Source: an uncultured bacterium (lineage in GTDB: Bacteria; Cyanobacteriota; Vampirovibrionia; Gastranaerophilales; Gastranaerophilaceae). Taken from it: a stretch of DNA of 40,384 bases. The notes beneath the pieces are model-generated. The model had not been told where the DNA came from, did not search any database, and saw only the letters and a program-made list of their open reading frames with translations. The stretch spans positions 1 through 40,384 of the forward strand of contig CACWTN010000013.1 of assembly GCA_902763805.1 (NCBI GenBank). Reading direction: 5' to 3'. The position numbers were made by a program, and so were the translations under genes. This document shows positions 1 to 40,384 of this stretch, one piece after another. How positions within the stretch are numbered: position 1 is the stretch's first letter; every line of letters begins with the position of its first letter.

Positions 1-11
1 CGAGAAAAAAT

Positions 12-57
12 AAATTTGCTACTCTTGTAATAAAATTTTACAACTGCAAATTTGCTA
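12..57. repeat. Cluster of short AT-rich palindromes and a 10-bp direct repeat
   Basis: AAATTTGCTA occurs at 12-21 and again at 48-57. TAAAATTTTA at 31-40 and GCAAATTTGC at 46-55 are perfect palindromes. They lie just upstream of a possible promoter at 80-107, so an operator role is conceivable. In DNA this AT-rich, such short palindromes also arise by chance. Confidence 0.25.
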
Positions 58-79
58 TCTGATTAAATGACTTAATATA

Positions 80-107
80 TTGCATATTTTGGATAAATCT
101 ATATAAT
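80..107 (+). promoter_or_regulatory. Possible sigma70-type promoter for the 37-residue ORF
   Basis: A perfect TATAAT at 102-107 is preceded at 16 bp by TTGCAT (80-85), a weak -35. Transcription would begin near 114 and give a leader of about 24 nt that contains the AAAGGAG ribosome site at 125-131. Confidence 0.4.
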
Positions 108-137
108 TAGACATGTTTAGAGAGAAAGGAGTTCAAT

Positions 138-251
138 ATGAACATGGACATTTTATTTGAATTTAGATACTTCAAACAAAATGTTTCCACGAAGAACAAT
201 AAATTTAAAAAGTTTTATAATCGTATGTCATTTGCTCTTTTACATCTATGA
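138..251 (+). CDS. Possible small protein, 37 residues, unknown function
   Basis: This ORF runs from ATG at 138 to TGA at 249-251. Its support is signal quality rather than homology: a full AAAGGAG Shine-Dalgarno lies at 125-131, 6 nt before the ATG, and a TATAAT box sits upstream at 102-107. The peptide starts MNMDILFEFRYF, has a lysine/asparagine-rich middle and ends in a hydrophobic LLHL. It has no signal peptide or recognised motif. No terminator is visible after the stop. It could equally be a leader peptide or the worn-down start of a lost gene. Confidence 0.4.
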   Translation: MNMDILFEFRYFKQNVSTKNNKFKKFYNRMSFALLHL

Positions 252-575
252 TTTATTAATATAAAATTTGTCCCGTTTTTTATTAAAATTTTTATAAAAA
301 TTTTGTTGGAATTTAGGACTGTTTTTTTATAACAACCTTTCCAAAATCTCAAACCATCTGTAAAATTGTCTCAAACCATGTGTTCTTTTACATCAGTACA
401 AAAAACAAAACACGGAATTGCCGTTTAATGCGAGCGACTCAAGACACTCCCGCCATCTCCGGATTTTTAATACAAAAATATACAAATTTAACACTACCTT
501 AAAAAATATACTGACGGTTAATTTATAGATTTACGGATTTTCATAAAATGTTGTATACATAGAAAGGAGCATTTT
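252..575. other. 324-base intergenic region upstream of the ferritin-like gene
   Basis: No gene is visible. The stretch holds a perfect 20-bp AT palindrome at 285-304 and an 11-bp direct repeat at 347-357 and 369-379. A possible TATACA box lies at 554-559, but it is so close to the ribosome site (AAAGGAG, 563-569) that it probably does not drive the next gene. The segment around 410-470 is less AT-rich than its surroundings, and I could not assign it a function. Confidence 0.5.
347..379. repeat. Tandem 11-bp direct repeat, 22-bp period
   Basis: TCTCAAACCAT occurs identically at 347-357 and 369-379. The start-to-start distance of 22 bp is about two helical turns, so a dimeric regulator could bind both copies on one DNA face. 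The repeat lies about 200 bp upstream of the ferritin-like gene. The binding role is inference. Confidence 0.45.
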
Positions 576-1904
576 ATGACTTTTAATCCATTAAAAGAAA
601 AAGGATTACCCTTAGAAAAACAGCAAAGAAATTGGCACCAAATAGTCGGTAAACCATATAAAAAACAAAAAGTTGACTGTTATACAAGAACACGCCAAAT
701 CCTTATGAACGGTATAGAAGTAGAAGCCTGGGGGTGTAAACACCAGTTCAACAGATTTATGGCAGAAATTGATGATAAAGACAGAGCAAATATCTCAAGA
801 ATGGGACGAATAGAAAACCAGCAGCAGATGACATGCAACTGGATGTGCCCAGAAGATCAGTCAGTATTGGAAACAACGCTCGGATATGAACAGGTTGCAG
901 TTGACCTGACTGCATGGCTTGCACAAAACGAACCTGACAAATACGTCAAAGAAACTTTTGACTTCGGTTTACTGGAAGATTTTGACCACCTTTACAGGTA
1001 TGCCCAATACGCTTATATGAGAGAAGGTATAGAACCGAATAGTATTGTACAAAATCAAACCGATGTTATTTTGGGACGTCCTACACAGCATCATCATAAC
1101 TGTAACGGTTTAAGACTTCGCACACACTATGATAAAAATACAACGACACCGCAAACAAAGGTTAATATTTTAACAGTGCTTTCAGGCGAACAGCAGACTC
1201 ATAATTTTTACGCAGAACACGGTTTTATGTACGGTGACCACGTATTAAGAGAAACTTACGCCGAGATTAAAGATGTTGAAGAAGAACACGTTACAATGTA
1301 TGAATCTTTAATCGACCCGGCTGAAACAATGTTTGAAAAACTGCTTCTTCACGAATTTACAGAGGTTTGCAACTATTATACCTGCCTTGAGGACGAAGTT
1401 GATGATGAGATAAAAAAATACTGGGAACTATTCCTCGATATAGAACTCGGACATTTGCAAATTGCATCGGAACTGTTTAAAAAATACGAAAATCGTGACC
1501 CTGAAGAAATTATCGGAAGTGAAATCATTATTCCATGCCGGTTCAAAAGCCAAAAAGCTTACGTACAAAAAGTTTTGGAAAAAGAAGTTGATAAACGGCT
1601 TGCACCTGAGGGCAAATATTATAACTCTATGAAAGAAATCCCAAATGATTGGGCAAGCTATTCTGTACAGCAAAAAGCCGCAGAGATTTCCGCGCCTTCC
1701 GAAAATTGTATTAATGTTGTTGAACATTATCACGACCGGGATATCGTTGAAGCAAGCGATAATCTGAAAAACAAAGAAGTCGAACTGCTTGAAAAAGGAC
1801 TTCAGAAAAAAGCCTCTGCTCATAATACGGTCTTTCCTGACAAATTGCAGAAAATGATAGACACGCACGAAGCCAGAAAAGAAGAAAAAGAAAAAATTAT
1901 ATAA
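576..1904 (+). CDS. Ferritin-like (four-helix, probable diiron) protein
   Basis: This is a 442-residue protein with no signal peptide, so probably cytoplasmic. Its central part (about residues 130-310) reads as four long helices. Two carry ExxH pairs, E235/H238 and E290/H293. Glutamates E226/E230 and E260/E263 on neighbouring helices could complete a carboxylate-bridged diiron site, as in ferritin-like and rubrerythrin-like proteins. The N-terminal 130 residues include cysteines at 35, 54, 87 and 91 and the C-terminal 130 residues are charged; I recognise neither part. A strong AAAGGAG site precedes the ATG and a strong terminator follows, so it looks monocistronic. Oxygen/peroxide handling or an oxidase role is plausible, but the substrate is unknown. 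Confidence 0.7.
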   Translation: MTFNPLKEKGLPLEKQQRNWHQIVGKPYKKQKVDCYTRTRQILMNGIEVEAWGCKHQFNRFMAEIDDKDRANISRMGRIENQQQMTCNWMCPEDQSVLETTLGYEQVAVDLTAWLAQNEPDKYVKETFDFGLLEDFDHLYRYAQYAYMREGIEPNSIVQNQTDVILGRPTQHHHNCNGLRLRTHYDKNTTTPQTKVNILTVLSGEQQTHNFYAEHGFMYGDHVLRETYAEIKDVEEEHVTMYESLIDPAETMFEKLLLHEFTEVCNYYTCLEDEVDDEIKKYWELFLDIELGHLQIASELFKKYENRDPEEIIGSEIIIPCRFKSQKAYVQKVLEKEVDKRLAPEGKYYNSMKEIPNDWASYSVQQKAAEISAPSENCINVVEHYHDRDIVEASDNLKNKEVELLEKGLQKKASAHNTVFPDKLQKMIDTHEARKEEKEKII

Positions 1905-1912
1905 CCTTTAAC

Positions 1913-1945
1913 AAAGCGCCCCTGTTTTCAACAGGGGCGCTTTAT
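1913..1945 (+). terminator. Rho-independent terminator of the ferritin-like gene
   Basis: A perfect 14-bp GC-rich stem (1913-1926 with 1930-1943) has a 3-nt TTC loop and ends in a short T-run. It begins 8 bases after the stop codon. Confidence 0.85.
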
Positions 1946-1968
1946 CAGACATTAGTATTGTTAAGAAA

Positions 1969-1997
1969 ATTACATTTCATGCGTTTTGTAATATAAT
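1969..1997 (+). promoter_or_regulatory. Promoter of the symporter/peptide-transporter operon
   Basis: TATAAT at 1992-1997 is perfect, with ATTACA at 1969-1974 as a partial -35 at 17-bp spacing. It lies between the preceding terminator and the ATG at 2031, giving a leader of about 27 nt with a GAGAAGG-type ribosome site. Confidence 0.6.
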
Positions 1998-2030
1998 AAG
2001 ACAGTGGAAGAAAAGAGAAGGCTTTAAATA

Positions 2031-3335
2031 ATGGAAAATAACAGACCTAACTGGACGTCAAGAGTAACGTTTATACTTGCAGCGGTTGGCTCGGCTGTTG
2101 GTTTAGGCAACATTTGGCGTTTCCCGTACATTATGGGACAAAACGGCGGAGCAATCTTTCTGCTTGTTTATTTGTCGCTTATTCTGACAATTTGTTTTAT
2201 ACCGCTTTTTGCAGAGCTTGCAGTCGGTAAAATCACAAAAAAAGAATGTATCGGAGCTTATGAATCTGTTAATCCTAAGTTTAAATTTCTCGGATTTTTG
2301 AACCCGTTTACAGGCGTTTTAATATCTTCTTTCTACTTTATTGTAGGCGGCTGGATACTGAACTACATATATTTAAGCCTTTCTAACACTAAAATAGATG
2401 ATTTTGGAAATTATTTTTCATTATTCACACAAAGTTCAATTCCTTCCTGCGGATTTACTTTAATATTTTTACTCATCTGTATAATTTTCACGGCAAGAGG
2501 AATAAAAAAAGGAATAGAGTTTGCTAACAATGTTTTGATGCCTTTGTTTGCGCTTATTCTTGCCGGCTTAATAATCTTTTCATTAAGCCTTCCTAATGCT
2601 CATCTGGGTCTTGAATATATGTTTAAGCCTGACTTTTCGAAGGTTAACGCACACATGTTTCTGGCTGCACTCGGGCAGGCATTGTTTACTTTAAGTATCG
2701 GAATGGGTGCTCTGCTGACTTACGGAAGCTACATAAAAGAAGATAAAAGCATTACAAAATCAACTTATATGATAATTTTTTCAGACACCTTATTCGCACT
2801 TATGGCAGGCATAATGATTTTTCCTGCTATATTTTCATTCGGTCTTGAACCGAATTCGGGAGCAGGGTTAGTTTTTGTAACTCTGCCGTATATTTTCTCC
2901 AATATTCCCCACGGAAGTATTGTTTCTGCGGCTTTCTTTATTCTGCTTCTTGCGGCTGCAGTAACGTCAGGTATTAGCATTATTGAAGTTCCTGTTGCAT
3001 CAATGACTGAAAGATTTAAAATATCACGCAAAAAAGCCTGCTTTATTTTGTTCTGGATTATATCCGCTATTGCTATTCCCGCATCGCTTTCATTCGGGGT
3101 TTTAGACAATGTAAAAATAATCGGAAAAACTATTTTTGATTTTCTTGATTTTGCAACTTCAAATGTTTTAATGCCTTTAAACGCACTGTTCTTATGTATT
3201 ATAGCAGGATGGTTCTTAAAAATCAGAGGAGAACAGTTTATCTCAAACAGATTTTTGGCAAAACTGTTTGACATAGGATTAAAATATATTGTACCGTTAA
3301 TATTGGTATCTTTGCTTTATATTGGGTTAAAATAA
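2031..3335 (+). CDS. Neurotransmitter:sodium symporter (SNF) family transporter
   Basis: A 434-residue inner-membrane protein of the LeuT-fold SNF family, which imports amino acids or related amines with sodium. The N-terminus is diagnostic: NRPNWTSR followed by AAVGSAVGLGNIWRFPY, whose unwound TM1 glycine/asparagine segment binds substrate and sodium in known members. About 11 hydrophobic segments follow, as in shorter bacterial members. A GMGALLTYGSY stretch matches the conserved TM6 region. The POT transporter starts only 4 bases after the stop, so the two genes should share a transcript and together take up amino acids and peptides. The substrate cannot be read from the sequence. Confidence 0.93.
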   Translation: MENNRPNWTSRVTFILAAVGSAVGLGNIWRFPYIMGQNGGAIFLLVYLSLILTICFIPLFAELAVGKITKKECIGAYESVNPKFKFLGFLNPFTGVLISSFYFIVGGWILNYIYLSLSNTKIDDFGNYFSLFTQSSIPSCGFTLIFLLICIIFTARGIKKGIEFANNVLMPLFALILAGLIIFSLSLPNAHLGLEYMFKPDFSKVNAHMFLAALGQALFTLSIGMGALLTYGSYIKEDKSITKSTYMIIFSDTLFALMAGIMIFPAIFSFGLEPNSGAGLVFVTLPYIFSNIPHGSIVSAAFFILLLAAAVTSGISIIEVPVASMTERFKISRKKACFILFWIISAIAIPASLSFGVLDNVKIIGKTIFDFLDFATSNVLMPLNALFLCIIAGWFLKIRGEQFISNRFLAKLFDIGLKYIVPLILVSLLYIGLK

Positions 3336-3339
3336 TTTT

Positions 3340-4614
3340 ATGATTAATCTTTTGCGACAAGGACACCCGAAGGGTTTATATCTGCTTTTCTTTGTAGAGA
3401 TGTGGGAAAGGTTTTCTTTCTACGGAATGAGAGCTTTGCTTGTTTTGTACATGGTACAGACACTTTTATATTCATCTCAGAAAGCAGGCAGCATTTACGG
3501 AATTTATACGGGTCTTGTGTATTTAACTCCGCTTATCGGCGGATACCTTGCCGACAGATATTTCGGGCAGAGAAAATGTATAACGGCAGGGGGAATTTTG
3601 ATGGCTCTGGGGTTATTTATACTTGCCTTCGGACCAAAGAGCCTGTTTCTGTTTTCTCTGTTCCTGATGATTTGCGCAAACGGTTGTTTTAAATCAAATA
3701 TAAGCTCTGTTCTCGGACTTTTGTACGGTGATGACCAATCTAAAAAAGATTCCGCATTCACTGTTTTTTATATGGGAATAAACTTTGGTGCTTTTTTATC
3801 ACCGCTTATCTGCGGAACTCTCGCCGTAAAATGCGGTTTTGAATGGGGCTTTGCCACAGCTGGAATCGGAATGTTAATAGGACTTGGCTGCTACAAATCA
3901 TTTGAAAACAAACTTTTGGGCGAAAATGGGCTGAAACCATCAAAAGAAAAAGCAGAAAATACAACAGCGGAAGAAGAAACTACTGATAACTCAAGGTTTT
4001 ATGCTCTTGTTGTTCTTATGCTGTTTACAATACCGTTTTGGATATGCTTTGAACAGGCAGGCTCATCACTGACCCTTTTTGCCGAATACCAGACAAACAG
4101 ATTTTTCTTCGGACACGAAATCCCTACAGGATATTTTCAGGCACTCAATCCGCTGTTTATTATTACGTTGGCGCCGTTATTTTCACTATTTTGGGAATAC
4201 TTAAGAAAAAAAGACAAAGAACCAAGCTCTGTTGAAAAATTTGGTATCGCATTATTTTTAATGTCAGTTTCTTATGTAATTATGATTTTGGCAGGTATAT
4301 CCGCCGAAGCATCAAAGATATCACCTTTGTGGCTTATCGCCGCATATTTTGTAATGACTGTATCAGAACTTTGTTTATCCCCGATAGGACTTTCTCTTGT
4401 ATCAAAACTTGCACCTAGAAAATTCCTTTCGCTCACAATGGGGTGCTGGTTTTTAACTTGCTTTGTCGGTGATACGCTGGCAGGATTTTGGGGCGGAAAA
4501 TATGAAACTCTGAGCTCAACTCAGCTTTTCACACCGCTTGCAGTTCTGTCATTTACGGCATTCTTAATCCTCGCTTTGCTTATTCCGAAACTCAATAAAA
4601 CGCTGAAACTGTAA
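3340..4614 (+). CDS. POT/PTR2 family proton-coupled peptide transporter
   Basis: A 424-residue MFS-fold membrane protein. It has the E-x-x-E-R-F-x-Y/F-Y-G type signature of proton-dependent oligopeptide transporters (E20, E23, R24 in EMWERFSFYG), the family motif GGYLADRYFGQR after TM2, and FYMGINFGAFLSPL in the fifth segment region. An acidic, low-complexity cytoplasmic loop (about residues 200-216) separates the two bundles. It is shorter than many bacterial POT proteins, which often carry two extra helices. It probably imports di- and tripeptides with protons. It is the second gene of the operon and converges on the TolC gene with an 11-base gap; I see no terminator between them. Confidence 0.93.
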   Translation: MINLLRQGHPKGLYLLFFVEMWERFSFYGMRALLVLYMVQTLLYSSQKAGSIYGIYTGLVYLTPLIGGYLADRYFGQRKCITAGGILMALGLFILAFGPKSLFLFSLFLMICANGCFKSNISSVLGLLYGDDQSKKDSAFTVFYMGINFGAFLSPLICGTLAVKCGFEWGFATAGIGMLIGLGCYKSFENKLLGENGLKPSKEKAENTTAEEETTDNSRFYALVVLMLFTIPFWICFEQAGSSLTLFAEYQTNRFFFGHEIPTGYFQALNPLFIITLAPLFSLFWEYLRKKDKEPSSVEKFGIALFLMSVSYVIMILAGISAEASKISPLWLIAAYFVMTVSELCLSPIGLSLVSKLAPRKFLSLTMGCWFLTCFVGDTLAGFWGGKYETLSSTQLFTPLAVLSFTAFLILALLIPKLNKTLKL

Positions 4615-4625
4615 TATGTTTATCT

Positions 4626-6080
4626 TTACAAATCTTCTTTGGTAACTTCCAGAACTTTTTCCTGTTTAAGCTTCAAAGGCAAACCGATTTCTTTTTCAAG
4701 CTCTGCAGCAATTGTATTATAGTTTAGCATTGCGTTATAAAAATCAAGACGTGCATTCAGGTATGTATTTTCACCGTCTTTAAGTTCAATTGCGTCGCCT
4801 ACACCTGCCTTATATCTGCCTGTAACCTGTCTGTACTGTTCCTTTGCCTGGTCCAGTGCAAGTTTTGCAATTACAATAGCCTCTCTTGCTGTTTCAAGCT
4901 CCATGTAATCCTTTTTAACGTTAAAATATACCGAATGTTTTGTATCCAGGTACTGAGCTTTTGCTTTTTTATACTTAGCATTTGCCTCATCAACCTGTTT
5001 TTTAAGTCTGAGAATATTCAGTCCGCTATAACTCAAACCAAAACCGACTTGTCCTGACTGCAAATTATAGTGATTGCCCTGACCGTTTGAATAACTCCCG
5101 AAAAGTCCCAAATCAGGAGCAAATTCTCGTCTTGCGGCCCTTAAATTCATCTTTGCGGCATCAGTAGTTTTCTTTGCTGCAATAAGTTCAGGACGAACAT
5201 CAAGTGCTGTTTTAATTGCATCTTCTTCTGTTATATCAAATAAATTCAATGTAAGCTGGTCTGAAAGTTCATAGTTTGTATATTCAGGCATACCCATTAT
5301 CTGGGATAACTGAACATGAGCAACATCAAGAACATTCTTTGCTTTTACAAGGTTTAATTTTGCTTTCCCCAAGTTGTATTCTGCTGTTACAACATCAATT
5401 TTCGGCTTTGTACCGTAACGGTAAAAACCCCATGCCTGATCTAACTGAAGCTGATAATCAGCAACAGTATCTTCATACACCTGAACCTGAGCCTGAGCGA
5501 ACAAGATATTGTAATAGGCAGATTTAATACTGTAAATTATTGTATTAATTGTTTCTTTTGTATCTTCGTTACTTGCTTCAAACAATCTTTTTGCCATATC
5601 TGCAGTGGCTTTTGTTTTACCAAAGTCAAAAATCAGCATTTCGGCAGAAACGGCAGGAACGTATCCCATTGTTACGTATTGGCTTCTTACCCCCATCGGA
5701 GCATCGCCCGTGTATTTATTACCGCTTCTTGATGCTTGAATTCCTGCACTTATAACAGGGAAATAGTTAGCCCAAGCCTGACCTATGCGTGCTTCATAAG
5801 CATCACTGCTATACATTGATGCCTTAATACTTGGATTATATTTAATTGCGTTGTTAATACAATCTTCAAGCGTAAATACAGAATGAACCTCGTTTGTGTA
5901 AGGAGGCTGTTCTTCTGTTTTCTTATTTTTCTTTGTCTGCTTTGTTTTTTGTACCTTAGCAGCCTGAACATTGTTTGCTTTTTTCTTGCCAAAGCTGAAT
6001 GCTTCTGCCGTGTTTACGGTTGAAACAGCAAAACATAGTGCTAATATCAGGCTTAAAACTTGTTTTTTATTAAATCTCAT
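4626..6080 (-). CDS. TolC-family outer membrane efflux protein
   Basis: A 484-residue exported protein. The N-terminus (KKQVLSLILALCFAVS, ending near A-E-A-F) is a Sec signal peptide, followed by a Lys/Gln/Thr-rich linker (about residues 30-60) that is unusual for the family. After it come two outer-membrane-efflux repeats, the first opening FTLEDCINNAIKYNPSIKAS, with long helices rich in Ala/Lys/Glu. It would form the trimeric outer-membrane duct of the pump encoded just upstream. It is the last gene of the efflux operon, 81 bases after the RND gene, with an AAGAAGAG-type ribosome site. No terminator is visible after it. Confidence 0.93.
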   Translation of the reverse strand: MRFNKKQVLSLILALCFAVSTVNTAEAFSFGKKKANNVQAAKVQKTKQTKKNKKTEEQPPYTNEVHSVFTLEDCINNAIKYNPSIKASMYSSDAYEARIGQAWANYFPVISAGIQASRSGNKYTGDAPMGVRSQYVTMGYVPAVSAEMLIFDFGKTKATADMAKRLFEASNEDTKETINTIIYSIKSAYYNILFAQAQVQVYEDTVADYQLQLDQAWGFYRYGTKPKIDVVTAEYNLGKAKLNLVKAKNVLDVAHVQLSQIMGMPEYTNYELSDQLTLNLFDITEEDAIKTALDVRPELIAAKKTTDAAKMNLRAARREFAPDLGLFGSYSNGQGNHYNLQSGQVGFGLSYSGLNILRLKKQVDEANAKYKKAKAQYLDTKHSVYFNVKKDYMELETAREAIVIAKLALDQAKEQYRQVTGRYKAGVGDAIELKDGENTYLNARLDFYNAMLNYNTIAAELEKEIGLPLKLKQEKVLEVTKEDL

Positions 6081-6161
6081 ACTCTTCTTTCCAATGCTTG
6101 TTACTTTATTTCATTATTGCACGAAACATAACAATTTATATCATCTTTTTGTTTGGTTTTA

Positions 6162-9100
6162 TTAGTTTTCATCCTTTTTGTTATTAAATTTTCTGTCAAC
6201 CAAATCCTGTATAATTACGTAGAATGCAGGAGTTAAAACAGTACCTAATGTTGCTGCAACAAGCATACCGCCGATTACGGTTGAACCTACGGATATACGG
6301 CTGTTTGCACCTGCGCCGGTTGCGAATAACAATGGTAAAATACCTAAGATAAACGCAGCTTCGGTCATCATAATAGCTCTAAATCTTAACAGAGCTGCCT
6401 GTACTGCCGCATCCTGAATGGTTAAACCGTTCTTTTCATGCTCATCTTTGGCAAACTCAACGATTAAGATTGACTGTTTAGCTGCAAGACCGATTAATGT
6501 AATTAACCCTACCTGTGAATACAAATCAAGCGCTTGTCCCATCATTAACTGGAATACTAATGCGCCGACCAATGCTACAGGCGATATCAGAAGTACCGCA
6601 ACAGGTATCATCCAGCTTTCATAAAGTGCTACAAGGAACAAATAAACAAACAAGAGTGCAAAACCTACTACCAAACCTGTTTGCCCTGAAGATTCCTGCT
6701 CCTGTAAGGAAGTTCCCGACCAAGCAAATGTGTAATCGTGCGGCAAATACTTCTTTGACAATTCTTTCATAACATTCATTGCTTCGCCGGAAGATTTACC
6801 ACTAGCAGGGGAACCCTGAATTTGAGCGGAACGGAATTGATTAAACCTTGTAATTGAAACGGCACCAACTGTTTGATGCGGCGTAATCATTGTCATAATA
6901 GGAACAGGCTGCCCTTTTGTATTCATTACATAAATTTTTTGTAAATCTTCTATTTTATTCCTATAATCTCCTTCTGCCTGCATAAATACTTTAAATACTC
7001 TACCCAGTTTATTAAAATCATTTATATATGAATAAGACAATGTTGAAGCCAAGGTATTGTGAAGCTCATTTAAATCAACACTCTGTGCAAGAGCCTTTTC
7101 ATAATCTATATCCAATCGATACTGCGGAACATTCGCCTGAAACTGTGTATATACATTTTGCAATGCTGAATTCTGATTAGCTTTAGCTATAAACTCGTTT
7201 GCAAATGCTGCAAGGTCTTGTACGCTTGCATTTCCTGTTGACATTAGCTGATATTCAAAACCGCCTGCCATACCTAAACCGTCTATCGCCGGAGGAGAAA
7301 GTGTAAATATCGATGCTTCATTAATATCAGCTGTTCGTTTATATATTTCATTTAAAATACCGTTATGAGAAAGATCAGTTTGTCTTCCCTGAATTAAACG
7401 CACTACCCAATCAATAGGGTTTACCTTCCTTTCGCCCCATTCTTTCAGCTGTATAACAATTGTTGCCTGATTTGAAGGTCCAAACCCGCCAAAAGCAATA
7501 ACCCTATCCTTATCAATCCCTTCTATACCATCAATCGCTTTAATAAACTTATTACATACTGCTTCTGTTCTGTTTAATGATGCACCGTCAGGAAGGGTTA
7601 CTACAGATATCAACATCCCCTGATCCTCATCAGGAATAAATCCGGTAGGTATAACTTTAAATAAACCTAACATTAAAAGAATAATCGCTACATAAGTAAT
7701 TATCGTTAACTTTTTATCGTGTACAAATTTTTTGACCAAATCCAGATAATATTTTGTAAGCTGTTCAAATTTTTCGTTAAAAATAGTTATACCTACGCTA
7801 ATATAAGCATTTATTTTCTCTAAAAATTCAGGCAGAGGCTTTGGATTTTTATTTTCTTTTAACAATATTGAACACATTGCCGGAGAAAGTGACAACGCAC
7901 AAATAGCTGAAAATGCAATTGATACTGCAATACAAACTGCAAATTGTTTATACATCGTCCCAGATAGTCCTGACATAAAACACATCGGAACAAATACAGC
8001 CATAAGGACAGCCGCCATGGCAACAAGCGAGCCGCCTACTTCTCCCATCGTAATTTGTGTCGCTTCCAGTGCCGATTTACCATCCTCTATATGCCGTTTT
8101 ACGTTTTCTATTACAACAATAGCATCGTCAACTACTACCGCAACCGCAAGCACTAAAGCAAACAAGGTTAACAAATTGAGCGACATGCCCAAAGCTTTCA
8201 ATGCAATAAATGTACCGATTAAAGACACAGGAATTGTGACACATGGAATCAATGTTGCCTTAAAATCACCTAAGAAAACAAATATAATCAAAATAACTAT
8301 TAATGAGGTTAAAAGAATGGTGAACTCTACTTCTTCCATTGATTCATTAATAAAAGTCGAACTATCCATCATAATATCAAGTTTCAAAGAATCAGGAAGC
8401 GTTCTGGAAACCTCATCTATAGTTTTATATATATTGTTACAAATCTCAACAGTATTAGCTCCAGGAAGCGGCATAACCTGAATCAAGGCAGCCGGTTTTC
8501 CGTCAACTATACCAAACATAGAATAAGATTTTGCACCTAATTCAACTCTTGAAATCTCTTTTAATCTTATTTTTGAACCATCCGAATTAGAGCGTATTAC
8601 AATATTCCCAAATTCCTCCGGTGTTTGAAGTCTTCCTTTTGTAAGAAGTGAAAGTTTTAAACTCGGATTTGCATTTGTTGGCTTATCCCCTAATGCACCT
8701 GCGGAAAGCTGAATATTTTGGTTCCTGATTGCATTTTGTATTTCTGCAATTGAAACCTTATAGCTCGCAAGTTTAGCAGGGTCGAGCCAAATTCTCATAG
8801 AATAATCATCCGCACCAAATACATTAACGGAACCAACACCGTTAATTCTTTTTATAGCATCTTTTACGTATATATTTGCATAGTTCGTTAAATCCAGCTG
8901 ATTCCATGATTCATTTTCGGAAGCAAGGTTTAATATAATTGCACCGGCACCACCAACTTTGTTTTCTGCCGTAACACCTTGCTGCATAACTTCCTGAGGT
9001 AAAAGTGCCTGAACCTGCTGAAGTTTATTTTGTACATTCATTAAGTTTATGTCATTATCCGTACCTGTTTTAAAATATATGTTTAAATTATAAGCACCGT

Positions 9101-9368
9101 CATAACTTGTTGAGGACATATATATCATATCCTTAACACCGTTAAGTTGAGATTCCAAAAGCGATGCAACAGAAGATTCTATAACCGAAGCACTTGCTCC
9201 CGGATAGTACGCTGATATAGTTACCTGAGGCGGTGTAATATTAGGATATTTTTCCTGCTGCAAACCAAACAGTGAAAGCAAACCTAAGATTACAATAATC
9301 ACTGATATTACAACCGCAAATCTCGGTTTTTTAATGAAAAAATATAAATCTTCTTTGTTAATAGCCAT
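6162..9368 (-). CDS. RND efflux pump inner-membrane transporter (AcrB/HAE-1 family)
   Basis: A 1068-residue protein close to the usual AcrB length. The N-terminal helix is followed by [15 protein letters not shown], matching the family's conserved pattern. The TM4 proton-relay pair is intact (D414-D415 in [13 protein letters not shown]), and the TM10 lysine is present in [16 protein letters not shown] near residue 960. Two large periplasmic loops separate the TM1-2 and TM7-8 regions. The pump exports drugs, bile salts or other amphiphiles by proton antiport with the neighbouring adaptor and TolC partner; the substrate is unknown. An AAGGAAAACGG ribosome site precedes the ATG. Confidence 0.96.
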
Positions 9369-9391
9369 CCGTTTTCCTTTTTATTCTTAAA

Positions 9392-9661
9392 TTAAAGACC
9401 TTCTATAACCTCTTTTGCCCTGTCTATCCATATAGCAGGATTATTGGAATCTACAACACTGTATTCGGGCTGTTTCGTAGTGCAAATTCTAATTTCACCC
9501 CCGTAAGACTTGTATATCTTTAAATCAAAATCTTTACCCTTAACCATCTTTTGAAGACAAGGATAAACCTGTTTAAAAACCTTTTTTTGTTTAGGTTTTA
9601 ACCAGGAACATCCAATTACTCTGCCATTAAAATTCTGATTTGAAACAGGAGTTATTTGCAT
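9392..9661 (-). CDS. Unrecognised 89-residue protein inside the efflux operon
   Basis: The start codon directly follows the adaptor stop (TAAATG), so translation is probably coupled to the adaptor. The RND gene starts 23 bases after its stop. The protein begins MQITPVSNQNFNGR; I have seen comparable N-F-x-G starts in gut Vampirovibrionia proteins. The rest is basic then mixed alpha/beta (KVFKQVYPCLQKMVKGKDFD, GGEIRICTT) with no signal peptide or transmembrane segment. I do not recognise a family. Its position suggests a function linked to the pump, such as a cytoplasmic accessory factor, but it could be an unrelated insertion tolerated in the operon. Confidence 0.65.
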   Translation of the reverse strand: MQITPVSNQNFNGRVIGCSWLKPKQKKVFKQVYPCLQKMVKGKDFDLKIYKSYGGEIRICTTKQPEYSVVDSNNPAIWIDRAKEVIEGL

Positions 9662-10870
9662 TTATTTTTTTTGTTCCTTTTTATCATTTGCCGCTGCATC
9701 ATCAGCAACATAAGGTTTTGTTTTTACTTTCTGACCTGTTTTGTAAATGCTTTGAATACCTTTCATTATAACAACATCGTCATAGCTCAGACCTTTTTCT
9801 ACAATCCAGTTATTTTCGTAGTTCTCGTTTACAATAATATCTTTTTTAACAGCTTTTCCGTCTTTAACAGTCCAGACATAATATCCTGTACCGACATCCG
9901 TTTTTGTTGCAGCTTGCGGAATAAGCATAACCTTTTGGGGTTTATTAACCCTTATAGTTACATTAACATAATCACCCGGAATAAGCAGTTCGTCCGGGTT
10001 TTCAAAGACCGCTCTAAGTGTAACCGTGCCGGTAGTTTCATCTACCTTATTATCTACGAACTCAATTTTTCCCTCTTTTTCATATTTTGTTCCGTCAGAC
10101 AGACCTAAAATTATTGATACATTGTCATCAAGACTCGGGTTTTCATTCTTTTTTTCTTTAAAATATTTCTTAAGTTCTATATAATCACCACTCTTTACGG
10201 AGAATATAACTTTCATAGGATTTGTTGTATAAATTTCTGCAAGGACTCCTGATGAAGGTGTAACGTAATTTCCTTCGGAAACATGTTTTTTGCCGATTCT
10301 TCCGTCCATTGGTGAAGTTATATTTGTGTAGCTCAAATTAAGGTTGGCTTTATTCATATCGGATATTGCACCGTCTAAAGAAGCTCTGTTCTTATTTCTT
10401 TCAGCAAGAGCATCATCATAATACTCACGACTGACCAAATCTTCTTTCAAAAGCTGTTCTGCACGTTTAAGAGCTATTTCCGAATTTTTATATACGGCAG
10501 AATTCTCATTAACCGTTGCTCTTGCACTTTTTGCAGCCAGAATATATTCATCAGGCTCTATAAGGAACAATTTTTGTCCTTTTTTAACTATATCTCCTTC
10601 CTGAAAATATCTCTCCTGAAGCCAGCCGCTTACTCTGGCAATTATATCGACCGATTTTTGTGCTTCTATTCTGCCTGTCGTACTGAACTCAGGATTAATG
10701 TCTTTAGCAAAAGGGGTAGCAACTTCAACCTCTTTAGGCTGTTTTGCCATATAAGCCTGAATAGCGCCCATAACAAGCGATTTTCCCTGATTGCAAAGAA
10801 TCGGCACAAAAATAACCGCCAATACTACTGCTATAACTTTAGTCTGTTTTGACTTCCAATCTATTTTCAT
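9662..10870 (-). CDS. RND efflux periplasmic adaptor (HlyD/AcrA family)
   Basis: A 402-residue membrane-fusion protein. An N-terminal hydrophobic segment (VIAVVLAVIFVPIL) anchors or exports it. The first lipoyl half (SVDIIARVSGWLQERYFQEG, V-K-K-G-Q-K-L) is followed by a short alpha-hairpin of about 75 residues. The second lipoyl half (ITSPMDGRIGKKHVSEGNYV) and beta-barrel/membrane-proximal domains (VTLRAVFENPDELLIPGDYV) complete the fold. The C-terminus is lysine-rich. It would bridge the RND pump to the TolC duct. It is the first gene of the operon, behind an extended -10 promoter at 10908-10916. Confidence 0.94.
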   Translation of the reverse strand: MKIDWKSKQTKVIAVVLAVIFVPILCNQGKSLVMGAIQAYMAKQPKEVEVATPFAKDINPEFSTTGRIEAQKSVDIIARVSGWLQERYFQEGDIVKKGQKLFLIEPDEYILAAKSARATVNENSAVYKNSEIALKRAEQLLKEDLVSREYYDDALAERNKNRASLDGAISDMNKANLNLSYTNITSPMDGRIGKKHVSEGNYVTPSSGVLAEIYTTNPMKVIFSVKSGDYIELKKYFKEKKNENPSLDDNVSIILGLSDGTKYEKEGKIEFVDNKVDETTGTVTLRAVFENPDELLIPGDYVNVTIRVNKPQKVMLIPQAATKTDVGTGYYVWTVKDGKAVKKDIIVNENYENNWIVEKGLSYDDVVIMKGIQSIYKTGQKVKTKPYVADDAAANDKKEQKK

Positions 10871-10907
10871 ACTCTCTGTCCTGTTTAATTGATAATAACA
10901 CTGTTAA

Positions 10908-10916
10908 ATTATACCA
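10908..10916 (-). promoter_or_regulatory. Extended -10 promoter of the efflux operon
   Basis: On the minus strand TGGTATAAT combines the TGn extension with a perfect -10 box. No good -35 is visible, as is common for extended -10 promoters. It sits 37 bases before the adaptor ATG and just downstream of the terminator at 10936-10963. Confidence 0.6.
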
Positions 10917-10935
10917 TGAAACACAAGTTTTTCAT

Positions 10936-10963
10936 AAAAAAGCTCTTTGTTAAGAGCTTTTTT
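10936..10963 (-). terminator. Terminator after the Cys-tailed exported protein
   Basis: A 12-bp perfect stem (10936-10947 with 10952-10963) with a 4-nt loop and GCTCTT core ends in a T-run on the minus strand. It lies 7 bases past the stop of the 10971-11441 gene and insulates the efflux operon. Confidence 0.85.
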
Positions 10964-10970
10964 TATTTAA

Positions 10971-11441
10971 TTATTTACAGCTTTTTGTTTCATCACACTT
11001 GCAATTTTCACCGCAATCACATTTACATTTGCATTTTGGTGCTGTTTCTTCAAGGTATTTATCTGTTTTTTGGATTGTTTTATCTGCGTGTCTTTCCATT
11101 TTGCTGCCCATTTTTTTCATACCTCTTGCCGTTGCTCTTGAAACTTTATTTGCACCTCTGCAGGTTGCGGTTTTTGCTTTTTCCGCTCCGCTTATAATAT
11201 GCGGTTTTGCCTTATCAGCAGCTTTTTTAGAACCTTCTGCTATTGCGTGTCCCGCTTTTTTTGAACCTGATTTTACACTTTCAGCCGTTTTTTCAGCTGC
11301 AGCTTGTGACATAACGGAAACCGTTTCCCATGCAGATTCTGCTTTAGTCTGTTCCTGAACAGCTTCTTCAGCAAATACCGATGCTGATGTCATTAACATT
11401 CCTACAGATAAAATAGATAGCATTGTAAAAAATTTTTTCAT
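10971..11441 (-). CDS. Exported Lys/Ala-rich protein with a cysteine-cluster tail
   Basis: A 156-residue protein with a clear Sec signal peptide (KKFFTMLSILSVGMLMTSAS, cut near V-F-A-E). The mature part consists of amphipathic Ala/Lys/Ser-rich stretches (KSGSKKAGHAIAEGSKKAAD, then two similar blocks), resembling LEA-like or histone-H1-like sequences. The last 20 residues contain seven cysteines in C-K-C-K-C-D-C and N-C-K-C arrangements, as in metallothioneins. Metal binding or disulfide cross-linking in the envelope is an inference. A good AAGGAG site precedes the ATG and a terminator follows. The phosphatase gene lies 11 bases upstream on the same strand, so the two may be co-transcribed. 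I recognise no family for the whole protein. Confidence 0.8.
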   Translation of the reverse strand: MKKFFTMLSILSVGMLMTSASVFAEEAVQEQTKAESAWETVSVMSQAAAEKTAESVKSGSKKAGHAIAEGSKKAADKAKPHIISGAEKAKTATCRGANKVSRATARGMKKMGSKMERHADKTIQKTDKYLEETAPKCKCKCDCGENCKCDETKSCK

Positions 11442-11452
11442 ATAATTTCTCC

Positions 11453-12082
11453 TTATGAATAAATAAATTCTTCTTTTCCGTTCTCGTCAAGTATTAATGC
11501 ACAGAGATGAGCATTTTTATACTTTCCGCAGCCTAGGTCTATGCCTATTTTATCATCTGATATATAGGGTTTGTCAAACTCCGTATGACCGAAAATAATT
11601 TTTTGGGGTAAATTGTGCTTTGAATAAATAAATTTGCCCCTTATATAAACCATATCGACTTCGTTTTGGTCTTCAAGAGAGTAAGCCGGATTAATTCCTG
11701 CGTGAATAAACAAATACTTATCGGTTAGGTAATAAAACTTCAGATTTCTGTAAAAATCACCGTGGATTTTCATAATGTTATCAAATCCGCCGTAACTTCT
11801 TGTAGTTGCAGGTCCGCCGTAATTATCATAGAGCCAGCCGTAGTACTCGTCTGTTTTTGCGTGAAGCATTGCATACTCATGAGAACCGATAAGGTAAACA
11901 CATTTGTTATAATTTGATTGTTCTATAACCCTGTCAACGACTTCTTTTGATTTACTCCCGCGGTCGATATAATCGCCCATAAACACAAATATATCGTCTG
12001 GGCGTGTTTCAATTTGAGATAAAACGCTCTCCAGTTTATCCAATTCTCCGTGAATATCAGTTATTGCAATATATCTTGACAT
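11453..12082 (-). CDS. Calcineurin-like metallophosphatase (bis(5'-nucleosyl)-tetraphosphatase / PrpA-B type)
   Basis: From the chosen start the protein has 209 residues. Phosphoesterase motifs are complete: ITDIHGE (D-x-H), FMGDYIDRGSKS (G-D-x-x-D-R-G), LIGSHEYAML where G-N-H-E is usual (here S replaces N), and FGHTEF and a late IDLGCG. The Asn-to-Ser change removes a metal ligand that is nearly always conserved. The reading frame stays open to 12127, but I prefer the ATG at 12082: it puts D-I-H-G near the N-terminus as in the family and has GAGG 9 nt upstream. An extended -10 box lies at 12099-12107. Likely substrates are phosphoproteins or dinucleoside polyphosphates. Confidence 0.85.
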   Translation of the reverse strand: MSRYIAITDIHGELDKLESVLSQIETRPDDIFVFMGDYIDRGSKSKEVVDRVIEQSNYNKCVYLIGSHEYAMLHAKTDEYYGWLYDNYGGPATTRSYGGFDNIMKIHGDFYRNLKFYYLTDKYLFIHAGINPAYSLEDQNEVDMVYIRGKFIYSKHNLPQKIIFGHTEFDKPYISDDKIGIDLGCGKYKNAHLCALILDENGKEEFIYS

Positions 12083-12098
12083 AATCAGCCTCAAGAAA

Positions 12099-12107
12099 AT
12101 TATATCA
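12099..12107 (-). promoter_or_regulatory. Extended -10 promoter for the phosphatase gene
   Basis: Minus-strand TGATATAAT carries the TGn extension plus a perfect -10. Transcription starting near 12092 would leave a leader of about 10 nt that still contains GAGG. TTGTGG lies 19 bp upstream as a poor -35. Confidence 0.55.
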
Positions 12108-12172
12108 TAGTTACAATATTGCACCACAACAAAAAATTTGTTATCATGAAATAGGATTTAAGATTAGTTTTT

Positions 12173-13297
12173 ATGCGTATTCAGTCGGTCACGAGTTTTT
12201 ATAAACCATATACATTATTATATAGGAGCACATCAACTGTGTCTAAGCCACAGCAACATAAACCGCGAATAACAGAAGAAAATTACCTCTATTACTATTA
12301 CGACATCCCGTTTCAGGGTTCAACCTCCGCAGGAAAGCCTTTAAGAAGGCTTAAAGATATTACCTGTCCATACAGAGGAATAAAAATTATCCCGGGAACA
12401 GCGCTCAGAGGGTTCGAAAAAGATCTTGCAAAATGCCGTTCTTCTGAAGAAATAGTCGCGCTTTTAAGCCAGTATTACGAGAGTCTGCTCCCTACCGAAA
12501 AATCAATGTTTGCGATTTTTAAAGATTTTTCTATGCTAAATCCTGATGACAATATCAGAAATTGTTTACAGATGCTCTATACAAACTGTCTGACCAAATT
12601 AAAACTTGAAGAATTTTATGTACTTGATGAAGTCGATATTATGTCAAGAAAGCTTTCCCCGAGTACCGCACTAAAACTAAGACACAAGACAACAAGGTGT
12701 CGTCAGATAATATTGGATAACAAGCTTCAGGATTCTTTCAAACGCAAAACCTTTTTAAACTCGCTTGATGAAATTATTCCGAACGAAAACGAACGGGAGA
12801 TTTTTAATGATATTAAAAACAAAGCTCTGTTCCTTCCGACATCGGGAAGCAGTAAAAACGCATTTGTCGTAAAATACTCACGCCGCGAGCAGGAAGAAGC
12901 CGTAAGACGTTTGTTTATAGGTTCAACAGGTTCAATAGAACACGTAACACCCGAATCATTAGGCGGGATTAATACAATAGGCAACTTCCTTCTGACTTCT
13001 GCAGACGGAAACAGATACAGGGAGAATATGCCTTTAACCGAATATATTAAGCGCCACCCGAACATTCCCCGTTATATGCAAACGTACATTGATGATGTTA
13101 TAAGAAATATTCACGAAGGCGGACTGAAAGGAAACGAAACTTATCCGTACAAAATCAAAAAGAAACTGATGGAAGAATCAAACGGCAGAATTATGATAAG
13201 CCTCGGAAGGTACAAATATTCCGAAGAAGAAGCTGCAGAAGCCGTAAAAGAGTACGAAACAAGATGGGATAACTACAAAAGAAAATGTAATGCATAG
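12173..13297 (+). CDS. Possible HNH-type endonuclease-like protein with an F-Q-G N-terminal motif
   Basis: A 374-residue protein without a signal peptide. The N-terminus (MRIQSVTSFYKPY, then DIPFQGSTS near residues 45-53) recalls other lineage-specific proteins in this window. The middle is helical and charged. Around residues 256-290 there is SIEHVTPESLGGINTIGNFL followed by ADGNRYRENM. An E-H pair, a G-G turn, N in G-N-x-L and a later N match the spacing of HNH/DUF1524-like nucleases, but without zinc-binding cysteines. The assignment is tentative. The ribosome site is poor (AGGA 15 nt before the ATG). The next gene begins 22 bases after the stop with its own -10 box. Confidence 0.6.
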   Translation: MRIQSVTSFYKPYTLLYRSTSTVSKPQQHKPRITEENYLYYYYDIPFQGSTSAGKPLRRLKDITCPYRGIKIIPGTALRGFEKDLAKCRSSEEIVALLSQYYESLLPTEKSMFAIFKDFSMLNPDDNIRNCLQMLYTNCLTKLKLEEFYVLDEVDIMSRKLSPSTALKLRHKTTRCRQIILDNKLQDSFKRKTFLNSLDEIIPNENEREIFNDIKNKALFLPTSGSSKNAFVVKYSRREQEEAVRRLFIGSTGSIEHVTPESLGGINTIGNFLLTSADGNRYRENMPLTEYIKRHPNIPRYMQTYIDDVIRNIHEGGLKGNETYPYKIKKKLMEESNGRIMISLGRYKYSEEEAAEAVKEYETRWDNYKRKCNA

Positions 13298-13304
13298 ATA
13301 ATTA

Positions 13305-13313
13305 TGCTATACT
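13305..13313 (+). promoter_or_regulatory. Extended -10 box set for a leaderless transcript
   Basis: TGCTATACT has the TGn extension and a near-consensus -10 (13308-13313). Only 6 nt separate it from the ATG at 13320, so transcription should begin at or next to the start codon. No Shine-Dalgarno is present. Confidence 0.55.
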
Positions 13314-13319
13314 GTTTCT

Positions 13320-14531
13320 ATGAAAAAGATTATATTATTTTTAGTTTTATTATTGGGGTTAAATTCTGCATACGCGGTAAATGATTTGAGCTTTATTTAC
13401 ATAAACGGCTCAAATAACAATGATGAAAAAATGAAAAACTGGTATGAAAACGGCGTTCACAAACTTCATCCCGTTTTAAGAAAAAAATTCATCAAAAATT
13501 CCGCAATAAAAAAGTATTATAAAAGCCTGAACTCAGGTATAAACATAAAAGAAACCCCTGTCATTTTCTTTTGGGGCGATAAAAGCAAAGCCGATTTGGA
13601 CTTTGTAAAAAATCAGCTTGACCTTACAAAAGCAGTAAGCTCATCAGGTGCATATTTTGCCAGAAGCCTGATTGCACAATATCTTCACGACGCCATTTGG
13701 GTTCAAAAACCCCACAACATGTTTCCGATATTAGATGAACTTAACAAAACAGTTAAAAAAGAAGCCGAAACAGGTAATGATGTAATTCTTTACGGATATT
13801 CAGCAGGAACATTCGTTACATATCAGTACTTATTCAATAAGCTTCCATATATCAATTTGGAAAAACTTTTTGATGCACTTGAACCCGACGCTGATATACA
13901 AAACTTTGTAAAAGCAAATCCGAAAAAGAACACCTGCATATCAGCTCTTTCTTATGATTATGCCGGTATAGGAAATGTTTCAAGTGCCGGACATCTGATT
14001 TTAAATCAGGATAAAGAACAGCTAAAGAAAAATTACCTGAAAATTGATGAGATGACAGAGCTTGCCTGTGCTCCCGAAAATAAAGTCAAAGGAGTTGTAA
14101 ACTTTGCCTGCCCATTGGTGTTGTTCTACTCTGATATATCCGATTCAAATTATGAACTTAATTTTTACAACAAACTGTTAATTAAATACATAATGGAAAA
14201 CGGTATATTTATGATGACGGTAAACTTCAGAGAAGATCCTCTCGGTTTCCCGACAAGCAGAAATATGACCGCCAAAGAAATTGAAGAACGTATCGGACTG
14301 GATATAGATAACCCTACAGGGGTAATTTATGATAACTCAAGCGTCTGGAGCAAAAGATTTTTTGCACTTGCACATACTTCTTACTGGACAGCAAGAGGTA
14401 CTTTTTCAAATGCAATTGTAAAGAGTTTTGTTAACGGATACAAATTCCAGTACAATGAAAAGTATCAGGAAAAAATCATAAAAAGAAACAGCAAAAAATC
14501 AGAACTTGGGATAAATGAGGAGCAGAGGTAA
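13320..14531 (+). CDS. Exported alpha/beta-hydrolase-like protein
   Basis: A 403-residue protein with a signal peptide (KKIILFLVLLLGLNSAYA). The mature part starts with a strand (LSFIYING) typical of lipase-like alpha/beta hydrolases. The nucleophile elbow is VILYGYSAGTF, giving G-Y-S-A-G with the serine near residue 160. A late histidine in LAHTSYW is a candidate catalytic base, and several aspartates (for example in DALEPDAD) could be the acid. It would act in the periplasm or at the surface; the substrate is unknown. A -10 box 6 nt before the ATG suggests a leaderless mRNA. The transferase gene follows 5 bases after the stop, so the two probably work on the same envelope polymer or lipid. 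The exact family is not recognised. Confidence 0.75.
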   Translation: MKKIILFLVLLLGLNSAYAVNDLSFIYINGSNNNDEKMKNWYENGVHKLHPVLRKKFIKNSAIKKYYKSLNSGINIKETPVIFFWGDKSKADLDFVKNQLDLTKAVSSSGAYFARSLIAQYLHDAIWVQKPHNMFPILDELNKTVKKEAETGNDVILYGYSAGTFVTYQYLFNKLPYINLEKLFDALEPDADIQNFVKANPKKNTCISALSYDYAGIGNVSSAGHLILNQDKEQLKKNYLKIDEMTELACAPENKVKGVVNFACPLVLFYSDISDSNYELNFYNKLLIKYIMENGIFMMTVNFREDPLGFPTSRNMTAKEIEERIGLDIDNPTGVIYDNSSVWSKRFFALAHTSYWTARGTFSNAIVKSFVNGYKFQYNEKYQEKIIKRNSKKSELGINEEQR

Positions 14532-14536
14532 ATAAT

Positions 14537-15778
14537 TTGTACATAGATTATGAAAAAATAGGTGAAATATTAGGATTCGGAAAAAAGTTTTTTTATGACA
14601 TGAAGGTTAAACAAAACATTCATTATATTAAAAATAACCAAAAACTTGTTTTAAAAGAGCTTAAAAACGGATTACCCCTCTATGTTGTATTTTACGTTTA
14701 TGATGAATCCAAATGGAAATCTCAATCTGTTTACGATTTAATGGAAAAAGATGACAGATTTGAACCGCTTATTGTCGTTACAAAGAACTGTGCGCCGGAA
14801 GAAAATCCAAATTATCAGACGGCTGAAAATGTAATCAAGTGCTATGAATACTTTAAATCTAAAGGGATGAAAGTTGAGCTTGGGTATGATATTAAAAGAA
14901 ATACTTTTATTCCGTTTGAAAAATTTCATCCTGATATAATTATTTACTCTCATCCGTGGTATGTTCAGGAAAAACAAGGTCCTGTAATTTGTTCAAAATT
15001 TGCTCTGACCTATTATATTCCTTATTTTTTGCCGGCTTCGGAACAATGGCATGAATACGGATTAAGGTTTCATCAATACATATACAGACATTTTGTTCCG
15101 ACCAAACTGGTCAGAGATTATTATGCAAAAAATATGCCGAGCATTGAACATTCTTTCAGCGTAGTTGGGCATCCTGTCTTAGACAGCCTGAATGCTGATA
15201 ATAATGAAGAAAAAAAATATATTATCTATGCTCCGCACTGGACCGTCTGCGGAGAAAACCTCAGATTCGGAACATTTGACTGGAGCGGAGATAAAGTACT
15301 GGAGTTTGCAAAAAACCACAAGGAATTAAACTGGGTATTCCGCCCGCATCCGCTTATGTATAATTACATCCTGACATCAGGATTTATGCGTAAACAGGAA
15401 ATAGACAACTACTTTAACGAATGGAAGTCTTTTGCCACATTTAGTGAAGGCGGAGATTATATAAAATTATTCAAAGAATCCTACGCAATGATTACGGATT
15501 GCGGTTCATTCTTAACCGAGTATTTTGTCACAGAAAAACCTGTTATACACCTTGTTTCAGAGCATCTCAAACCAAACAGCACTATTAAGGAAATAGATAA
15601 AACGTATTATACGGCTCACGATGCGGACGAGATGCTAAAACATCTGCATCAGGTTATTCTTGATAAAAATGACTTTAAAAAAGAAGAACGGGTTAAGCTG
15701 CTGGAAAAACTTAACCTCAAAAACAGCAACAGCGCCGAAAAAATTATCAACAATATTTTATCGGATATAATCGATTAG
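14537..15778 (+). CDS. CDP-glycerol glycerophosphotransferase-like protein
   Basis: A 413-residue cytoplasmic or peripheral protein. The C-terminal half fits the CDP-glycerol:poly(glycerophosphate) transferase pattern: YIIYAPHWT, then WVFRPHPLMY (R-P-H-P), YAMITDCGSFLTEYFVTEKP (S/D near T-D-x-x-S) and PVIHL. The first half is a divergent GT-B-like domain ending in HPWYVQEKQGPV. The start is TTG at 14537: AGAGGT lies 7 nt upstream and the next ATG would remove about 16 residues. Known relatives polymerise teichoic acid or transfer glycerol/ribitol phosphate; here a surface polymer linkage is inferred. It is coupled to the upstream hydrolase-like gene and converges on a LicD gene. Confidence 0.82.
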   Translation: MYIDYEKIGEILGFGKKFFYDMKVKQNIHYIKNNQKLVLKELKNGLPLYVVFYVYDESKWKSQSVYDLMEKDDRFEPLIVVTKNCAPEENPNYQTAENVIKCYEYFKSKGMKVELGYDIKRNTFIPFEKFHPDIIIYSHPWYVQEKQGPVICSKFALTYYIPYFLPASEQWHEYGLRFHQYIYRHFVPTKLVRDYYAKNMPSIEHSFSVVGHPVLDSLNADNNEEKKYIIYAPHWTVCGENLRFGTFDWSGDKVLEFAKNHKELNWVFRPHPLMYNYILTSGFMRKQEIDNYFNEWKSFATFSEGGDYIKLFKESYAMITDCGSFLTEYFVTEKPVIHLVSEHLKPNSTIKEIDKTYYTAHDADEMLKHLHQVILDKNDFKKEERVKLLEKLNLKNSNSAEKIINNILSDIID

Positions 15779-15801
15779 ATTATATAAGCCGGCAAAAATA
15801 T

Positions 15802-17172
15802 TTACCCACGATTAAACCCGTCATGACCGAGCGGAATTTCCTTTGGAAAATTCATAAAGTCCTTATACTGAACTTCTGTATACCCTTCAGGAGAGTTTGG
15901 CGCATAAAACTCATACCCTTCAAAAACCATTTTCTTTCTGGGGTAAATTGTATCCTCTTGCATAAAAGCAGTCGGAGTAACAATATATCCGCCTAGATTA
16001 TCTATACCGTAATAAATTTTATTACTTTTTTCAACAATGTCCGAATTATTTTTTATCTCATTATCAAGATACTCAATAATTTTTGGGAACAAATCAAGCT
16101 CAATTCTTTTTGCACGTATTTTTTTAAGGTACTCACGGTGTTCTTCCCATGTGTAGTCATCTCTGTAATAATCGTGAGAAAAAATATCCATGGATACACA
16201 ATCATTAATATTTTTGCCCTGATAAAGCTGAATATATTCGATTCCGTGGAAAAACAGAATTTTACCCATACTTTTTCTTAATGCTTTGTCAATAATCTTC
16301 AAACGGTTATTTTTGGATATTGAAACATCAGAGTTATCTATTTCTTCAAAATTATCCTTTAAAATCTTTTTGACTTTTTCAAAATCCTTTCTCAAAACCC
16401 CCGTATCAAAATCATCATCCCACGGAACAAAACCTTTATGGCGCATTGCACCGATAAGAGTGCCTGAGGATATAAAATACTCTATACCGTTTTCATCAAG
16501 GAAATCCGTCATCCTCTTGCAAAACTCTGCAGTTTTTAGCTGAAAAGTTCTGTATTTTTTTTCAGGCGCAGGCTTGAGCTTTGTAATATCAATGTTTTCA
16601 AGAAGCAAATCAGTCATCTTTTTATAACATTTGTTGAGCCGTTTATACCGCTTAGCGGGATAAAACCATTCTATAGGATAAAACTGTTTCAGCTCTTTTC
16701 TTATATCCGTTAACGGTTTTTCAAGCTTTTCCAAATCTTCATCACCGGCAATTCTGCTGATAAAGCCGTAAAGACGCTTCCCTTTTCTGTAATGTTCTTT
16801 GGCTTTGTTTTTAAATCTGTTTTTTAACATCGGTATAACGGTTTTATCTTCGTTTTTTGTGTTCATTAAAAGCTGGTATTCAATATAATCACACATTTTT
16901 TCATCATTTTTAAGAAGCACAAAAATAACGTCAAAATCAAATGTTTTGAGTTCTTCCGGGGTAAGCGGAGTATAACCTGCGGGGTTTTCATCTTTTGAGA
17001 CTTCAAATTTTCTGTCAGAAATTCCTACTATATTCAGACCCGATAAATCACACTTATCCCTTAGGTTTAAAAAATAATCGCCTGCACCGTATATAACAAC
17101 TTTTTTGCCTTTGTACCTGCGAGCCAGATAATCTACTCTTTTTTGAATATTTTTTTCGTTAAAAATTTCCAT
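15802..17172 (-). CDS. LicD-family phospho-transferase with N-terminal Rossmann-like domain
   Basis: A 456-residue protein. Residues 24-90 look like a nucleotide-binding Rossmann half (KKVVIYGAGDYF, IVGISDRKFE, VIFVLLKND), as seen in proteins that combine this unit with sugar or polyol transferases. Residues 230-300 are the LicD domain, with FISSGTLIGAMRHKG and then PWDDDFD, whose aspartates bind metal and the nucleotide substrate in the nucleotidyltransferase fold. LicD proteins move phosphocholine or related phospho-alcohols from CDP precursors onto glycans. The gene follows the AsmA-like gene by 6 bases and faces the CDP-glycerol-type transferase across a 23-base gap. Confidence 0.88.
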   Translation of the reverse strand: MEIFNEKNIQKRVDYLARRYKGKKVVIYGAGDYFLNLRDKCDLSGLNIVGISDRKFEVSKDENPAGYTPLTPEELKTFDFDVIFVLLKNDEKMCDYIEYQLLMNTKNEDKTVIPMLKNRFKNKAKEHYRKGKRLYGFISRIAGDEDLEKLEKPLTDIRKELKQFYPIEWFYPAKRYKRLNKCYKKMTDLLLENIDITKLKPAPEKKYRTFQLKTAEFCKRMTDFLDENGIEYFISSGTLIGAMRHKGFVPWDDDFDTGVLRKDFEKVKKILKDNFEEIDNSDVSISKNNRLKIIDKALRKSMGKILFFHGIEYIQLYQGKNINDCVSMDIFSHDYYRDDYTWEEHREYLKKIRAKRIELDLFPKIIEYLDNEIKNNSDIVEKSNKIYYGIDNLGGYIVTPTAFMQEDTIYPRKKMVFEGYEFYAPNSPEGYTEVQYKDFMNFPKEIPLGHDGFNRG

Positions 17173-17178
17173 ATACTT

Positions 17179-19953
17179 TTATTTTACTCTTTTTAGTGAA
17201 GAAATAAAGTTATAATTAATCAAATCACCATCAACTTTGGTTAAAAAGACCTGTGAAATTTCCTCACCCGTTTCAAGTTTAGGAATCATCTCGAGTTCGT
17301 TAGCGTAATAATTCCCTTCATTTCTGCCGCTGACAGGTAATTTTGAAGCAATAGAGTTCAGAGAAATGTTTCTTAAAAATCCTGTAAAGCCCTTTCCTTT
17401 ATCGGATATTTTTGTGTAAATTCTCAGCGTTGCATCATTTGTCATCAAATCGTAACGACCGTATATCAGAATTGCAAGCTGCGGTGCAACTGAAGTAATT
17501 TTCATTCGTTTAATAACGCTGTTTTCAAGCTTCATCTCACCCTGAATATCATTGAACCTTCCGTCAGGAACATTTACCAAATCAACCAGCATTGAAGGAC
17601 TTATCATAGCAAGCGGATTTCTGAAAAGCGATGCTACTTTCAGAATATATTCAACATATCCGACCTGACCGATAGTTCCGTCTTTTACGTTAAATTTAAT
17701 GGTACCGTTAAGCTTTAATGTTTTATCCGTTGTTAAATCCAGAAATCCTTTTGCTTTTCCGCTTATTTGATTAGGCAGACCAAGAATTGCCGTCGCCATA
17801 ATATTAGAATCAACATCTCTGACGCCAAGTTTTAAATTAAATTTTCTGTTAACCAAATCTGCCTTAACCCTCAATGAGGACTGACCGTCTGCAATATCAA
17901 AACGATTTGACTTAAGATTTAAAATACCGTTCCTGTCAAGCGTCATATCAGCACGGATATTGGCAAAATTAATCTCTTTATACACACCTTTAAGCAGGTT
18001 AAGCGAACATTTTTCTATGACCAGTAAACCTTTGGGGAACGGAGGAATAATATCCGAATTTTCTTCGTTTTCAGCTCCGTTAGATACAAGAGCCTGTGCT
18101 GCATTTTGAGCATTATCGGTATTTGCTCCGGCACCTTCATTTGCGCCTGCTGTCAGAACTTTTTCGACATCTATATTATCAAGCGTAAGATTAACGTCTT
18201 TTACTACAACGGGAAGCTTAAGCTCATTTAGGACATGTCCGTCAAATTTGTACTGTTCCCGTCTGAATCTTCCCTCTGTTACAAGAGCAATTTTATTTCC
18301 TTCCGCTTTTAGTTTTGCAGAACGAATGTAAAGCCTCTGAGCAGGAATAAATACTTTATCAAGAGCGAATTCTCCTGACATAGTAGGAACTTTGCCGTGG
18401 TTATCTATCCTCATTTTGCCCGATACCTGACCTTTTTTAAATATTTTTTGACAGGCAAGAAAATTCAGAAACTCACTGGGAAGCGGACGGGGCATATCAA
18501 TATTCATATCAAGCATTTTCATATTATCAGCCATATCAAGATTTCCGCTGATTTGGACAAGCGGTGTCATTCCCCGCTTAAGCTCTTTTGTAATATAGTA
18601 GTTTATTGTATTAATTTTCAGAATATTTTTTATAACGCTTAAATCAACCTTAAAGAACGTTTTGTAATCGCTAAGCACCATTGATTGCTCACCGAATTTA
18701 AATCCGTGATTTTCTTTAAGAAGAAAGAACAATAAAATGTCCACAGAGCCGTTTTTAGACCTGATAATCAGCTTTGACATAGAATCGCCGACGATTTCAA
18801 CAGACGAACCGAGCATCTTTGAAAGGTAATTCTTAAAGAAATCGTTCGTTACAAAGATATCCGCATCGAGCTTCGTATCACATGTTTTCTTATAATCTTT
18901 TGTATAACCCTTGAGAGAAAGAGTGTTAGACTTTTTGTTGTTGTAATACCCTTTAAAATTATCAAATGCTATATCGGAGTTCCCGACTTTAACGTTACCG
19001 CCTGTAATTTTGACAGGCATATCAAGCAGCGGAATAACATTAAAGTTAACCTCATTAATATTTATGTCGGCTGAAAAATCATCTTTAGTCATCTTCACAT
19101 TAAAATTAACCGTACCTTTAATGTCTTTTACAGGAGCTAGCATCTGGCTTCCGTTTGCAACTACCAAATTTGAGTTAACAATATCCGCAACATCACCTGC
19201 ATTAAAATTCTTCGCTTCAACCTTTATCTCATATTTACCCTTATTTGTCATAAACGCATTTATGACAATTTTAGAGTTCTCTATTTCTATCGGAAAATCT
19301 TTAACGTACGCAACATGGTTTTCCATAAAAATACGGTTCTGGTCATTTGCGGAAATATTAATCTTTCTGCCAGCTTTACTTATATCCAGATTAAAATCAA
19401 GGTGCAGATACTTTCTGTCTTCCGTTCTGTCAAAAATTGCGTGCTTTGCTTTTAAATCGACAGAAAATTCAGGTGAATAATACACCAGAGTTAAATTTTT
19501 CACACCCAGAAGCGTATTATAAAAGTCAAAATGTACGGGTGATTTCCTTTTCTCTTTTTTCTTTTCTTCTTTCGGAAGTATCCGTGATAAATTATATGCA
19601 TCGACAAAAATATCTTTTGCGAGCATTTTCTTTACAACAATCGTTTTTCCGAAAAGCTCTCTTACAGAAAAAAGTGTATCTATATCCGACAAAGTTAAAA
19701 GGTTTTTGCCATCTTTGTCTATAGTAAATTTATCAACCGTAAAAGCAATTTCCATGCCGGTTTTAAGACGCATACCTTCTATTTTTACATCAGCAGCGAG
19801 AGCCTTCTCAGCCTGATTTTCAATGAACCTTGCAGTTGAAGAACTGTTAACAACTGCCGGTAAAAAACATTTATACAAAATAACGCTTACGGTAATTAAA
19901 AATATAATAACCGCGGATGTTAATATGAAAAACTGTTTATGCAGACTCTTCAT
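17179..19953 (-). CDS. AsmA-like / TamB-like envelope lipid-transport protein
   Basis: About 924 residues from the chosen ATG. An N-terminal transmembrane helix (FFILTSAVIIFLITVSVILY) is followed by a long beta-rich, repetitive region, as in AsmA-family proteins that bridge the periplasm. The last 230 residues contain GTIKFNVKDGTIGQVGYVEY, FNDIQGEMKLENSVIKRM and ILIYGRYDLMTNDATL, matching the DUF3971/AsmA C-terminal pattern. A low-complexity Ala/Asn/Glu-rich insert sits near residues 625-650. The frame is open to a TTG at 19977, but ATG at 19953 places the membrane helix normally. No Shine-Dalgarno is seen; a TATAAT ends 6 nt before this ATG. The role in phospholipid or polymer transit is known for the family, inferred here. 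Confidence 0.82.
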   Translation of the reverse strand: MKSLHKQFFILTSAVIIFLITVSVILYKCFLPAVVNSSSTARFIENQAEKALAADVKIEGMRLKTGMEIAFTVDKFTIDKDGKNLLTLSDIDTLFSVRELFGKTIVVKKMLAKDIFVDAYNLSRILPKEEKKKEKRKSPVHFDFYNTLLGVKNLTLVYYSPEFSVDLKAKHAIFDRTEDRKYLHLDFNLDISKAGRKINISANDQNRIFMENHVAYVKDFPIEIENSKIVINAFMTNKGKYEIKVEAKNFNAGDVADIVNSNLVVANGSQMLAPVKDIKGTVNFNVKMTKDDFSADININEVNFNVIPLLDMPVKITGGNVKVGNSDIAFDNFKGYYNNKKSNTLSLKGYTKDYKKTCDTKLDADIFVTNDFFKNYLSKMLGSSVEIVGDSMSKLIIRSKNGSVDILLFFLLKENHGFKFGEQSMVLSDYKTFFKVDLSVIKNILKINTINYYITKELKRGMTPLVQISGNLDMADNMKMLDMNIDMPRPLPSEFLNFLACQKIFKKGQVSGKMRIDNHGKVPTMSGEFALDKVFIPAQRLYIRSAKLKAEGNKIALVTEGRFRREQYKFDGHVLNELKLPVVVKDVNLTLDNIDVEKVLTAGANEGAGANTDNAQNAAQALVSNGAENEENSDIIPPFPKGLLVIEKCSLNLLKGVYKEINFANIRADMTLDRNGILNLKSNRFDIADGQSSLRVKADLVNRKFNLKLGVRDVDSNIMATAILGLPNQISGKAKGFLDLTTDKTLKLNGTIKFNVKDGTIGQVGYVEYILKVASLFRNPLAMISPSMLVDLVNVPDGRFNDIQGEMKLENSVIKRMKITSVAPQLAILIYGRYDLMTNDATLRIYTKISDKGKGFTGFLRNISLNSIASKLPVSGRNEGNYYANELEMIPKLETGEEISQVFLTKVDGDLINYNFISSLKRVK

Positions 19954-19993
19954 ATTAAAATTATAAACTAAAAACAATATTTTAGTTTACGTA

Positions 19994-20173
19994 TCAGAGC
20001 CAGCCGTAATCATCAAGCCATCTGTTATATGATTCAGGCATTTTTTCCGTTACACATTCATCAAAAACATCTTTTGTTTGATAAATAACAGGTTGGCTTG
20101 CATAACCGTCACAAACACAACTGTCCGTAACAAATTTCTCTTTTTTGCACTCTTCGATTGATAATCCTTGCAT
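19994..20173 (-). CDS. Small cysteine-containing protein, 59 residues
   Basis: The ORF could start at 20179, but that ATG lies only 2 nt from the GGAGG site. The ATG at 20173, 8 nt from GGAGG, is preferred. The protein starts MQGLSIEECKKEKF and has four cysteines (E-E-C, C-V-C, E-C-V), aromatic residues near the end (RWLDDYGWL) and no signal peptide. The cysteine spacing could bind zinc or iron, but no family is recognised. It is followed 40 bases later by the AsmA-like gene and may be the first gene of that operon. Confidence 0.65.
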   Translation of the reverse strand: MQGLSIEECKKEKFVTDSCVCDGYASQPVIYQTKDVFDECVTEKMPESYNRWLDDYGWL

Positions 20174-20272
20174 ATACATATCCTCCGTATTTTCTTTTTC
20201 CTATATATATAAAGTATATAATCGAAAAATAATTGCCTTTTTTGTTTAGTTTTATTAAGAAATGTTTACAAT

Positions 20273-20305
20273 AAAAAAAGACGAACAAAATGTTCGTCTT
20301 TTTTT
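20273..20305 (-). terminator. Terminator of the matrixin-like gene
   Basis: A 14-bp perfect stem (20273-20286 with 20292-20305), core GACGAAC, loop AAAAT, has A/T runs on both outer sides. It lies 17 bases past the stop of the minus-strand gene at 20322. The structure would also work on the plus strand. Confidence 0.88.
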
Positions 20306-20321
20306 ATTATCAAATTATTAT

Positions 20322-21551
20322 TTAAAGTTCCTCATCACCTGCTGTTTTACCATATCTTCTGATTGTAGAGTTCAACAGATTTTGATGGTGTTTATCTCTG
20401 TATATCTGGCAGAGAAGCTTGTAAGCATGTTTATTGTAAGGATTATGTTTCAGAATTGTTTCAAGCTGATCAATAGCAGAGTTTGAACGTTTCATATAAT
20501 AATCGATTAAAGCAGGAAGTGTATCCGTTAAATCGTTTTCATCAGTTGCCATTGCAATTTCTGCACAGCTTTTAGCGTTATCAAATTCTTCATCATCGAG
20601 GTACATAACAGCTATTTCGTAATAAACTTCTGACTTGCTTCTTCTGTCTGTTTTTGCCTGAGCTACCGCCTGATATTCTTTTGCAGCTTTTTCATATTCA
20701 GCTCTGCGTCTGTATTCTTCTGCAAGAGCTAAGTGAGTTGAAACATCTGAAGCAACAACTTCATCAAGATTTTTAGTATCATTTGTTACGGGAACATTCA
20801 GAGTATTAAGAATTTCAGAAACCGTAAACAATTTAGATTGTTCAGTTGCTGTCAAAGGTACATTTGTAACATCAGGTTTTACTGAATAAACCAAAGCTAA
20901 TGTTTTCAAATCACGAGGTGTGATTTCTGTATTAAATTTTGTTCCTACAGGATACATTACGTCATAAATACTCGGGCTTGCGCCTGTCAAACCAAGAGAA
21001 TGACCTATTTCCTGCAACGCTGATGAGAACAGCTGTTTTGAATCCAGACTGTGGTTTTTTGCATCAAGTTTGTTAAATATAATTGTTGAAGCAGTTATTT
21101 TGTTACCGTTAATTGTAAAAGCGTGAACGCCAATAGATTTTTTATTATCGGTATTTTTAAAATAGCATTTCATATCAGCTTCACCGGGATCTTCTACGAA
21201 GTCAAACTGTACAAGACCTTCGCTTGCTCTCTGCCAAGCAAGATAAGCATTCATAACAACTTCTCTGTAGTATTCAGGAACATCTGCAGAATCCTGGATA
21301 TATACCTTCAGAGGGAATGTTGATTTATTCCATCTTATTATTTTTCCGCCATTTGCAACATTTCTGAAATAACTGTCAATAACGGCAGCTTTAATTGTTT
21401 TTTCACTCATTGATTTATCATAACCAAGAGTAATTGCATAAGAATTTTTTAAAGCAAATTCCGGGGCTTGTGTTTCAATTTTGTTGTCAATATTCAACAA
21501 TGCTGCAGCACCTGCTGCGATAAGGAATGTACAAATAACAATCTTTTTCAT
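20322..21551 (-). CDS. Matrixin-fold protein with degraded zinc site, fused to TPR repeats
   Basis: A 409-residue protein with an N-terminal hydrophobic export or anchor segment (KKIVICTFLIAAGAAALL). Residues 70-220 follow the M10/matrixin layout: RWNKSTFPLKVYI, YLAWQRASEGLVQFDFVED, ASTIIFN, then the zinc region and Met-turn YDVMYP (M199). The zinc motif should be H-E-x-x-H-x-x-G-x-x-G/-H, but here it is QEIGHSLGLTGAS: Q180 replaces the first histidine and A191 the third, leaving only E181 and H184. The codons are unambiguous (CAG and GCA). Residues 260-400 contain TPR-like helical repeats. It is probably a non-catalytic binding or scaffold protein in the periplasm. The ribosome site is a distant GAGG. 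Confidence 0.82.
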   Translation of the reverse strand: MKKIVICTFLIAAGAAALLNIDNKIETQAPEFALKNSYAITLGYDKSMSEKTIKAAVIDSYFRNVANGGKIIRWNKSTFPLKVYIQDSADVPEYYREVVMNAYLAWQRASEGLVQFDFVEDPGEADMKCYFKNTDNKKSIGVHAFTINGNKITASTIIFNKLDAKNHSLDSKQLFSSALQEIGHSLGLTGASPSIYDVMYPVGTKFNTEITPRDLKTLALVYSVKPDVTNVPLTATEQSKLFTVSEILNTLNVPVTNDTKNLDEVVASDVSTHLALAEEYRRRAEYEKAAKEYQAVAQAKTDRRSKSEVYYEIAVMYLDDEEFDNAKSCAEIAMATDENDLTDTLPALIDYYMKRSNSAIDQLETILKHNPYNKHAYKLLCQIYRDKHHQNLLNSTIRRYGKTAGDEEL

Positions 21552-21600
21552 TTTTTAAGAAACCTCACATTATGTATTTTCTATATTTTTTATCTACCAT

Positions 21601-21606
21601 ATTATA
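21601..21606 (-). promoter_or_regulatory. Possible -10 box of the matrixin-like gene
   Basis: A minus-strand TATAAT lies in the 82-base gap between the 148-residue gene and the matrixin-like gene. No convincing -35 is visible. It would give a leader of about 43 nt. Confidence 0.35.
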
Positions 21607-21633
21607 CACTAAAACACGTAAAAATATAAATTG

Positions 21634-22080
21634 CTATACGCTTGTTTTTACATAGCTGTAATTGTTACCCAGATCTGACATCAGTGAGTATTTCTGAAGG
21701 GCGGTATAAGTTCTGACAGCAGATTTTGTAGACATACCGTTTGCTTTCATTTTGTCAAGAAAAGATTTTGCATTAGCCAGACCGTCTTCAGGAGATGCAG
21801 TCAGTAAATTCAAAGTGTTTTGGAAGGGATTAGCAGAGTTGTTACCATAAAGAGCAGACATCATCGTGTTATAGGTAGACATACTTGTATATTCTTTTAA
21901 AGATATATCATATTCACCATTTCTCAGTTTGGTAAGAGAATTTTCGTCAAGAACCGACGGTAATGAACTGAGTCTGTTCTGAACAGCCGCAAGAGTATCA
22001 GAAGTTTGACTGCCGTTACCGACAGAGTACATACGCAAAGAGTTCTGCAATATATAACCTAAATCTGATATTTCTGACAT
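21634..22080 (-). CDS. Unrecognised 148-residue protein
   Basis: The protein is soluble, with no signal peptide or transmembrane segment. It is rich in Ser, Asn, Leu and Met (SLRMYSVGNGSQTSDTLAAV; MSTYNTMMSALYGNN) and largely helical by eye, with an N-terminal SEISDLGYILQN. I see no catalytic motif and no known family. Short, Ser/Asn-rich helical proteins of this kind sometimes occur in export systems, but nothing here shows that. It has one of the best promoters in the window (TTGTAA, 17 bp, TATAAT) and an AGGATTAGGG-type ribosome site, so it is likely well expressed. No terminator is evident in the gap that follows. Confidence 0.7.
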   Translation of the reverse strand: MSEISDLGYILQNSLRMYSVGNGSQTSDTLAAVQNRLSSLPSVLDENSLTKLRNGEYDISLKEYTSMSTYNTMMSALYGNNSANPFQNTLNLLTASPEDGLANAKSFLDKMKANGMSTKSAVRTYTALQKYSLMSDLGNNYSYVKTSV

Positions 22081-22102
22081 TTCCCTAATCCTTTTCGACT
22101 TT

Positions 22103-22131
22103 ATTATACAATAATGATTTATTTTTTACAA
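22103..22131 (-). promoter_or_regulatory. Strong sigma70-type promoter for the 148-residue gene
   Basis: On the minus strand TTGTAA (22126-22131) and TATAAT (22103-22108) are exactly 17 bp apart. The -35 overlaps TTTACA on the opposite strand (22125-22130), which may be part of a weaker divergent promoter for the 22177 gene, so the two could compete. Confidence 0.7.
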
Positions 22132-22176
22132 GATTTAAGCTATACTTATATGTAATAAAAGAAAAGGATTTTAATT

Positions 22177-22776
22177 ATGTTTAAACGTAAATGTAAAATA
22201 ACTTTTATCACACACGGAGCAACCGTTCACACAATGGACGCAATAATAAATGACTCGGATAAATTTCCTAAAATTAATGATATAGGTGAAGAAGAAATAG
22301 AAAAAGTTTGTGAATACCTTGCTAATCGCGGTGTTCATTACGATAAGATTTATACCAGCTCGTCAACAAGATGCACACAGTCTGCGCAAATTGTTGCAAA
22401 GCTTTTCAAAAAACGCATAACAACAATTGATTTGCCGGCAAGAAAAATGGGCGAATGGAGCGGACAAGCCTTCAATGATATATACAAACAATACGGGGCA
22501 GAAGCAATCACAATGACTCCAAAAGGCGGAGAAGAAATAAGCGAATTCAACACCAGAGTACAGAAAGTAATTAACAATTTAATAGAAGAAAATCACGGCA
22601 ACAGAATTATTGTTGTAACAACTCCGGATGTTGTTCAGGCTGCAATAGCATTAACACTAAACCTGACACCTGAAAACCAGTTTAAAAATCTTGTAAAAAC
22701 AGGTTCTCTGACGCAAATCAGTTATTTTGTCGATAACTGGTCAAGTGTCATTTACTCTGATTATATGCCGTTATAA
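22177..22776 (+). CDS. Histidine-phosphatase-fold protein lacking key catalytic residues
   Basis: A 199-residue protein aligning along its length with the phosphoglycerate-mutase/histidine phosphatase family: ITFITHGAT (residues 8-16), TSSSTRCTQSAQI around R65, MGEWSGQAF near 91-99, and IIVVTTPDVV near 144-153. The family needs R-H-G at the first site and a second histidine in S-H-G. Here the arginine is T12 while H13 is kept, and the second histidine is replaced by T149. It may retain binding without normal phosphatase turnover, or act as a regulator. An AAAAGGA site lies 9 nt before the ATG. The gene precedes the 73-residue ORF and umuC by 36 bases. Confidence 0.8.
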   Translation: MFKRKCKITFITHGATVHTMDAIINDSDKFPKINDIGEEEIEKVCEYLANRGVHYDKIYTSSSTRCTQSAQIVAKLFKKRITTIDLPARKMGEWSGQAFNDIYKQYGAEAITMTPKGGEEISEFNTRVQKVINNLIEENHGNRIIVVTTPDVVQAAIALTLNLTPENQFKNLVKTGSLTQISYFVDNWSSVIYSDYMPL

Positions 22777-22777
22777 T

Positions 22778-22806
22778 TTTACAATGTATTAAATATCAGC
22801 TAAACT
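22778..22806 (+). promoter_or_regulatory. Promoter positioned for a leaderless 73-residue ORF/umuC transcript
   Basis: TTTACA (22778-22783), a 17-bp spacer and TAAACT (22801-22806) are followed after exactly 6 nt by the ATG at 22813, placing the expected transcription start on the start codon. No Shine-Dalgarno is present. Confidence 0.55.
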
Positions 22807-22812
22807 AATATT

Positions 22813-23034
22813 ATGTTAGATATCGATTCAGGGGAGCAAATAGAGGCTCTTTACAAATTATTCCGTATAAAAGGCGGAAAAAAGGAAGAAAAATTCCAAA
22901 CTACCGATATTAATGACGCAATTGCTTTTCAAAAAAACTATGCAGCGAGATATCGTGAAGGACTTTATATGGAAATTTTACCTAAGAAAAAAGTATATAA
23001 TCAAAAAGAAAAACGAATAGAGGAAGTTTTTTGA
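22813..23034 (+). CDS. Unrecognised 73-residue protein overlapping umuC
   Basis: A basic/acidic small protein (MLDIDSGEQIEALYKLFRIK; IAFQKNYAARYREGLYMEIL; KEKRIEEVF) with no signal peptide or membrane segment. Its TGA overlaps the TTG start of the polymerase (T-T-G-A), so the two are almost certainly translated together. UmuD and YolD proteins occupy similar places beside Y-family polymerases in other bacteria, but this one lacks the UmuD serine-lysine protease region and I see no YolD match. A role in regulating or recruiting the polymerase is inferred from position only. Initiation is probably leaderless. Confidence 0.68.
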   Translation: MLDIDSGEQIEALYKLFRIKGGKKEEKFQTTDINDAIAFQKNYAARYREGLYMEILPKKKVYNQKEKRIEEVF

Positions 23035-24254
23035 CAAACCAAAAATATATAGCGTTAGTTGATTGCGACAGTTTTTTCGTATCCTGCGAAAGAAAACTTA
23101 ATCCCGAACTAAACGGCCTTCCCGTAAGTGTAGTGTCGGGTGAAAGAGGGTGCGTGATTGCACGTTCAAAAGAAGCAAAGCAGCTCGGTGTACCAATGGG
23201 AATACCGTTATTTCAGGCTGTTGAAAAATATCCCGAATGTATTTATATCCCTGCTAATCATTATGCTTATACAAAAATTTCCAAAACAGTTATGTCTGTT
23301 CTCAAAGATTTCAGCCCCAATGTCCAAATTTATTCAATAGACGAAGCTTTCGTTGATTTTACGGGACTGACAAAATTGTATAAGAAAAATTATTATGAGC
23401 TTGGAAAAGAACTTCAGACAAGGGTTTGGGAAGGGGTAAATATTCCTGTAACAATAGGAGTAAGCACTTCCAAAACACTTGCAAAACTTGCTTCGGACAA
23501 GGCTAAAAATTCAAAAACCAGAGTAGCACTGGCGGGTAAACAAACCCGTATCAAACTGTTGAAAAACACAGAAATTGATGAAGTTTGGGGAATAGGAAGA
23601 AAACTTGGCGTCAGATTAAAAGGATACGGCATAAAAACTGCTTACGATTTCACAAACAGAGATAACGGCTGGATTCAAAAACGATTCGGGAAAAACGGAC
23701 TTGTTACAAAAGCTGAACTAATCGGAACAATGATTTCTCCGATTTCAAATGAAACCGAACTTCCGAAATCGGTAAGTGATTCTAAATCTTTTCTTGAGTT
23801 CACATCAGATTTAAACTTTTTAAGGAACGAACTCTCTATTCATATTCACTCGTGCTGCAAAAGACTAAGAAAAATTAACTGTAAGTGCTCCGTTGTCGGA
23901 GTTTTTGTTAAAACAAAGGACTTCAGGACATATTACGATAAGCAGACTCTTGAAGTTCCGCTTGATTTTGAATTTGATATCTCAAAAACAGCATTCAAAA
24001 TTCTGGACAAGCTGTATAATCCGTCAGTATTATACAGAAGCATTGGCGTTGTTTTTGAAGATTTTAACAAAACATCGCAGGAACAGCTTTTTATTTTTGA
24101 AAATAATACAAAACGGGAACAAAACGAAAAACTGGGTAAAAGCCTTGATAAACTTGAGAAAAAATTCGGCAGGAATATTGTCAGAACAGGTTTTGTTGAT
24201 AAAGAAGTTCCTTTCAAACAGGGCTTTTTGACAACTCCCCAGGATGCGGAATAA
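23031..24254 (+). CDS. umuC: UmuC-type Y-family translesion DNA polymerase
   Basis: A 407-residue protein with the Y-family catalytic set: D11 in LVDCDSFFVSCERK, the fingers segment GCVIARSKEAKQLGV, and D104/E105 in YSIDEAFVDF. The helix-hairpin-helix region (VTIGVSTSKTLAKLASDKAK, then WGIGRKLG) precedes a UmuC-type C-terminal domain. Q350-E-Q-L353-F354 looks like the beta-clamp-binding motif and stands where UmuC carries one. It copies across damaged bases with low fidelity, usually under SOS control; I see no obvious LexA box. The start is TTG at 23031 with AGAGGAAG a few bases upstream. No umuD accompanies it in this window. Confidence 0.95.
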   Translation: MTNQKYIALVDCDSFFVSCERKLNPELNGLPVSVVSGERGCVIARSKEAKQLGVPMGIPLFQAVEKYPECIYIPANHYAYTKISKTVMSVLKDFSPNVQIYSIDEAFVDFTGLTKLYKKNYYELGKELQTRVWEGVNIPVTIGVSTSKTLAKLASDKAKNSKTRVALAGKQTRIKLLKNTEIDEVWGIGRKLGVRLKGYGIKTAYDFTNRDNGWIQKRFGKNGLVTKAELIGTMISPISNETELPKSVSDSKSFLEFTSDLNFLRNELSIHIHSCCKRLRKINCKCSVVGVFVKTKDFRTYYDKQTLEVPLDFEFDISKTAFKILDKLYNPSVLYRSIGVVFEDFNKTSQEQLFIFENNTKREQNEKLGKSLDKLEKKFGRNIVRTGFVDKEVPFKQGFLTTPQDAE

Positions 24255-24313
24255 GTCCGCCAAGCCTGTCAGGCACATAAATTAAGGCTTAGAGATATTA
24301 TGTAAACATTTGT

Positions 24314-24346
24314 AAAAAATTTTGCTTTTAAATAGCAAAATTTTTT
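24314..24346. terminator. Bidirectional terminator between umuC and the dehydrogenase gene
   Basis: A 13-bp stem (24314-24326 with 24334-24346), core AAATTTTGCT, loop TTTAAAT, has T-runs in both directions. It stands 60 bases after the umuC stop and could also end the minus-strand pilus operon. Confidence 0.65.
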
Positions 24347-24398
24347 CTTGAGTATTTTTAAGAAAAACATAAAGCTCTCTCTTCTTATTTAAACGGAC

Positions 24399-24432
24399 AG
24401 GCCTTGGTATTATACACAAGGTCTTTTTTTTT
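24399..24432 (+). terminator. Second plus-strand terminator-like hairpin with T9 run
   Basis: AGGCCTTG (24399-24406) can pair with CAAGGTCT (24417-24424), one G-U pair, followed by nine T. The upstream CCAAGCCTGTC at 24260-24270 can instead pair with GACAGGCCTTGG at 24396-24407, which would block this hairpin. Confidence 0.55.
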
Positions 24433-24506
24433 CGCAAATGAGCAAGACTGCAGATTATGACAAATTGAAATTATTATCAGACAAATTATTTCTTGAAACA
24501 TAACTG

Positions 24507-25334
24507 CTATTTTACACTCTTAATCTTTAATCTTATTCCAAGCTTAACAAGCTTGTTTATCAAACCTTGCGGCAGTTTTGAAATCAAACCTGCCATAAAT
24601 GCATCTTTACCTACCGTATAAGACAACTTCGGATTATCCGAACGGTCAGCTTTTAAGATTACATTAACAACCTTATCTGCAGGAAGCCCTTTCGTTGAGT
24701 TTTTTTGAGCGTTCGCTATTACGTATTTCATCTCTGCCGAATAATCACCGAAATTATCAAAATACTTTGAATTTTCGTCTATCGATTTTCCCCACAGAGG
24801 AGTTGAGATAACTCCTGGCTTTACCGAAACAACTTTAATATTTTTTTTGTTTTCTATAAGAAGTGAGTTGAAAAACATATCAAGACATCTTTTTGAAGCA
24901 CAGTAAGGCGCAATAAACGGAAATATTCCAAAACTTGCCATTGAGCTTACATTTATTATTTTTCCGTTTTCAAGAACGGGCATAAGCCTCTGAGTGAGCT
25001 CAAGGTGTCCGAATACATTAACATTAAACTGACGTCGAAGCTCATCTATATTCAGATTCTCAACAGGGCCTGCAACAACACAGCCTGCAATATTTACTAC
25101 TGTATCGATTTTTGCGGTTTTTGACAAAATGTAGCCGCATGCATCCTTAATTGTTTCAGAAACAGCATAATCTACATAAAACGGGTAAATATTATCAGAT
25201 ATTTTTCTCAGTTCATCTTCGTGAGATTTATTTCTGTATCCGGCAAAAACAATGTTATCTCCGCCAAGTCTTTGAATCAAAGCCTTACCTATACCGGAAG
25301 AAGCACCTGTAACAACATAAGTTTTAGTCTTCAT
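24507..25334 (-). CDS. Short-chain dehydrogenase/reductase (SDR)
   Basis: A 275-residue Rossmann-fold oxidoreductase. It has the cofactor motif TGASSGIGKA (T-G-x-x-x-G-I-G) near residues 9-16, VNIAGCVV for N-N-A-G, a catalytic serine in INVSSMASFG, and the Y-x-x-x-K pair in PYCASKRCLD. SVKPGVISTPLW is the usual P-G segment. The substrate is not predictable, and the C-terminal LIKLGIRLKIKSVK-like tail is basic. It overlaps the upstream 93-residue gene by 11 bases, so it belongs to the secretion/pilus operon. That is an odd place for an SDR; lipid or pilin-modifying chemistry is only a guess. Confidence 0.9.
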   Translation of the reverse strand: MKTKTYVVTGASSGIGKALIQRLGGDNIVFAGYRNKSHEDELRKISDNIYPFYVDYAVSETIKDACGYILSKTAKIDTVVNIAGCVVAGPVENLNIDELRRQFNVNVFGHLELTQRLMPVLENGKIINVSSMASFGIFPFIAPYCASKRCLDMFFNSLLIENKKNIKVVSVKPGVISTPLWGKSIDENSKYFDNFGDYSAEMKYVIANAQKNSTKGLPADKVVNVILKADRSDNPKLSYTVGKDAFMAGLISKLPQGLINKLVKLGIRLKIKSVK

Positions 25335-25605
25335 ACATAGGTCTCATCAAAAGAATAGTAGAAATATTAACCTGCAAAAAGTCGTGCTTTTCAACTTCCT
25401 TTTGAGGAATAAGTTTATATTCCAAACGGCAATCTTTGACGGCAATAAATTGCTTATTACTGTTCAGAACTTCACTGAGGAGCCTGTTCCTTTTTCCTAT
25501 TTTTGGCATAAAGACGTAACCGATTATTTTAAACTCGGCAGTTTCAATATAAACTTTTTCCTTCCAGACAGAATCCATTAAGTTAGATATCTCTTTTTTA
25601 TTCAT
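25324..25605 (-). CDS. Conserved-looking 93-residue protein in the pilus operon, function unknown
   Basis: The protein starts MNKKEISNLMDSVWKEKVYI and continues as a compact beta-rich domain (EFKIIGYVFMPKIGKRNRLL; NKQFIAVKDCRLEYKL; FLQVNISTILLMRP). There is no signal peptide or membrane helix. It begins 27 bases after the GspF/PilC stop, with GGGAAAGG as ribosome site, and overlaps the SDR gene. The pattern 'uptake strand, K-x-G-K-R-x-R, then K-x-F-I-A-V-x-D' suggests a small ligand-binding barrel. I cannot name a family with confidence. Confidence 0.7.
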   Translation of the reverse strand: MNKKEISNLMDSVWKEKVYIETAEFKIIGYVFMPKIGKRNRLLSEVLNSNKQFIAVKDCRLEYKLIPQKEVEKHDFLQVNISTILLMRPMYED

Positions 25606-25632
25606 TTTTACCTTTCCCGAAAACGATGCTTA

Positions 25633-26832
25633 CTACTGCTGATAAGACTGGAACAACGGTAAATACAAAGCAAGAGCCATAACCAAAACGATAGAACCGA
25701 TAATCAACAACATTATAGGTTCAATCATCTTCGTTACGGTATCAATAATACCGTCAAGCGTTTTATCAAGGAAGTTAACAGCCTTTTCAAGCATTTCTCC
25801 CAAACGACCGGATTGTTCACCTGTTGCAATCATAAACAGAAGCATTTTAGGCATTACCTTTGTAGCTTTAAGCGCCTGTGAAACCTGTAAACCTTGAGAA
25901 ACCTTTGTTATTGCGGCAGAAACTTTTTGATTCAGTATAGTATTTGTCAAAGTTATAACACCTAACTGCAAACAATCAACAATCGGAATACCTGCATCAT
26001 ACGAAACGCTGAATACAGAGAAAAAGTTAGAATAATTTGCATACATAACCAAATTGTTAAACAAAGGTATTTTCAGCATCGTTTTATCTATCAATTCTCT
26101 TGTGGGTTTCCAGTTATATGAGAAATAACTAATCGCAACAATAGCTATTATAAATATAGGAATTGTATACCAATAAGACCGTAAAAAATCTCCGGCATTA
26201 ATCATCTGCTGAGTAATCCATGGAAGCGCTTTTTCCTGCTGTGCAAACATCTCCTTAAAAGTAGGAAATACAAACATCAACATAACGAGCGAAACAATAG
26301 TTGCGAGTACAATAACAAATATCGGGTACATCAAAGTACCGATAACTTTACCCTTTGTATTTGCCTGTTTTGTCAGCAAGTCCTTAACACGCCCGAGAGT
26401 TTTTTCCAATTCACCGGCTTCTTCACCGGCTTTTACCAAACCGATAAAAATATATCCGAAAGCGTTAGGATAACGTGCTAAAGTATCCGCAAAAGTAGAA
26501 CCTGCCATAATTTGAGTTTTAAGGATTTTAGACAAATCCCTTATTTTTTTCTTTGCAGCTTCCTGCTCCATAAACATTAACGATTCAACGGCAGGAATAC
26601 CCGAAGAAAGCAAAATTTGCAACGTAGATATAAAATCTATCTTTTCATTCAAAGAAAGCGAAGTAACATTCTGCCCTTTCTTAGCCTTACTGTCAACATA
26701 CTCAGATATTTGAGTAGGTACCAAACCCATCTTTCTGATTACATCTCTTGCATCTTTTAAGTTTGAAGCCGTAACTTCACCCTTTATGATTTCTTTTCCT
26801 GCTTTTAATGCTTGATAACTGTATATTGGCAT
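25633..26832 (-). CDS. Type II secretion/type IV pilus inner-membrane platform protein (GspF/PilC)
   Basis: A 399-residue protein with two T2SSF domains (about residues 65-190 and 265-390), each ending in a transmembrane helix pair. Family marks are IPAVESLMFMEQEA, AGEEAGELEKTLGRVKDLL (G-E-x-x-G-x-L in the first copy) and ATGEQSGRLGEMLEK (the second). The N-terminus MPIYSYQALKAGKEIIKGEV is typical. It anchors the ATPase and drives pseudopilus or pilus assembly. It follows the ATPase gene by 16 bases, with AGAAGG as ribosome site. Confidence 0.95.
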   Translation of the reverse strand: MPIYSYQALKAGKEIIKGEVTASNLKDARDVIRKMGLVPTQISEYVDSKAKKGQNVTSLSLNEKIDFISTLQILLSSGIPAVESLMFMEQEAAKKKIRDLSKILKTQIMAGSTFADTLARYPNAFGYIFIGLVKAGEEAGELEKTLGRVKDLLTKQANTKGKVIGTLMYPIFVIVLATIVSLVMLMFVFPTFKEMFAQQEKALPWITQQMINAGDFLRSYWYTIPIFIIAIVAISYFSYNWKPTRELIDKTMLKIPLFNNLVMYANYSNFFSVFSVSYDAGIPIVDCLQLGVITLTNTILNQKVSAAITKVSQGLQVSQALKATKVMPKMLLFMIATGEQSGRLGEMLEKAVNFLDKTLDGIIDTVTKMIEPIMLLIIGSIVLVMALALYLPLFQSYQQ

Positions 26833-26848
26833 ACTGTTCTATATCCTT

Positions 26849-28924
26849 CTATTCATTTGCATAACCTAAAACTCTTATAAACTCATCCGTAGTTGTTTCA
26901 CCTGCTAATATGTGATTCAGACAGGAGGTTTTAAGAGTTTTCATACCCGCTCCTACAGCGTTTTCCTCAATTTCTATATCGTGCGCGCCCTGCGCAATAA
27001 GACGTTTAATTTCTCTTGTGATTGGCATAATCTCATAAATACCGATACGACCTGAGTATCCGAGGTAACCGCATTCTTTACAGCCTTTTTTTCTGTATAA
27101 TTTGGTCTGCAGAATTTCCTGCTGCATCTTAGGGTTTGTAGATATGTGTTTTACTTCTTCCTCGGAAGGGAAATAAGCTTCTTTACAGTGGTCGCAAAGC
27201 CTTCTTACAAGACGTTGGGCAATTACACCTGTTAATGTTGATGAAACAAGATAATCCTTAGCACCCATTTCTATAAGACGGGTAATTGTTGCTGCAGCAG
27301 AGTTTGTGTGAACGGTACTCAGAACAAGGTGACCTGTAAGAGCCGCTGAAATCGCAGTTTCTAGCGTTTCGAAGTCACGGATTTCACCAACAAGAATAAT
27401 ATCAGGGTCTTGTCTTAATATTGCTCTCATACAAGAGGCAAAAGTAATGTCCGCTTTTGTATTTACCTGAGATTGGTTTATACCTTCAAGTTTAATTTCA
27501 ACCGGGTCTTCAATTGTAGTAATATTAACATCTTCTTTGTTCAGTGCTTTTAATATAGTGTAAAGTGTAGTAGTTTTACCTGAACCGGTAGGACCTGATG
27601 TCAAGATAATACCGTTAGGACACTGAACCATATCGTGAATTTTCTGAATATCTTCTTCCGAAGCACCCTGAATAACCATTTTTTGTCCTGCAGTTTTTAA
27701 ACTTACCGCCGGCGCCAAAATACGAATAACAACTTTTTCTTTTCCAGATACAGGTAAAGTATTTATACGGAAGTCATACATCCTGTCATTATATTTGATA
27801 GAAAACGTACCGTCCTGAGGACGTCTGTGTTCCGCAATATTCATTCTTGCAAGAACCTTAAAACGTGTGATAACCGCCTGTTCAATACTTCCCGGGATAT
27901 CAAGAACTTTTTTCAGAATACCGTCATGTCTTACTCTTACTACGTAATAACCCAAACGCGGTTCTATATGAATATCCGAAGCCTTCGCATCAATAGAATC
28001 GGTAATAATCTTATAAACAAACTTAGCAACATTTCCGCTTGCATCCTGAAGTTCTTTTTCTACCTGAGCCCAAAGCTGGTCTTCATCAGCATACTCTGCG
28101 GTTTCTTCCTCAATACTTTGGATAATTCTTTCAGTTTCTTTTGCAGACTGCTCCGATTTTCTTTTGATAAAATATTCTTTCAAAAATGCTTCATACACAT
28201 GATATGGAGCTGTATACACATTAACACTGCGTCCTGTTGATAAAGATATTTCTTTAACAGTATTTTTGTCTTCAGGGTTAAGCATTGCAACGCCAAGCTT
28301 ATTACCCTCCTCTAGAGAAAGAATTATAACCTTCTTTTTCTCAACAAAATCGTCAGGAAGCAATTTTAATATTTTTTCATTTACACGGATATCCGATTTG
28401 GAAATAACTTTACATCCGTATTTTTTCTGAAGATAAGATGCAATTTTATCCGGAGTTAAAATTTGTTTTTCAAAAAAAACTCCGTCTAAAGGAACAGAAC
28501 GCTCAACGCTTAAGCGTTTTGCCTCCTGCAGTTGTTCTGCCGTCAGCCAGCCTATGCCTACAAGCATATCCTCAGCAGATAATTCACCTGAACCTGCAGA
28601 AGGCTGTTCCTGCACCTGCGGGTTCTCGACAGAAACATCAACAGTTCTTTCCTGAGACTCAACTGACGAGATATTTCTCATAATCTCATCAAAATCTCCT
28701 GATTCAACCGGTATAAACTGCGGAACAAGTTCACCTAATTTTTCCTGAATAATGGAAGATATTGAATTTTTATTTTGTGCATAATTTTTATTAAGAATTA
28801 TATAAAAATTATTCTGCCTTTTATCCACTGGAATAAAACCTGATGTTTTCATCAGGTTTAATTCAAATTGACTAACGTATTCTTGCTTAATACTGCTCTT
28901 TAACTTTTCCAGTTGATTAGACAT
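26849..28924 (-). CDS. Type II secretion/type IV pilus assembly ATPase (GspE/PilB)
   Basis: A 691-residue hexameric motor. Residues 1-100 are an extra helical domain I do not recognise. Residues 120-250 form the MshEN/GspE N-terminal domain that binds c-di-GMP in some relatives. The motor part has Walker A SGPTGSGKTTT (444-452), the aspartate box IEDPVE, Walker B DPDIILVGEIRD (506-517) and the histidine box STVHTN. A zinc-binding tetracysteine is present (C577/C580 and C615/C618). All catalytic elements are intact. Its start codon overlaps the secretin stop (TAATG), coupling the two genes. Confidence 0.95.
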   Translation of the reverse strand: MSNQLEKLKSSIKQEYVSQFELNLMKTSGFIPVDKRQNNFYIILNKNYAQNKNSISSIIQEKLGELVPQFIPVESGDFDEIMRNISSVESQERTVDVSVENPQVQEQPSAGSGELSAEDMLVGIGWLTAEQLQEAKRLSVERSVPLDGVFFEKQILTPDKIASYLQKKYGCKVISKSDIRVNEKILKLLPDDFVEKKKVIILSLEEGNKLGVAMLNPEDKNTVKEISLSTGRSVNVYTAPYHVYEAFLKEYFIKRKSEQSAKETERIIQSIEEETAEYADEDQLWAQVEKELQDASGNVAKFVYKIITDSIDAKASDIHIEPRLGYYVVRVRHDGILKKVLDIPGSIEQAVITRFKVLARMNIAEHRRPQDGTFSIKYNDRMYDFRINTLPVSGKEKVVIRILAPAVSLKTAGQKMVIQGASEEDIQKIHDMVQCPNGIILTSGPTGSGKTTTLYTILKALNKEDVNITTIEDPVEIKLEGINQSQVNTKADITFASCMRAILRQDPDIILVGEIRDFETLETAISAALTGHLVLSTVHTNSAAATITRLIEMGAKDYLVSSTLTGVIAQRLVRRLCDHCKEAYFPSEEEVKHISTNPKMQQEILQTKLYRKKGCKECGYLGYSGRIGIYEIMPITREIKRLIAQGAHDIEIEENAVGAGMKTLKTSCLNHILAGETTTDEFIRVLGYANE

Positions 28925-30828
28925 TATAATCTATCCGCTACGGAATCCTCTCCATCATGAATAATTTTTGGCGTAATCATAATAACCAGCTCATTTTTTG
29001 TTTTAGATGTGCTGACTGATCTGAATGCTGCACCAATAACCGGCAAATCACCTAATACAGGGATTTTCTGAACGGTTTTGAACTCTGTTTCTCTGATTAA
29101 GCCGCCTATTACTAATGTTTCTCCGTCTTTAATTCTTACATTTTTCAGATTCAGCTTTCTTCTGTTTAATAATGTAGCGGCAAGGTCTTTTGTACCGTCA
29201 TTATTTGTAGAATATTCTTTACCTGCTTCTGTTGAATATTCAGGATTAATATTCATAGTCACATAACCATCAGGTGATATAAACGGTACCAATGATATCT
29301 TTATACCTTTATCATCACCAATTGTATATGTTCTCTGAACAGAACCTGTTGCACCTTCTCCGTTAGAAGTAGATGACAGGAATTCAGATGTTACTTTTTC
29401 TACATAATCTTCCGTTAAATCAATCATAGACGGCTGACCATTTGTAATTAAAAGTTTTGGATTAGCAAGAACTCTTCCTTTGTTATTTTCAATTAAGTAG
29501 TTCATTTGCCAAGTAATATATGATCCGCTTCCATATATATTAGGATCTTTACCACTTACTTCCCAGTATTTTAGAGATCCATCCTCACCGTTAGACCAAC
29601 CGGACTTAACAACCGGATACAAACGATCTCCGACGCCGCCCTGACGTCCGCCGCTTGTTATACCATTGTTAAAAGTTACACCCCAGTTCTTTGACTGAAT
29701 CGACCAGTTGTTTTGGAATTCTTTCATACCTTCTTCGTTTAATTCAACAACAGACAACTCTAAATATGCCTGACGTTGTTTTATATCATTAGATCTTATG
29801 AACTCTTCAACCATTGCCTGCTGCGCAGCAGAACCGCCTACCATCATTATCACACCTCTTGACTGATAATAAGCAATTGCCAGGTTTTGAGCATCAAAAG
29901 CAACATTACCGCTTGAAGTTGCAGTTGCAGACTGTTTTGTCTGACAAGCAACAACGCCTTCTCCTAATACTACAGATTCAACCTGTTCGCCACCGGCAGC
30001 TGATGCTCCGCCGGTCATAATACCAGCAGCACTGCCGGTACTTACACCCGGAGTAGGAACAAAACCGTCATTTCCACCTCCGCCACTGCCACCGCTTGAT
30101 TTTGAACCATGAGCAGGTAACAGCATATTACAAATCATATCTGCCATTTCTTTTGGAGTAGTATGACTTAATGTAAATGATTTGGTTTCCGGTTTCTTAT
30201 CAAGCTGAGCAATAACTTTTCTTACGATTTCAGCATCTGATGGCATGCCAAAAACAATAACTTCGTTTGTTGCAGAGTTTACTGTAGCAGCTTCAACACC
30301 GGATACACCTGTTTTTTTCATTCCAAACACATTCTTGTTCAGGAATTGCGCAACACTTGCCGCACTTACATACTGTACCGGGAATACCATCATTTCCTGC
30401 TTAGAAAATACAGCATTGTCTTTATCAGTTTTAGATATAATTACCAATGTATTGTCCTGTAAATAGTAATTTAATCCTGTAACCTGCAAAACCAAAGCAA
30501 ATGCATCATTAATCGGCATGTCAACAAGGTCTAACGTAACTTTTCCGTTTACAGATGAGTGAAACACAATATTTTTTCCTGCTTTATCTGCAAACATTCT
30601 TAACACCTGTTTAACATCCGAATCACGCAAACTTAATGTAATCTTTTCATTTGCAGAGGTAAGACTTACATCTCCTGCCAATGAAGTTGACACCGCAGCT
30701 GCCTGACGGCTTGAATATGATGATGAACCATAACCGCTGTTATAAGCCGGATACGCATATGATGAAGGTGCAGTAAACGCCAATAATAACGCTGCTGATA
30801 AAAATCTTTTTATATGACTATATTTCAT
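28924..30828 (-). CDS. Secretin of a type II secretion/type IV pilus system (GspD/PilQ)
   Basis: A 634-residue exported protein. A signal peptide (RFLSAALLLAFTAPSSYAY) leads to a Tyr/Ser/Gly-rich stretch. An STN/N0 domain (residues 60-133: LSLRDSDVKQVLRMFADKAG) and an N1-type domain (about 145-210) follow, then a Gly/Ser-rich insert (241-285). The secretin core covers roughly 360-620 and ends in VQKIPVLGDLPVIGAAFR and ELVIMITPKII, the classic signature. It would form the outer-membrane ring. Its start overlaps the PilP/GspC-like stop by ATGA. No lipoprotein pilotin gene is next to it. Confidence 0.95.
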   Translation of the reverse strand: MKYSHIKRFLSAALLLAFTAPSSYAYPAYNSGYGSSSYSSRQAAAVSTSLAGDVSLTSANEKITLSLRDSDVKQVLRMFADKAGKNIVFHSSVNGKVTLDLVDMPINDAFALVLQVTGLNYYLQDNTLVIISKTDKDNAVFSKQEMMVFPVQYVSAASVAQFLNKNVFGMKKTGVSGVEAATVNSATNEVIVFGMPSDAEIVRKVIAQLDKKPETKSFTLSHTTPKEMADMICNMLLPAHGSKSSGGSGGGGNDGFVPTPGVSTGSAAGIMTGGASAAGGEQVESVVLGEGVVACQTKQSATATSSGNVAFDAQNLAIAYYQSRGVIMMVGGSAAQQAMVEEFIRSNDIKQRQAYLELSVVELNEEGMKEFQNNWSIQSKNWGVTFNNGITSGGRQGGVGDRLYPVVKSGWSNGEDGSLKYWEVSGKDPNIYGSGSYITWQMNYLIENNKGRVLANPKLLITNGQPSMIDLTEDYVEKVTSEFLSSTSNGEGATGSVQRTYTIGDDKGIKISLVPFISPDGYVTMNINPEYSTEAGKEYSTNNDGTKDLAATLLNRRKLNLKNVRIKDGETLVIGGLIRETEFKTVQKIPVLGDLPVIGAAFRSVSTSKTKNELVIMITPKIIHDGEDSVADRL

Positions 30829-31505
30829 CGTTTTTCTCCTCCGAATTTTTTACTTAAATTTGAAACGTCATTATAATTTACCGAACCGTCAGTTAACAAT
30901 TCTCCGATTCCTGCGGTATAAGTATTATTTCCTAACTTAACAGTTACACTGTCTTTTGCAATTGATAAAACCTTGTATTTGCTGATAGTATCGCCTTTTT
31001 TAACCAGATAATCAGTTCCGTCGATACTAAGTATTGCAGACGGGCTGTACTTGTCATACAGAATACCGGACACAACCGTCTCCATAACCTTAGCAGCTTC
31101 CGGATTCACAGCCATTCCGTCTGGCGGTGCAATCAGGTCAAACTTTGGTACATCATTCACCAATTCCGGAGAGGTTTGTATCTCATTTCCGAGTTTTCTG
31201 TACGGAACAAACGGATTTGCTTTAACAACCCCTGACGGTATTGTAATTACATCTTTTTTTGCTGACATTGATGCCATTGGCGAAGGAATTGCAGAAATCA
31301 GATTCCCGCTTTCCATATTATCCGCAACTCTTAAATTTACAAACGCAAACCCGGAGCAGACTATAATCAGCACTCCAAACAACAGCGAGCAGACTTTTAA
31401 TATTTGCGGTTTTTTATTTCTGCGAGAAAAACTTTCTTCCAAACCGTCAGCCGTCAGCATTAATGTTTCCGAATCTAAATCCTTCATAATACTATGCTTA
31501 CTCAT
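30825..31505 (-). CDS. PilP/GspC-like periplasmic alignment protein
   Basis: A 226-residue protein with a cytoplasmic N-terminus of about 35 residues, one transmembrane helix (VCSLLFGVLIIVCSGFAFV) and a periplasmic domain. An ANPFVPYRK segment and then VVSGILYDKYSPSAILSIDG and YLVKKGDTISKYKV fit the small beta-barrel of PilP/GspC homology regions, which touches secretin N-domains. The identity is inferred from fold pattern and position at the head of the operon. The ribosome site is weak (AGAAGT). The usual companions PilM, PilN and PilO are absent here. Confidence 0.75.
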   Translation of the reverse strand: MSKHSIMKDLDSETLMLTADGLEESFSRRNKKPQILKVCSLLFGVLIIVCSGFAFVNLRVADNMESGNLISAIPSPMASMSAKKDVITIPSGVVKANPFVPYRKLGNEIQTSPELVNDVPKFDLIAPPDGMAVNPEAAKVMETVVSGILYDKYSPSAILSIDGTDYLVKKGDTISKYKVLSIAKDSVTVKLGNNTYTAGIGELLTDGSVNYNDVSNLSKKFGGEKR

Positions 31506-31795
31506 TACTTCTAACTGTAATCTCTCTTTTACTATTCCATCTGTAATAAATGATATAATGACTTTTAACTTGTTAAATCATTTATTTATACTATTTGGTT
31601 GAAAAATAATGTAAAAAATGAATTTCTAATTACAACAACCTACTATAATCATATCATATTTTTCATATAAGGCAAGATTTAAAAATTTTTAACATCAAAT
31701 GGAATGCGGTTTCTAATTGAATTTAATAATTCTGTTATTTCATTTTCCGTTTTTTGTTTTATTGAAAGAATTAAATTGTATGTTAAAATAGTATT
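31506..31795. promoter_or_regulatory. Divergent control region between the pilus operon and the HD-domain gene
   Basis: This 290-base AT-rich region contains no ORF I support. TTTAAC-TT-GTTAAA at 31564-31577 is a perfect 6-bp inverted repeat lying inside a longer imperfect one, about 60-70 bp upstream of the pilus operon start: a plausible operator. The minus-strand promoter is unclear. Confidence 0.45.
31762..31789 (+). promoter_or_regulatory. Promoter set for a leaderless HD-domain transcript
   Basis: TTGAAA (31762-31767), 16 bp, and TAAAAT (31784-31789) with a TGT extension are followed after 6 nt by the ATG at 31796. The expected transcription start coincides with the start codon; no Shine-Dalgarno is seen. 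Confidence 0.6.
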
Positions 31796-32608
31796 ATGAT
31801 GAAATCAGTAAAAGAAGTTTCAATAGAATCAAAGATTTTAAAACGATTACAGACACACCCCAAATGCCTTGAGCTTGTAAATTATCTGTTTAATGATGCA
31901 GAGCTGCAGGAAATGCAGGATTATGCAAACAATGTTTCAATAAAGCGTTTGGGATACAATGACCATGGTCCTGTTCACATGCGTCAGGTTACTGCGAATG
32001 CGATAAAAATGCTTAATATTTTACATGAAGCCGGCATTCAGACTTCTCTTGAAGCGGAAGAAATAGGAACTTTTGAAGACAGTTTGTGTGCAATTATTCT
32101 TGCCGGACTTATGCATGACTTAGGAATGATGATTGGGCGGGAAGGTCACGAACAAATGTCTGTAATTCTTGCAAAACCCATTCTTGAAAGAGCGGTAATG
32201 CACCTTTTCCCTGACAATCTCCACAGAAGAACCGTTATAAAATCTGTTGCAATAGAAGCGATTATAGGTCATATGGCATCACGGAGAATTCACTCTATCG
32301 AAGCAGGAATTATTCTTATTGCGGATGGCTGCGATATGACAAAAGGACGTGCAAGAATTCCGCTCATTCTGAATACCACACCGAAAGTAGGCGATATCCA
32401 TAAATATTCGGCAAACGCTATTGACAGAATAAGCATCCACAGAGGCGAGAAAAAACCGATAAGAATCGATATCGAGATGTCGGGTGAAGTCGGATTTTTT
32501 CAGATAGAAGAAGTTTTAATCACAAAAATAAATATGAGTCCGTCAAAACAATTTGTCGAACTATACGCCGGAGTTGAAGGCGCTGAACCTAAGTGCTATA
32601 TGGAATAA
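31796..32608 (+). CDS. HD-domain phosphohydrolase
   Basis: A 270-residue soluble protein. The metal-binding HD set is visible: H61 in GPVHMRQV, the H107-D108 pair in LAGLMHDLGMM, H118 in REGHEQM and the later IIGHMASRR. ILIADGCDMTKGRAR supplies the closing aspartate. HD proteins hydrolyse nucleotides, cyclic dinucleotides or (p)ppGpp; the substrate is not clear, and the about 70-residue C-terminal domain (KKPIRIDIEMSGEVGFFQIE) may be an effector or dimer module. Two ATGs in a row start the frame; the first is chosen because it fits the -10 spacing. It converges on the GH13 gene with a one-base gap. Confidence 0.87.
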   Translation: MMKSVKEVSIESKILKRLQTHPKCLELVNYLFNDAELQEMQDYANNVSIKRLGYNDHGPVHMRQVTANAIKMLNILHEAGIQTSLEAEEIGTFEDSLCAIILAGLMHDLGMMIGREGHEQMSVILAKPILERAVMHLFPDNLHRRTVIKSVAIEAIIGHMASRRIHSIEAGIILIADGCDMTKGRARIPLILNTTPKVGDIHKYSANAIDRISIHRGEKKPIRIDIEMSGEVGFFQIEEVLITKINMSPSKQFVELYAGVEGAEPKCYME

Positions 32609-32609
32609 G

Positions 32610-34370
32610 CTAAACTTTTTGCTTATATGCATGTTCTTTGCGTTCATATTCTATATGAGGTGTATCTATTTCAAAGACATACGCATCTGCAGGAGCAAGA
32701 TTTACTCTAAGTTCGTTTTCCTCCACCTGGAATTCACTTTTTTCACCATATTCAGGAACCATATTAACAAGCTTTTGGGTTTCTTTTAAGCCCGGGATTT
32801 CTATAATACCTGTTACATTTCTGTTTGGATTTTTATTTGCAACAACAAGAATTGTTCTTCCGTTGTTATGTCTTGCAAATGTTATAATCTGGTCATTCAA
32901 ATCCTCACGCTTATCCAGTTCTATAAAGCTTGAGTTTCTGTCAGCAAGAACATCCAGATTTTCGGCTCTCATTTTTGTACAGCCTTTAATAACCCTTTCA
33001 ATATCAGGACTGTTTCCGCCGGGTTTTCTTGCCAGGTTAAATATCGCAAGGTGGAATCTGTGTTCATTTGACTCATTTCTGTCGGTCATTGTTTCAGGGT
33101 CTATTGTATTTCTGTATTTATAATCATAATAATCACCTGTCTGGAATCCGTCGACAAAATACGGATTGCACATCGGGATTGTTGACTGAAGCACGGTAGT
33201 CATCTTACAGAAGTTTTCCCCGCCGTGGAGCATTGATGAAACATCGTCGTGAGTAAGGAATGAACCTATTACCGATTTACCCGAAGGTAAACGATGAGAC
33301 AAGTCCAAATTAGATTTTATATAATCATTAAATTCCGAAGCGCCTTTCCAGTCGTGGAAAATATGATATTGTCCGTAGTATTCATCAAATCCGGCTCTTA
33401 ACAAATCTTCCGGTCTGTCGAACGGCATATTAATCATCGGAGATGCACATTCATAAGTATAACTTTCTGCAAGCCAGCCGAATTCAGGATCTTTTGTATG
33501 AGAATATGTTATTAATTTATCCCAAAATTCTGTCGGTTTCGCACGTGCAACGTCAGCTCTTATTCCGTCAATACCCAAATCTATGCAGGCATCGACGTAC
33601 TGCCTGTGCATTTCATACAGCGCAGGATTAAGCGTTCTTTTTGTAATATCTGCCCACGGCTCAAACATTCTGATATCTTCCCAGCCCTGAGGAGTTTTAT
33701 CTTCGCCATTTCTGCCAAATGCCATTAGTTCCGGCTCGTTTTCAAACAGCTCAACCGACGCACAGCTCGGAAGATCAAGCATAACTTTTATATTACGTTT
33801 GTGACATTCGTCAATAAATGCTTTAAACTGTTCATTCGGAGTTCTCGGGTCATTTTTGTCTATGAGCGTCGGGTCGATTGCCAAATCACCGTTGTCTTCA
33901 ATAAACTTTAATGGTGAATACAGAGAACCTGCTGTTCCCATTGCATTTTTCTTACCCGTAGGGTGAATAGGAAGTATGTGAATAGTATTAAATCCATCTT
34001 CTTTTACCTCATCCAATCTTTCTATCGCATTTAAAAAAGTACCGACTTGTTCACCGCTCTTAAGAGAGATTCTGTCATCTCCGTTCAAATCTTTTGCATT
34101 AAAAATTCTGGGTACAATTGCAAGCATTACTGACTCATTATTTCGTATCATTGAGCGAAGATTATTGTGATACTGTTGTTTTTCAGGATTTCTGTCACCT
34201 GCTTTTTTTACTGCGGGAGCATTAATCATTGCCAGATTATCCAGATATTTTTCTGTAACTTTGTTATCTTTTGCAGCATTTATTGCAGGAGAAGTGTGGT
34301 ATTCCGCGCGGAATGCCATATAATTATTTATTCTGCTGACATTACTAACACCATTAACCAATATTGTCAT
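32610..34370 (-). CDS. GH13 alpha-amylase-family glycosidase, cytoplasmic
   Basis: A 586-residue protein without signal peptide. After an unusual N-terminus of about 75 residues (MTILVNGVSNVSRINNYMAF) comes a TIM-barrel with catalytic residues D273 (GIDGIRADVARA), E302 (WLAES) and D375 (FLTHDD). Conserved region I, normally D-x-x-x-N-H, is LDLPSCASVE, so the subsite-lining His is absent; this suggests a non-classical specificity such as a maltosyltransferase-like or oligosaccharide-acting enzyme. The C-terminal beta-domain (FARHNNGRTILVVANKN) is present. Its start lies 17 bases inside the upstream 850-residue gene, with AGGTG before the ATG, so it is co-translated with the two membrane proteins. 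Confidence 0.88.
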   Translation of the reverse strand: MTILVNGVSNVSRINNYMAFRAEYHTSPAINAAKDNKVTEKYLDNLAMINAPAVKKAGDRNPEKQQYHNNLRSMIRNNESVMLAIVPRIFNAKDLNGDDRISLKSGEQVGTFLNAIERLDEVKEDGFNTIHILPIHPTGKKNAMGTAGSLYSPLKFIEDNGDLAIDPTLIDKNDPRTPNEQFKAFIDECHKRNIKVMLDLPSCASVELFENEPELMAFGRNGEDKTPQGWEDIRMFEPWADITKRTLNPALYEMHRQYVDACIDLGIDGIRADVARAKPTEFWDKLITYSHTKDPEFGWLAESYTYECASPMINMPFDRPEDLLRAGFDEYYGQYHIFHDWKGASEFNDYIKSNLDLSHRLPSGKSVIGSFLTHDDVSSMLHGGENFCKMTTVLQSTIPMCNPYFVDGFQTGDYYDYKYRNTIDPETMTDRNESNEHRFHLAIFNLARKPGGNSPDIERVIKGCTKMRAENLDVLADRNSSFIELDKREDLNDQIITFARHNNGRTILVVANKNPNRNVTGIIEIPGLKETQKLVNMVPEYGEKSEFQVEENELRVNLAPADAYVFEIDTPHIEYERKEHAYKQKV

Positions 34371-36906
34371 CTTTCACCTGCTTTTGTATGTTGTGCGGAT
34401 TCTTAATTTTTCCGAAACTGAATTGTGCAAGAACAGTTAACCCTATAACAGCACCTCCGATGCCTGATGCAATTCTTAACCATTTTTGATTTTCAAATCT
34501 TGTTTTTGCAGCTTTTTTGAAGAAATCAACAGGATTTTGCGCAACCAAATCAAATTTTTGCATCATAGTTTGCGAATCGGGACCGTACAATTTTTCCAGT
34601 GCGTCACCAAATCTGTGCCCCGGCTTCATAAAGTCTATGTTATTTTGCCCCATAATATCTCTGAATCTCTTGAGATATTTAACAAATCTTCCGTAGACAT
34701 CGCCTCTTGTTATATCACCTGCAGATTTAACCGCATTTTCTGTTGATTTCTGAACAGGTCTGTCCCAACCTTCTCTCATCAAATCAATGTAGTAATTCGG
34801 GTTGTTATCAGTATTCAGTTTTAATGTCTGGTCTGCAATAGTTGCTTTAAGCAGTACGTTTCTAAGGGTCTTGTAAATATGCTTGCCGTATTTATCAGCC
34901 GGAACCTCACGTTTGAAGAAATCAAGAGTATGCAGCATTCTGCGCTGGCTGTTTCCGACACCTTGTATTCTGTCAATTATCCTTGATATAGCCATTCGTT
35001 TTGAAGAACCTGTACCTCTGCCGTAAACTTTTGCGTTTTGCATTCTTTGTGCGCCGTAGTCTTTTTCCTCGGACACAAACGGTTTTTTGATTCCGTCTAT
35101 AATGTCAAACATATCCTGTCTTGATTTAACCGTATTTTCAAGAGTGTCATTAACATTTTCCTTGATAAGTCTGCCAATTGTATTTTCAAACTTACCTCCG
35201 CCAATGCTGCCGATACATTTTGCTGTTTTATTGTAGTTGTTTTCATAAGCGGATATTAAGTCTTTGATGTAAGATTCCGTTTCGGACTTGCCATGAAGCC
35301 TGATTTCGGTATCAGCCATTATGTTAGCCAGTTTTCTTACCGTTTTTTGATATTTTTCTTCATTATTTACCAATGCCTGTATTTTCTTTTCAAGTATTTG
35401 TCTTGTGAAAGCTTCGGACTCTTTCATTTGTTTCAGGTCATTGAACTTAATATCAAGGGCATCAAATAAAGCATTTTCAAATTTTTTGTATGAACGTGCA
35501 AGCATTGTTTCGGGAGCATATTCAACCTTAACTGATTTACATTTGTCCAGAACTCTGTCGTTAGCTTTAAACTCGCCAAGTATTTTTGCAAGGTTTGTAA
35601 TATCAAAATATGCTTCTTCGGTCAGATATGATGACGGCGTGGCGGATACAAGTTTGGAGATTTTTTCAATAACGTTGTTTTGATGCATGTACAGTGCTTG
35701 TTTATTTTCAGCACTTGCTTCAATTTTTGCGGAAAAGATTTTTCTCAGCTCTGCTTTAAAATCAGCCAGTTGTTCCGTTGTTATGTATTTTCCGTCAGAA
35801 CCCGAATTTTTAAGTGCATCTTCTATTTCAATTCTTGTCGGATTAAATATTTTATTAAATACTTCCTGCTTACGTCCGTTTGCAGAAGTTTTTATCTCAT
35901 TTATTAGATTTTCATAAAAACTTTCGTCCAGAACATAGGCATTTTTTCCCTTTTTCAGTATTTTTACAAGGTCATCTTTTATACCGGCTTCAATGTTATC
36001 ATCAGTACCTTTTACAAGCAGATTAACCAGTTTTTCAAAATCTCTTGCAGGAAGCTCTTTATTCTGATGCTCATTCAGCAAATCTTTAACTTTTCTGCCA
36101 AGAGCATTCATGTCAACATCGTTAACATTTGTCGGCATATCTTCTGTTTTCTTAAGCATATCTGAAATTTTTGAATTATATCTTCTGTTTCTGACACGTT
36201 CCAAAGCAGGAGAAAGAACCTGTTCAAGCCCTGTGCATAAAAGAGCTGTCATTACAGGAGTTGCAAAACCTGCACCCAGCATCCACAGTGTATTATTCTG
36301 GATAGCTATTTTTCTCATTTGTTCTTTTATGAGTTCGTGACGGTTTTTAATGTCACGCGGAATTCCCATTCTGTCACCGATTATATCAAGATTTTCACCT
36401 TTGTATTCTCCTCTGTACAAGTCATACGGGATGTAGTTTCCGTCCTGAAATACCGATTTTTTACGACCCTGATCGTCTATGTATTCTTTACCTATATCAT
36501 ACCCCTGAATAAGCCTTGATGGAGTATTTATAGCTATCATCGGATATAATGACATACACGCAAGGAACGAACCCAAACCGACATATTCCATAAGACGCAT
36601 TTTCGGGTCGGTTGTTTGTGTTGCCAAATAAGTTGCAATACCGATACCGCCGAGTTTAAGACCGACATCATTTAAACGTCCTAACTGATGGTCTTTAGCA
36701 GTTCCTTTTATTCCGTCTTTAACTGCCTTCACATCATAAGCAATATCTTTTAACCAATATATCGGTATTGATAATAATGAATCGTGAACAAGATGTCCCT
36801 GTGCAGCATTCGGGTGTACAAAAGACCCGGTCTTAATAGGTTTTTTGACATCTCTGTATGTTGCCTGAGGCATTTGTATATTTGATTGTACAGGAGTTAT
36901 TGCCAT
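34354..36906 (-). CDS. Large membrane protein with a helical insert, unknown function
   Basis: An 850-residue protein starting MAITPVQSNI, like the small efflux-operon protein. Hydrophobic segments lie around residues 83-97, 106-127, 204-230 and 815-840. Between them, about 240 to 800, is a long charged, mostly helical region with coiled-coil character (KTEDMPTNV to NEEKYQKTVRK). A VGLGSFLACMS segment (109-119) and the following residues to D137 match a segment of the neighbouring 357-residue protein, and the C-terminal helices are also alike. No signal peptide. It begins one base after the 357 stop and overlaps GH13. I recognise no family. Confidence 0.8.
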   Translation of the reverse strand: MAITPVQSNIQMPQATYRDVKKPIKTGSFVHPNAAQGHLVHDSLLSIPIYWLKDIAYDVKAVKDGIKGTAKDHQLGRLNDVGLKLGGIGIATYLATQTTDPKMRLMEYVGLGSFLACMSLYPMIAINTPSRLIQGYDIGKEYIDDQGRKKSVFQDGNYIPYDLYRGEYKGENLDIIGDRMGIPRDIKNRHELIKEQMRKIAIQNNTLWMLGAGFATPVMTALLCTGLEQVLSPALERVRNRRYNSKISDMLKKTEDMPTNVNDVDMNALGRKVKDLLNEHQNKELPARDFEKLVNLLVKGTDDNIEAGIKDDLVKILKKGKNAYVLDESFYENLINEIKTSANGRKQEVFNKIFNPTRIEIEDALKNSGSDGKYITTEQLADFKAELRKIFSAKIEASAENKQALYMHQNNVIEKISKLVSATPSSYLTEEAYFDITNLAKILGEFKANDRVLDKCKSVKVEYAPETMLARSYKKFENALFDALDIKFNDLKQMKESEAFTRQILEKKIQALVNNEEKYQKTVRKLANIMADTEIRLHGKSETESYIKDLISAYENNYNKTAKCIGSIGGGKFENTIGRLIKENVNDTLENTVKSRQDMFDIIDGIKKPFVSEEKDYGAQRMQNAKVYGRGTGSSKRMAISRIIDRIQGVGNSQRRMLHTLDFFKREVPADKYGKHIYKTLRNVLLKATIADQTLKLNTDNNPNYYIDLMREGWDRPVQKSTENAVKSAGDITRGDVYGRFVKYLKRFRDIMGQNNIDFMKPGHRFGDALEKLYGPDSQTMMQKFDLVAQNPVDFFKKAAKTRFENQKWLRIASGIGGAVIGLTVLAQFSFGKIKNPHNIQKQVKDDNIG

Positions 36907-36907
36907 C

Positions 36908-37981
36908 TTATATCACCACTCTTTCCTGTTTTTTATCAATCAAATCTTTGTTAGCCAATTTACCCATTTGTTTTGCCCTGTGTATAACATTGTATGTTAA
37001 TCCTATGGTAAGTGCTGCCGTAAATAACAGCCAAGCTTTCCCGGCATGTTTCCTGAACGCGTTAACATTTTCTCCTCCGCACCATAAAGATTTGCATGCC
37101 TTACCGAATGTTTTAATGAAGGTTTTGGATAAATTCAATGTATTTTTTCCCGTATTTACAAGTTTTCCGCCTACTTTTGACAGGAAGCCTTCACCTTCCT
37201 GTCCAAAATATTTCGGTCTGTCGGAAAATGCTTTGAAAAATTCTGCCCAGCTGTCCTGCGCTGCAACGCACACTGCAGCAGCTGCCCAGCAATATGAAGT
37301 AAGACTTTTTGCGGTTTTTGTAGATGAAACAATGCTTTGTATAATAGGAGTTGTTTCTGTTACGGAATCGTTCAGATTATCACCCATACCTAATTTTTTT
37401 GCAATTCCGTCGTAATATTTAACACCATATCTCGGGTCTTTTGCTATCAAATCTTTTCTGAAAAATTCTATGCTGTCATAAACTTTTCTCTGTTGATGTT
37501 TATGGTCAATTACCGCTTCTGCACCGGGTTTTGTCGGAAGCGTACAGTAAATATTTCTGTAAGGAAGTTCAACATCAACACCAGTTGACCACGCAACAGG
37601 TCTTGTTACAAAATCATTCGATAATGTCTTGCCGATACCGTAAAGAACAACACCCAACCCCATTTTTTTGCCTCTTAGCGATGCTTTTGCTGTCAGATGC
37701 TTGTTAATAAGGTTAAACATTGCCATAAACATACCACTGCCTGCCAAATAAGGGATTATACCCATCGACAGAAACTCATAAAAATCAGAGTTAACGTCAC
37801 CTTTCAAGCCTTTTACTGGATATTCCGTCATGGCATTCAGCGTCTTGTCGTATTTTTGTAAAACTCTCGTTCTCAAAGTATTTGCAACAATTTCTGATTC
37901 AGAATGTTTATCAGGCTTTTTGGTAATGTCATTTTGCCTGAAATTCACAGTATTCTTCGGTAATCTTAATTGTTGTATCAT
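36908..37981 (-). CDS. Membrane protein related to its 850-residue neighbour, unknown function
   Basis: A 357-residue protein with about four hydrophobic segments (around residues 72-92, 105-122, 226-242 and 315-333) and a Lys-rich C-terminus. A segment running from MGLG (107) through TRP to G-V-D-V (137) aligns with the 850-residue protein with one gap, and WLLFTAALTIGLTY resembles that protein's last helix. No signal peptide or enzyme motif is visible. The N-terminus (LRLPKNTVNFRQND) contains N-F. The ribosome region is TGGGGC, 6 nt before the ATG. It heads the three-gene unit ending with GH13. Confidence 0.8.
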   Translation of the reverse strand: MIQQLRLPKNTVNFRQNDITKKPDKHSESEIVANTLRTRVLQKYDKTLNAMTEYPVKGLKGDVNSDFYEFLSMGIIPYLAGSGMFMAMFNLINKHLTAKASLRGKKMGLGVVLYGIGKTLSNDFVTRPVAWSTGVDVELPYRNIYCTLPTKPGAEAVIDHKHQQRKVYDSIEFFRKDLIAKDPRYGVKYYDGIAKKLGMGDNLNDSVTETTPIIQSIVSSTKTAKSLTSYCWAAAAVCVAAQDSWAEFFKAFSDRPKYFGQEGEGFLSKVGGKLVNTGKNTLNLSKTFIKTFGKACKSLWCGGENVNAFRKHAGKAWLLFTAALTIGLTYNVIHRAKQMGKLANKDLIDKKQERVVI

Positions 37982-38009
37982 ACAAGCCCCATATGGTATT
38001 TGTTCATAG

Positions 38010-38033
38010 AAAATCCTGTAAAGGATTTTTTTT
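38010..38033 (+). terminator. Terminator-like hairpin upstream of the membrane-protein unit
   Basis: AAAATCCT (38010-38017), loop GTAA, AGGATTTT (38022-38029) and a T-run to 38033 form an 8-bp hairpin reading as a terminator on the plus strand. No plus-strand gene precedes it. On the minus strand it would lie in the 5' leader of the 37981 gene, so it may be a leader structure instead. Confidence 0.4.
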
Positions 38034-38140
38034 GCTAGCTGAACATCATGGTTTTAACATTTTGTTACAAAAATACTTAAAATATTAATACACTCCACAG
38101 AACTATTTTACCAAAAACAAAAAAGGGGAACAACAAAATT

Positions 38141-38296
38141 TTATCTGTAAGATTCTTCTATTTTTTGTTTAATCATTTTCATTTCTTCTTTTGTCAAATA
38201 AGAAGAAAAACGCATAAACTCATACATCGCATCTTCATAAGAATACTGCCTGCGCTCAACTTTCTGAAGCCATTCCCTAACTTCTCTCGTAATCAT
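38141..38296 (-). CDS. Small helical protein, 51 residues
   Basis: ATG at 38296, stop at 38141. The start is 2 bases after the DUF1653 stop, with GAGG about 9 nt upstream inside that gene, which supports coupled translation. The product (MITREVREWLQKVERRQYSY, then EDAMYEFMRFSS, ending KMIKQKIEESYR) is charged and almost certainly helical, with no membrane segment. It is too short for reliable family assignment; co-occurrence with DUF1653 is the main reason to accept it. Confidence 0.6.
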   Translation of the reverse strand: MITREVREWLQKVERRQYSYEDAMYEFMRFSSYLTKEEMKMIKQKIEESYR

Positions 38297-38298
38297 TT

Positions 38299-38511
38299 TT
38301 AAGCCTCATCCAAAAGCGTAAATCTCAGCGTTCCTTTATCATCAACGACTTCGTTCCACATCGCCTTCGGTCTTACCCAGGTATCACCCGTTTTAAGAGG
38401 ACTGTATATAACCATATCCTCTAATGTTTCAGAGTGTTTTGCAAACCCGACAACCTTGTACAAATTTCCCTTAAAATGCCTGTATGTTCTTCCGATTATT
38501 ATTTCCTGCAT
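38299..38511 (-). CDS. DUF1653 family protein
   Basis: A 70-residue protein with the typical small beta-domain: GRTYRHFKGNLYKVVGFAKH, ETLEDMVIYSPLKTGDTWVR and P-x-x-M-W residues. The frame is open to 38553, but the ATG at 38511 is chosen because AAAGGAG lies 5 nt upstream and family members begin here. The function of DUF1653 is unknown. The gene lies 29 bases after the PLD stop on the same strand. Confidence 0.85.
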   Translation of the reverse strand: MQEIIIGRTYRHFKGNLYKVVGFAKHSETLEDMVIYSPLKTGDTWVRPKAMWNEVVDDKGTLRFTLLDEA

Positions 38512-38540
38512 GTTTTCTCCTTTTACTGTTATATTTATCC

Positions 38541-40235
38541 TTAATTCCTGCATGCTGCATCTTCTTTATCGGTTTTTCCGTCATAGTTATTGTCAATCCC
38601 GTCCGAACAGGAGCCGATTGAGTTCTTACCTTCGGCTCTTGGTGTATATTTCAGCCACTTATCAGGAATTCTGTTCCACTGATATAAAAAGAATTTTTTA
38701 TAAAATTCAGCAATGCCGCCATCTTTGATTACAAGCATGTTTTCATCGTTTTTGTTTTCACCGCTGTACGAAAAATTCATTGAACCTATAATTAAATACT
38801 CATCATCTATAATCATTGTTTTTGAATGCATTTTACCCGCATAATTTTCCGCTTTCAGAGGAATACCCGCATCACGCAAATATTTATGTTTTGAATGTTT
38901 TGTCACAGTATTCAGCGCATCGGCAATAATTTTAACATCAACTCCGCGCTTCTTTGCTTTTATTAATTCTTCCGTTATACGTTTTTCTGTTATAACGAAC
39001 GCAGGAATATAAATATACCGTTTTGCATTCTTAATCAGAGGCAAAACCCCTTTTTCCACGGCTTTATCCTGAGGAGAAAAGAATATTGTTATATTTTCGC
39101 ATGTCTTATTATTTTCTGGTTTTTTATCAGAGTGAAATTTTCCTGAATACATTTGGTTAAACTCTTTTGTATAATAGTCAGCGACATTATTTGAGTTAAT
39201 AACCGCAATTGAGTTTGAATTAAATCCCGACATATCGGTATGCGATAAATTTGCCGAACCGGTTATAACAGTTTTTCCGTCAATTATGTAAAACTTATTA
39301 TGCATCGTATTATTAGCTTCGGCAGAGTTCCTGTCACTTACGCTGTCAGGAATTAAACCGATAAAAGAGTTTGTATCAGGATATATGTTCTCGCCTTTTG
39401 CATTCAAATCATATACAAGCCTGATTTTAACCCCTCTTAGCTTAGCATTATTAATCGCTTTTTCTATAGCAGGAGTTGAAGAATAACCGTAAATTGCCAT
39501 ATCTATAGTATTCTTTGCGGAATTGATATTTGATACTATTTCTTTGCAAATCTCAGACGTGCAATTTCTGTCAGGCTTGGTTTTTGTAGTCAAATCAGAA
39601 ACTATTATTTTTATACTGCCGGATTTATACACGGGTTTGTAGAGTAAATCCGTTACTGCTATTTCCTGAACTTTAGGAGCTGATTTTTTGACATGATTTT
39701 TTCTTACAACAACAAAATTCTTAACTTTTGCCCTGTTTTCTTTTGAAATGGGATAAGCTATATCCGTGTCCAAATCAAGAATTACAAAATGCCCCCTCCT
39801 TACTGATGCCAACTGACGGTTATATGCCTGTTCATTAAGAGGTTTTCCGTCTTTTAAAGCAAACGGAGTATTTTTAAACCTTACAAGATATCTAAATTTA
39901 TAATAAATAATGTCGTTATCTTTAATTAAAACTTTTCTGCCGTCTAAAAGATTTTTTGCCCAGTATTTGCCCAAATTACCAAGTATAAAAGCTTCATCCT
40001 CACTTATGCCGAGATTTAATGCAAGGTTTTTATTTCCTTCGGTATAATCGGGTGAAAAAGTATCAACATCTCTTAATACGTGTTTTTCACCCTTTTCTGT
40101 AATAAATTCCAATGGAGTGCTGATAACCGAGATTTTTACTTCTTCTTTATTATTAAATATAAAATTAATTACCAAAAATGCTGCAAGCATTAATGATAAT
40201 AACAGAATACAAAATATTTTCTTATTAAACTCCAT
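38541..40235 (-). CDS. Membrane-anchored phospholipase D-family protein with Ca-binding-type tail
   Basis: 564 residues from the chosen ATG. An N-terminal transmembrane anchor (IFCILLLSLMLAAFLVINF) is followed by a 190-residue domain I do not recognise, then two H-x-K-x4-D PLD half-sites: H312/K314/D319 in MHNKFYIIDG and H470/K472/D477 in MHSKTMIIDD, each with G-S-x-N after it. PLD proteins hydrolyse or transfer phosphodiesters (phospholipids, cardiolipin or DNA). The C-terminus C-S-D-G-I-D-N-N-Y-D-G (C543 to C562) matches the MopE-type metal-binding repeat of secreted proteins. The earlier ATG at 40277 is rejected because it would overlap the terminator at 40249-40285. A TATAAT ends 6 nt before the start. 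Confidence 0.86.
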   Translation of the reverse strand: MEFNKKIFCILLLSLMLAAFLVINFIFNNKEEVKISVISTPLEFITEKGEKHVLRDVDTFSPDYTEGNKNLALNLGISEDEAFILGNLGKYWAKNLLDGRKVLIKDNDIIYYKFRYLVRFKNTPFALKDGKPLNEQAYNRQLASVRRGHFVILDLDTDIAYPISKENRAKVKNFVVVRKNHVKKSAPKVQEIAVTDLLYKPVYKSGSIKIIVSDLTTKTKPDRNCTSEICKEIVSNINSAKNTIDMAIYGYSSTPAIEKAINNAKLRGVKIRLVYDLNAKGENIYPDTNSFIGLIPDSVSDRNSAEANNTMHNKFYIIDGKTVITGSANLSHTDMSGFNSNSIAVINSNNVADYYTKEFNQMYSGKFHSDKKPENNKTCENITIFFSPQDKAVEKGVLPLIKNAKRYIYIPAFVITEKRITEELIKAKKRGVDVKIIADALNTVTKHSKHKYLRDAGIPLKAENYAGKMHSKTMIIDDEYLIIGSMNFSYSGENKNDENMLVIKDGGIAEFYKKFFLYQWNRIPDKWLKYTPRAEGKNSIGSCSDGIDNNYDGKTDKEDAACRN

Positions 40236-40241
40236 ACAACC

Positions 40242-40247
40242 ATTATA
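40242..40247 (-). promoter_or_regulatory. -10 box of the PLD gene, leaderless spacing
   Basis: Minus-strand TATAAT is followed by 6 nt (GGTTGT) and the ATG at 40235. No Shine-Dalgarno and no clear -35 are present; the -35 position falls in the preceding terminator hairpin. Confidence 0.5.
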
Positions 40248-40248
40248 C

Positions 40249-40285
40249 AAAAAAAAGCCCCGCAATATAAATATCAACAGGGGCT
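40249..40285 (-). terminator. Terminator of a minus-strand gene lying beyond the right edge
   Basis: AGCCCC/GGGGCT (40256-40261 with 40280-40285) forms a GC stem around an AT-rich 18-nt interior that can pair further, followed on the minus strand by eight T. It would end a transcription unit that begins past 40384. Confidence 0.7.
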
Positions 40286-40384
40286 AAAATTGTAAGTAAG
40301 ATGTAAGATTATATAAGAGAGTGTGTTATGTAAGTGATTTAACTGATTTTGGTTTTGTTTACGCAGCACTTGCCAAAATCCGAT

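What the first reader, a model, noticed from the sequence alone, without database searches (positions are those of the whole stretch)
32610..37981. Three-gene unit: two related membrane proteins coupled to a GH13 enzyme
A 357-residue and an 850-residue membrane protein are encoded back to back (1-base gap). The second overlaps a cytoplasmic alpha-amylase-family enzyme by 17 bases. The enzyme has a full catalytic triad but a non-classical region I (S-C-A in place of N-H). Such coupling suggests a membrane-associated glycan-processing or glycogen-handling system. I recognise neither membrane protein.
Basis: partly seen in the sequence, partly recalled or inferred. Interest (0 to 1): 0.7.

Follow-up and report, generated by a model that had tools for sequence, protein, structure and literature searches.

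The report
Membrane-docked starch-family enzyme, three-gene unit
In nearly every sampled genome of an order of gut bacteria related to cyanobacteria, the same three genes sit back to back, two coding for predicted membrane proteins of no known family and one for a starch-family enzyme without a recognisable export signal, and together they likely hold that enzyme at the inner side of the cell membrane to work on stored or imported glucose chains.

Summary
The unit is real and order-wide. In 146 genomes of the window's order, all three genes occur together in 135, and in 132 of those in the same order and strand within 8 kb. Of 7 genomes without the 850-aa protein, only one (66% complete) has the unit's GH13. 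The spacing is conserved too. A second, giant GH13 (1,180-1,623 aa where read) shares this distribution and is the unit's direct neighbour in some lineages. Neither membrane protein matched a family or known fold in the searches made. Their predicted layout is alike, but common descent is only suggested. The GH13 keeps its catalytic triad; its nearest solved relatives are two Alpha-amylase entries, a maltodextrin glycosyltransferase and GlgE. It lacks a signal-peptide-like start (0 of 71 at a threshold that 18 of 20 paralogues pass). Best reading: a membrane-docked complex that processes alpha-glucan inside the cell; docking and substrate are inferred, not shown. A short N-terminal leader, shared with other cytoplasmic GH13s and a glucan-dikinase-like protein, is the boldest lead; its genome-wide statistics are weak.

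The parts
36908..37981 (-). ORF357: first gene, predicted 4-helix membrane protein; family-averaged hydrophobic segments at residues 70-88, 107-125, 223-241, 316-334
37922..37981 (-). N-terminal leader of ORF357 (residues 1-20, ...NTVNFRQN...), fast-evolving around a kept F (F14 invariant in 27 of 27 of A1; not kept in the most distant lineages)
34354..36906 (-). ORF850: second gene, predicted membrane protein with the same N-terminal/C-terminal helix layout as ORF357 and a large helical insert
34492..36204 (-). Large helical middle part of ORF850 without a hydrophobic peak (about residues 235-805), proposed cytoplasmic docking part (side of membrane inferred)
32610..34370 (-). GH13-type enzyme, third gene, no signal-peptide-like start; overlaps ORF850 by 17 bases
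34296..34370 (-). N-terminal leader of the GH13 (residues 1-25, ...NYMAFRAEY...)
33756..33776 (-). GH13 region I, D-L-P-S-C-A-S (residues 199-205)
33552..33554 (-). Catalytic nucleophile candidate D273 (DGIRADVAR)
33465..33467 (-). Catalytic acid/base candidate E302 (WLAES)
33246..33248 (-). Third catalytic residue candidate D375 (FLTHDD)

Best explanation
ORF357, ORF850 and the GH13 enzyme most likely form one membrane-bound alpha-glucan-processing complex, in which the two membrane proteins would dock the enzyme to the inner face of the cell membrane and the enzyme would cut or transfer alpha-1,4-glucan chains of stored or imported glucan. Shown: the three genes are adjacent, co-oriented, tightly spaced, and inherited and lost together through the sampled order; the enzyme keeps the GH13 catalytic triad and has no signal-peptide-like start, while its closest paralogue elsewhere in these genomes does. 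Predicted: both partners are membrane proteins with three hydrophobic helices near the N-terminus and one at the C-terminus, ORF850 carrying a roughly 570-residue helical insert. Inferred and untested: physical docking, the side of the membrane, the substrate, and transfer rather than hydrolysis (suggested by the nearest solved relatives: two Alpha-amylase entries, then a maltodextrin glycosyltransferase and GlgE). A giant second GH13 is a likely fourth part.
For: Order-wide sample of 146 genomes: unit GH13 counted in 139, ORF850 in 139, ORF357 in 136, all three in 135, and in 132 of those on one contig, one strand, in order 357-850-GH13 within 8 kb. Of 7 genomes without ORF850, 6 also lack the unit GH13 (the seventh, G020, is 66% complete; G011 has only a weak match, E=2.6e-8), and none of the 7 has a giant-GH13 match better than E=1.4e-5. 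Spacing in named loci, with mechanically chosen starts: ORF357-ORF850 distance -7 to +4 in 71 loci (39 exactly +1); ORF850-GH13 -23 to +2 in 70 loci (30 exactly -17), which suggests translational coupling. Giant GH13 within 2 kb of the unit in 16 of 132 genomes and 2-25 kb away in 5 more; next to it in named loci L114, L116, L117, L126 and L140-L148 (the two types are homologous). Enzyme: D273, E302, D375 invariant in 32 of 32; PDB profile hits 4gkl, 3dhu, 1gju maltodextrin glycosyltransferase, GlgE. Paralogue outside the unit: 18 of 20 read pass the hydropathy threshold of a signal peptide and the other two look Sec-like by eye, against 0 of 71 unit GH13s; the two groups split with 100/100 support. 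The host has GlgA-type and phosphorylase-type genes; potential for glycogen storage in the group is stated in PMC5877343 (passage).
Against: No call shows a physical link between the proteins, and a conserved operon does not prove a complex. The hydrophobic segments are moderate (single-sequence peaks 1.2-1.6; only two of the four in ORF357 and three of the four in ORF850 pass 1.2 in the window proteins). The window GH13 scores below Pfam's gathering cut-off for Alpha-amylase (19.5 against 22 bits; 23.2 with neighbours in the genome search) and lacks the classical Asn-His of region I, so activity could be changed. The giant GH13 is on another contig in 104 of 132 genomes, the window's genome included, and two genomes with ORF850 (G045, G112) gave no giant match and two more (G004, G026) only weak ones. 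G026 has a different gene order. GlgA and phosphorylase of the host start canonically, without the leader.
Confidence: 0.5

Rival explanations
1. The two membrane proteins are an exporter or chain-length device for a cell-surface or extracellular alpha-glucan, and the GH13 is a transferase that builds or trims the chain before export.
Against: The WzzE match is no better than many unrelated helical chains in the same list. No glycosyltransferase or flippase is part of the conserved unit. Neither membrane protein shows more than four hydrophobic segments.
Confidence: 0.15
2. ORF357 and ORF850 are membrane-shaping or scaffold proteins that organise an internal membrane or a glycogen body, and the GH13 mainly binds glucan as a tether or sensor rather than processing it.
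Confidence: 0.15
3. The genes are only co-transcribed: an old operon kept for co-regulation, with no complex.
For: Operon conservation alone can reflect co-expression. The genes flanking the unit differ between relatives.
Against: Co-loss of the unit and of the often distant giant GH13 in the same genomes, and overlaps kept across strongly diverged sequences (ORF850 down to 21% identity; spacing).
Confidence: 0.15

Closest known systems
GH13 alpha-amylase family (PF00128), nearest solved chains 4gkl_A and 3dhu_A (both named Alpha-amylase)
   Same: Catalytic D/E/D motifs; sub-threshold matches to C-terminal beta-domain families
   Different: Region I Asn-His replaced by Cys-Ala (D-L-P-S-C-A-S); no signal-peptide-like start; coupled to two membrane genes
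GlgE maltosyltransferase (4u2y, 3zss) and maltodextrin glycosyltransferase (1gju)
   Same: Profile match over part of the catalytic domain, including a Cys in the aligned region I of GlgE (QCSPDH) and a K-P-x-x-F-W stretch after region II
   Different: E-values 1e-10 to 1e-13 only, partial coverage; GlgE's other domains not matched; maltose-1-phosphate site not tested
Secreted-type GH13 paralogue of the same genomes (e.g. G000 C12:50897, about 520 aa)
   Same: About 40% identical, same type of region I
   Different: Signal-peptide-like start (18 of 20 by threshold, the rest by eye); forms a separate branch with 100/100 support
Giant GH13 (1,180-1,623 aa where read), PF00128 E=1.1e-13 in the window's genome
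   Same: Order-wide, no signal peptide seen, same type of leader, neighbour of the unit in several lineages
   Different: Long inserts; the most distant type (L140) has no Pfam hit though homologous; on contig C4, not next to the unit, in the window's genome assembly

Membership tests
GH13 (alpha-amylase family) | Catalytic Asp/Glu/Asp in regions II, III, IV | tested here: met
   Invariant D273, E302, D375 in 32 of 32
GH13 (alpha-amylase family) | Pfam PF00128 above gathering score | tested here: inconclusive
   Window protein 19.5 of 22 bits; 23.2 with neighbouring stretches in the genome search; 22 of 32 members match PF00128 at E<=0.001
GH13 (alpha-amylase family) | Classical region I with Asn-His | tested here: not met
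   D-x-P-S-C-A-S in 32 of 32; this motif is recalled as typical, not universal, so it lowers the claim 'classical amylase', not GH13 membership
GlgE (GH13_3) maltosyltransferase | Full-length match including N-terminal domains | tested here: not met
   Best stretch covers chain residues 229-427 of 663 only; query 109-306
GlgE (GH13_3) maltosyltransferase | Maltose-1-phosphate use | not testable with these tools
   Needs enzyme assay
BAR-type membrane-shaping proteins (ORF357) | BAR fold | tested here: inconclusive
Wzz polysaccharide co-polymerases (ORF357) | PCP fold with two TM helices | tested here: inconclusive
SPX/XPR1-like (ORF850 middle) | SPX helical fold | tested here: inconclusive
Any curated family for ORF357 or ORF850 | Pfam, NCBIfam, PADLOC or PDB sequence match | tested here: not met
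   Only sub-threshold chance-level rows or none; PHROGs not tried

The most novel reading that the evidence does not exclude
An order of gut cyanobacterial relatives has evolved its own membrane platform for intracellular alpha-glucan, built from two new membrane protein families plus two dedicated GH13 enzymes, and uses a short N-terminal F-[KRG]-[GAS]-type leader as an address tag that sorts these enzymes, a glucan-water-dikinase-like protein and other proteins to that platform or glycogen body: a previously undescribed bacterial protein-addressing signal.
Probability: 0.15. Interest if true: 0.88.

Novelty: new variant of a known kind. Interest (0 to 1): 0.55.

Why it matters
Two orphan membrane protein families are kept, with almost fixed spacing, next to one GH13 enzyme across nearly all sampled genomes of an order whose named relatives here come largely from rumen and gut samples. 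If they dock the enzyme, alpha-glucan handling in these bacteria is organised at a membrane, for which I found no named counterpart in the searches made. The secreted-type and unit GH13s make a natural pair for asking how one enzyme family came to work on both sides of the envelope. The shared leader gives a cheap, direct test of a possible new sorting signal.

Tried and rejected
Known family for ORF357/ORF850: Pfam, NCBIfam, PADLOC and PDB sequence and fold searches gave nothing reliable. Foldseek against the PDB: no match at E<=0.001 for either model. BAR, Wzz and SPX resemblances are noted but not relied on. The absence of a listed fold does not show that the folds are new; the N-terminal part of ORF850 was barely tested. 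The viral structure library and PHROGs were not tried.

Homology of ORF357 and ORF850: BLASTP E=0.19; whole-profile hhalign E=0.4 and 0.18; cropped N-terminal profiles P 0.0092 and 0.0065 against 0.05-0.3 with one profile reversed; C-terminal crops P 0.0035, no reversed control run. In-register and architecturally sensible, but too weak to claim.

Leader as a proven genome-wide signal: the bulk counts are weak. ORFs with [ILVAMSTNPQ].F[KRGQ][GAS] starting at residues 5-28: 25 of 585 in the window's genome sample (unit proteins included), against 16-18 in three later windows; 12 of 326 against 8-9 in another unit-bearing genome; 7 of 301 against 10-12 in another order; 10 of 158 against 2-5 in a genome of the order without the unit. 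With the simpler F[KRQ][GAS] there is little or no excess: 24 against 17-22; 13 against 5-15; 8 against 9-13; 7 against 3-7. So the leader is not tied to the unit and its enrichment is modest at best. ORF850 does not carry the F form (4 of 151; a looser Y form is frequent but no more so than elsewhere in the protein). I also rejected 'the leader marks all glycogen enzymes': GlgA and phosphorylase start canonically. The glucan-dikinase-like protein is patchy (13 of 60 genomes) and not part of the core.

Promoter and terminator scan: counts near the shuffled expectation (28 against 22.6; 4 against 4.9), so not used.

Literature: listings and passages of PMC4040986, PMC3787301, PMC5877343 show general starch/glycogen metabolism of the group and no mention of this unit in what I saw. 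I read no whole paper.

Full report
What is there. Named relatives found with the ORF357 profile (78 loci) are largely rumen and gut genomes, many titled Candidatus Gastranaerophilales, so I use that name for the order. The three ORFs, the 1-base gap and the 17-base overlap are exactly as reported. Downstream, an HD-domain-like gene on the other strand ends at 32608, one base from the end of the GH13 gene.

Is it a unit? I searched 146 genomes of the order with the GH13 protein and with profiles of ORF850 and ORF357, and counted places by script from the listed coordinates. ORF850 is in 139 and ORF357 in 136. GH13 matches occur in 141; I counted the unit GH13 in 139, because two genomes, G011 (E=2.6e-8) and G028 (E=8.3e-71), had matches whose place was not listed. 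All three occur in 135. In 132 of these they lie on one contig and strand in the order 357-850-GH13 within 8 kb. The other three are G005 and G114 (pieces on different contigs) and G026 (order GH13-357-850). G010, G016 and G140 have GH13 and ORF850 but no ORF357 match. Seven genomes lack ORF850; six of them lack the unit GH13 as well (G011 has only the weak match), and the seventh, G020, is 66% complete. In named loci the spacing is almost fixed: 71 pairs ORF357-ORF850 at -7 to +4 bases (39 at +1) and 70 pairs ORF850-GH13 at -23 to +2 (30 at -17), with starts chosen mechanically.

How far does it reach? With the deep ORF850 profile, 131 of 292 genomes drawn across the phylum match, and all 131 belong to the order; the 20 listed misses are all outside it, and 141 further misses were not listed. 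With the GH13 profile, 116 of 194 genomes of the class match; the 18 outside the order score at best 7.1e-92, weaker than the in-order best hits listed (1.2e-145 or better).

The fourth gene. In 13 named loci a giant GH13-like ORF (1,180-1,552 aa) is the direct neighbour: downstream in L140-L148, upstream in L114, L116, L117, L126. The window genome's copy is 1,623 aa on contig C4 (L154), with PF00128 at E=1.1e-13; L114's has E=9.9e-12, while L140's has no Pfam hit at E 0.1. L140's is nevertheless homologous to both (BLASTP E=7e-38 and 2e-50), with aligned R-[LF]-D, [AN]-E-[LIM]-T and N-H-D motifs. Searching with the window genome's copy, 141 of 146 order genomes match at E<=0.001 (at most three candidates per genome were scored, so weak rows may be other GH13s). 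Among 139 genomes with ORF850, 135 have E<=1e-15; exceptions are G004 and G026 (weak) and G045 and G112 (none). Of the 7 without ORF850, none does (best 1.4e-5). Of 132 genomes whose giant place and unit place I compared, 28 have both on one contig, 16 within 2 kb and 5 at 2-25 kb.

The enzyme. D273, E302 and D375 are invariant in 32 of 32 unit members. Region I is P-S-C-A-S in 32 of 32, and P-[SA]-C-[AG]-[SA] in the paralogue variants listed, so the odd region I belongs to the wider subgroup. Profile search of the PDB gives 4gkl (2e-17), 3dhu (1e-13), 1gju maltodextrin glycosyltransferase (1e-13) and GlgE entries (1e-10). Most genomes of the window's family have a second GH13 about 40% identical. 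I read 20 of these: 18 reach hydropathy 2.0 over 11 residues near the N-terminus; the other two (1.54, 1.93) look Sec-like by eye, while 0 of 71 unit GH13s reach 2.0 (maximum 1.94) (a crude test, not SignalP). Unit and paralogue rows form two sides of one branch (100/100, 53 rows; the tool warns that the one long row, L192, has uncertain placement). The window genome's other PF00128 proteins are two that begin with a signal-peptide-like stretch (722 and 521 aa) and two that do not (760 and 1,623 aa).

The membrane proteins. Family-averaged hydropathy peaks: ORF357 at 70-88, 107-125, 223-241, 316-334; ORF850 at 78-96, 102-126, 209-227, 813-831. AlphaFold2 models (pLDDT 77.4 and 83.9, pTM 0.71 and 0.74) show the same element order: ORF357 helices 75-95 and 98-133, strands 140-146 and 160-166, short helices, a long helix 206-240, and a last long helix 308-341; ORF850 helices 72-97 and 101-134, strands 141-143 and 149-151, short helices, a long helix 189-255, and a last helix 792-830, with over 500 mostly helical residues inserted before the last one. 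Profile comparison places the loops in register but weakly. No known fold stands out.

The leader. The first 10-40 residues of ORF357 and of the GH13 vary fast around a kept xxF[KRGQ]-type motif: 125 of 176 distinct ORF357 N-termini and 116 of 155 GH13 N-termini contain it in residues 3-38, against 0-2 of 155 in seven later GH13 windows and 1-29 of 176 in six of seven later ORF357 windows (the seventh, 130, is a conserved F-G-K-S). It is missing in the most distant ORF357s (L140-L148). The three PF00128 proteins of the window genome without a signal peptide start with such a leader (586 aa...MAFRA; 1,623 aa...MGFKG; 760 aa...INFGR, a looser form), the two with one do not. A 542-aa protein with a glucan-water-dikinase phosphohistidine-like domain (PF22973, E=4e-11, above cut-off) and PPDK_N also bears it, as do five relatives whose N-terminus I read. 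But bulk counts are weak, leader-like starts also occur in a genome without the unit, and GlgA and phosphorylase lack it. I therefore keep it as the boldest reading, not the best one.

Mechanism. Step 1, co-expression by tight coupling: strongly suggested by spacing, not measured. Step 2, ORF357 and ORF850 in the membrane: predicted. Step 3, docking of the GH13, probably through the ORF850 insert: inferred. Step 4, action on alpha-glucan, perhaps as a transferase: inferred from the family. Step 5, work with the giant GH13: inferred from co-occurrence and adjacency. Published work on the group mentions glycogen storage or use in passing (PMC5877343, PMC4040986, PMC3787301; passages seen).

Noticed in passing
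G000 contig C5:366798-368423 (L178:6798-8423): 542-aa protein with GWD1_pHisD (PF22973) and PPDK_N above cut-offs and an F-K-A leader: a bacterial glucan-water-dikinase-like protein; matches in 13 of 60 order genomes, some partial or with stops.
   Followed up: partly
many loci, e.g. L163:14975, L171:7124, L175:6093, L110:934, L180:13536, window 12173-13297: Short N-terminal leader with an F[KRG][GAS]-like motif on unrelated proteins (lysine-decarboxylase-like, acetyltransferase-like, AAA ATPases, an orphan protein, HNH-like; several of these family matches are below cut-off).
   Followed up: partly
L131:3920-5218: Leader-like start on a 432-aa protein that by recalled motifs resembles glucose-6-phosphate isomerase, but with no Pfam hit at E 0.1.
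   Followed up: no
L151:18211-18957 (G000 C1:118211-118957): Leader-bearing 248-aa protein with a weak dual-specificity-phosphatase-like match (PF22785, E=0.043, below cut-off).
   Followed up: no
window 31796-32608: HD-domain-like gene (PF01966 just below cut-off) convergent with the GH13 gene, one base between the two stop ends.
   Followed up: no
window 38541-40277: Protein with two PLD-like stretches (PF13091, E=1e-49), upstream of the unit.
   Followed up: no
window 25633-31505: Tightly packed genes resembling a type IV pilus or type II secretion locus (names recalled; only the 30825-31505 ORF was scanned, without a family).
   Followed up: no
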